From contig NW_002476559.1 in the NCBI RefSeq assembly GCF_000189635.1, positions 1,674,001 through 1,738,000 of the forward strand: a DNA stretch of 64,000 nt, written 5' to 3'. How positions within the stretch are numbered: position 1 is the stretch's first letter; every line of letters starts with the position of its first letter. Shown piece by piece: positions 1 to 64,000 of the stretch. The DNA is from Tetrahymena thermophila SB210. Its lineage: Eukaryota > Ciliophora > Oligohymenophorea > Hymenostomatida > Tetrahymenidae. The position numbers were made by a program, and so were the translations under genes. Under the pieces are notes generated by a model, which ran no database searches, was not told the DNA's origin, and worked only from the letters and a program-made list of their open reading frames with translations.

Positions 1-1167
1 AACATTTACACATTAACCTTAATATATATAATAGCCTGGTTTACATTATGAACAAAGTTGAGTTGACGAATTATAAGTTAAGCAATTAATTGAAAAATCT
101 GAAATGCATTTATTTTCTGTTTAACTTTTAGTAAAACCTGCTGGACAGCTTGTAACACAAACATACTTATGTTAAATGTACCCGCTGACACAAGTACAAG
201 AGCTACCACTTTTTAATGAATTAGCTGGACAGGTTAAACATTAATTCTAAATTTAATTAAAAAAAACGGTTAAGATTTATTTCTTAAAAACTTATTTGAT
301 ATCATTTTTATAAATTCTAAACTACCATAAAACTTCAAAAGAGGCTTTAAAATTTTTAGCAATATTTAAATTAATGGTTTTTGTAATTAAAACTTTGAAA
401 TATTCATTTAAAATTTTGGATTATGAGTAGAGTGAAATTAATTTGTATGGCTATATATTTTATTTTTTGGTTAAAAATGAAATAAAACTAATGTGAAATA
501 AACAATGTAGAGTTACACTAGTAGGACCATTGCAAGTGGCACAACTATAATCGCAAGTGTCAACATATAAGTAATAATTTTTAAAACCAAATCCTTTATT
601 TAGTTTACCAGATGGAGATTATGGTAAGATTTGAATAATAACAGATGATGAACTATGAGTAATATTTTTATGATATAAGATAAGCTCGTCAACGCACTAA
701 ATGAAAAACACAATCTTATAGCAAATTACAATGCCATCTCCTTTATTATTTTTTGTATAAGTATCTTATAGATTTCCGTCAATAAAAATTTAAATTTAAT
801 CTCCTTTGGTTTAATCAACATCACCATATAACAAAAGATCAAATCTTAAAGAAAGGCTCCAATGAGGTGGAAGAGAGGAATAAGTTTTTTACTATGAATT
901 TTCTTAAAGTATACCATTTAAATTTTGATTTCCAGCCCAATCAATGAAATCAGACTATGTATTACATGTAGCAATTGTATTTTAGGACCAGCCAGTAGCT
1001 GAGCTTTAAGTAGGATCAGTGAAATCCTATGAAACCAAGAACTCAACTTTAAGGATTATTAATTATTTAGAATAAAATAGCATTTTAAATTAAAATTTAC
1101 CTTATCTTGTGAGTGTTAGAAGGATTGAAAAAAAAAATAGAAATATGTGATTTTTAAAAGCACTCAT
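1..1167 (-). CDS. Cys-rich secreted/surface protein, 5' part (paralogue A)
   Basis: Partial: the 3' end lies left of the window. Exons 1101-1167, 517-1046 and 1-246 join in phase through GT-AG introns. The ATG at 1165-1167 opens a hydrophobic signal peptide (FLFFFSILLTLT). Next comes a ~175-residue domain containing PHWSLSLRFDLLLYG and QIQIFIDGN, which looks like a beta-sandwich, lectin-like or galactose-binding-like domain (inference). Then CxxC-rich repeats begin (YSCATCNG, CLTCPAN). It is collinear with and very similar to the start of the next gene (10730 leftwards), including the positions of the first two introns, so the two are tandem paralogues. Known family: ciliate furin-like/growth-factor-receptor Cys-rich proteins, mostly secreted or at the cell surface. 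Ligand and function unknown. Confidence 0.8.
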
Positions 1168-2575
1168 TTAGTATGTTGATAGATATGTAGGTAGTTAGCT
1201 AGTTAATATTCAGCAAAAAATATCAAACTAAATATTTTCTTTTAAATAATTAGGGATAGCAAAATGTTATTAAATGGATATTATAAATAAATTATATCGA
1301 ATTTTAGAAACTCAAATTTAGATTTAAAAATAGAAAATAAACTACTGCAACACCAATTGGTGTAAATTAGTACCAATGAGTATAGATAGATTAAAAACAA
1401 TTTTATAGAATTCAAATGATATTAATTACATTTTGATGATATCCAATATTAAAGAAGAAGAGAAAATTTTAATTTACTCTTTTAATAAATAAAATTTTGT
1501 GGTGAAATACAATTTTTAATAAAGTAAGCTTATAAAGAGTCATTCTACAAAACAGTAAATGTATTAATTTTAATAAAGGTGTGATTCGTGATTTTTGAAT
1601 TAAATTTTAAATATTACATTAGGTAAAATGCAAGCGTCATATTTGTTAAATTTTTTTAAATTTTGTAAAATCAAATGATAAAATATTCTGGTTAATTTAT
1701 TAATTATTTTATTTTATTACACTTGTTTAAGATTACTATTATTCTATTTTTAAAATATCTCAAATGTAAAATATCTTTTCTTACTTATTAAATTTCGTTT
1801 AAACACTTTTTTAATATAATTGCTTAATCTAAAAAATAAAAAATGTTAGCTTTTTAGTATATTTATGCTTGTTAAAGAAATATTAATTATTAAACTTTCA
1901 TCATTCAACATAAAAGTATTAAGCTACTCAATCAATATCTTTTTAATTAATTCATTTTGCTTTTTTCCTTTTTTTTGATACAATTTTTGCTTGCTTTACC
2001 ATAAATTAGCAAGCATTATTTTTTGAATTTAATTTAGTATCGGTAAAAGCTTTATAAATTTTACATATTTTACATTCTTAAAATCCATACTTTTATTATT
2101 TTTAAGATACTCTTGTTTATTATTTTGGTAATTAAATAGTGAGTGAATGAGCGAATGGTTGTACATTTAGATTACTAGAGATTATTATTTAATTTCAATT
2201 AAAAATCAAAATTCATACTTCATACTTCTTATAATCTAATTAAAAGTTTATATTTTAATTCAATAGGAATTTGCTAGCCTATTTGTTTTTACTTAGCCAT
2301 ATTATTCAATTAACAAATTAATATCCATAAATTTAATTTGAATATTATTAATCATATTTCAACCTAAATAATATACTAAATTTACAAATAAATGAGTGTT
2401 TCTATTCAATGCTCTTTTTTGAAAAAATTCATTAAATAAAAAATAAAATATAATTTCCTAATAAAATGAATAAGAGATTTAGAAATATTACTCATAAAAC
2501 ACATATTCATTAAATTATTTACAAAGTTATTTTTAACATTTTTTCAAATTTTGATGAATTTATTTTTATTCAAAT
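1168..2575. other. AT-rich intergenic spacer
   Basis: Lies between the 5' end of the left Cys-rich gene and the 3' end (TGA at 2576-2578) of its right-hand paralogue. It must hold the promoter of the left gene and the 3' flank of the right one. I see no convincing coding frame, RNA gene or structured repeat. Confidence 0.6.
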
Positions 2576-5500
2576 TCACTTTTTTATATTTTTTACAAAA
2601 TATTCATTTTTTAATCCTTTTGCAATACTGTTTGGATTTTACAAATTCAAAAATTTAACAGTGCTTAAGTATTTTAAAAGACCTAGTAGCTGCTATAAAA
2701 TTAAAAAATCAGCTGAAAATGTTATGAGATATTAAAAGCTCCAACTGTAATCCATGCTATAATTTACTGACTAGATTTTAGGAATAAACCAAAACCAGAA
2801 ATCAGCACTTAATGCTCCTAAAAAAAGAATCATAGATAAAAAATTGCCAAAGCTTGTGTATTTAGTCATACAAAATAGAATTTTTTCAATTATGAGTTTC
2901 ATCGTCAGACCTGAAGCTAGGCAAACAGATAAGTAATATTCAGGAGACTTATTTAATATAATAAAATAATTAGCTATTAATTTGATAATTATTAAAATAA
3001 GATTACATATTTAAAATATTCGCAGATAAAGAAAAACATATGATATTTTAGGTAAATTAGAGTTATTCTACAAGCTCTCTTTACATACGGATCATAAAAG
3101 GCAAAAAGCTCAATCCATTCATTTCCAAGCTATTTTATTAATAATATATGTTTTTAACTTATTTTAAATTTATGTTTAAAAATTACGAATGAATATTTAA
3201 GTTTCTAGTTTGCTTCATATTTTTAAAGTTGTGAATTATCTTGTTTATCAAAATTTCTGCTTTGTTAGCTAAATGGAGAAATAGTAGAAGTCGCTACAGA
3301 TTAATCCTGAAATTATCTTTTAGTTGTAATTGGAGATGAGTCAATTATATTTACTTAGGAAGATAAGGCATTCAAACTAAACTAAGATTGTTTTTTTAAA
3401 TTTAAATTTAAAATATATTAAGATTTTCTTGGTCTTCTTCTATTATATGCATTTTTTGGACTTTTTTCTTCTTAGTTTTATAAATCTGTATTGACTGCTA
3501 ACTAAGCTTATTAGGACTCAAACTAAGAATTAAATCCTTCATTTTAGTTGAATGAAGGAAGTTGTTCATTTGCACCATATTATTTTGTATTTTGGACAGG
3601 AGAATCTATATTTTGAGTGCGTATATCAGGAAATATTTTTTTTTTCTTTCTTCTAATTGGGGAATCATTTTCTACAAAATCAAGTTACTTATCTACAAAA
3701 CTAGATGGTACCACAGTTAAGTTTTATGCTTTTTTGTTCTTTTAATCTTAAATTACTCCTACAATAGATGATATCACCCAAATTACTGTTTTTGCAGTTA
3801 GAATATACACTATTATTTAGTTTTATGGTTTTAAACTAGTGCAATTTTTTTCTGATGGCCCATCACAGCCTGAAGAACAAGAATTATTACATTAAAAACA
3901 TTATTTTTAGGAAGTCTATAATAAATAGGTGCCTTTCGGACAATCACTTAAGCATTTTGAATTATATTTAAATAGTATATCTGGACATTCTGTGCACTTT
4001 TTATTTTAAAATTTTAAATTATTAAACATGATAAATTTTATTTTATTAAAAAAAAATTTTACTTAATCTTAATTTTCTCCTAAACAATTTTTACACGAAG
4101 GATGGCATTAAGAGCATTTATCTTAGCTTAAATAGTAACCCTCTCCACATTAATTGACACAAGTAGATCCTTTCAAAAATGTGCCTTTTTAAAGCAAGAA
4201 ATTATTTAAGTTAAATATAATAATATCAAGAATTATTAAAATTTTTACCTTTAGGACATGCTAAACACTCATTTGATGATGGTCCACTGCAGCGTTAGCA
4301 TGTGCTAAAGCAGGGTTAGCATTGATTTGATGTAATTTAAGAATAATATCCTGACGGACAAGTTTAGACACAAGAATTATTGTAATTTATTAAGGGTGAC
4401 TGACAACTTGAACAGATATCAACAGAAGTGCAAGTTTTGCAAGTGGAACTACATTAAGAGCATTTATTATTTGTGAAATCTTAATAAAAGCCATCAGGAC
4501 ATATGCTAACACATTAATTTTGATATAAGAACCTATTTTAAAAATTAATTATGATAGAAAAAAAAAATTTCATTTGTTTACTTCGATCCTTAGCATGCTT
4601 AGCATTAATTGCTTGAAGGACCAATGCAAGATGAGCAAGAAGAATCACAAGATTTACAAGTTGCATCAGAATTATCAGGGTATTAATTTAGGTTACATGT
4701 ATTTTAGCATGAATTTGTTGTTTATTAGAAATATCTCGGCAAGGAACATTTTAAACAATTATTTGGGGAACTTCCTGAACAGGTTAAACAACTAGGATCA
4801 CACTTCGAACATGTATTATTCTATTTATTTTAATAATATCCATCAGGACAATTGCTTATGCACATATTTTCATTTAGATAAAGATTAGATGAGCAAGAAA
4901 GGCATTAAGAATTTAGACCTCCAAAACAAGTTTCACAAGAAGAGTCACAAGAAAGACATTATGCACTTGTATTATCTTTATATTGATTTTGATCGCAAAC
5001 TGAAACGCATTTTTAATTAACTGGATTAAGATATAATGGAAGAATACAAGATTAACAGTTTGTGTTCAAATTGCCATAGCATGTTTTACAACTAGAATCA
5101 CACTATTTACAAATATTTGTGCTTATGTCTGCGAAATACGAATCTGGACATATATTTACACATTTTTTAGTAGTGCTATCAAAGTAGAGAGATCCACTAC
5201 ATGATAAGCACTCATTTTTACCAGGACCAGAGCATGATGCACAACTACTATCACAAGAACTACAAGTAGCAGTTGAATTATCTTAATACTGGCTAGGTTA
5301 GCAACTTTAAACGCAAGAACTACTTGATGCTTAGTAATACAAAGGTAAAATGCATGAAGAACATCCATTGACCCCTCCAATTGTGCATGTTGAACAAGTT
5401 GAGTGGCATTTCTAACAAGTATCACTTTATATGTCCATATATTCCCCGTTAGAGCAAGAACTAACACAGGTATTTGTTGATGGTTCAAAATAAAGAGGGA

Positions 5501-8500
5501 GCTTACAAGATAAACAATTGTTGATTGATCCTCCATTGCACGTTGCACATGAGCTATTACATATTGAGCACTGATTATTTACTAAATTTTAGTAGTAAGA
5601 AAGTGGACAATTTGACACACATGTATTTGTATTCAAATCTAAAAAAAGAGAACCACTACAGCTTAAGCAGTTATTTTAAGCTCCTCCAGAGCAACTTGAA
5701 CAGCTTGAGCTACAATTTTAGCAAGTAGCTGATGAATCGTCTTGGTACTAATTTGTATTGCATGTAGTTACACATTATCCTGTTGTTTATTGATAGTACT
5801 TTGGTAGAGTACAAGTCAGACATTGGTTACTACTGGAACCATTGCATGTGGTGCATGTAGGATCGCAAGGTGTACATTGGTTATTATTTGTATTTTAATA
5901 AGTGCCATTAGGACAATTTGCTACACATGAATTTGTTGTAGAATCTAAGAATGTTGATCCACTACATGACAAACAATTTGTTTTATTAGGTCCAGAACAT
6001 GTTGTGCAGCTTGAATCACAATCCAAGCATATTGGAGTTGGGCTGGTCTAGCTGTATTAATTAGAATTACACTGTAATACACATGTTTTAGACGAAGGTT
6101 AGAAAAAAGCTGGACTTTAGCATGAGAGGCAATTATTTGGTTAGCTCCCAGAACAAGTAAAACAACTTGAATCGCAAAGAGTACATTGATTATTATTTGT
6201 ATTTTAGAATTCATTATTCTGGCATAATGTCGTACATGTATTTCCTGATGTACTTAAAAATAAATTTCCTGCACAGCTTAGGCAGTTGTTAGAAGCTGTA
6301 CCAGAGCAAGTTTTACATGTAGGATCACAATCTTGGCAAGTTGGTGGCGAGGTACTGTTAGCATACTAATTTGAGTTACATTAAGTGACACACTGAGAAG
6401 TAGATGGTTAAAAATATCTTGAGGGATTAGTACATGATAAACAATTAGAAGCAGTTCCTCCATTACAAGTATTACATGTTGAATCACATTAAGAGCAAAG
6501 GTTGCCTGTAGAGTTAGGATAAGTACCATCAGGACATATAGATTGGCATGTTTTAGTTACAGAGTTAAAGTATAAAGATCCTGAGCATGAAAGACAATTA
6601 TTATTGCTTGGACCTGAGCAAGTAGTGCAAGAAGGATCACAGGGTGTACATTTATTATTAGTTGTGTTCTTAAACTCATTAGTTTAGCAATTATTGGCAC
6701 AAATATTTCCTTATGTACTTAAATATAGACTTCCTGAACAACTCAAACAATTGTTTTAAGCTCCTCCAGAACAGCTTGCGCAGGTTAAGTCGCAATTTTA
6801 ACAAGATGTTGATGAATTGTCTTTATATTAATTAAAATTACAATTTGCTACACATTATCCTGTACTTGATTAATAATATTTAGGTAGAGTACAAGATAAA
6901 CATTAATTATTACTAGGACCATTACAAGTTGTGCATGTAGAATCACAAGGGGAGCATTTATTATTTGTTGTATTTTTATAAGTTCCATCTGGGCAAGTCA
7001 TTAGGCATGAATTTGTTGTAGAATCTAAGTAAGCTGATCCACTACAAGAGAGGCAGTTTGTATTAGCTGGTCCTGAGCAAGTTGCACAACTTGAATCGCA
7101 GTTTTAACAAACTGGAGTTGGGATGGTTTAGCTATATTAATTTAAATTACATGCTAGTACACATGTATTTGAGGCTGATTAAAAGAATCTAGGGCTTTAG
7201 CAAGAAAGACATTTGTTTGATTAGCTACCATTGCAAGTAAAACAGCTTGAATCGCAAGGAGTACATTAATTATTTACAGTATTTTTGAATTCACTAACCT
7301 AACACGTGCTTAAACATTAATTTCCAGTTGTACTTAGGAACAAGCTTCCTTAACAACTTAAGCAGTTGTTTGAAGCTGTTCCAGAGCAAGTTTTGCAAGA
7401 AGCATCACAATTTTAACAAGTAGGCGGTGAATTACTATTTGCATATTAATTTGAGTTGCATGAAGTAACACACTAAGAAGTAGATGGCTATAAATACCTT
7501 GAAGGATAAGTGCATGATAAACAATTTGAGCTTGAGCTTCCATTACAAGTAGCGCATGTTGAATCACATTAAGAGCAAATATTTCCAGAAGAATTTGCAT
7601 ATGTACCATTAGGACATGTGGAATTGCAAGTTTTAGTCAAATTATTAAAAAAGAGTGATCCTGAGCATGAGATGCAGTTATTATTGCTAGGACCAGAGCA
7701 AGTAGCACAAGTAGCATCACAAGGTGTGCATTTATTGTTTGCTATATTTTTAAACTGATTAGTTTAGCAACTATTGTTGCAAGTATTTCCTGTAGTACTT
7801 AAAAACAAACTACCAGAACAACTTTAGCAATTAGTAGAACTTCCAGAACAAGTAGCACAAGTAGGGTCGCAATTAATGCATTTTATTTAAGTATTATCAC
7901 CATACTAATTAGAATTACAATTTGAAACACAAGTAGAGGAAGATTGTTAAAAGTATAATGGTAAAATACAGCTTAGACAATTATTAGAGTTAGGACCATT
8001 GCATGTAGAGCATGAAGGATTACAAGGAAGACATTGATTGTTATTAGTTGCTATTTTATTAGTTTATTTTTAAATTAAGATTAAATTTAAAAAAATACTT
8101 GAATAAGTATCTTTCTTAATTTGAATGTTTAAATTTGTAAAATTACCTGTACTGGGATAAGTACCATTAGGACAAGAAGAAACACATTAACTATTATAAA
8201 GATACTTGGCACCGTTGCAACTTAAGCAAGAAGATTAATTTCCTGTAAATTTATTAAATTAAAAGTATACTTTTAGAAGTAAATAAGTATAAAATAATTG
8301 TTACCTGGACTTTAACATGTATAACAAGATGAGTCACACTATTAACATGTTCCATCACTAGTTTATAACCAATAAGATANNNNNNNNNNNNNNNNNNNNN
8401 NNNNNNNNNNNNNNNNNNNNNNNNNNNNNNNNNNNNNNNNNNNNNNNNNNNNNNNNNNNNNNNNNNNNNNNNNNNNNNNACTTGATTAAATCAAATATTT

Positions 8501-10730
8501 TGGTGAATAACATGAAGTACAGAAAGTTGCTTTTTTAATTGAAGAAATATTTTTTTAAATTATAATTCATAGAAAAAATATTTATACATGAGCTACTGCA
8601 GGTTTTGCAGTTACTATTACAGTCTACACAAGTTGTAGGATTGCTTAAATAAGTAGTAGTAGGACAAGTTAAGACACATGAAAAGTTATACAAAAAATAT
8701 GAGGCTTGACAAGAAGTGCATCCAGATGCATTACAAGCTAGACAATTAGAAGAGCACTATTGATTAGTTGAAATAATGTATAAAATTAATAAAAAACATA
8801 TTGAAAAATGTTTGAATTTACAAAATCAACAAGAACAAAAATATTGCTAAGACCAAAAGACTCTGTCTTTACATCAGAAACCAAATTATTGTAAAAAACT
8901 AAGTTTAAAGAATTAGAGCTATGAGTTATATTCACAGTCTATTATGTTTTTAGATCATTATAGCTACCATAACCACAAATATTATTATTTCCATCACTAG
9001 CAGCAAGCTTTACCTGCTACTTTATCTACCCATCTACTTAAACATAAAAATATTCATTATTCCATTAGTCAATTTTCCAAAGAGTATAATCTATCCTAAC
9101 AGACCAATGAGGAGCTCTAAATAATTTTTAAAATAAATAAAAAATTTTTTTTAGAAATATATAACAAACACACTCTTTGTCTATCTGTATATAAAAGTAG
9201 ATTAATAACAGTAATTTGACAAAACAAAAATTTAATTAATTAAGTATTTTGATAAATAAAAATAAATTGAGAATTTTTATGAAATAAATTATTTTTACAG
9301 TCCACTCCAAACTCTGCTAATGCTTGCACCTTATCCAGAGAGCCAAAATCCTCCTAATAAATGATTTTAACCGCAGTTAGTAGTTAATGCGCCACTTGAG
9401 CCAAAGGTTGTCTTAAACCCTTTAAAGTTGCTAACAGTTAGACCTAAACCTGTTATTTCACTCTAGCCAAAGTAGTTAGTAAATAAACCATTAAGCAAAT
9501 ATTATCCATCTTTAGTTTTTAATATTTGATTAGTAACAAAATAGTAAATAATTTAAATGATTATCATTTTTGAGATTAAATAAAATATTTAGATTAAAAA
9601 GTATATAAAGTGGAAGAAATTCTATTTGAAGTATTTAATTAAAAAAAAGTAACAAAAGAAATAATTGCTTATTTTACTTATTAATGCTGTAGAAAAATCA
9701 ACACAAGTATTAGAAACTGGAGAAGAAGTTTATGGACAAGAAGATACACATTAACCTTAGTAAAGATAATAACTTGATTTGCATGATGTGCAAAGCTATG
9801 TAGATGAATTATATGTTTAGCAGTTTATGGAGTAATCAGTAACACATTTATTAGAGGTATTACTTTTTATAAAACCAGTAGGACAATTAGCAACACAAGA
9901 ATATTAGTATTAAAAATATCCACTTGAGCAAGTACAAGTGCTGCCACTTTTAATAGAATTAGTAGGACAAGTTAGACATTGACTCTAAGTTAAATAAAAA
10001 AGTTAAAATATTTTATATAGTTGCATTGATAGTTTTTAACAAATCTTTGAATGAAAAAACAACTATTAATCAACACAAAAAAATATTTATGCAATTTACT
10101 TTAGTAGGACCATTACAGGTAGCGCAACTATAATCGCATGTATCTAAATAGAGATAGTAATTTTTAAAGCCAAATCCTCTATTTAAAAAACTCCAATATG
10201 CGTTTGGTAGAAGCTAAACAGTTACTGAATTTGAGTTATGAGTAATATTTTTTTAATATAAAATAAGCTCGTCATAGTGGCTTACAAACCATAAAATATT
10301 ATAGCATATGACATCACCATCATCATAATTTTTAGTATAGGTATCTTGCAAATTTCCATCAATAAATATTTAAATTTGTTATCCACTGCTTTGATCTACT
10401 CCACCATAAAGTAAAAGATCAAATCTTAAAGAAAGGCTCCAGTGTGGAGGCAGTAGGTTATATGTTATTTACTATGGATTTACTTAAAAAACTCCATTAA
10501 AATTTTAATTTCCTACCCAATCCACATATTATGAACTTGATGTGCAAGTACTTATAGTATTTTATGACCATCCATTCGTACTTTAGTTTGGATCAACAAA
10601 ATCTTATGAGACTAGGTATTCGACTTTTTATAATAAAGGGTTGAGTTTAAGGTTCTTTAAACTAAATAAATCTACCTTATCTTGTGAATATAACAAGTGC
10701 AGAAAAATAAATGAGAGAGAGTAAATACAT
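2576..10730 (-). CDS. Giant Cys-rich (furin-like repeat) membrane protein (paralogue B)
   Basis: Exons in transcription order: 10676-10730, 10100-10623, 9678-9984, 9299-9509, 8822-9116, 8588-8756, 8480-8529, gap 8380-8479, 8305-8379, 8147-8242, 4582-8050, 4249-4532, 4063-4184, 3007-3996, 2576-2947. All visible phases agree; about 2340 residues plus whatever the gap holds. Order: signal peptide (MYLLSLIYFSALVIF); a beta-sandwich-like domain as in paralogue A; a Cys-rich stretch; a second such domain split over 9509-8822 (APHWSVRIDYTLW, SDGNNNICGYG); then a long run of ~45-residue Cys repeats (CDxxCxTCxG...NCLSC) mostly in one 3.5-kb exon. Near 3830 is a weak membrane segment (VYILTAKTVIWVISS), then a basic/Q-rich tail and a C-terminal block with two or three hydrophobic helices (2947-2576). 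Family: ciliate furin-like repeat surface proteins. Function unknown; a receptor or adhesin role is inference. Confidence 0.85.
5650..8040 (-). repeat. Coding higher-order repeat, 1080-nt period
   Basis: Inside the giant exon, blocks recur 1080 nt (360 codons) apart. For example 5701 matches 6781, 5821 matches 6901, 6478 matches 7558 and 6541 matches 7621, at DNA level and in phase. Two full copies (about 5650-6729 and 6730-7809) and a partial third (7810-8040) are visible. Each unit holds about eight ~45-residue Cys repeats, so the protein grew by duplicating a multi-repeat block as well as single modules. Confidence 0.8.
8380..8479. other. Assembly gap (100 N) inside a coding region
   Basis: Exactly 100 Ns, the usual placeholder for a gap of unknown size. 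Both flanks are coding Cys-rich exon sequence of the giant minus-strand gene (8529 to 8480 ending mid-codon; 8379 to 8305). Exons or extra repeats are therefore missing and the true length is unknown. Confidence 0.95.
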
Positions 10731-12924
10731 GGTTAGATTGATTATTTTTATAATTAGAGTTACCAAATTTCTTTTTTGATAGTTTAAAAAATTGGATATC
10801 TAAGAAATCTGAAAAAAAATAAAAAATTATAATGAGTTATTTAGATCGATTACAGGTTTTTGATAAAAAATAGTAAAGGAATAAATAATTCAACTAATAA
10901 TTTGTGTTATTTGCAATTTCAAAAAAGGAATTAAACAATACTTTCTTTTTTTCAATTAGGTATAATTACATTTTGATGATATTTAATTATAATGCAGCGG
11001 GGAAAATAATACTTACTTGATTTAAATATATGACAAATATAAACAATTTATACGCAAATAAGCTCAATTTGCGTCATAGTTTGAAACTCTGAATAACTAA
11101 ATTCCACAAATATTCACAAATAATAAAACAAGAAAGATAGAAAAATAAATAAATATCAACCCATACATAAATTGAACGTCATATTTGTTAAATTATTAAT
11201 CTTTTAAAAATCCAATAAAATAATAAAAACAGAGGTTTTTTGGCAAAAAAGAAGAAAACTTACACATTTAAATATTAAATGTTTTTTCTTTAATTGATGG
11301 TGAATGTAGAATGAAATTTGTGATACTATCTATCATTTGTGATACTTTAAAAAATTTTTAGCACCTTATCATACTATGAAGATCTCTTTTCAATAGCTCA
11401 ATACTACTATTTTTTCAGATTAATGTATCTAATATTATACGAAATTTAAGAATTACATCCAGTTATTTCATTTATTTAGTTTTTTATTTTGATAACTATT
11501 TTATTTGCTTTCAATATTAATAATAAAACTGAATTATATTGTTGGTAGTATTTAAACTGAAGCAATTTTAGAAATCCTTTGTTTTAATTGAGAAATCGTT
11601 TGCCAGAAAATTTTTCAGATGAAAATGAAGAATAATTTCTAAAATTTTGTAAATATCAATTATTTTACCTGAAAATAAGATAATAGGTTTGTGTAAGTTG
11701 TTGTTTTCAATTTTTCTTGAAATATTAATTTTTACAATCTTTGCTCTAAGTAAAAGCCTTTTATTTATATAATTTGATATTTACTGGGTGTTTATTTCGA
11801 TACTCTTTAATTAATACTATTTTCTATCCACAAATTTGCACTTTAAATTAATAAATTTGAAGGTAATTGTTGTGAGATAATAAAAAGAAAAAAATTAATC
11901 AAATTAGTACTACAACTTAAGTATAATATAAAATATTAACCTGAATTAAATGTAATCAAATAACAAATTTATAAATTTGTTAGTTTTTTAGTCTAGTTGT
12001 TTATAATAGTTGTAAAAAAATAATAACCTTTTATACAACAAAAAAATCTTTAAAAACACAATTTGTATAACAAAAATTAGAATATGCTAATTATAATTTT
12101 TTTATTAATTAATATAAACATTTTTTTAAATTTAAGAAATTTACTTGTTTAAAAAAAGAAAGAATATCATTTAAACAATCATTTTTGTTTCATGATTTGT
12201 TATAAAATAACGAAGAAATTTAAATACAATTACTCTCTTTACTTCTAAGCAAATATTTTCATTAACTTTATCGTTCATTCCTATGATGAAATTAATTATT
12301 ATATAAAAAGTAAAAATAAAATAAGAATCAATATGAATCATATCTATTTATTCTTTAAGTATTTACTGAATATGATTATTGTTCTGTCTGTAATATAATT
12401 ATTTACACTAAATTTTAATTATCAAAAACTTAAAGAAAAATAATTTAGAATTAAAAAAAATGGAATAGAATTTTCAAAATAAATAAATAATTAAAAACTC
12501 ATAGTAAATAAGAAACTTTAGAATTTTTTATTATCTATAAAGCAAAATAATACAATTAAAAAGGAATAAATAAGCAGAAAAATAAATTTTTCTTAGATTA
12601 TAAAAAATTGATAAAAACTTTTAAGTTAATTGTTTTAAGAAGATTTTTTTATTTTGAAGAAATAATATTTATAATAAATCGATCACTAAATAATAATAAA
12701 TAAAGAAGGAAATAATAATTAAAAACATATGTGATAATTATTAATTATATTTAAAACATTAAAAAAGCTTAGAGTTTCAAGCAATTAATAGAATTTCAAA
12801 TTTTTAACAAACAACCAACTATTTATTCATTTATTGTTTTTTTTTCTACTATACTTTTAAATGTTTATATGCTTAAAGAGTTCTTTAAGAGAGAGCTTTT
12901 TAGCTTAATTACAGAAATATTTTA
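10731..12924. other. AT-rich intergenic spacer
   Basis: Upstream of the giant Cys-rich gene (start 10730) and downstream of the next minus-strand gene (stop 12925-12927). Homopolymer-rich A/T sequence. I see no coding frame with normal composition in either strand. Confidence 0.6.
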
Positions 12925-14760
12925 TCATGCAAAGAAACACATGTTAAGAGATTAGGGGAAATTCTCTTCTCCTTCATAATGGGAGTTTCGAGGCATATTT
13001 ATTAGGACATTCTTATAAAATTTGTTTTAAATAGTGACATTTTCAAGCACTGTTGATGTTAGGACTCTTTCGTTGTTGTATGAAAGAAAACGTAAATTCG
13101 ATTCAAATTTTAGATTAGAATCAGATTTTTCCAAATCAATGCTTGTTGTGGAGCTTTTCAGATTTACAAGATTTATAAGCATAGAATATTCATAATCTCC
13201 TGAGATGTTGAAGAAGTAATTGTCAAACACATTTATATTGTATGCTAGATCAGGTGTGAATTTTATTTCTCCTGTTTTGATTATTTCTTATTTTTTTAAG
13301 GTGACAATTGAGATATTTTTGTTTTTTTTAACTTGTTTTTAAGACTATTATGAGTATTCTTTGAAGCTTTTCATATCATCAAATATTAACTGTTGTAGAT
13401 TATCATATGAGTCTTGGTGATTTTAAATATTCTGCTTTTGGATCTCATCTAAACTTTAGAACGAGCTAGTCTTTGTTGTGTTCTAAGAAAATTACTCATC
13501 TTCAAATATTTTAAAAAAAGCAATCTTTTTTGGGAAAATCATCACCAAAAACTCATACTCTGAGATTTTTTTGACTCTAGTAAAGAGCTAATTTCCTGCT
13601 ATTCTTTTTTAGATAACTAAAGGATTGTCTACTCTGGTTATATCAAACATATTTATTGTTCCTTTGGAAATGCTCAATATGTATTTATCATAAAGTATGG
13701 TCTCCAGCCCATAAACCTAAGATGAATGGTATCCCTTCAGCCTTTGAAAAATTTTTCCAGTAATGATATTCCAAACAACTATTTTTTTTCCAACTCCAGC
13801 TACTAAAAATTTTCCATTTTAGAATGTAATCAACCTACAAATTTACTTTCTATTTGAAAAAGTCCTTTTGCGTTTTAAATTAACATCTATCTATGAATAA
13901 AATAAATCTTAATTACTTGATTGTGTTTTGCTATTTTTATTACCAAACTAGTTTATTTGATTTTCTATTAACATTTATTCTTCATTAAAATACTGATTAT
14001 TAACACCTCGAAGATTTCTACTAACTTAACTAGAAAATTGATTGTTTATTTAAACAATATTCTAATTTATAGATTCAATAGATTTAAAATTTCTATTTTC
14101 AGGTAAGGTTATCTAAAGCTAAAATTCAATTATATTTCCATCATATCCAGAGATAAAGAAATAATCAGATCTTCTTGGGTCTTTCACTAAAACAACTAGC
14201 CCAAATTAAGAAATCTTTTGAGTAATTATGATTTTTGTTTTCTAAATATCAAATACATGGATAATTCCTTCTTGCGTGCCAAATACCAAAAACAAATTAT
14301 ACATGTGTATTAAGTTTGTTGTAATATTTAAATTTAAAGGAAACTGATATTTGAAAATTAATTTGTTTTCAAAGTTTTCCTCAAACATTATGTTTTTAAT
14401 GTATTTTAAATCAACATTAATGTCAAATCTATTAATTTATTCAACTATTTCCTAAATCTTAATGCAATAATTGCTACTAAACTCTGATTTCTACTTTTTG
14501 TTCAAAGCTTAATTTCTTTCTAACTTCTACTTGATGTTTAAAAGCATTGCTTTCATTTCGTCTACATTATATATGTCTTTCGATTAAAGATTATGCATTT
14601 TCTGATCAAAGTTCAATTGAATTTTTTATTTCTTATTCTATTTCTAGCTTAAGCAAGCATTACACAAATATAAAAACTTACCAGTTTAGCTTAGGTCTAT
14701 ATACTCGAAAACCTATTAATGCTCTATACATATTTATGACAACTAAATGCTACTTTGCAT
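12925..14760 (-). CDS. WD40-like protein with N-terminal Cys/His motif
   Basis: One uninterrupted frame of 612 codons (611 residues) from ATG 14758-14760 to TGA 12925-12927, using many TAA/TAG glutamines. The N-terminus carries C11-x2-H14 and C33-x2-C36 (C33-N-A-C36), spaced like a small zinc-binding site. A helical K/E/Q-rich stretch (~40-110) follows. From about 120 to 370 come beta-propeller-like repeats (YNLFLVFGTQEGIIHVFDI; DYFFISGYDGNIIEF; FLVAGVGKKIVVWNIITG; KYILSISKGTINMFDI). The C-terminal third is S/N/Q-rich and less structured. Proteins with a Cys/His head, a helical stretch and a WD40 propeller are common in ciliates; a scaffold role is inference. No intron is needed. The upstream frame stays open but has no other ATG nearby. 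Confidence 0.8.
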
Positions 14761-16358
14761 AATTTCAACTAATTGATTTTGAATTATTGAATACTTATCT
14801 ATCTATTTTTTTTATCTTTCAAACAAACAATAGACTCCTATCTAATTTAATAAAAAATTTCTTTTAATTAATTTACTAACAATTTAAAATAGTTGATTGT
14901 ATATGTAATTATTTATTTATTCATCAATTTCTACTTAAAATAAATCATAAAGCTTCACTTATACGCATACATGTCGAGTTAAATTTAACTTAATAATATA
15001 AAAAACTACAACATCAAATATTTAATCCAATTTGAAATTGCTTCTTTTTTAATTTGAAAGCATTAAAAAGATTATTTGTAAAGTTCAAAAATATTTTTAA
15101 AAGCTTTTTTTGAATGAATATTTTTTCAAAAATATCTTGATTTGCTATTTTTTGGTTATTAATTTATAGTATATTCTTAATTTGAGAAATAGACAAAATA
15201 AATTTTACTATCCTCTTTTTTGTATTTGATTATAAAATCATAATATTGATTATCTTACAATTTATTGAAATATATTTTTGTATCATATCATAAATATAAA
15301 AATTTTTATTTAAAAAATTTTGAAATAATTTTTAGTTTTTGGGAAATTTGTGAATATTTAATGAATTAAAAGGTTTATAATAGCCGAAGATGGATAAAAC
15401 AAAATGAATTTTTATTCAAATTATATCAAAAATACTTTAAATTAAATAATTAGGATAAGATTTATAGTAAACATTTTTATTTTATGTTTCATGTAATGGT
15501 TGCAAATTTTATGAAAAATGATAATAAAACTTAAAAAAAAAACCTGGAAGAAAATGTAGTAGGTTTGTAAGAATAAATACAATTTAACAGTTTATTTGCA
15601 TAGCCCTAAACTTGAATTTAACTGCTTCTGTAAAGAGCATTATTTATTTATAAAATTTATAAAAGTAGTTAATAAATGTATTGTCTTTAAATAGCCATCA
15701 AAAATATTTATAAGTAAATATTTGGTAAAATTTATCAAAAAACAATTTTAATAAAAAAATAAAATGTGATGACAAATATTAATTTCCTATTATTAATAAA
15801 CTTTTAGTTAAAAATCACAATTATATCATGAATAAATATTTAATTCAAAGTACCAATGACCAATGTAATTATCTTATCATTGTGAATCAGATAAAATATC
15901 ATAAATATTTAAATGAGTAATCTTTGAAAAAGAAAATAATATGACAGGTAATATTTTATTTTTCTAAACTTAAATATATATAATTTTATACAATAAGAAA
16001 ATATAGTAACATGAAAAAAAATTAAGTTTGCTTAAATTATTTTCATTCTTTAATTTCTACATATTATCGTTAACAAATAATTATTTTTCTATTAGTTTTT
16101 TCACTTTCTTTGCTTTGTAGGAATATTTTTATATTTCTGTTTTCTATCTGTTATTTAATGTTGTTTTTTGATTAAATAATTAATACCTTTTTTTAAAAAG
16201 ATATTTACTTTTTTAAAAAACTTCATTCATTTTAAGTTTAGTGGATTAACTTTTATTTAATTAATAGTCATGAAATATTTTATTTATTTTAATTGTTATA
16301 AATTAATATTTAATAAATAAATAAAAAATAGAATACTTTGATAGCCATATGAGATATT
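14761..16358. other. AT-rich intergenic spacer
   Basis: Between the start of the WD40-like gene (14760) and the stop of the Cys-rich membrane gene (16359-16361). No coding frame, structured repeat or RNA gene recognised; presumably the promoter of the former and 3' region of the latter. Confidence 0.6.
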
Positions 16359-19318
16359 TCATTTTTTTTAAGATTGTTATTCTAACTAATCATTTCTGTG
16401 TTACTCTATCATGTATATTGTTTGCTCATGAATTGGTTGTTCTAAAATTTCATCAACTTTTTTGACTTCAATATTATTTTTACTTACTTAAACTGATTTA
16501 TCTAATTTTAGATTATTTTTAGCTGATTTTACTTGATTGGTTTAATTTTTTATTTTTTTTTATGTTACTTATTAGTATTCTTTCATTCTTTTGTCAATTT
16601 TTTTGTAACTAAATATAAATGCTATGAAAATAAATAAGGCAATCAGTATGGATGCGCAAATAAAACCAATAATAAGTAGTTAATTTAATGAAAATGACTA
16701 GTTATTTAAATTATAATATTAATTATTTTACTCTTTTTATTAGTCGTTTACCTCTTAAGTAGTTTAATTTACATATATTTTAGAATCTATAATGTTTTAT
16801 AAATAAGCACATTTTCCAACTTAAGAAATCCAGTCTAATCCATCTTAGCAAATGTTTGATGATTTGCAATCAGAATAAGTATCAGCTATAACTCCATTAC
16901 CACAGAGCTTCATACATTTTTAAAATTTAAATGAATATATTTCATTTATTTCACAATCATTTTCTTATTAACAATTTTTAATATCAGTAACTATACTACA
17001 ATCTGAGCATTAATAAGATATTCCAGTAGTAGTATATATAGCAGATTTATTGCATAAACGTCTATAATTACATTATTATTATTTTATTTATAACATGCCA
17101 TTTAGACATTATGGAAGACATTTTTGGAAAGTCTAACTCCATCCATAGCCTTATTTGCAACTGTATTATTTATCCAAACATATATTTTTAAAGCATTTAT
17201 TACACTTCAAACCTTATTGTTAGATGTAGCATTATCTCTATGTAAATAACTAATTCAAATAATATCCTTGCTAATTTAAATATTAGCAATTTTTATTTTA
17301 GAGTGTAGAACTATCACAAGTATAAGGAGATCCACTTATGCCTGTCTCTGATCCTAATTAAACTTTGATATATTAAAATAATTATTTTTAAAGTGTTAAT
17401 AAAAACTTTAATAGAAAAAAATTATTTTATTTAATTAATTATTAAAAAAATTAAATTTACCTTAATATTAATAATATATTTAAAAAGAAATAGAAGTAGT
17501 ATCACCAGATTTATAAAATTAATAGTAACATATCCCATTTACTAAAATATAATTATTCTAACACTGTAAACATTTATTTGGACCTTTTAACTATAAACAA
17601 AAATATTCATAATAAACAGGATAACATTATTAAGTATTGATTTCTCGTGAAGATCCCAAACCACATTATGAGCAATAACGGTCTTAACTTTAACCTACGC
17701 ATGGATAGTATTCTAAAGAATAGTCATTTTTTATGCATTAAGCACCTGTATTATCATAACCATTATATTAAAATAGAATATAATTTTATATACATTAGTA
17801 ACAATAAGTTGGATTTTAATAGGAATAAATCAAACAATTTTTTATCATAGGTATAGGATAGCATTTACCTTATTGCATAATATATTATTATTAACATAAT
17901 AAACAGTTTTCTTAAGTATCATAAATTATACAATATGGCGTTTAACCTTTGATACATTCATTTTATAACAGAAAATATTAATCATTGCAAACTATACACT
18001 TATTTTCTGCTATTACTCTACAATTAGGTATGCCTAAGTCTTCTGATTATCCACAGAAGCTTTAATATGTTTAAAATAATTATGTTCCCTGAGGTTATTG
18101 TGTTTAAACATAATATACACCTTTTCTTTCACATTTAAAGCATAAGTTAGACATGTATTAGGTACATCCTTATATTTAATTAAGAATATTCATGCATCCA
18201 AATTAATTTTAGGGGGTTAAGGGGGAAATTAATTAATTAAAATAATAAGAATAAGATTAATCTTAAGCAAAGTCAATAGCAAACGATAAAAGCAAAAGAT
18301 AAATAGGATCATTATACTCAATATTGATTGGAATTGAAGTTTAGATAATTTAAAGCTTTATAAAATTAGTTATTGAATTTTTTAACATACTAAAAGTCTT
18401 ATAATCTAGTTAATATCCTATATTACATAACGGTAATTATATATATATATTTCCTACTGCGTCTGTGCTCGTAGACGAAGAACCTGCTGTATTTTGAGAT
18501 GGTGATTATGTACATAATCCTTAAGAATTAAAATACCCACTTTGGCATTACATACAAAATTAAAACAATCCAGCATATCCAAAAGTTAAACAATTTTAGA
18601 AATAAGTACATGCAGATCCTGTAGAATCTATCGCTTCACCATCTGAGCAAGTGCATGTAATACCATTATTTTTGAGACATTAAAAGTTTATGGGAATGCA
18701 GCCAATAGAATCCTTAAAAGCAAAATTTTGCATACATTAAATATCTGTATCGTAAATTGCATCATTGGTAATCTTATTTGGGTTGATTAAGTTAAAGAGG
18801 CCATAGTATGTATTATATTTCTTTGATTTATAGAATAGCTCATAATTTTGGATGCACGTTTAACCATTGGTAATTTTGCAAAATCTATCTGGAAAGTGGA
18901 ATATTAAGTCCTATGAAATATCTAGAGTATAAGGAAATCTAGGAGATATACATATCTTGTTAACTGTATCGATCTTAGAGCATCTCGGATCATACTGTAA
19001 TGGATTTTCTGTGACAAATAACTCATTATGATCTATTTAAATAGTTGTATAAGCTTCATCACACTCTCTGTTTCTATCTAGTCTTTTACAATAAGAATAT
19101 AAAGGCATAGGTAAAATTGAAGCCTCAATGCATGATTTAAAATCATAATCTACAATATATCCAAACTTGCATTCTTAGCAGATCATCTAAAGCTGAGTAT
19201 TCTATGGATTTTAATACACAATAAAGGGAAATGAGCAGTTATCAATCATATTTTTTGACTAAACTTAAGTAAGTAAAAATAGCAATCCTATAGGAAGCAA
19301 AAATTCAATTTTTTTCAT
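16359..19318 (-). CDS. Type I membrane Cys-rich protein
   Basis: Two exons, 17461-19318 and 16359-17353, joined at phase 1 by a 107-nt intron; 951 codons (950 residues) ending in TGA. Starts MKKIEFLLPIGLLFLLTQVQ, a clear signal peptide. The ectodomain (~25-840) is rich in spaced cysteines (CxxC, CxxCxxxY) interleaved with Y/N/Q-rich segments, unlike the regular furin-like modules of the leftmost genes. A single membrane helix near residues 845-868 (IIGFICASILIALFIFIAF) is followed by a basic K/Q-rich tail of ~80 residues. Topology: signal peptide, lumenal/extracellular domain, one helix, cytosolic tail. Function not recognised; a surface or endomembrane receptor is inference. A possible in-frame intron near 16740-16690 (GTAAAC...TAG) would remove only linker. 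Confidence 0.8.
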
Positions 19319-21372
19319 GTTTCCTTTGATTAAAATTTTCTTAAATTTAATTATTATCTCAATTTAGTTTGTGGTAACTAAATCATGATTTAATTAACAA
19401 AAAATTAAAAAGAGAAATAAAATCAATGGTAAATTTCATAAACTTGTAAATTAATTCTGATCAAAATAAAATAAATTGTAAGTTAAGATAAACAAATCAA
19501 TTGATATTTTATTAATCTAGCTAGAACTACCGTTTTCTTTAAAACACCAATTTAAAAACTATGACGTAAGCAATAAATAAATAAATATTTATATATTTAA
19601 GGATAAAATCAAAATGATAGAATGCAATGGTAACTCAATAGTAGACTGTATGATTAACATATCATCCATTTTTAATATAGTCTTTATTTTACAAAAATTT
19701 ATTAAATTTTTGGGATTTTTATATCTGTAAGATATCTAATAATGCGGGGTCAAATTATATGCAATTACTTCTATTATTTAAGGAAAATTTGAAAATCGTT
19801 TATATATATATTTTTTCTATCCCTTTCTTGAGTCTCAATTAAGTAAATTAGTGTATCAAGAGGAGATTTTCAATTTTTAAAAATTTCTACGGAATCATTG
19901 AGTAAAAATAAGAAAATATAAATTGATTCGATAATTAAGTATTTAAGTTGATGAAATGTACTAATAATAAATATTTAACACTATTTTGTAATCTACAGTA
20001 TTTACTTTAAAGAATTAGATAAAAATATTTAGAGAAAATTTTCCTAGAAAAAAACTAATTAATCCTTCCTTACCATCTTTTCTTTAGAAATGCTTAAGTA
20101 TCTATACATGTTTTCAATATATATTAATTTATTTTAAAAATATAGTTAAAAAAGAAGAAAAAAACAGAAAACTAAGACTTTTATTTTCAATGAACAAAAA
20201 TATTTCACTCTATTAAAATAATTAAAAAATGGTTTGATTTTCCTTCTCAATAAATTGATTTATAGCTAGCTCTTCATATTATTGGAATTTTTGATTAGAG
20301 AATTTAAAAATATCGAAACTTTATTGTAGTAATCTTGTTTCATTAAAAACCAAAATATTTTTATATCATAAGCAGAGTTGTTAACTCTTTAGAAAAGCAA
20401 ATGCTCAACTCAGATGGCTTTTTAATTCTTAATTTTAAATATTTTGCGAGTTATAAATTAAAAATTTCAAAAAAATTATTTTAATAGGTGGAATAATCTA
20501 AAAATAAGTAAATAATTATGAAAAAAAGTGAATAAAATTAGCTTAAAATCATAAAAATTAAATGAGATATCATTATCTGTACCTAAACAGTTCGTGATAT
20601 TTTAATTACACGATTAGCTATATATGTATCAAGTAATTATATTTTTTTAAATCAAACTAAATATTTGATGAGGCTGAAAATATTAAACATTTTAATAAAA
20701 GATTTTTTATCAAAAATGAGAAAATAAAAAGCAAAGACTTATTAAATGGATTTTTTAAATTTAAATAAAGGATTGATTATCTTATATATCAGAAAGGGAT
20801 TTTTTAATTTATTTTAGTTGTGCACGCGTTTCAAATCAAAAAAAATATAAATTTGGCAGAAAACAATAAAATTAGCAACTACGATTTTAAGAGTAATTAT
20901 TCTTTTAAATTGCAGTAAATATTTGGATTTTAAGAATGATTAATCCATGAAAAATTTAATTCTTTGTAACTTTCTAAAATATTTTGTTAAAAAAGTAATA
21001 AAAAATTCGAAAATAAAAAAGCTCGAATATCGATTAATCATACTATTATCAATCTATTACATATTTTATATATTTAATTTATAGACAGATTTTAAAAAGT
21101 GATGATTTTAAAATATAAATTTTCATTTATATATGTTTTTTTTGATTGTTTGTTTGGTCAAAAAAATGAAAATGTGAGTGTATCCACAAAATATAACATA
21201 ACAAATATATAAACAAACAAATAATATATTTTGTAAGATTTTTATTATTTTTTAAGCTTTGCCAAACAAAACATTTGATTTAGTTACAAGTTAATTAATT
21301 AATCTCTAATTCTCCTTATAATAAATAATTTAAATTAAATTGAAATATTATACTAAAACATCAATCTAAAAA
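19319..21372. other. Divergent intergenic spacer
   Basis: Separates two divergently transcribed genes (minus-strand start at 19318, plus-strand start at 21373), so it must hold both promoters. AT-rich with homopolymer runs; no motif could be assigned and no coding frame is convincing. Confidence 0.6.
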
Positions 21373-23571
21373 ATGAGCTAGGTAGACAGCGAGTTCTTGG
21401 TTTTATTTTTAAATCAATTAGTTAATAACGAAGTTTTTGCAGAAAAGGGTTTCATTAAAAAGCTCTAGTTAGTTGCAGAAAGCATTTAGAATGATTAGGC
21501 TTAAAAGAATGTTGATATTGCTATCTCTTCTTTAAAGTAATTTATACAAAAAAATATGGAGGAGTTCAAGGAAAATGAAGAGCTCAAGATTTTATCACCC
21601 ATGAAATAGCTCAAAGTCAAACGTTTGTATGTAGACGGATGCTTTGATCTCATGCATTCAGGTCATTTCAATGCCATAAGATAGGTAATCTCAATTTTCA
21701 TATCAAAATAAATTAGATTTATTGCTTAAATAATTTTCCCTCTCTATTTACTCAACTAAACTAGTTTTTTTTCAAAAGGCTAAATAATACTGCGAAACTC
21801 TTGTTGTTGGTGTCATTGCCCAAGAAGAAATCACCAAGAGAAAAGGTCCTCCCGTTCTCAGTTATGAAGAAAGAGTTGGAATCGGTAATATTTTTATCTT
21901 TATTTCATTACATGGATTTAATGAATTAGGATGATATAAAAAACTTCAAAACGTGGAAAAATAGAAAGATATTTTTTTATTAAAACGAGCTTCAATCTAT
22001 TACTTTCTTACTTAAATGGTTCTAGAGATAAATTTTAGTTGATATTTAATTTAAAATGAAATAATAATTCAAGTTTACCTTTTTTATATTAACTACTTTG
22101 TCAAAAATAATCAGCTAAGGCTTGTAAATGGGCTGACGAAATCTGCGAACATGCTCCTTATGATCCAACTATTGAGCTTATTGATCGTCTCAACTGTAGT
22201 CATGTCGCCCACGGAGACGATATGATCGTTGGACCTGATGGCTGTGATGCTTATTCCCCTTTTAAGATCTCAAACAGAATGATGTAAAATATATTTATTA
22301 TTACTCTTCAAAAATAGCTAGCTGAAAAATGATTTTCAAAACAGAGCTAACAATGAAAAAGATTAAAAAATATTAATAATTTGATTAAAATTTAACAAAA
22401 ATAGAACTTTCAAGAGAACTGAAGGTATTTCTACCACTGATATCGTAGGTAGACTTCTATTGATGACCAAGAATTAATAGAGTATTGAAATAGTAATAAA
22501 TTAGATAATTATTAATAATGCAATTAGGGAGATATGAATCAATCAATTTATTTATTTATTTTTCAATAGAGTTCAACACAATAAAACTTATTTTTATCTA
22601 ATAAAATTTCAATTGATTAATTCATCAATTTTTTATTTTGTATAAATGTAGAAAAAAATTCGTAAATTAAGTGGAGAACAAGGAATTACAGCAAGCAAAA
22701 TTGAATCTTTGGAAAACACAACTAACATTAAAGAAGTTGATGAATCTACTGCTGTCAAACTAAAACTTTTGAACACCACAAAGAGAATTAGATAATTCAG
22801 TTAAGGAAACAGAGAACCAAAAGAAGGAGATAAAATTGTTTATATTGATGGCTCTTTTGATATGCTTCATATTGGCCACATTGAAACTTTAAAGAAAGCC
22901 AAAGAACTCGGAGACTACCTTATTGTTGGTTTACATGATGATGAAGTAAAAATATTTTTTTTTTAATTTAAAAGGATCTAAAAGAAATAAATAAATCAAT
23001 CAAATTAATCTGAATTTAATGATATTTTAAAATAAAAATAGACTGTTTAGGAAAAGAAAGGAAGCAATTATCCTGTTTTGACCCTTTAAGAAAGAGTTCT
23101 TAATGTTTTGGCTATGAAGGTAAATTGATAAATAAATTATTAAGAAATATAAACAGTTTTTTGATAATTTTTAAATAGTATGTTGATGAAGTTATTATTG
23201 GTGCTCCCTGGTAGCCAACAGAATAATTAATAAAGCAATTTAACATCAGTATAGTTGTTGAAGGAACAATGACTAAGCTAAAAGAAAACAAGCCAGAAGT
23301 TATTGAACAAGATCCTTATTTAGTTCCCAAAAAATTAGGTATTTTCAAGCAAATCGAATCCTCAAACGACATGACCACTGATAAAATAGTTGAAAGAATC
23401 ATTGAAAACAGATTGAGGTAAAAAAAGCATAATTAAATAAAATAAAATTTTATTAGGCATTTAAAAATTTTATTTGTTTGTTTTAAAAATAGATTCCTTG
23501 AAATTTACAATGTCAAAAACAAAAAGTAAGACTTGTACTATGAATAAGAAAGAAAAGTTAAAGAAGTCTGA
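21373..23571 (+). CDS. PCYT2: CTP:phosphoethanolamine cytidylyltransferase
   Basis: Catalyses CTP + phosphoethanolamine to CDP-ethanolamine + diphosphate, the regulated step of the Kennedy pathway to phosphatidylethanolamine. Eight exons (21373-21684, 21779-21884, 22115-22283, 22405-22492, 22652-22945, 23042-23119, 23179-23417, 23493-23571), all phases consistent; 455 codons (454 residues). Two cytidylyltransferase domains are visible. The first has [11 protein letters not shown] with HxGH at 95-98 and [13 protein letters not shown]; the second has [11 protein letters not shown] with HxGH at 298-301, then GAPWQPTE and [13 protein letters not shown]. Tandem domains with HxGH in each half are diagnostic of ECT rather than the single-domain choline enzyme. 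An extra ~75-residue N-terminus precedes the first domain. Soluble/cytosolic; no signal peptide. Identification is firm. Confidence 0.95.
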
Positions 23572-24180
23572 TCTATCTATAATTAAAAGATTGACTTAAC
23601 TTTCACAATATTTATATATTATATTATTGTTAAACCTTTTTGTGTTGATTCTAGCTAGTAATCCTTTAGAGCATAAAGGATTTTTGTGTGCTAAAATTTT
23701 GTTTTCATTTATAAAAAAATCATCAATAAATAATTCAAGTTAAATTTTAATTTAATTTTAAAGATAAAAAATATATTTTTAAAACACATTCATTTGAAAT
23801 AGCTAAAATATTTATTTTATTTCTATTTTTATATTTAAATAATTGATATAATAGCTTAATTTATTTTAACAAGTTTTAATTCACGTAAACAATAAAACAT
23901 ATTTTTTATTATTAAAATGATAAATTACTTTTTTAAATAGAAATTATTTCTGAATAAAATTTGAATTGAAATAATTTTTTTATAATAAAATTAACAAAAT
24001 ATCTCTTCTTATTGTTCTTCTTACTTTATAATTAATTACTCTAAATATATTTATGATTGATTAGGATACATATTAAAATGATTTGTTAGGTAGGTATTTT
24101 AAATTTAATCTACATATTATATATAAATGGTGCAATTTAATATTTAAATCAACATTTTTCATTAAGAAAATGATTTTTAC
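23572..24180. other. Convergent intergenic spacer
   Basis: Lies between the PCYT2 stop (23569-23571) and the stop of the convergent small minus-strand gene (24181). Contains only AT-rich 3' flank; no terminator or RNA gene is recognisable. Confidence 0.55.
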
Positions 24181-24753
24181 TCATAAAGCTGGTGTGATTT
24201 CTTTAAATAGCTAAATTGAATTACTATGCTCTTGTAAAATAGAAGATTCAATCATTTCTTCTATATCTTAAATTGTTAATCTTTTAGTTGCTAAAGCAAT
24301 TTAAATTCCTCTTGATATTTCAAATGCTCCATTACCAAATATTTCTATGTTCGAAGCAACATATTCGCTATCATTTGATACTAGTATTAAATCTTTCTCA
24401 AAAGGTAAAAGATAAATTGTAGGTGTTAAAGTAATTTTATAAATAATATTATTAATATCTTTAAAGCACATTTATATATCAGTCTAAGGGTTAAAGTCCT
24501 TGTATAAACTTATTTTGATAATTTCTTAATCTTAATATCTAAGCATCCCGAAAGCATATTGCTGCTTAAACCACCATTTTTAATTTTCATTTGCAAATTA
24601 GCTCTTTTAAGTAGAGTTTAATTATGGAAAAAGCATATCTTTAAATAAGCTATCAAAATTAGTTATCTAAGAGTTGATCATTTTATTTTAATGCTAATCA
24701 ATGTCTTTATATTCTTAATTCAAATATATTTCTTGCTAATTACTTTCAATCAT
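24181..24753 (-). CDS. Hypothetical protein, 190 residues
   Basis: Single-exon frame of 191 codons from ATG 24751-24753 to TGA 24181-24183, with many TAA/TAG glutamines. Base composition is clearly richer than the flanks. The N-terminal 60 residues are polar and Q/N-rich. The rest looks like a compact mixed alpha/beta domain (KWWFKQQYAFGMLRYQ, ITLTPTIYLLPF, ISRGIQIALATKRLT). No signal peptide, membrane helix or known motif. An upstream 5' exon cannot be excluded because the frame stays open a little above the ATG. Function not recognised. Confidence 0.6.
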
Positions 24754-26444
24754 AATATTAATTTAAATTATCCTACTTTCTTTAGTGTTCTTTTGTAATG
24801 ATCTTTTATTGTAAAAATTAGTATTCAAATTATTAAAAATGTTACTATAAAAAGTTAATTAATTATTTATATTTGCTATTATCAAAAAAAGAAAGAATAT
24901 CGTCAGAAATCAATTAAATTGACTTAGAATTAGTAAATACTATGAATTATTAAGCCTAAGTATTGTTTTAATATTTATTAATGATATTTTGTAAGTAGAT
25001 ACTATGAAATACATTTAAATACCTTTTTATATACATCTTTGATTTTATTTATAGATAAAAATGTAGCTAAAATGAATCATTAGTTATTTTATGGTAAGCA
25101 AAACATATCTTATTCAGAATAATTTATTATTTTTTTATTAGAAGGAATCAATTTAAGTAAATGAAATAAAGTTAGCATCAATAAAAATTTATATCATATA
25201 CTTAAATAAATTGATGTACTATAAATTCTTAGTATCTCTAAAATTTAGTCCTAAAATTCAATGAAATTTATAAAATATTTAAGGTTCGTGATATTCAAAT
25301 TAAGGAACAGCTATAATAAGACCTTTGTATATGAGGAAATACGGTTATATTATTTAATTTAATAATTAAGGGAATTTTGACTTAAAAATCAGTTCATTTT
25401 GGGCTAAATAAATCTAAAATATTAAATTTACTAAAATTTATAAAGAATTATAGCTTACTATAATAATATTTATCAAAGTTAATCTTAATAGTCTTATCTT
25501 AAAAAATTGATTTATCAGCAATTAAAATTTTTGATTTAAGAAAAATTAAATTCTTTAACATTGTAAATTGAAAGAAAAAAGTTACGATTAAATTAATAGT
25601 AGAATGTAATTTTAAAGGTTATTGATTCATTATATAATTAAGTTTTATAATAATATTTTAGTGATTACATAGTAGAAGTTTTAGATTTTATGGTTGCAAT
25701 TATTTATTTTGGTTTTCTTTTAAAAGATTTTTTCAATAAAAAATTGTTTTAGTAAATAGTAAGTGTATTAAAAAATATAGTTATTTAATTAATTTACAGT
25801 ATTTAGTTTAAATTTTTAATAATTTTTAATGTTTTTATAAAATACTTTAAAATGGATATCTTATTTTCATTTTAAAATACTTCAAAAAAAATTCATAACT
25901 TGCTAAAAACTAATCTCTGAAACATAGTTTAATATTAAATGCAAATTAATTTTGCTTAATTTAATTTTAGAAATATTTTTATAGTTCTTATTTGAAGTAA
26001 CAACTAACGATAATTATATAAATGAATAAATTTAAAACTATAAAAACTATTTTAATTTAAAAAAAATATTGCAAAATATGAATGAAATTATTTTTTTAAA
26101 GTTTACTTTGATTTGTATGTCAATTTTAAATCTAATAATTTTTTTATTTCTTTAATTATGTGTTTAACCAGTAAATTTATTGGAACAAAAGTAGTGTTTT
26201 TTAAAAATAAAAATTGATTTATTTTCTTTAGTCTTTAAGGAGCTGTTAAATACTCCTTATATCTCCACAAATTTTTATTATTATTCACAATATTAAAGAT
26301 TTTTAAGAGATATCTATCTAGTTTCAAAACAAATTAATTAATTAACTAATAAAGCAGCAAGAATAAATAATCAAGATAAATATATAAATATTTACATACA
26401 CATATAAAAGCAAGCAAACACGTACATATTTAATGTAAAATAAA
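24754..26444. other. Divergent AT-rich intergenic spacer
   Basis: Separates a minus-strand gene (start 24753) from a plus-strand gene (start 26445) and must hold both promoters. I see nothing else: no coding frame of normal composition, no repeats beyond A/T runs. Confidence 0.55.
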
Positions 26445-28717
26445 ATGAACATTTAAGATGTGTAAGAAGCAGGACAAACAATTTATTATCCATAATCAGC
26501 CAATAATAGATATATTTATGATACTAGAAATCCTCTAATTCACTTTCGTCCTCACTCTGCATCTGTTTTAAATACACATCGCTTTAAACAAGGTAAATTA
26601 AACTCCTTCATAATTTTTAAATATAATGAGAATAGTAGCAAGATAATAAAAATCTGATCTGTAACAGATAAAAACATTATTTGTAAAAAGCATCATTAAA
26701 ATTAACATAAATATAAAAAAGATTATTACATGCATAAAGCTAGAATAAGAAAATAGTCTTTCAACAGCTGTAAAAATGATAAATTTGACATATAAATGAG
26801 TGAAACTAAGGCTAAGTCTTTGAAACCTATAATTGTAGAGAGTAAAATGAAGATTAAGTTGAATGAAAATAGCAACAGCAATAAAAAAAGTTAAAAAATA
26901 AATCTTTTTAAGAAAATGCCCAACAACACATATCAAAATGCCAACGATTTCTTTTTATATTTGAAAGCGTCATCAAGGAAAAGTAATCAAAGTTGCTTCA
27001 TTGAAAGGGGTATTAATGATAACGATCTCTATAATGTAAGTCCTCTTAAAGAAAAAGTTTTGAATGTAAGCAAAAGGTCTAGCTTTTCAAAGAGCATCTT
27101 AAAGCCACTTAACATTTAGGACATCCAACTAGATAACTAATGCAAATAAAATTATTTCAGTTAGCCCAAAGTAAAATAACACAAAGACAATAAAGACACT
27201 CCTTTATATGGATCGCCAATAAAAAGCCCTAAAAAAAATAATTTCTATGATTATATGAATGAAAATAGCCCTCCTAACACAGGAAAAACCTAAACCTCGC
27301 CAATCAAAAGAGGTATTTATTTATTCATCTTTAAAATAAAACTCATTAAAACTCTTTTTTATATAAATGCGTTTGTAGAAAAGTAAGATTAAAATTTGTT
27401 TGACATTTTTCAGAAGCAAACATTCTTCGAAAAGCTAAGACTTAAATTTGGTACTTCATAAATTTTAGCAATGAGATACTCCCCTGATGATAAATATTTA
27501 GCTTTCTCTCAATCGAATGGTAAAGTGACAATATTTAGCGACGTAAAAGGTAAAAAATTGATAAAATTCAAGAAAATCACTAAACAAAAAATAAATCATT
27601 TTTGAAAATTAATACTACGCTTGTAAATTTTAATTAAATTTAATATTGATTTATTAATTAATTCCTTATTTTTTGTAAAGAAAATTAAATTATGTTAAAT
27701 TAATTTATCGTTAATTACTCACCTCAAATTTACAAGCTAAATCTTATCCTAATTAATTAGAAAAATTCAATGATATTTTCTATTTGCTTAAATTTATTTA
27801 TTTATTAATTAATTAATAAGTTTATTTTTTCTTTATATTTTTTTAATAATTTTTAAAGCTTGATTTTAAATTTATTTAATTTTAATAAAAAAGGAGTGCC
27901 TTTGCAAACAATAAGACAAGAATATCCTTGTAATAGTGTTAGATGGAATCCTGCTGAATAAAGACATTGCTTGCTTGAAGGATATGCTAATGGAGCTGTA
28001 GTTTATCGTTAAATAAAACCAAATTTAACTAATAGAGTCATCTAAGTGTTTGAGCAAGGAGAAAAAATAGAAGAATAAAATTAAGTTAGTAATAATAGTA
28101 TAAATTGTTTGGAGTTTCTTCCATCAGGATTGAGCTTTTTAAGTGGAAGTAGTGATTCTTAAATTAGACAATACGATATAGTCACAGGAAAAAAAAGAAA
28201 TACAATTAAATACCATAAAAATCGAGTGTTTGCTATAAAAAGCATAGATAACAATTGCTTCCTTAGTGCTGGATGGGATCATACTGTTTTCTTATATGAT
28301 CTGAGAGCCTCTAAAGTTCAAAAATATATATATGGTCCTATGGTATTTGGAGATTCTCTTGATTTTAATAATTACCAAGTTCTGTGTGGGTCTTGGAGAG
28401 AATATAAATAACTTGAAATTTTCGATCTAAGAAATGACTAGTCATAAGAAATCAAATGGGAAAATATATCTAAAAACGAAATACCTAATTTTGTATACTG
28501 CTGTCAGTTCTCAAAAGTAAACCAAAAACATATTGTAGCAGGATCTACAGGAAAGTATGAATTAAGAGTGTTTGATAGAGAAGATAACTACATCTGTATT
28601 GACGCTATTGATAGATCCCTAACAAAGGGTGTTTTCTCACTAGATTTTAGAAATAATTCTAATCATATATCTTTTGGCACATCAGATGCTTCATATGGAC
28701 TTGTGGAAATCATTTGA
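26445..28717 (+). CDS. WD40-repeat protein
   Basis: Four exons (26445-26592, 26740-27312, 27379-27549, 27894-28717); phases agree and the sum is 572 codons (571 residues). The first ~240 residues are polar and probably disordered, with S/T-P-type sites (SPPNTGK, TPLYGSPIKSP). From about 245 a WD40 propeller follows: MRYSPDDKYLAFSQSNGKV, VRWNPAEQRHCLLEGYANG, LEFLPSGLSFLSGSSDSQI, CFLSAGWDHTVFLYDLRA, HIVAGSTGKYELRVFDRED. The C-terminus (GLVEII) ends with the last blade. WD40 propellers are protein-interaction platforms; the partner cannot be told. The second-exon acceptor (26739) was chosen because it alone keeps the frame open. Resembles small eukaryotic WD40 proteins in general; no orthologue named. 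Confidence 0.8.
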
Positions 28718-29516
28718 AATGCCAATAAAATGTATAAATAAATAATAAAATAAAAATATTCCTTTAATTACTTTGTAAATACTATCAAATTAACTAGCTA
28801 ACTAACTAAATATATTCAAAAAATTTAAATTTACTTTGAAATCATTAAAAAAGCCTTGAAAAATTAAAAAATTAATATGTATTTTTACTTTCATAAATCT
28901 TCTTCTTTTTTGTAGAAATAAATTCTGCATTAAACTTCCTATAAAAAAACTCATGATTATTTATAATTTATATTAACTGTAAGTTTTTTATGATTAAATA
29001 TCAAAAATTAATTTATTAAAATATTTTTATATCAAGTTTTTTAAATAGAAACTCAAAACAAACAGATAAATTACTATTTTATGTTAAGGTAATAAATAAT
29101 TAAAATTAATATATTGTAAATCCTGAAATTAAAATATTAAATTTTTTATAATTTAAACCTAATTTTGTTCATACTATTTGAGAAGAAAAAATAAATTTTT
29201 ATTACATAATGCTGCCATAAATAATGAGTACATACAGAATATTATAAAAAAGATTTGATGGCAATTAGTTTATTGTTAAATTGATATATTTAATCAAAAC
29301 AATATTAAGTAAGTAATGAGTTAAAAAATAAAGATAAGTAAGGTGAATAGTAATGTATTTCAATTTATATTCATGAAATTATTTATAGTAATGTTCATTT
29401 TGTTAGATAAGGTTTTCAGACAATAAATAAAATATTAAATTTATTATATTTAATTAAAAGATGAAAATAACACTATGTAGATTAATGAATGAATAAATAA
29501 ATAAATATAAATAGAG
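28718..29516. other. Convergent intergenic spacer
   Basis: Between the stop of the plus-strand WD40 gene (28717) and the stop of the minus-strand gene at 29517. AT-rich 3' flanks only. Confidence 0.55.
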
Positions 29517-30585
29517 TCAGTTGTAATCAGCTTCGGAGTTGTATTCATCAAACTGATGCATATTTGAATAGGAATTAAATTTAGATTCACTATTTTGTGT
29601 TTATTGTGTTTGAAATTGTTGTGATTGCTGATTTTCAAATTTTGTTCTCTCATTATTTTAAGATTTTAATTTAGCTGTTGAAATGGAATTAGAATAATAA
29701 GTGCCTTCTTATTTAAAAGCATTTTATATGTTTTTGTCATATTTAATGTGCTGGTAATATAAATCTCTTAAGCTGTAATCTCTATTACATTAGCTTGAGT
29801 ATTTGGTAGATCTATTCAGATTAGATTTTTTGAATTCTTCCTTTTATTTTTTTAATTCATTTTAAAAGCTACTTTGAGTAAAATTGAATTATCGATTTAA
29901 AGAAAATGTGCTCTTCGGTGTATAAGTCGACTGCTGTCTCAGCATATTTAGCTAAGTATTTAATCTATTTTAGCCTTTGTTTTCTAATTAAGAAGAGAAA
30001 CCATTTTAATTATTAATCTGCACTCCTTGACTACCACTGCTCTTTTGAGTTAAGTAAAATCCTTGGGATGAACATTTTTTATCCTCTGAAATATTTGAAG
30101 GATGATAAAAGTTTGAAGAAAAAGTAAGATTCTTTTTAATGAATTTAGGGACCAACTCATTGCTTTAAGGAAGTATGTGATCATATTCGTTTATCCTACT
30201 TCTCAAATGCTCATATTTATTGTATTATACATTAGGATTGTCATTCCATTTTCCTAATTGAGGATATAGTGTTAAAAGTAGTGTTAAATATTGCCAAATA
30301 AAATATTTTGTTGAATAATTTCAAAAATTTTTAATCAAATATTGCATTTTTTCATACTGCCACTTATTTATTCTGCAATTTTATGAAGATAAATAATTAC
30401 TTTCTTCTTTTACCTTTTGACGATTAAATATTTGCTGCATGTCTTAGGACTTAACAAATCTTTAGTACTTATGCAGGAGCTTTTAATACTTGATTTATTC
30501 CAAATCATTTAACGGTTCCTAATAAAAAATATTTTAGCATAAAAGAGTTTGCTTTTAGAGAATTATTTACAAGTTTATTATTCAT
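29517..30585 (-). CDS. Low-complexity protein with in-frame TGA
   Basis: A 15-nt first exon (30571-30585, MNNKL) is followed by an intron and exon 29517-30518. The frame is open to TGA 29517-29519 except for one TGA at 30321-30323. Two readings are possible. (1) A 147-nt intron, 30254-30400 (GTAATT...TTAG), removes the TGA and keeps phase, giving about 289 residues. (2) The TGA is decoded (e.g. selenocysteine), giving 338 residues; the would-be intron encodes protein-like sequence (KWQYEKMQYLIKNF, FIWQYLTLLLTLYPQLGKW). The C-terminal two-thirds is S/N/Q-rich and probably disordered. No known domain. The intron model is simpler; function not recognised. Confidence 0.55.
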
Positions 30586-30918
30586 TACTAGCTAGCTATG
30601 AGAATTGTCAATTTCTACTTATTAAATTATTTATTTGAATAAAATAATGAACTTTTATCAAGTAAATAAATTAATTAATTATTATCTTTTCTTAACAAAT
30701 TATCACTGTCCAATATAACCAAATTGTTTTTTTTGATTGATTGAATGAATGAATGATTGCTTGCTTGATTCTTTGTAATTTAAAATGACTGAATAAAAAA
30801 TAATTCTAGTATTAATTAAATTTTAATCATTTATTACTAAATACAAATAAATAAATAACCAAATAATTAATTAACAAATTTCTTAATAGCTTTTAAATGA
30901 AATATTTTTTATAAAATC
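30586..30918. other. Short AT-rich spacer
   Basis: About 330 nt between two tandem minus-strand genes (start at 30585; next stop at 30919-30921). Includes short runs such as GAATGAATGAATGATTG. It must contain the promoter of the left gene and the 3' flank of the right one. Confidence 0.55.
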
Positions 30919-33900
30919 TCATTTATTTTTATCTTATTCTTCTTGTTCTCTCGCTTTTTTAAGGAAATCTTTATCATTTATATTTATTTGCAAAAGAGTA
31001 GAGATGTTTTTCTTGTTTGCTTTGTTCTTTTCATTAAAAAATATACTATAAATTACATTTTTATAAAATATTAAGTTAGTTACCTCTTCTCTCTGCTTGG
31101 CTCTCATTTCTTCATACTTTTTGTTTATAGTTTATACTAAGCTTTCTCCCAATCCTTACAATGTCGATTTCATAGTCTCCATCCAAGTTGAATTTTCTAT
31201 ACCCTAGAATACCTATTCAAGCTAATTCCTTGAAAACAGTCCTAAAATAATAGGTTCATCGTACTTTTATGCATCTTTTAAAGCTTACGGATCTACTGGG
31301 TCATTTGATGCCTTTACAAAAATAGTATAAAAAATATATCAAGATTTAAATTAAAAATTATACCATAGGAATATTTGGTGTTTCTTTAATTTTTTTATCA
31401 GCTGAAAGCATAACTTAATTATTTTAAATAGGCGGACAAGTATTTCTAAGATATTCAATTAATATTTCATAGATAACACTCTTTATTACTTTTAAATTGC
31501 TTTGAAAAATAAAAAATATTGTCAATTTATTTAATTTATCTTATACTAAAAAAATAATTAAAATATTTTAATCAAATCATATTTTTTAATTTTCTCAATA
31601 ATTTTTTATTAGAATTTAATTCAAATAAAAACTCATCAAATAAACAAACACAAAAGAGTTTTTATTTATTTATTGTATTCCCTCTTTACCTCTAGATAGA
31701 TAATATTGCTATGAAAAATTTAAAAAAACCTATTCAACTTAAAGGTTATTTAAAAGTGAGATATTTATTTAAATAGAAATATCTTAAGACTTAGTTTTAA
31801 ATGAATTAGATATAAACTGTGAAATTAATTATTAATTGAAAATATTTCTCATCAAAAGTTATTAAAGCAACAATAAAAATAATTAAGCAGACTGAAATGG
31901 TTAATGAAAAGCTTACATTTTGAGATCATTAGAATCTTTCAATTTATCAAAATGCTTCTAAGAAGTATTTAATGTTACAAGTATAAGAACTTTTATAATT
32001 ATAAAGACTAGTAAAAGCATTTATTGTTATCTTGCATTCATATCACTATTGATTAAGATTGAAATATAAAATCAATTTAATTCAATTAATTAATTAAAAA
32101 TTACTTTAGAGCACCAAAATATGTAAACTTTAAACGATTGATTTCGAATTTATAAAGTTATTGCTAAGGAGGGAAATTAAAGTTATTTATGTAAGTACCA
32201 AATATCTAAACTGCAATATTTCCTATATCTTCTTCTTTACAATTATCTGCCAAACCATCTAGTAGAGCTTTAACTCTTAACTGTAAAAATAATCTTAATA
32301 CAATAAATAATTAAGAGAAATGCTTTTACTTTTAGATTATCTACACGCTTTCTCATTTCTTTTTCTGAAAGTTTCTTTGATATATCACAAGATGCTTTAA
32401 CATCTAATATCTTTTTTAAATAAATTTTATCCTCAAAAATAATCTAAAATTTATGTTTTTTACTAAGTTTAAACCACGGCTGCTAACTTATTCTACCCAG
32501 TTTGTAACACTCTATTTTATTTATTTTAATTGTTGTTGTGTTTAAAAGTATCATAAAAAAAATATTAAAAAAATAAAATGATTGTTACCTCTTTTAATCT
32601 TTACATATCTTCGTTGATCTTTTTGTAAGCTGCTTTTTTTTTCTCTTCGATTTACATTCTGATCGTTTTGAAATACAATATTGGGAAAAATGCTCTTTTT
32701 GAAACAATTTTGACTTTCTTTATGATATTTTTTCTATTAAAATAATTTTTAATAAAATTATTCGATCAAATTTTTGTTTAAATAAAATTTACATTCTTTC
32801 TTCTTTCTTTTTTTTAAGTTCTTCTTCTTCCCTCTTCTTTTTTTCTTCTTCTGTTTCTACTTTTGGAGGAGGAGGCAAATCTTATTATTCTTAGTCTTCA
32901 TCATCTTCATAATCGTAGTCTTCATCACTGTCCCAGTCATCGTCTTCACTATAGTAATCATCTTCGTCTTCATCTATGTCATCGTCATCATAATCATCTT
33001 CATCATCTCCAGCGATTGATCTACGACTTCTCTTTTTTGATTTCTTGCTTTTTTTCTTCTTTTTAGATTTCTTGCTGCTTTATTTTTCTACTTTACCCTG
33101 TTTGAGAAGCTCATTTTCAATTGCTAATTTCCTCATCAACATTGAAGTTTTAATCTGTTCCACTTTTTAAATAAATAAAAAAATAAAACAATTTTTTCTT
33201 TCTGAGTTGATATTAAAGGCTATTTTACATCTAGATTATTTATTGACTTATTAATCATTATTTTTATTTACAAAGGATAGCATTATTTGCAACGGTAGCG
33301 TAAATTAGTTCATCATGGGATTTCCCATAGATAAATTTTACATATTTTAAAGCTAATAATTTGGATCAAATATATTTCTAACATCATAAGGGTTGCTTTG
33401 ATAAGTATGATTATTCTTACTTGGGTACATATTATTGTATTCCTCTTGTAACAAAAGTTGTTTTTACTTTTCTTCAAATTAATCTAATTTTTTTTTCAAT
33501 CTTTTTACATCATTTTTCTCTTGTTTTTTTGTCTCTTTATCTATATTAGTTGATATATTTTCCATAAGCTAACCTTATTTAATCAACAAATTCACAAGAG
33601 GGTCATCATTTGGAGGTTAGTTATCTAAGGCACTTAAGCTATATGCAGTGCTTTTCATTGGAGTTTGTGTTTACCTATTTGGTATATCATAAGCTGAAGG
33701 TTTCTGCTAAATTTACTAAACTTAAGGACTTCGAGGTAATTGCTACTAATATGGATTTCCCATGTTAAGAATTTGTGAAGAGTTGCGTTAAAATACACTC
33801 TACGGCTACTGCTGCTATTAAAACTATTAAGGAGGTTGTTGATAAGCAGGATAAGGCTGTGTTGGAGCAGAAATAGGAGCATTTTAATTTTAATATGATT

Positions 33901-34846
33901 AAGGAATATTATAATTATTATATTATTGAGGTTAGAAGTTATTTGGATTCCCTTTACCATCCCAGAATAGCTCACCAAAACCTCCAAAGACTTATTTTCT
34001 AAACTTTTATTCAGGATTTATCAAAGGCTAGCTCATATTCCTTCTTTGCATTCCACCACCACCTTAATAAATATTATTGCCTGAAATTTAATCCATTAAA
34101 TTAGTTTTTGCATATCTGCCATATTAATTATATAAATTTTCTCCATAATACAATCTTGTATTTGCCAAAGAGTCATCAAATGCATTGAGCATCATCAAAT
34201 TTTCTAAATCTCTGTCTTTGTTTAAACTAATTAAAGAATTGATTTAATTCGTAATTAATTAAAGAAAGAGATTACTTCTTGCCATTTGTATTAGCTTACC
34301 CACCTCCATCCTTTAATTTTTTGACCTCACTCATGAGCTAGTTAAGCTTATTTTCTTGCATTTCTATAAGCATTTAATTGTGATTGACAGCTTGCTAATT
34401 ATTAATTATTTAATAATACAACTATTTTTCTTCTTTAAAATATAAAGAACTTACTTAATTATAAGAATTAATATTGGACATCTGATCGTTTATTTACAAA
34501 AGATTTTGTTCAAAATAATTTCTATCAGCAGGTTAATACTGTGACTCTTGTATCGAATAAATAAAAAAAATTTAGACATTGAATTAACTTTATGAGAAAG
34601 TGTGAGAATTTAGATCTAATTAAGCGATCTAGTTAAAAATTATTTACGTGGCATCATATATTACTACTACATTTGTTATTATTAGTACATTTAAGTTGGC
34701 ATCTATGTTGCAGTTTGAGTGTTTTAAGAATATCCAGGCGGGTCAACTAGAGGGTTGTATGAGTAAACTTAATTTGTAACTCTTCTTTCCTAAATATGTA
34801 AAAAAATAAAAAGTAAAATCGCTATTAATGTTTCATTTGATTGCAT
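30919..34846 (-). CDS. Large coiled-coil, acidic, Q-rich protein
   Basis: Eleven exons: 34648-34846, 34455-34546, 34300-34421, 32793-34226, 32589-32733, 32330-32509, 32105-32280, 31917-32045, 31364-31499, 31084-31311, 30919-31026. They sum to exactly 983 codons with consistent phases. The N-terminal third is P/Q/N/Y-rich with a short helical segment (MLIEMQENKLNQLMSEVKK). Then come a coiled coil (~350-400), a Lys/Ser run (KKSKKKKKSKKSKK) and a ~50-residue Asp/Glu tract (around 32905-33020). The C-terminal ~400 residues are helical and better ordered (RVDNLKLRVKALLDGLADN, VIYEILIEYLRNTCPP, DPVDPQALKDAQKYDEPII). No catalytic or known domain recognised; a cytoskeletal or basal-body scaffold is speculation. 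A second ATG lies 9 nt upstream (34855). The first exon is oddly hydrophobic. The acceptor at 32046 is the least certain. Confidence 0.75.
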
Positions 34847-36314
34847 TAATATCATTAGTCACAAGCTACAATATATTGTATCGCTAACAAAAAGATAATT
34901 GATTTATTAATTCATTAATTACAACTGGATTGCCAACTTATCTCGATTATGAAGTTTATTATCTTGAATTGCTCATGCTTATGATATAATTATTAGTAAT
35001 GATTATAATGTTTTATAAGTGGCTTAGTCAAAACAATTGGCTTTTGCTAAAAGAATGCTAAGTTTTAAGCAGTAAATAATATTGATTCTAGCTAGTAATT
35101 CAATCAATATTATTAATATTGTAAATAAGTAAATATTTTTTAAAGAAACCAAATGATATAAATACGTATAAATAAATATATAAATATCAATTTAATTAAT
35201 TCATAATAGGATTTTTCAAGTAGCAAAATCAAATTTTTTAGATTTATAACTTGTAAACATTATTAAAAACATCCTATTAATTCATTCCAAAAAAATCTAT
35301 TCTACTGGCTGGATCGATCGATCGATCAATCGATGGATGGATGGATGGATGAAAGCTTATTTGCTAATATATAAATTTTTTTATCAATCAAAAAATTAGA
35401 AATATTTTTGGGAAAAGAAAATAAAATAATTTTGAGTTTATTTTAATTAAGTCTTTCTTTAATTTTAATATTTTAAAAATAATTTTTGAATTAAATAAAA
35501 ACAAATTAAATTTATTTAGCAAGATTTTTATGTGATTAAATAATCTAAATTTATATTAAATTGTCACAAGTAATTTAAAAAATGTTGAAATATCTAATTA
35601 TCAAGCTTAAAATTAACATTTACATTAATATATCTATTATAAATTTAAATGTATGAAAACATTTCTTTTTATTTTATTGGCATTTATTAGCTCATGTTTT
35701 TATTTAAAGAAAACAAGATTATTTTATAAATTAATTATTAAAATTATATTAATACTATTAAATTTAATTTCAAAATAACCATAAAAAAGCTTGAAAATAT
35801 CTTTTTAGTTTATGTTTTTCATATTTATTATTTTATCAAAATGAGCTTTTATTGAGTAAATATTATGTAATCTGCTCTCTCAAAAATAAACACTTTTAAG
35901 AAGTATTCAACAAAAAGACTTTAAATAATTCTTAATTTGCTTAATTCAACTTTGTAATGACTTTATACATTTAAGATTAGGAAATCAATTTTTTTTAAAC
36001 ACTTTTTAGTTAGAATTATTTTAAAATGTAAATAAAACAAAACAAAAACATAAATTTTGAATTTTAAAAATATTTTCATAAAAATAAAAAATAGGATATT
36101 TGATGATGTAGTTTTAATTAAATGTATACAATTACGTAGATTGGTTGGTAGGTAGTTTATATAAATAATTATTTTTTTATACAAAATTGATAAATGAGAG
36201 AGTGAGAGTTTTTAATTTTTTATTTTAATAATTTTTTTTATTTATAAAATCTATTCTTTTTACTTTTGTTATTATTTTTTCATATTTAGATAGAGAGCAA
36301 ATTCTTAATTTTAA
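34847..36314. other. AT-rich intergenic spacer
   Basis: Between the start of the coiled-coil gene (34846) and the stop of the AGC kinase gene (36315-36317). Apart from a tetranucleotide tract at 35311-35352, I see no coding or structural feature. Confidence 0.55.
35311..35352. repeat. GATC/GATG tetranucleotide microsatellite
   Basis: Four repeats of the type GATC give way to GATC/GATG mixtures and then to five GATG units. The tract is conspicuous for its G content in very AT-rich spacer. Probably replication slippage; no function is implied. Confidence 0.8.
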
Positions 36315-39100
<2,786 letters not shown>

Positions 39101-41859
39101 TTTTTTCAGAATTTAAATTCAATTAAGACGAATGGATTTAATATGGTTTTTATTCTACTTTTAATACTTTGAGCTAAATATTTATATTAAGATTAATTTG
39201 GCTATTCACGACCAGAAGGGTTTGCTAATTCCTAAAATAATAATTTATTTTATTTATTTATTTATTGTTTTTATTCTATCTTGTTAAATTGCTTTCCAAC
39301 TGTGTTTGCTTGTCTTCCTTTTTCAATATTTTTGTTAATTCTTTTGTTCGTTCGTTCTTAATACTTAATACGAATGCTTTGATTTTTTTTGCTTATAACT
39401 TTTTGTTAAGCTAATCAATTCTTTTATCAAAAATATACTCTTTTCTTTTTTTTCAACAAGTATTTTTTATATATTTTAAACATATTACCTTATAAAGAAC
39501 TTATTATTCAAGAAGGGTCCCTAAGCATATAAATACACATACATCACTCTTATTCAAATCCTTCTAAATATCTATTTTTAAACTCACAAAATAAAACATA
39601 AAGGATTTGCATTACACTATTTATATTTTTTTTTAGATGATTTTTATTTAGCATCCCTTAACATGCTTCATTTAATTTAATTATAACAAAAATACTAGTT
39701 AAAAACAAAAGTATCTTTTAATTCATTCATTAACACTAACTATTCGAATAGTACTTTTTATTTTATTCAATCAAATTTACTCCTCTTCATAAGCTGTGAA
39801 CATTTATATCAACATTAAATTGAGTTTTTCATTAGTTTGTATTACTTAACTTCTAATGAAAAGTAATTTTAATTATTTTTTTTCAGACTAACTACCTTTA
39901 AATTCACAATAAAAACTGATAAATATCTATTATAAAATTAAGATAGCTTGCAACTGAGTAATTTTTTTTGTATATTCAATATATTTTATCAGTGAAAATT
40001 TATTAAAAATGTTTCAATTGATATTCTTTTATTAAAACAATCAGTTCTAACTTTATTTTGCTATCAATTTCATTTTGAGAAAGCAACACATAAAGCTTAT
40101 ATAAAGAAGTTTACTTTTTTATTATTAATTTTACACAATTATTTTCATTTATTTTTTAATTAAATTTGATTAAGATATTGTGTTTACATAAAATTAATAA
40201 TTTAAAAAAATTGTTTGATTGCTGAATTCCTATCAATCTATCTATATATCTATACTACGCAACTTTAATATATAATTTTATTAATAATAATTAATATCGA
40301 ATAGCATGCATCTATGTATGCATGCTGATGAATAAATATGAATAGTATATTTAAAAACCGATTTCAGAGAGAAAAAAAATAGCAAAACATCAAAATATGA
40401 CTAAAAAATGTATCTAATAATCTAGATAATTGTGATGATATCTTAGACAAAACTCTTCTCATATAAGAAACTATCAAAATTTAATTTTATACTTAGATTC
40501 CTTCTTTTTTTATGAAATCTCCGTATACTAATTAAATCAATAAGTAATTAATTAATTCTTAATTAGAGTCTAATAAATAAATAAATAATTCTTTCTATTA
40601 ACGACAAAAGACAAAATAAACAAATTAATTTCTTATTTTTTTGAAAATCCTAAAAATTAATTTTTCATCCATATTTGATAAGAATATTTCTTTTATTAAA
40701 CAAAAATAAAACTCTTTTAAACTAAAATTTTATTTAATTTTAGACTAAAATTTATAAAGATTTTTATATTTTTAATATAAAAATAATTATTTAGTAAAAT
40801 TTTTTCAAATTTAAAACACTTTCTACAACAGTAAGTTTTATTTATTTAAAATTATTATTATTATTTCAAGATTATTTAATATATTTTAAGTAGACTTGCT
40901 TTTTAGTAAATTCTTCTTAATAAAAATAAAATTTTAATTAAATTAAAGATAAAATCTTTCTTTTCAACAAAAAAATCTTTTAAATATAAAAAATAGTTAT
41001 GATCCTTTTATTAAAACTTTATCAGATAAATATTTATTTTGAAATAAATATGTTAATTAGCTTTTAGAATTTAATATCCTCTGTTATATCTGACTTTCTT
41101 GGGTATTAACCAGCAAATCCTTTTTTAAAATTAAAATGAATGATTTTTTTATTTCAAAAAAGCAAAATATTGATTTGATATATAAATGAATTGTTTTGTT
41201 GTTTTTTTAATTTGTGTTCGAATAAATATTGATTTGTACTTTTAGTTCAATATCATTTATTTTTATTTTTTTCAAATTTTAACTCTAATTGAGTGTATTC
41301 ATTTTAACAGTTAAATATGCTACGTTATATTTGGTTTTATTGGGTATTAGCAAACCCTTTTATAAAATTAAAATATTTGGTCTTTCATTTTAAAAAAATG
41401 CAATATGCTGCTGATATAATATTTAAATTAGTTGTCTTGTTGTATTTTATTTTGTTAGAATTAAAATTGACTTTTAGTTTTATGTTATTTACTTTTACTT
41501 TTTTAAATTTCATTATTATTTATTTTAATGTTTTATTATTGTTGATTGATTGATTTATTTATTTTACTTTTTAATTTTATATTTGTAATTTATTTTATGT
41601 AAGTTTAATAATATTTAATTTATTTGATTGATTGATTTTTTATATTTTATTTTGATAACATATAATATGAGGATTGATTGATTGATGATGGATAAAAGAG
41701 GAGATGATATTTATTAAAAATGATGATTGATTGATTGATTTAAAAATAAGAACTAACTAGAATTGAAATAAGAGACCTAATAATAGGTTGAAATCGTTTA
41801 GGATTTATTTTGAAAATAATTTTAATTTGTTTCTTATAATAAATATTTATTTTAGTAGT
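39101..41859. other. Gene-poor AT-rich region
   Basis: Upstream of the AGC kinase. Long T- or A-rich runs and (TTGA)n/(TGAT)n stretches (for example 41540-41560, 41626-41645, 41720-41745). Frames here have homopolymer-driven composition (F/L/I/K) and are not convincing genes. A diverged direct duplication is listed separately. Confidence 0.5.
41076..41440. repeat. Diverged direct duplication, ~241-nt offset
   Basis: The segment around 41081-41200 aligns with 41322-41440: both hold CTGTTATAT/ACGTTATAT, TTTCTTGGGTATTA/TTTATTGGGTATTA, then CAAATCC/CAAACCC and TTTTAAAATTAAAAT-like blocks at equal spacing. The anchor GGGTATTA lies at 41101 and 41342. The copies differ by substitutions and small indels. 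On the minus strand the first copy reads KGFAGQYPRKSDITED, so both may derive from a duplicated exon, but neither copy forms a gene. Confidence 0.55.
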
Positions 41860-43075
41860 TAAGGAGTAGTCCTGGGTATTAAAAACTTAAACTGCAGAAA
41901 TAAAAATTTATCATTAAGATTTAACAAAGCATTTAAGAGTGGTAAGAAAAAATAGTGTTTTTGAAAAAGAATTATCTTAATTAATAAGATAATTAAAACA
42001 TTCTTATAAAATATATTTTTAATGAGAATTCTTCGAGTAGTCCAGTGGAATTAAAAACTTTAATTTCATCAAAAATATGTTTCATTAAGACTTTTAATTC
42101 TACTGTTTAATTATCTAAAGTTTCTCTAATATGTGTTCCTTTTATAACAAATTTGATTTTTGCAGACTAATTAATTAATTATTATTTCTAAAAGTTCCTT
42201 GAATTAGTTAATTAATTAATTTTGTTTCTTTGTGGTTGGTTGGTTTTTCTTATTTTCATTGTTTTTTTAATTAACTTTCATAAGTATTAATAATTTATTA
42301 GTAAATTTTATTTCTTTAATTAATTGATTGATTTTTATAACTTGATTTATTCGTTGATTAGCTATTAAAAGTAAAAATGATTTTTTTTTCTATTCTATTA
42401 TTAATTGATTGAAGTAAATTTCTTTCTAACTTAGCTATTATTTGATTATGTATTAAGAATTAAAATGAATTTAATATTTTTCTAAGGTCAATATCTCTTA
42501 TCTAATCTTATAATTCAAATTTTTTGATTCTATTAATTAATACCTTCCTTCAGTGATCTAAAAGTAATCTAATTTATAAATATAAAATTAATTAATTAAT
42601 TATTTAAATCTTTTTATACAAATAATTAATCTACTAATTAATATGTGCTAAAGTAATACATAAAAATAAAAATTCTACCTTTGCTCCTCAATTTATTTTC
42701 GTATCGCCTATAGCATAAGTATATTTTCCAATTCCATTTTTAGAGATCAATAATAGGTTCAAATGCATCTACTATTTTTGTTACAATTTAAAAATTATTT
42801 CCAACTAATTTGAAAAATCAATAATTATATTATAAATTTAGAAATCAAATTAACTTGCTTAAAACTATGAAATTCATTAAAACAATTCGAAATTAACTAG
42901 CTGTATTTTCTTACATCAGTTGCCATAAAAATGATGATAAAAAAAATTAGATTTGTTTAGTTGTTAGAAATGTAAATTTAAAATTGATATGAGTTTTTGT
43001 GGAATTAAAATTTAATTTTAAAAACAAATTCTAAATAAATAAAATCTTTCATCTTTTCAACAAGCTCTCCACTCA
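41860..43075 (-). pseudogene. Possible exon relics or unannotated minus-strand gene
   Basis: Several short minus-strand segments have coding-like composition and plausible splice borders but no complete model. An ATG at 43073-43075 opens MSGELVEKMKDFIYLE. At 42674-42751 an exon-like block is flanked by AAAATAG and GCAAAG|GTAG; one frame reads DAFEPIIDLQKWNWKIY and another reads NGIGKYTYAIGDTKIN up to a TGA. Around 42020-42145, after TTATAAAAG, the frame reads GTHIRETLDNQTVELKVLM then FDEIKVFNSTGLLEEF. Part of that block is echoed about 170 nt to the left (near 41865-41940) in degraded form. This could be a decayed gene, a duplicated exon cluster, or a real gene with tiny exons. Product unrecognised. 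Confidence 0.3.
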
Positions 43076-44281
43076 TTTCTCAAATTTATAATGAAATAAA
43101 TATTTGATAATACCGATTAAATTATTCATGCTTAGCATATCCAAAAAAGAAATCATTTAATTAATTATCAAATTTTTATAAAGATAAATTGTATGTAAAT
43201 CTAAGCGGGAAACTTACTTATCCAAATAAATAAATCAATTAATGAAAAGTAAAAATTTAAAATTAAAAGTAAAAATTTATTCAAAATATTCATCAAGAAA
43301 TCTTTTTTTAATTTTTTGAATCACTTCCTAGCTTTATTTTTCTATTAAAGCTCAAGAAAAAATTTTCAAATTATTAAAGATAAATAATCGAATCTTTTTT
43401 TCATTAAAACATTCCATTAAAATCTTCAATCTTAATGTAATTTTTCTAATTTAACTATTAAAATTATAATTCATTGTTTTTCTTTTAATTTTTATAAAAA
43501 ATAAACAATTCTATTTTCTCTTTTTCCTTAAATAAAATTAAAGGATATCTCATACTTAGTCTTGGGTTTATTTTTAAAATAGAATTGTTAGTAATAAATT
43601 TTGTTTTAAAAAAATCTAAATAAAATTCATTTAAAACAAATTTCTTAATAATTAGCTAAATATCTAACTAACTAGCTTTATTTCCTCGAGTTTATTTTGT
43701 AATAAATAAATAATTAAATACCTTCTATCTTTGATGTTTCTTTAAGTGGGATTAATTAATTAATTCATTCATTTTTGGCTTTTAATTTTCCTTTTAATTA
43801 TTTTAATTTATTCAATTAAAAAATTTGGCATGCTTGGTCTCTGTTTCTAATTTGTTTATGTTGTTTGTCTTTTGAAAGATATTTATTTGTTTTTATCATT
43901 GGTTTTTTCCTGGGGAGGTTTTTGTAAGATTTTTGTTTTTTTTTGTAAGATTTGGTTTTTCTATTGCTTTAATTAATATTTTATGTGTTTGTTTGTTTGT
44001 TTATTTGTTCGTATTGAGAGATTTTATTAATCTTTTTCTTAATTTTTATTATCTTTTTTTCTTTTTATTTATTTTAATTAATTTTTTTCTTTTTCTTTTT
44101 TATTTTCTTGAAACAGATTTGCGAGATTTTCCTGCTTGAACCCTAGTGAGATTGATTAGTCATAAAAGAATAACATGCCTTGATTTAAAAAAATACTTTT
44201 TATATAGGATGATTTTTTTTTGAATAGTGATATATATGAATAAAATGTGTTTAAAATGATATTATGAAGTAGTAAAGTTTA
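43076..44281. other. AT-rich intergenic spacer
   Basis: No supported gene. The T-rich stretch 43840-44140 gives an open plus-strand frame (F/L-rich) purely through composition. Nothing else recognised. Confidence 0.5.
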
Positions 44282-44707
44282 TCAATCTTTTAAATCTTGC
44301 GGAGGTTGAGCAAAGAGTGGGCATAGAATAGTTTCGATTCTTGTGGATGTGTAATGCGGGAAAGCCACAAGAATTTTTAAAAACTCGCTATTCTTCTCTT
44401 TGATCATCTTAAAAACTGAAGGATTTAATAGGAAAGGTTTTAAAAACTTAGATTGATGGAACTTCACCAGTTCAGATGGTATCATTTTAAACCAACGACC
44501 CTTTTCTCATACGAGGATATCAAGAAGATATGTATTCGAGAAGGCAAATAAGAAAGAAACCTGAAATGCTCCCATAAATAATGCCTAAACTACTTTAAAG
44601 AGAGTTTAAAAAGTGTTGTAGGCATCGTACATTTATGAAATATTCCAAAATTTGCTAACCATTATCCCTCGAATCCATTGAATCACAATCGCACAAGAAG
44701 TAGTCAT
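44282..44707 (-). CDS. Short frame interrupted by one TGA
   Basis: A 142-codon frame from ATG 44705-44707 to TGA 44282-44284 is broken once by TGA at 44507-44509. Its composition is markedly richer in G/C than the surroundings and both halves look like protein: MYDAYNTFQTLFKVVQALF and FLFAFSNTYLLDI before it; MIPSELVKFHQSKFLKPF and FPHYTSTRIETILCPLF after it. The first half is hydrophobic and may enter a membrane. Alternatives: an in-phase intron removing the TGA (44501-44560, 60 nt, GTTTCT...AAAAG, or a 51-nt GTATGA...GTGAAG), read-through or selenocysteine, or a gene freshly broken by a nonsense change. No SECIS-like ATGA/AA/GA arrangement was seen in the ~60 nt after the stop. Product not recognised. 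Confidence 0.5.
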
Positions 44708-45977
44708 TTTTATTGTCTTTTTCAATTTTGAATTCTTTAACATTATTTAATTATTATATTTCAATTGATATTTTCTTTTTAATTAATTTCCTTTTTCTCC
44801 CCAAAATTCAAATCAAAAAAAAGCAAAATAAATAATTCAAATCAAAATTTATAGAAATCAATTACAAAAATCAAATCAATTTCATTTAATTCCCCACAAA
44901 AAAAAAAGCAAAATTAAATTAATTATTAAGAATAAATTTTTATTTTGTTATTCAATAATAAGCACATTCGATTTATATATAAACAGATTATTCCTTCGAT
45001 CATTTTTTTAGTTTTGAAGCGTATTCAATTGAAATTAAAATTAATAATTAGAATTTAAAATTAATTTTTTCATAAAATAATAAAAATATTTTTATCAAAA
45101 TGCATTTTTAAATTAAAAAATAATTGATCTTGTAAAAAAAATCAAAGACTTGATAAGCTTTTGAATGAATTTTTATTTTTATAAAGTGGTAGAATTAATT
45201 ACATAACTACAAATTTTATATTAAAAATTTTATCTATAATTTTTGCCTTTACTTTGAAATCTTAAAATGCTTTATTTTATAAAGAGAATAATTGTAAGTA
45301 AAACATTATTCTTTGTAATAGATTTATATAAGTTTTTTGATAAATATTTATAATTGGTTTACAACTAAAAAATCAAAGAGTTTAAATTTAAATTTTTAAA
45401 TAAATAATCTAAAAATAAGTTATGATGGATAAGCAAGCAATCTAATTAAAATATAATTTTATTTATATTTAAGCAAATAATTTTATTTAAACATAAATAG
45501 TTAGTTTATATTTGAAAAAAATAGAATTTTAATTTTTATTTAAAAAAATTCTTTCAAACTGAAATATTATTCAAAAAAAGATTATTTTGCTTATCGCTAT
45601 CATATTACAAAAGCAATTTTAATTAAAATAAATTCTAAATAATTCAAGCAAAAATATTTAATAAATAATTTAGCTTAAAATTTGTATGAATATCTTGTAA
45701 ATTAATGCAGTATTATTAATTTTCTTTTGATATTGTTTCTTAGAAGATATGTTAAGTTTAAATTGAAAAAATTTTGTTGTTGTATTTATTAGCTTGTTAT
45801 GAAATAAATAAAGCAAGTGTTTGTCTATTCAGAAATTAAAACCGAAATTTAATCTGAATATGAAGAAATATTTTGATGAATATTATATAAAAATTAGAAA
45901 TATTTTTTACTTTTAAGAGTTATTATATGACATAATTTTAAAATTATATTAATTAATTAATATTAAAACAGCTGATT
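44708..45977. other. AT-rich intergenic spacer
   Basis: Between the short TGA-interrupted frame and the stop of the dynein-tail gene. No coding frame of normal composition on either strand. In particular, nothing here resembles dynein motor (AAA) exons. Confidence 0.6.
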
Positions 45978-48900
45978 TCAGTTTTAGCTTGAGTTTAAAT
46001 TTTAAATTTATTGCTATTAATTTTGTCCCTATTAAACTTATAAAAAATTTTATTATTTAGGTTAATCTGAAAGTTCAGGGTTTTTGGGATCTTAATCTTA
46101 CTGCTAAGATGGTTTTTGAGACATTTCTGATTAATCAATTTATTATATTTATCTTTAAGAAGGATTTAAATTTATAAATGAAGAAGAATTATTTATAGGA
46201 GCCAAAACTTCTATCATTGAAGGAATTTATTAAAACTCTTCTATCATATTGTAAAGCTAGTACTTTCTTATAAAAGAATATGTTATTTATAAGCTTTGTT
46301 CTTGTATGAGGAATGGTTCCTATTTTTTAAAATAAATAATTCTATATTAAATAAAAGATAAAATTGAAAGTAATTTAATTTAATGAGAGAGACAGAAACA
46401 TTAATTAATTAATAAATCAATCTATCAATAAATGAATTATTACCAGATCAGGAAACAGCTTTTACTGCTAATTATTAAGTATTATGTTTATTTAATTATT
46501 AATCTGAGATTTTTTGTCTTCAATTGAAGTTAAAAGCTTTAATTCGTTGCAAAACTTTAAAATATTGCTCATGTTTTGCAAGAACTAGAAAAGCTAAATG
46601 ACTACTTCACTATTTTAGACATCCAAGTCCAAGTAATCTTAAATTTCCAAAATTTTGACAATGTTATTCTATCTAGAGGCAAGAACTTCCTCTATTTCTA
46701 GCATTAACGAATCTGTTTGTATTATTTTGTAATGCTGATTAAGTAGACTATTCTAAATATCTATCCAATATTTTACTATTTCCCAAAACCTTTCTGTTTT
46801 TGACAGAAACCTATAAATTCATTTTTTATATTTTGATTTGTATTTTTTAATTTTAATTTTATCAATCAAAGTTATAAAATTTTTATAATTTAAACATAAA
46901 TTCTTACAGTTGTGCATAAAAAAAGTCTACTAAATTTAATAAATCAGATTCGAAATTCAAAAAAACTAAATAAAATGAAATTTATTGAAAATAATCAATT
47001 ACACTTTATGTGCCTAGTAAAATGAGAAATCTGCGTGATATTTAGGATCGATGTCTAAGTGCTGGTAAGTGACTAGTATACTTTTCTTAATTAGATCTAA
47101 CTAGTCATAATCATTTTAAAGTTCTTCTTTTAGTCTTTGCATGATAAAATTAACATCTTACAAATCTCTGTGGATTTGCAAGTACGTTAAATTCTTATTT
47201 ATGAAAGTGTTTGTTTTAATTTTAAAGATTTCGATTTCTCTCTCAAGCTACTGCTTGTATTTAAATTGAATGCTGTCCATGTTTGCTTGAATTTCTGTAA
47301 TTTTCTTTTCAAGTTCCCCATACGAATATATTGTCTGAGTGATCTTTTATAAATTAATGAAATAGTTTGACTTTGTTAAAAACAAAAAAAGACTTACTAA
47401 TTATTTCAACTAGCCAGAGAGCATAATTTTTTTATTAACACAAACTTGGCTCAAATCTTAAATTCTTCTCATAAAACTTTTGTCTACGTCTCTTTACTTT
47501 TCAATGATTTAATAGGAAATAAGGAATTAGTAAAACTAATCCAAATTCTCAGGGTAATTGTAAAGTAGCTTATTATTTTGCTTTAGTTTCTCAAAGAAGA
47601 AGCATGCCATTTGGTCTATTTTTTCTTCGATTGCAGCAAAAGAATTCTTATAAAAAATATTCATCTGATTTTTGACCTACTCAATTAATTCTGTGTGGTC
47701 TAAACTATAAAATCCTATGTCCATGTGATTATCCATTTCATACAAATCCTTTTTATCCTGCAAGAAAACATTAAATAAATCTGAAAATTCCTAAGCCTCA
47801 TATCTACCCAGTTAACTGTGTTATTAAAAAGAGATCAATAAAATAGTTTATGAATTATAATTGATATAAAGGAAGTGTTTATTACTCATTCTAAATAGGT
47901 TGATAATTCTTATAAAGCTCTCTAAGAGTTTGGATGACTCCACATTTGTTTTCAATTTATCTGTAATTTAAATCTAGCTAATTTGTTTAAATGCAATTAA
48001 TTAAAATATTTATTTAATTCCGTTTAAAAATTATTTACCATTTGCTGAAGTTCGCTAAAGTTTTGCTTGTATTCAACACTGCTTTTGATGTTTTATTGAA
48101 GTTCTGCCTTCATTTCAACGGGGTCTTAGCTTTAGTTCTCAAAAAAGTCAATTATCATGTATTCCTTTAGCTCAGGTCGCATGTAAAAATATTCATGAAG
48201 ATTAGCAGTAATTTCACAACTTTTATATACTATAGATTCGAATATTTAATTTTATAATTCTCTGGAAGGATACAGCTTCTCACACCCATTATCTTCCTTC
48301 TCAAGAAATCCATTAATCTTTACTTTTCCTCCTACTTCTCTCCCCTAATATCAAATTAAAAAAATAATCACAATCAAAAGATAAAATTTATTTGTTTGTT
48401 TGTTTGTTTGTTTGTTTTACGTGTATCATATTATCAATCATTTTAACAATAGATCCCAGTCCTTAGCACATCAACCAAGATTTAGAGTCTGTATGTAAAA
48501 AATCTACAAATCTAATAAAATGTGTTAGCTATTTATATTGGAAAGTCAAAACAGCTTGTTAAGTAAAAGATGCCTCTTCTAATATAATTTCAAATTAATA
48601 AATTTAAATAAAACGAATAAGTAAGACATTTATTGCTAGCAAGTAAATTTTAAAATAAAATTATTATTTAATATCTATAAAAAATATAAACAATAAAAAA
48701 TTATTCAGCATTATTTAAACTTTGATAATTCACTTTAATGAAACTAAATTTATTGGGAAAGCTGACAAAAATATTATGAATTTGAATAAGAATAAATAAT
48801 TTCTTTGATGGTTTTTATAAATAAATCATCATTATTTTTTTATAGATTATTAAATTTATTGAATAAAATTTTAATTTAAAATAATTATTTCTACATTCAA

Positions 48901-50754
48901 AAAACATTAAGAAATTCTTCTAAAAAAAATTGTATTTAATTAATATCAACTCATAAAATTAATAATTAAAAAGATAAAAAATATCATAAAAATGATCAAT
49001 TTTCATTTCACAAAATAAATCAATCTTTGTTATTTTATAATATTTACTTAAAATGAAAAATTGATATTTGATAAAAATTAAGAAAATAGTCTTCTCATGG
49101 TTGGTAAATATGGGTAAATTAAAATGAAAAATACATATGATATTTTTATTATAAAATTAATATCACAATTAATGTGAGAAAGCAGTTTGTTTTTTGTTTG
49201 CTTGCTTGCTTCTGTTTGATAAGAGTAAATTAAATTTTTAATGAATACATAATGTTGAAATATGATGAACTTGAGTGAAAACCTAGAGAGAATTCTTGCA
49301 GGAGTTAGATATAATTTCAGATATTTTACTAGTTAACTCAGTTAATCTTTCTATAAAAGTAGTTTGCAGGTAGTTCATTTAGAATTTGTGATACTTTTTA
49401 ATATCTATACTTGAAAAAGATTGAACGTAATTTGTACTAAAAATTGCTAATTGGGAAACCTCTAAGCAAATACCTCTTATTTTGAGGATAGATTTTCTAA
49501 ACATAGGATTCAGTATGAACAGTTTACTTTCAATAGTTTGTCTACATTTTTGCATCACTTGTTTTCTCATCAGTTTCTTCCATCTCTAGAATATCTTGAA
49601 TTCTGAGAACTATTTAAAAAACTGTATTTTCTTCAAATTGTAGTAAGATTTCTTCTCATTCTAGAATCTCTCTATATTCAAAAACTATTAATCTCCCTTA
49701 TTGTAAATTATTACTCCCTAAAGTAAAGAAAAAAAGAAATAAATATATATTTTAAAAGATCATATGAATTAATTTTTGAATTTCCAATTCATTTTTAGTT
49801 TTTTCTAATAAAATTTAATAAAACTTTTGTATTTTTTTATTTTTTTATAAAAGTATATTTGATGCTTGTTTTGGAATTAAAATGGGATGAAAATTTGTTT
49901 AGAATTATTAAATTTATATTTTGAATATTTAATGAAGAATTGGTTGTTTATTACTTGGTAAGAGACAGTATAATACTGCATAGGATTTTTTTTCTCAAAA
50001 GACGTTAAGATTAAATCGTAGGGAGTTTCGCCTTTATTAAAATAAAAATATTCTTCCTTGAGTTGTGGCCTTATATTGAAGTGGATGTTTGTAAAGAGCT
50101 AAAAGATTTCACTTTCTGTTATATTGTACTCGGTTGATTTTATCTTTTGGTATAATTGAATCTATTTTCTCCTTTTTATAATTAACTCATTTTATGTGTT
50201 GGAATTTTGCTCATTTTTTATCAATTATTCTATGAATTCAGAATCCTCTTTGTAGATATCTTATTGTTTTTATTTTAATTAATTCCCTGCATTTTCTTAT
50301 GTATTGATGCTTTATTAAAATCTCTACTTTAAAGGAGAAGGTGATTTAGATTTTCTAAATGAGGTAGTAGAAGTTTTCAAAAGAAAAGATTCATCTTTAG
50401 ATAAATTATTTTAAGCTCTTCTCAACTCAGGCAAATCGGAATTATCGACTTGCAAGTGATCTTTAAAGAGCTTTATTGAGCTCTGGTGGTGAAGTTTAGG
50501 TGAAAGGTTTATTGGGATTTTAGGAAGAATTTGGAATCCTTTTTCAGCCTTCAAAAAAACCTTTTTGACAGACTCTTCTTATTGTAGTGCAATTTAGTTA
50601 GTTTAATTTATTCTAACGCATTTAGCAACTAACTTCTGTTAGAAGAGATTATTTTTATTCAAAGGTGACAGTGACCTTGTTTTCTTATAATAATTGTTAT
50701 AATTGAGAAATCTAATTGTAATTAAGTCAATGTTATAGATTATTATTCATTCAT
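45978..50754 (-). CDS. Dynein heavy-chain tail, motor domain absent
   Basis: Exons: 49955 to ~50720 (5' end unresolved), 49249-49717, 48421-48578, 48039-48344, 47886-47977, 47398-47815, 47003-47343, 46444-46810, 45978-46262; all phases after the first agree; ~1070 residues. Exons 2-4 match the N-terminal tail of single-headed axonemal dynein heavy chains (DNAH3/6/7/12 type): GVIIYNKGDQQFLNIERF, FFKQFSEFKIFQRWKKLM, LFILNPMFRKSILKIRGICL, then FTQQAVLTFQYKQLTHFIRF and VDFLHTDSKSWL, the tail segment before the linker. A coiled-coil-like region and a linker-like start (FWEIVKYWIDIQNSLLNQHY) follow. Instead of linker and AAA1-6, the protein ends in a Q/N-rich tail and TGA. No motor exons fit in the 1.3 kb before the next gene. 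It may be a functional tail-only protein or a truncated relic. The in-frame ATG was not found; alternatives are at 50750 and 50754. Confidence 0.7.
48391..48417. repeat. TTTG microsatellite in an intron
   Basis: Six or seven TTTG units lie in the intron between exons 48421-48578 and 48039-48344 of the dynein-tail gene. Simple slippage repeat. Confidence 0.75.
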
Positions 50755-51430
50755 AAATTGCAATAATCTTGATGAAAAATATACAATTAATCATAAAAAA
50801 TATCTTAAAAATGAAAAAGGATTGAATTATTATTTTAACCAATACATTGAATTGATCTTTGCCTTGTTAATTTGGATGTAAATTTGGAATTAAAATGTTT
50901 TTCACTATCAAATTTTTTGTTTAATCTTTTAATTGCATTTGTTAATATTTACAAAAAAGCAATATGCTATTTAAATCTAATTTGTTTATTAAAGCAACAA
51001 AAAAAATATGTTTGTGATATTTCTTTCCACTTGAATAAACGATATTCAAATGCTAATATAAAAAAACAATAATAAAAATCCAATAAATTAATTAATTTAA
51101 ATCTATTAAAATAGAAATTTAAAATCATTTATTCAATTATTATTTCATTATTTTTATTATTTTATAATAAATATATCTGCTAATAAAATTAATTCCAAGC
51201 AGAACAAATAAATAAATTGATGGTTGTACTTTTGATTCTAAAATTTGTTTAGTTATTGTTATGAATACATAATAGAAAATTAAAATTAACTAATATCACA
51301 AATAAATCCTGCATTACTATCTAATTATAATAAAATAATTAGTATTTATTTTAGAAATGCAAGAGCAAAATCATATCGTAAATTTCTTTCAAGCTTTAAT
51401 TAAATATAATTCCTTTCAATATTAATTTAT
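50755..51430. other. AT-rich intergenic spacer
   Basis: Between the dynein-tail gene and the stop of the CLPTM1 homologue (51431-51433). A missing first exon of the dynein-tail gene could lie here, but I could not identify one. Confidence 0.45.
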
Positions 51431-53892
51431 TCAGTCAGCTTTTTCTTTTTGGTCTGAAGGTACAAGGTCTTCTTTTTTGAAACCGTGTTGCTAAGAAACA
51501 AACAAATAAATAAATAAATAAAGCGATGAATATAAATAAAAAACAAAATAAATAAATTTAATTACTGTTCTTTTGTGGTCAACCTTATAAATTTATCTCT
51601 GATAGATATAGATTATGAAAATAATATCTAATATTATTTAGTAAAAATTAGAATTAGTACAAAATAATAAGTAAATAAATAAACAAGTTAATACCATCTC
51701 TGAAACAAGAAAGTCTCTTGAGCAAAGGCATACTGATGACAAAGGCGAACAAGTCATCTACAATAGTGTTCAAAAACTTATAAATCATAGTTCTCCATGG
51801 TAAATGCTCAACGCTCTTAAGCTTGTAGTTAATATATAGCTAAGGAGTCATATTAATAAAACCTTTATATTTTTTAAATTAATTAAATTAAAATTAAACA
51901 AAATATTAAAATTTTTTATGTTAATAATTATTTACCAAAGACATAAATGAATCCGACTAAAGTTCTAATTACGAATGAGTACCAACCCTTGTGCTCAAGG
52001 TAGATAAGAGAGTAAACAGTGTATCCAGCTAATAAGGGAACCAAAGCATAATACAAATACTTAGTTGCTTGCTTGTCATACTCTTCAGTTGTGCGAATCT
52101 TTTTATTAAAATTTATCATTTATTTTTGCTAAAAATTTTTAACTTTTTTTATACATAACTTTGTTGGGTTTAATCAATTTCGAAGAATGGGAATTTGTTG
52201 TCTTTTCTTCTTTAACACTTTGCAGTTTTGTAGATCTTCCAAACTGTTACCAACAACTCTATGCCCGAAGAGGCTATGATAAGCCAACTAGTTTCTTCAC
52301 TATCAAGTAAATAAAGGAATACAACAACCTCAAATACGAATCCAGTGTATAAACTTCTCAAGCTTAAACCTTGATAGTTTTCTAAATTCCTCCAATAAGA
52401 AATATCTAAAAAAAAATATTATTTAATCCAAATGCTTAAAAGCAAAAAGCAAAGTATAAATAAAAATAAGTAAATAATGCCTTTAAGCAAAACATCAATG
52501 AATGAATGAAGTCAATGTAAATGTTTTTACCATTTTTAACAGCTAGCAATTCAAAAACAGAATGTAGGATTGAAACAATAAATGTAATTGCTAAATAATA
52601 AGGGTTATTGTCTCCTAAAATTTCTTTGAATTGTTCTAAAGAATTTGCATCGTGTAATCCATAACTTGCTTAATCATTAAATGTTTATTCCATCTGGCTT
52701 ATCATAAGAAGCTTTGCATGCCAGTAAGGATAGAAGACAATAGTAGTGTTGTAAACTGATGGCAAATCATTTTAATCAATAACCTCCTAGGTTGCTGTTG
52801 TTGCAGGTTAATTCTTGTTTTCTTCAGCAAGTTCTTCTTCGATTTAACCTTGATATACTAAATCTTTACGTCTAACCCAGAATTAAGACACATCCAAAAT
52901 AGGAAGGTACAATCTTTTTTAGTGATCTATCTTGAGGAGATCTTTGCATTTAATTATATATTGTTGAACACTTATCAAAGCAATTAAAATATAATTTTAC
53001 TTCTCAATTAAGGAGGTATTTGCTAAGGATGATACGAATTGGTGTCATGTGAAAGCTATATGTAAAATCTTTACCTAAAGTGAGGAGCTTTCTCTCCTAA
53101 GTTATTTTAAAATAATCTTTAAAAATCATAAAAAATAGTTTCTAAATTAATTGATTGATCTATTGATTGATTTATTACTCTTCTTGCTTTCTTTCTTAGT
53201 TTTAGGTTGAGGAACGTCTTCATTTGCAGATGAAATCAAATTCTATAGCTGCTCTTTAGTGATCTTTTCTTAAATAACAACTAATTCGCCTTATGCGTTC
53301 AATTAAGCTCCAGTATCCTAGTTTCTTATGCTTATACTCACTTCTGGATAAGGCTCGCTGAAAATTTACTCTTAAGTGAGAGAAAATGTTTTGTTAATAA
53401 AATTTTTTTCATCATAATTGTATTGCAAATTCTAAGTCTCCCAACTGTGCAAGACTTCGTTGTCTTTGATAATTTTTATCTTTAAATCCTGCAAAATTTA
53501 AAAAATTAAATGAGCTATTTATTTGATTGAATTTTTTATTTCATTTCATTCATTTTTCAAAAACAAAAAAAATATGGTCTAAACTTAAAATGAATGATTT
53601 AAATAAGGCGATTAATAATTAAAAATATTACAAAATTTTAATCATTTTCAAACGCATTGTGGTAGTAATTAGGATTGCTTCTATCTATATTATTACCCTT
53701 AATCATATTGAAAACAAAATTTCCAGCAATAAAAAGCAAGATCATATGAAACATTGAGAAGTTCCATCCTCCCTATTATTGCTACTGCTATTCTTCTTGC
53801 TAGGCAGGTACATTTTATTACTATTAATTCTATTAATTTTAAGAAGATTGTTGTTGATCTTATTAACTTCGCCTACTTGTGCTAATATTCAT
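51431..53892 (-). CDS. CLPTM1: CLPTM1-family multi-pass membrane protein
   Basis: Nine exons (53632-53892, 53179-53488, 53075-53116, 52531-53022, 52155-52405, 51936-52098, 51695-51862, 51566-51627, 51431-51490), phases consistent, 603 codons (602 residues; human CLPTM1 is about 670). Signature blocks in order: an N-terminal glutamine-rich run, a membrane anchor (FHMILLFIAGNFVFNMI), a beta-rich lumenal region (YLPILDVSQFWVRRKDL), AITFIVSILHSVFELLAVKN, DISYWRNLENYQGLSLRSL, LVPLLAGYTVYSLIYLEHKG, MTPQLYINYKLKSVEHLPWR, NTIVDDLFAFVISMPLLKRL, SCFRDDIIFIIYIYQRQIYK. The last blocks are near-invariant in the family. CLPTM1/CLPTM1L proteins sit in the ER; CLPTM1L is linked to glucosaminyl-PI scrambling and CLPTM1 to GABA-A receptor retention. 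A role in ER lipid or receptor handling here is inference. Confidence 0.93.
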
Positions 53893-56884
53893 TTTTATTC
53901 AAAAAGTTGTTTATTAAGATATCTTTATGATAAAAATCAATTAAATCTAAATAAACAAACACCAAAATGTTTTCTTGTGTTCTATTTTTTATTTAAAAAG
54001 CTTTTACCCCTCAATAATAATTAGGAGAAGTTAATAGTAGAATCCGTATGGAGATCATCCATAATTAAAATTAAAAAAAAACTAGCAACAGCTAAAGTTA
54101 TTTCTTTGATTTATATTTTGAAATTACATTTCTAAATTCAGCAAATAATATTTATTTAAATCAATAAGCACCTAAATAAATAAATAAACAATCAAATAAG
54201 CATTCATTTTTCTTTTCAAATCTTATCTCAAAAATATTTAGGATAAAAAAATAATTCAAAAATATTTGATTATAAGATAACATAAAACAAATATCTAAAT
54301 AATTTGTTTAGATCTATCTTTTGAAATATTATCAAACATGCCAAAAATAAATAAAAAAAATATTCTTGAATTTAAAATTTTAATCAATAATCAATAAAAA
54401 TGCTAATTTATCCAATAACTATTAAAACCCTTTAATTTTACTCTATAAAAATTTTATTTAATCTGAATACAAAATATTTTTATGTCATTTAAATATTTTC
54501 TTTAAAAATAGTAAACTTAAAAAGTTAAAAATAAATAAATTAAAATCTAACATAATAATTAGCAATAAAATAGTTAGTAAAAAACAAAAATAATCAAATC
54601 CTTAAAATAACTTTCTAATTAAATTTAAAGAACGACAAACTAACTTGAATAAAAAATCATAATTAAATTTTTTTAAAAAGATTTTCAATTAAAAAAATAA
54701 GAAATATTATATGTAATAATATCAATTAAATTTGTAAAAATAACTAGATAGAAAGCATAAAGTTTATTTAATTTAAATAAGATAAAAGTAAATTTTATTT
54801 ATTATTTGATTTTATTAATAAAATATATTTTGTAATAAATTTACACAAAAATTACAATTAAAATAAAATACTGAGAATGGTATTTAATTTGTTATAAAGA
54901 GCATGATATATAAAAATAATACTAATTAAATAGTAATATGACTAATTGACTTGCTAACCAACTGAATGAATATAAGCATATCTTATATTATTTTTACTAA
55001 TTTTATATTATCAGGTAATATAAACGTGCTAAGCTGAGAAATTAATTAAGAAAAATATTATACTTTTTTTATTCTTTAGAATAAGAAATTTAATTTGATT
55101 AAAAATCATAATACTAGATTGATGATAAAGTTAAGTGTGTAAATTATAGTCATTATATAAAAAAAAGATCAAAGTCATTATAAATATTTAATTATTAATT
55201 ACTAATTTATACTAGTAATAAAGAATATTGTTTTATTTGAGAAGTGGAAAAGGGATAGTATGCATATTAAAGTTGAGTTATTTAATAAATGAAGAGATTA
55301 CAGCTAAATAATGTCATTTATAGGAAAATAGCGTCACTTTTAACTGTTATATGCTAAGTAAACAAAGTTGAATTTTTCTAGAAGGTTGAAAAAATCAGAT
55401 TAAATTAAAATGCAATACTAAATCAAAATATTACAAAGAAATATTGTAATATTATTAAGTTAGTAGAAAACTAGATTTAATTAAATAGATCAAAAAAGGC
55501 AAGTCAGCATAAGCATTTCAGATTAATTTTTTTGCAATAAGATTTATAATACGTAATATTTTTAACTTAATGTTTTATTCAATTTTACATAGATTTAAGT
55601 CCCCTCACTATTAATTGTTAATAAATCACTTCCTCTTTTAGCAAAGTAAAGTTACCTGTTTGTTTCTAGTTTTTAAACCAATCACGCAAGCTGCACGTGC
55701 TAGGTAAACTTCTGTTTTCTAAATAGAGAGCATATTAGTTTATCTTTGAAAATTATTCATCTGAATTTCAATTTTTTTGAAAAAATTTGACTAAATATAA
55801 ATTCTATTCAGAAATTATAAAAAAATCTTTATTTTTAAATCGAAATTAAAATAATTTAACAAAAAAAGCAAATTTTTAGTATGAAATTAAATAAAAAATT
55901 TATCAGGAATATTCTTTTATTATTGATTTTAAATATTAATTTTTGAAAATAAACTAAGTTATGAGTAGTTAATGCTGTAAATCGTAGATTCAATTTTAAT
56001 TATCAGAAAATAATATGGTTTATTCTCTAAATCTCTTAAATTATATATTAAATATAATCATTAAGCTGCTCACATTTTATTAATCTTAGATATCAATTTA
56101 AATTAATAAAAACCTGTTTATGTTTGCTTGATTACTTACTTACTTAGTTATTAATATTTTATTAATATTATTGTTATCAAGTAAACAATCTATGGTTGGT
56201 TGATTCAATAAATATATTTTGAATGCATAATTCATACACTCAATATCTTACACAAATTTTAATTTAATTAACTTAAAATAAAAAAGATATTTTCTACTTT
56301 TTTTTCAAATCTACAAACACTAAAAAACAAAAAAATAAATATAATGTTAAGCTTTTTTAGCAATGATTGATTTATTATAATTAATTGAAAAGGATTAAAT
56401 ACTAATCATTACTAATTTTTCTTAGTTTTAACTTCCAAAATAGATTAATTATAGTAAAATATATTTTAAATGGATGATATTGCTTGTATTATTTTAAGGT
56501 ATAATTCTAATTTTCTGCTAAATCTGATAATTTGAATTGAACATTATTTATTACAGGCTTATAAAACCATTAAGCAAATCAAACTTTTTATATTTTCTAT
56601 TTGTTTTTAGGAATGATTAAAAATAAATAAAAGACATCAAAGAATTTTGGAATAAGCTGAGAAACCTTCTATTGTAAATTAATTTAATATCTTAGTCGTC
56701 ATAATTGATTAAATATTATTAAATAATTATTAATAAGGATTCTTGTTGGTGTAATATAATTAGAAATTTCACATATCCAAAGTTTTCATAATAATATTAA
56801 TTCAAACAAACTCCATAAAATTAAAATCCTCCAAAAGGAAAATAAACAACAAACAAAAAACCATCTCAAAAAATCCATTTAAAA
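53893..56884. other. Long AT-rich divergent spacer
   Basis: Separates the minus-strand CLPTM1 homologue (start 53892) from the plus-strand dehydrogenase (start 56885), so both promoters lie here. Apart from the candidate small frame at 55626-55733, which is richer in G/C and contains GCACGTGC, I see no gene or repeat. Confidence 0.5.
55626..55733 (-). CDS. Candidate micro-ORF or isolated first exon
   Basis: ATG at 55731-55733 opens MLSIQKTEVYLARAACVIG, then LKTRNKQ. The segment is visibly richer in G/C than the surrounding spacer and ends either at TGA 55626-55628 (35 residues) or at a good donor, CAG|GTAACTT, at 55656/55655 after 26 codons. No continuing exon was found to the left. It could be a short conserved peptide, the first exon of an unfound gene, or chance. 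Product not recognised. Confidence 0.25.
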
Positions 56885-58357
56885 ATGAAGTTAGATAATA
56901 CTATTGTTGCCTTAGTTACTGGTGGTACTAGTGGACTCGGTGAAGCTACAGTCTATGCTCTTCTTGAAAAGGGAGTTAGAGTTTTTATTGCTGACAGAAA
57001 CGAAGAAAAGGGTCTCTAAATCCAAACCAAGTACGGCTAGGACAGATGCAGATTCCAAAAGTGTGATGTTTCTGATGAAGCTTAAGTCAAGGCTTTGGTC
57101 GATGCTTGCGTTGCCACTTTCGGTGCCATTCATATCCTCCTCAACTCAGCTGGTGTTATCTCTGCTGGTCTTATTGTCGGTGGAAAGGTAATTATTTCAC
57201 TACTTTTCATTTCATTCAATAATTAAACAACATCTTCAGCCAAATATTAAAATTATTGAAATTTGATAATTACTTAACTCCCAATAAGACAAAAATAAGA
57301 TGCCAAATTCATCCTCTTTAAAGTTTCATAACTAAGAATGAAAAATGAGAACAAAAATATTATCAACATTCACATTTTTCAATAATTAGCATGCAAATTT
57401 AGCTTGATATTTTCTTGCAATCTTATTTTATTAATTAATAAATTTAAAAAATAGAACTAAGACCAAACCATCAAGACTGAAGAAATGAATAGAGTATTAG
57501 GTGTCAATGTTGTTGGAACTTTCAACGTTACTAAGTATGTTGCATTATAAATGGTTAAGCAATAACCCTTAAACGAATTCAAAGAAAGAGGTGTTATTGT
57601 TAACGTTGCCTCCGTTGCTGGTATTGAAGGTCAAAGAGGTCAAACTGTCTACGCTGCCTCTAAGGGTGCCATCATCGGTAAGCAATTTATATAAATAAAT
57701 ATAACTTAAGCGAGTGCTATTGTTGAGATTGCAATTAATATATAAATAAATAAATAAATAGCATAGTATGATAGAATCAAATAAAATCAAAGATAGTTTT
57801 GAAATTTATAAAAGACAATCAATCAATAATTGTGATATGATTGATAAAAATATTGTTTTTTATTTATTGGATTAATTGAAATCAAGAAGTATTTATTTTT
57901 AATCATCTTAAAGAGAGTGACGTATTATATAAAGCGATTAAATCATACACAATACCCGAAAGCAAACAAAATCAACAAATTAATAATTGTTAATTTAACA
58001 ACAGCTCTTATTATCAGAAACCTACCTACCTACTTTAAATTGCATTTGCAATAGCAGCATTGTTTTCTTTTATTAATAATAATTGTTTAATATTAAAAAG
58101 GTATGACCCTCCCTCTTGCTAGAGATCTTGGTAAGTTCGGTGTCAGAGTTTGCACTATTGCTCCTGGTATTTTCTAAACTCCTATGGGTGCAGGTATGTC
58201 TGACAAAATTATTGAAGCTCTCTCTAAAGCTTCTGCTTTGGGAAGAGTTGGAAATCCTACTGAATTCGCTGATGCTATCCTTGGTTTGGCCACTAACTCT
58301 TTTGTTACTGGTTCCATTTTCAGACTTGATGGTGGTATCAGATTACCTCATATGTGA
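56885..58357 (+). CDS. HSD17B10: 3-hydroxyacyl-CoA dehydrogenase type-2-like SDR
   Basis: NAD-dependent short-chain dehydrogenase/reductase. In animals HSD17B10 oxidises short branched 3-hydroxyacyl-CoAs (isoleucine catabolism) and steroids and is a subunit of mitochondrial RNase P. Three exons (56885-57187, 57455-57677, 58101-58357), 261 codons (260 residues; human 261). Cofactor motif TGGTSGLG (12-19), Asp37 at the end of beta-2 favouring NAD, NSAG (87-90), catalytic Ser154 (VASVAG), Tyr167 and Lys171 (YAASK). The segment [20 protein letters not shown] and the C-terminus [13 protein letters not shown] align closely with the animal enzyme. Coding sequence is richer in G/C and uses preferred codons (GCC, GTC, AAG), suggesting high expression. 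No obvious mitochondrial presequence. Whether it serves RNase P is unknown. Confidence 0.93.
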
Positions 58358-59335
58358 TTTTAATAAACAAATAAATAAACAAATATATAAATTAATAAAA
58401 TATAATATGATTATATTATATTCTTTAGTTCTTTCGTTTTTACTCTGATGTTAAATATTATTATAATTTTAAAAAGCAAATATCCTTGCTAAATTCATCT
58501 TTGTATTAAGTTTCATACAATTCTTACTTGAAATATTTTTGATTGTTAAAAAAAATTGAATGAATTATTTTTATTGAATTAAACACCTTAGTTACTTATT
58601 ACATATTTTTTTAATTATTGAAATATTTTTTGATTATTTAAATATTATTTATATACTTCAAGAAACACATACAAAAATATTTACATAATACAGTATACAT
58701 ACATACAAATATATATACAAAAAATATTTTATAGCTTGTTATTGATATGATAAATTCAAAGGATATTTTATATTTAAAAATTTTGTTATCGTTTTTATGA
58801 CTTTAAATTTTTCTTCAAATTAACTTTGTTTTAAATAAAAACTCATTTAATTAAAATCTTAATTTTTAATCAAATTATTAAAATTTTTACAAAATTATGA
58901 TAAGAGGTCTTAATTTTAACTAGGTTTTATTTGAAAAAAATTATATTAATTTAAAAAATTAAAATTGAATTTGTCTTAGGGGTCAACAAGGCTGTTTATC
59001 TTCTGATATTTTGCTTGTTTATTTAAAATACATTTATGATAATAAATAAATAAATTTATTATTAGATTCGTTTTCATATTTGTTTAGGTTGGTATGTATA
59101 AAATGTAATTATAATTTAAAAGAAATAATGAAATGCGATCATGCAGAAAAACAAATAGTTTAGGTCTTGGAAGCTTTTCATATATGGTATGTATGTATGA
59201 ATTGATTAAATGATGTATTATATTTTCAGGTATTTCCAAACAATTAAAAAAATATGTTTATGATATTACAAATAATATTATTTAAATTTATATTTTATAT
59301 CAATGATAATTTATTTTTAGAATTTATTCAAATGA
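58358..59335. other. Convergent AT-rich spacer
   Basis: Between the dehydrogenase stop (58355-58357) and the stop of the convergent START-domain gene (59336-59338). No gene or RNA feature seen. Confidence 0.55.
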
Positions 59336-59991
59336 TCAATAAGGATATTTTTCAAAAGCCTTTGTAAGCTATTCTAAGTAAGGTGGAACTGATTCAAGTA
59401 ATATCTTGTTATTAGTTTGTACATCGAATCTAGCGATATTTTAACAAAGAATAAATGTGACTTTTGATTGATTATTATTTGTCTTTTCTACAACTGTTGA
59501 GTTTAACATATAATTAGTGAGAGTTCTGTCTTTATCTATTACGATAGAAGGATGATCCACTGATGCACTAGTGAAATATGCTAGGTTCTAACTGATTTAC
59601 TTTATCTCTCCAAAAATCATATCTGTTTTAGCCTTAGTTTAACAGTGGTGAATCTCATAATTTACATTTCTATCTATGATAACCCATTGCTCAAGATCTG
59701 GAGTTATTTACTTAAAGTAAGAAAGATCTTAAAGAGCTCTCACAATTTTTTCAAAAGGGGAATTAGATTCTACAACTACTTTAACTGTAATTATTTCACT
59801 TGGGGAAGACTCCTAATTTTATTTTTTATTTTAAATTAAAATATTAAATTAACCAATTTTTTTACCAAAAATAGAGTCATCATTTGATCAGTCTTTCTAT
59901 ATTCTTTGAATTAATGATCGACATCTTTGTAATAAAAATCTGTTTGATCTTATTTTTTCTTAAGAAATTCGTAGGTAGTATTTTAGTCCAT
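59336..59991 (-). CDS. START-domain (lipid-transfer-like) protein
   Basis: Two exons (59866-59991 and 59336-59812), 201 codons (200 residues). After ~40 polar residues nearly the whole protein matches the START fold: a helix-led SPFEKIVRALQDLSYFKQI, then WVIIDRNVNYEIHHC, the strand region AYFTSASVDHPSIVIDKDR, SKVTFILCQNIARFD, and a C-terminal helix (LESVPPYLEQLTKAFEKY). START domains form a hydrophobic cavity for sterols, phospholipids or ceramides. With no signal peptide, membrane helix or extra domain it resembles minimal cytosolic START proteins. The ligand cannot be predicted. The ATG at 59989-59991 is the only in-frame start; the exon 1 donor (TTG|GTAAAA) and acceptor (TTAG|GAG) are canonical. 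Confidence 0.75.
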
Positions 59992-61519
59992 TTTTAAACA
60001 ATTAATATTTATTTATTTGTTTTTGATTTAAAATATTTATTAATTTTTGAGTTGAAGGTATATGTGAGTATTTAAATTGATCGATTCTATTAAATTCTTT
60101 GAATTAATTTTCTATTAAAAATGATTAATATATTTTTTAGCCTGAAATTTAATTTTTTAGCTTGTAATTAAAGTTTTCAAAGTTGATAAATTCTGAATTA
60201 AATAAAATATAAATTACCATCAAATATTGAAAATAAAATTAATGATTTAGCATGAAATTTTTATTTTTATTTAGTAACTAATCTATTTTCTCTATAAATT
60301 CTGAAATAAACTAAAATATTAAATAAATTGACAAAAATTATTTATTTTATTCAATATTTAAAAGAAATAGGAATATCTTATAAAAAAGCTCATTTATTCA
60401 GCAATAGAGCTTAAAAAAAAAAAAAGAAAAAAATATTATAATAAATAAATAAATAAATAAGTGCTGAATAAATATATTCTAAGTGAGGAAAATCTGCAAT
60501 AAATTTCAGAAAATATTTATAAATTATTTTACTAGTATGCATTATTTTTTTTAATTAATGAAAATTCATTTTTTAAAAAGCATTTTAACATGAAATTATA
60601 TTTTTTGGATTGTAATTAAAACTTCGAGAGTTAATTAATTCTGAAGCAAATAAAAATATCTTTAATTTAAATAGACAAATAAGTAGGAATAGTCAATTTG
60701 TATTTTATTAAAAATAGAAAAATAAAAACTTAACTAAAATATTAGGCTTATTAAAAAAATAATATGAAATTTAATTTTTATTTTGTTTGAAAATCTTATA
60801 TATGTTTTTTAATATGTGAAATAAATATCTTATTTAACTAACTTTGAATCAAATTATCTAATAAAGTTTCATCAAAATTACTTCTAAATAGACTTAATTG
60901 ATTTAATTTTTTATTTATTTTAAATAGTCTTCTTTAATATTGGGCCAAAATAAATTATTTATTTGAGATATTAATTGATAAAAATATTCTATTAATATTT
61001 TAAATCAAAATATTATTTTAAATGATATAAATATTTCAGAATTATTTAAAAATCAAAAAATAAATTAATAGTTCAAATTCAATTTTTAAAAACTATTTTA
61101 ATTTTATAAATGATTTAAATATCAAAAAAATTAGTTTGTTTTTAAAAATTTCAAGTAATTAAGTTACAGCAATTAAATACATTTTTCATTGTTACTTATT
61201 TACTGGGCTACTTATGTATGATCAATGAGTAAATTAATTTATTAATAACTAATTTTAATGGCTTTAAAGTTTTTTTGTTTTTAGCCCAAGCATTTAATTA
61301 ATATTTTGAAAATAATAAAAATTAATAATAATCATAAGTAAAATTTGATAGAGAATTCCAAATAATCAGAATTAGAATCAATCAATCAATCAAAGCTTAT
61401 TATTAAAATACTTAATTAAAAACTTATTATTTTTGTATTTTTTTTTACTAAAAGGGCTAACGAAAACTGCTAAATATTTTTTACACCTTGTAGAAAAGCT
61501 TTTATTTAATATAGTGAAA
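59992..61519. other. Divergent AT-rich spacer
   Basis: Between the START-domain gene (start 59991) and the plus-strand gene starting at 61520; must hold both promoters. Poly-A and TAAA runs near 60410-60460. No coding frame of normal composition. Confidence 0.55.
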
Positions 61520-64000
61520 ATGAAAGGCGGTTTCATCAAACCTTCTAGCATGGGCAAGTAGCCTAAAAAAACAGTTATTTTGAAAGACAACGACTTGAAA
61601 AGTTTTGATAAAGAATATAAAAAAGATGATGTTTTAAATAAAGAATACATGAAAATGCAATAGTTTATGCTTGTGAGTGGATAGCCTTAACTAAATATAA
61701 TGGAATCGAAAATAAAAGATCTTGATGAGAAGATGAATGGGAATAGAAATTAAATGTCTCTAGATGATGAGTTAGAATTGAGAAAGATTATGATGAAGCA
61801 AACTAAATTTGAAAAGATGATGAGCAACTATTATGAAAATTACTTAAGTTATTCTATACCTAAAGATCCTGAGTAAAGTGTACATAAGAGACTTTAAAAT
61901 GTTTCAAACAACAATTAAATTGAGATTTAAAATATCATTAACCTTCATAATAAATTGTAGCAATCAACATTATAAGACCCATTAATAAATTAAAAAGAGT
62001 TTAAATTCCCTCAAACAACACGGGTTTTTGAAGAGAAAAAAAAATTGGATGAAGATTTATTGCTAATGAATTAGAGTCAATAAATTTTAGATGGTATCAA
62101 ATCGCCTGAAAGCAAGAATTAAACGAGAACTTAAAGAGTCAATAGCTAAGGAATATAGATTTAAGATGATGGTTACGAGGATGAAGATGATGATGATTCA
62201 AGTTAAAATTCTAATGAGGTTAACTCTAAAAATGATCTGGATAATTTGACTGAAAAAAGTTTAAAAAGTTCAAAGAGCCGTAGAAGTGTCAGAAGCAACT
62301 TCGATAGGACATCTAGGTATTCTACAACCTCAAGAATTTCAAAAGGAAAAGGCTAATTTACAAACGAATGGGAATATAACAGTTTAAACGAATATGACAT
62401 AGAAGATATTCCAAAGCTTATAGAAGAAGTAATTTATTTGCATATTAATTTCTTTACTATAAACATTCTTTCAAATTAGGAAAAAGTTGAATTTTATGTT
62501 ATGCCTCAAGAGGTTACATAAGTAAAAGCCCAGCAAGAATAGAAAGAGCAAGATAATACCTAAAAATAAACAGATTAAGATGGAAAAAGCAATAAAGACA
62601 AAGATAAATAAAAGGAGAAAGAAAAAGATAAACAAAATGAGAAGAGTTAAAAGGAAGAAAATAAAATCTGGAAAAAAAGCAAAAAGAAAATATTGTTTAT
62701 CTAGCAAGAATTATCTAATGATGAGTTTTTAAAGTTAAATATTCATGAAATGTTGTCATATGTCTAATAAGTAGATTAGTAATTTATTTCTTTAATCATT
62801 AATTAATTCAACAATTTATAGTAATAGTATATATTGAATATATTAAATTGATATTTCATAACAAAAACAGCATTTAAAAATTTAGCTTTGCTTATGGCTA
62901 AGCTGGAACTATTCATCCTGAAAATCAAATTTAATACCACAGAGATCTAACAACGTAAGCAAGGGATATGTTAACGATTGATCCTGAAGTCAGAGGAAAT
63001 TATTTTGAATAAGATAGAGCAGGTCTGTTAGAAATAGAGGATATTTACATAGACATGAATAAAATAACTTTCGAAGATGTAACGAACATCATTAGTGATA
63101 GAGTATCTGATTATTTCATTAAAAACTGCATAGATCCTAAATATTTAGCTGAAAATTATGAAAAATTTTCTTATATTCCTGAAAAAAATAATAACGTTTT
63201 AGATAAGTAAAATTATTTCTTTTTTACATTTAACTATTTTTTAATTAAAATCAGTTTTAAATTTAATTAAAAAATATTATAATTGTATTTTCTTACATAC
63301 CAATAATGCATGCAATCAATGAATGATAAATAGATAGGAGGAGAAGGCTAAAATTTTATATTCTGGATTAATTTTTTTCTTCCTAAATTTTCAATAAATT
63401 TTTATTTTACTAATCCTCTAAAAATTTTTTAAAACCCTTTCCTATCTATCTTATTGAAATATTTAAAAGCATAAATAAATAAATTATTTTATAGATTTAG
63501 TCAATAAATTTTTTGTAATGAAGAAAATAAAATATAAATTACTTTTTGTATAGAATTTATCTTAACAATTTAATTAATTTTTATTAGGATGCAGTATACT
63601 TAGTCGCTTTAGGACATAAAGAAATCTTAGTACTTAGAAATGAAAAGCTATTATTAAAAGATGAAAACATGGGACAATAAAGATATGCAAATAAGTTATA
63701 AAGATATTATCAAAGAAACTAAGACTGTCACTGATTGGGTTCTGGAGGATTTATTTCATATAAGAAAGGCCACAATGAATTCTTATGACCTTGATTTTGA
63801 TCCAAAAGTGAACTAGATTTTCTAAACTTAGTTTTATCACAAGTTTGAATAGAAATTGCTCATTTTGCTGCAAATTATTCTTTACAGATAAAATATACCT
63901 TCGTTCAAAGTTCCTAAAGATTTATTTGGTAAACCTACAATGACTGAAGAGTAATAAAAAGCTGAGAGAATTAAAATAGAAAAGTAAAGGGCTGAATAAG
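61520..64000 (+). CDS. Large hydrophilic protein, 5' part
   Basis: Partial: it runs past the right edge still open. Exons 61520-62428, 62480-62778, 62871-63206 and 63588 to the edge, with consistent phases; ~650 residues visible. The N-terminal ~300 residues are polar and partly helical (LRKIMMKQTKFEKMMSNYY) with an acidic/serine stretch (DGYEDEDDDDSSQNSNEVN) and an Arg/Ser patch (SLKSSKSRRSVRSNFDRTS). Exon 2 has a long K/E/Q/D low-complexity run. Exon 3 is better ordered (FSFAYGQAGTIHPENQIQYH, LLEIEDIYIDMNKITFEDV). Exon 4 is helical (WVLEDLFHIRKATMNSYDL) and ends in another K/E/Q run. No membrane helix or known domain recognised. The ATG at 61520 is preceded by AT-rich sequence with no better start. 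Confidence 0.7.

Follow-up and report, generated by a model that had tools for sequence, protein, structure and literature searches.

A 64,000-nucleotide stretch of the Tetrahymena thermophila SB210 genome (contig NW_002476559.1, positions 1,674,001 to 1,738,000; hereafter the window) contains what is very probably a gene for a dynein heavy-chain tail without a motor. The gene lies on the minus strand, between about 50.7 and 45.98 kb of the window, is read in the ciliate code, and has nine supported exons encoding a protein of ~1,100 residues (Table 1). Its frame is open, its product is homologous to the tails of single-headed inner-arm heavy chains and falls into a clade of the dynein-g type, and no motor is found on its contig. 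The best reading of the sequence is that the gene would be an old dynein-g duplicate that, its motor lost, survives as a free tail.

The strand and the 3' end given in the initial annotation were borne out, the stop codon being the TGA at 45980-45978. A gene finder was written for this analysis and trained on the ORFs of five other heavy-chain loci; the internal exon chain that it returned was identical to that of the hand model save for one corrected exon, which was divided into two (exons 5 and 6). The split brings the number of supported exons to nine. All eight introns are GT-AG, with a GC content of 0.13-0.20 as compared to 0.23-0.33 in the exons (eight exons of the first hand model), and retention of intron 8 would lead to a TGA 8 codons past the donor. 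The start codon and the N-terminal 30-40 residues are unsettled: the proposed 5' end at 50754 is unsupported, as the ATG at this position does not share the frame of the coding ORF. This ORF is open from 50746 and lacks an ATG in its first 255 codons. Among the 5' candidates listed, the best eight score 30.9 to 25.9. When required to finish at a TGA that it could choose itself, the gene finder ran on via a 2-base exon into a small ORF downstream, a chain that was rejected as an artefact.

Table 1. Features of the motorless tail gene and its surroundings (positions in the window)
Feature	Position	Strand	Basis and remarks
Candidate first exon (MQLKD...)	50846..50938	-	Top score among candidates listed; weak coding score (1.4 for 31 codons); uncertain
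Exon 1, variable N-terminus, then start of conserved tail block (YDL...YYTVS)	49955..50683	-	Coding score 32.1; frame open from 50746
Exon 2, core of inner-arm tail block (FFKQF...WKKL...KLFILNP..R...LKIR)	49249..49717	-	phmmer and paralogue identity
Exon 3, FIRFVDFL tail block	48421..48578	-	Exon chain, homology; profile domain 428-479
Exon 4, helical tail	48039..48344	-	Exon chain, homology, profile
Exon 5, helical tail	47886..47977	-	Gene finder; within 509-908 profile domain
Exon 6, helical tail	47398..47815	-	Exon chain, homology, profile
Exon 7, end of helical tail	47003..47343	-	Exon chain, homology, profile
Exon 8, first linker residues (DHC_N2 would begin at residue 870)	46444..46810	-	Similarity fades at ~residue 908
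Exon 9, brief helical segment followed by the Q/N-rich C-terminus and the TGA	45978..46319	-	Low coding score per codon (7.7 in total for 114 codons)
Non-coding spacer, expected place of linker, AAA1-6 and stalk exons	44820..45977		Negative codon scores in three minus-strand frames

Only one of the 1,074 codons read in frame from 50683 on is a TGA, and it is the terminal one; the other two frames hold 25 and 39, and 2,000 composition shuffles gave a mean of 19.6 and a minimum of 7. Intact frames with no internal TGA over more than 3 kb, as originally described, were thus confirmed, and no mark of a pseudogene (stop, frameshift or broken splice site) was observed. The downstream spacer, first put at ~1.3 kb, is likewise seen, the next ~1.2 kb scoring as non-coding.

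From residue 237 on, the protein is collinear with single-headed inner-arm heavy-chain tails (BLASTP E=4e-50 with the full-length paralogue on contig C154), the collinear stretches against full-length tails being residues 237-796 and 237-789. The product of exon 2 (residues 242-409) matched DNAH6 in phmmer (E=1.4e-17) and is 28-31% identical to the paralogues on C154 and C122; a single-sequence structure prediction of this exon was all-helical and too poor to use (mean pLDDT 56.7, pTM 0.37). In a profile test the tail homology reached residue 908 with 160.7 bits, when compared to -0.6 for the best of 500 shuffles. The homology to single-headed axonemal tails claimed in the initial annotation is therefore far above chance. 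The tail aligned as proposed, whereas the end of the match, previously placed at the start of the linker, was found near residue 908, ~40 residues into Pfam DHC_N2; the Q/N-rich end follows this fade as described, and residues 909-1104 gave no significant match.

Scored alone, residues 760 to the end fell below the best decoy (-2.8 bits versus a decoy maximum of -0.6; 22.5 versus 23.0 without composition correction), and the profile match of residues 860 to the end was not significant. With six DNAH6-type rows, hmmsearch scored the C-terminal half below zero (best decoy 8.4 bits) and hhalign returned a collinear alignment with E=0.058; it was paralogues from the same genome that brought out the homology. 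Searched as a single sequence, the C-terminal half matched nothing else in the genome, a phmmer search of solved structures with the last 623 residues yielded only weak unrelated matches, and scans of viral, bacterial and archaeal contigs found no relative. A search with DHC_N1 and DHC_N2 had been suggested as a check, and a DHC_N1 miss as a refutation. No dynein domain was detected by Pfam in the whole protein or in three pieces of it; the second part of the suggestion proved invalid, as DHC_N1 matches six heavy-chain loci in the genome and misses all five of the full-length paralogues closest to the tail gene, so that its silence here refutes nothing.

Profile searches with AAA_6, DHC_N2, Dynein_heavy and Dynein_C found no match on the contig of the tail gene. 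The 403 positions of the DHC_N2 linker are represented only by the ~40 aligned residues, and by these family searches and the non-coding character of the downstream DNA the protein has no AAA1 P-loop, AAA2-6, stalk or C-terminal domain.

A tree built from 16 tail rows (12 of the genome's 25 tails, the tail protein and three PDB rows) placed the protein with C154 and C122 at a support of 100/99.9; the tree carries long-branch and composition warnings, the protein's own branch being long (2.03) and its composition deviating. It falls inside the clade that C154, C122, C91 and C242 form by their motors (support 100/100), of which C154 has its nearest counterparts in a Chlamydomonas inner-arm chain and DNAH6. 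The gene thus groups with two of the four dynein-g type (DNAH6/DHC7) paralogues of the genome, and is a single copy beside these four motor-bearing genes. The dynein-g heavy chain is DNAH6 in animals and DHC7 in Chlamydomonas. With this heavy chain, which in Tetrahymena corresponds to Dyh15/22/23/24 (PMC9776847, in excerpt), the protein has the tail block, the helical tail and the tree position in common; it differs in having no linker past the first ~40 residues, no AAA ring, no stalk and no microtubule-binding domain, and in its new Q/N-rich end.

The tail protein keeps 26 of 60 tail-block columns and 8 of 36 linker-start columns, as compared to 34/60 and 17/36 in the motor-bearing C122. This contrast in constraint between tail and linker is a weak one, with uncorrected p values of 0.048 and 0.047 in the one column set tested out of three made, and the long branch and deviating composition also fit relaxed evolution. 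The earlier argument against old decay holds insofar as the open frame fits it; the open frame alone is no proof of selection on the short form, since a gene that had recently lost its motor would look alike. We consider it probable that the gene is coding and selected as a motorless tail. That it is instead a full-length dynein gene recently truncated and becoming a pseudogene, its frame still open without present selection, appears unlikely, even though the long branch, the single copy and the poorly conserved linker stub would suit such a history, and Tetrahymena dynein genes with low expression exist (Dyh13, 17, 18, 23; PMC12399478, in excerpt). Against it stand the 1,074 codons free of stops and frameshifts up to the terminal TGA, the eight intact introns, the gene's own terminal exon and stop, and the finding that neither the downstream DNA nor the rest of the contig holds a remnant of AAA_6, Dynein_heavy or Dynein_C.

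What a selected motorless tail might do is suggested by its relatives. According to the available parts of PMC10266980, N-termini place the single-headed arms, the tails of dyneins d and g merge at radial spoke 3 (RS3), and actin is present on single-headed inner arms together with centrin or p28; in Tetrahymena, Ccdc96/113 connect RS3 to the dynein-g tail (PMC7987202, in excerpt). In the mechanism that we propose, for which we infer the expression, partners, docking site and effect of the protein, an old dynein-g paralogue would have lost all but the beginning of the linker, the six AAA modules, the stalk and the microtubule-binding domain, and would have retained the N-terminal block and helical bundle, in full-length relatives the arm's hold on the doublet. 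The small subunits of single-headed arms would assemble with the protein, which would sit in a dynein-g type dock at RS3 as a structural placeholder or competitor, its occupancy setting where or when dynein g cannot pull. On balance we favor a motorless tail with a docking-type role; the placeholder mechanism itself is offered tentatively and may well be wrong. A competition for intermediate chains, as first suggested, is unlikely because of the small subunits that single-headed inner arms carry. A stub no longer binding any partner would be similar in sequence.

A coding motorless tail might also act outside the axoneme, holding centrin, actin or p28 or serving as a cytoplasmic decoy for dynein assembly factors. 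The block and bundle are kept and axonemal targeting is putative, and with its unique Q/N-rich C-terminus the protein could have gained a new binding region; we nevertheless regard this scenario as distinctly unlikely, as the best-kept part corresponds to the N-terminal region by which its relatives seat the arm on the doublet (PMC10266980, in excerpt).

The same family searches, whose match lists across the assembly are lower bounds, identified at least 25 canonical heavy chains in the genome. All 25 canonical motor loci have a DHC_N2 match of their own, their predicted proteins all have 1,263 residues or more ahead of the AAA1 P-loop, and no motor gene without a tail was found among them. 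Taken together with the homology and the lack of a motor-family match on the contig, these results uphold the original description of the gene as all tail and no motor. An assembly misjoin, in which non-dynein DNA would have been attached behind a complete gene's tail, is highly improbable, as the assembly matches include no unpaired motor, the gene has its own coding terminal exon, and the linker columns are eroded already before the break. In Giardia, dynein genes exist in pieces that are expressed separately, but a split heavy chain with its motor encoded elsewhere (by trans-splicing or as a second polypeptide) is very unlikely indeed here, because each of the 25 canonical heavy chains has its own linker and tail, an exclusion that is strong and not absolute, given that the lists of matches may be incomplete.

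A second motorless heavy-chain-like gene was observed in the genome, on contig C13 (L006). It consists of a heavy-chain tail and part of a linker, followed by a stop and then another gene. Both genes are heavy-chain parts without a motor; the C13 gene keeps 278 of the 403 DHC_N2 positions, in contrast to the ~40 linker residues of the tail protein, and the two show no detectable similarity. Divergent heavy-chain-like genes outside the canonical 25 were also seen on C290, C273, C297, C114, C214, C206 and C334, and are presumably DNHD1-like. They too are dynein-derived but run past the linker into AAA-like sequence, and no similarity to the tail protein was detectable (C214, C206 and C114 compared as L032, L033 and L031). 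Loss of the motor domain from a heavy chain can be tolerated, as seen in Chlamydomonas oda4-S7 (beta) and oda2-t (gamma), in which a heavy-chain tail likewise lacks its motor (PMC11496786, in excerpt); these are outer-arm mutations of a laboratory strain, whereas the gene described here is separate, single-copy and of the inner-arm type.

A literature search on motorless or tail-only dynein heavy chains found no paper on such a gene among those listed, most subscription journals lying outside the search, and the gene might be in print elsewhere. Tail-only genes can escape heavy-chain surveys because these select on the motor; one survey began with the C-terminal motor model PF03028 and dropped sequences shorter than 1,000 residues (PMC2239267, in excerpt). 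The presence in one genome of two motorless heavy-chain-like genes, without detectable similarity to each other, suggests that the motorless state is not a one-off. A broader conjecture, which we hold to be rather unlikely, is that ciliates possess dedicated motorless inner-arm tails as axonemal parts, a class missed by motor-based surveys, that would fill dynein-g docks on chosen doublets, in chosen zones or at chosen life stages, competition between pulling and non-pulling heavy chains setting the motor density of each dock. The absence or reduction of the single-headed density IAX (dynein b/g) on particular doublets is an open question (PMC3468612, in excerpt), on which the tail protein, if made and docked, would offer a handle; it would also be nature's equivalent of the truncation mutants with which dynein arms are dissected. 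Its role in the cilium may be to occupy a motor's place, or to obstruct it, rather than to pull.

Both strands of the region were translated with the ciliate code and the exons of the dynein-tail gene were first assembled by hand. A Viterbi gene finder was written for the purpose, with long ORFs from five full-length heavy-chain loci in this genome as its training set; its internal exon chain agreed with that of the hand model except for one exon, which it corrected. The eight introns are all GT-AG (GC 0.13-0.20). With the top-ranked, though weak, candidate first exon included, the predicted product comprises 1,104 residues. The ATG at 50754, given as the start in the initial annotation, lies out of frame with the coding ORF. 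Its statement that the gene contains no internal TGA was borne out: the coding frame holds one TGA, the last of its 1,074 codons, compared to 25 and 39 in the other two frames and to a mean of 19.6 (minimum 7) in 2,000 composition shuffles.

Features in the window and the heavy-chain-like gene on contig C13
Feature	Position	Strand	Observation
Dynein-tail gene	50683-45978	minus	Nine exons; frame open from 50746; TGA at 45980-45978
Candidate first exon	50938-50846	minus	
DNA downstream of dynein-tail gene	45977-44820	minus	Codon scores negative in all frames
Coding signal, further downstream	44.8-44.3 kb		Resumes, weak
Overlapping short candidate genes, downstream	44264-45032	both	No match in Pfam search, either strand
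CLPTM1 gene, upstream neighbour	51431-54904	minus	Pfam PF05602, 274 bits
Protein kinase with C-terminal Pkinase_C	36315-39100	minus	Pfam, 214.8 and 31.1 bits
Putative two-domain ethanolamine-phosphate cytidylyltransferase	21373-23571	plus	Predicted protein judged by eye
Putative long cysteine-rich, furin-like surface protein	about 3.2-10.5 kb	minus	Judged by eye
GC-richer part of furin-like stretch	4-8 kb		GC 0.31-0.34
C13 heavy-chain-like gene	L006 (G000:C13:347000-356999)	plus	DHC_N2 positions 1-278 of 403, 85.9 bits; stops at TGA, L006:5700; then PRK-family gene, minus strand

In a phmmer search of the PDB, residues 242-409 of the first-model tail protein matched DNAH6 (E=1.4e-17), and each of the nine distinct sequences found at E up to 1 bore the label dynein heavy chain or, in the axoneme entry 8glv, AAA+ ATPase protein. 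The C-terminal 623 residues, searched alone against the PDB, gave no dynein match. Within the genome, the tail block was found at the dynein-tail locus, at the four dynein-g-type (DNAH6/DHC7) loci C154, C122, C91 and C242, and more weakly at C262; BLASTP aligned the tail protein to the predicted full-length proteins of C154 (residues 237-796, E=4e-50) and C122 (residues 237-789, E=2e-40). A profile built without the tail protein scored it at 160.7 bits (best of 500 shuffles, -0.6), with the last domain at residues 509 to 908. Residues 640 to the end gave 25.1 bits to the same profile, the score of residues 760 to the end alone was insignificant, and no significant profile similarity was found after residue 908. 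Because the profile domain reaches 908, and the start of Pfam DHC_N2 in the C154 paralogue aligns with residue 870, the predicted protein is a whole tail whose linker ends abruptly near its start.

The 101-Mb assembly was searched for motor and linker with AAA_6, DHC_N2, Dynein_C and Dynein_heavy, match counts being lower bounds. None of the four was found on the dynein-tail contig among the matches listed, and the downstream minus-strand DNA scores as non-coding; the earlier claim that the gene has no motor is upheld by both results. When matches were grouped by place, all four families coincided on at least 25 loci. The motif GPAGTGKT was present in all 25 predicted canonical heavy chains, preceded by 1,263 to 2,186 residues (the shortest, C317, begins at a contig end), and none of these loci was a tail-less motor that could partner the tail protein. 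The count agrees with the 25 named dyneins of T. thermophila, and over a stretch of 230 residues the C409 heavy chain shows full identity to the T. thermophila outer-arm chain in PDB 7k58.

Outside the 25 loci, the matches listed included weak AAA_6 matches at C273, C114, C297, C214 and C206, DHC_N2 matches at C13, C290, C334, C273 and C297, weak Dynein_C matches at C114, C206, C214 and C273, and, for Dynein_heavy, a single C13 match (E=0.018) that lies about 170 kb away from the motorless gene there. No AAA_6 match on C13 was among those listed. The C13 protein has no detectable similarity to the tail protein, and the gene, if real, would therefore represent a separate motor loss. Seven further divergent heavy-chain-like genes, on C334, C290, C273 and C297 (L007-L010) and on C114, C214 and C206 (L031-L033), carry AAA-like sequence past the linker; neither GPAGTGKT nor GxxGxGK[ST] was found in their examined parts. 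We presume them to be similar to DNHD1.

The tree of the 25 motors united C154, C122, C91 and C242 in one clade (support 100/100), and among solved structures the C154 protein scored best with a Chlamydomonas inner-arm chain from 8glv (758 bits), followed by DNAH6 (692). The tail protein grouped with C154 and C122 in a 16-row tail tree (support 100/99.9); its branch there has a length of 2.03, and its composition raised a warning. A DHC_N1 match, proposed in the initial annotation as a check of tail identity, is unsuitable: this Pfam family marked six heavy-chain loci in the genome and was absent from all five full-length, single-headed paralogues nearest to the gene, so that the test would fail for the wrong reason. 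A table in PMC9776847 assigns four chains to dynein g in Tetrahymena (Dyh15, 22, 23 and 24).

Constraint was assessed at positions identical in C154 and C242. Of these columns, the tail protein retains 26 of the 60 that lie in the tail block and 8 of the 36 where the linker starts, compared to 34 and 17, respectively, in the motor-bearing C122. Within the tail protein the drop has p=0.048, and at the linker start the tail protein differs from C122 with p=0.047; both values are uncorrected and suggestive only. The two proteins did not differ in the tail block (p=0.20), and the drop within C122 was not significant (p=0.40). The pattern fits a docking end that is retained and a linker stub that may no longer be required. 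This is no proof that the truncated form is under selection, as a gene recently stripped of its motor would likewise show an open frame.

Dynein surveys, e.g. PMC2239267, choose by motor domains and length, and no description of a natural tail-only inner-arm dynein gene was found in the portions of the literature searched; Chlamydomonas mutants lacking the motor domain of one outer-arm heavy chain are on record (excerpts of PMC11496786). According to passages of PMC10266980, single-headed arms in axoneme structures carry actin together with centrin or p28, and are positioned by their divergent N-termini; the tails of dyneins d and g form a joint complex at radial spoke 3 (RS3). In Tetrahymena, Ccdc96/Ccdc113 connect the RS3 base with the dynein-g tail, as stated in a section of PMC7987202. 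A headless tail of this type could occupy such a seat without pulling.
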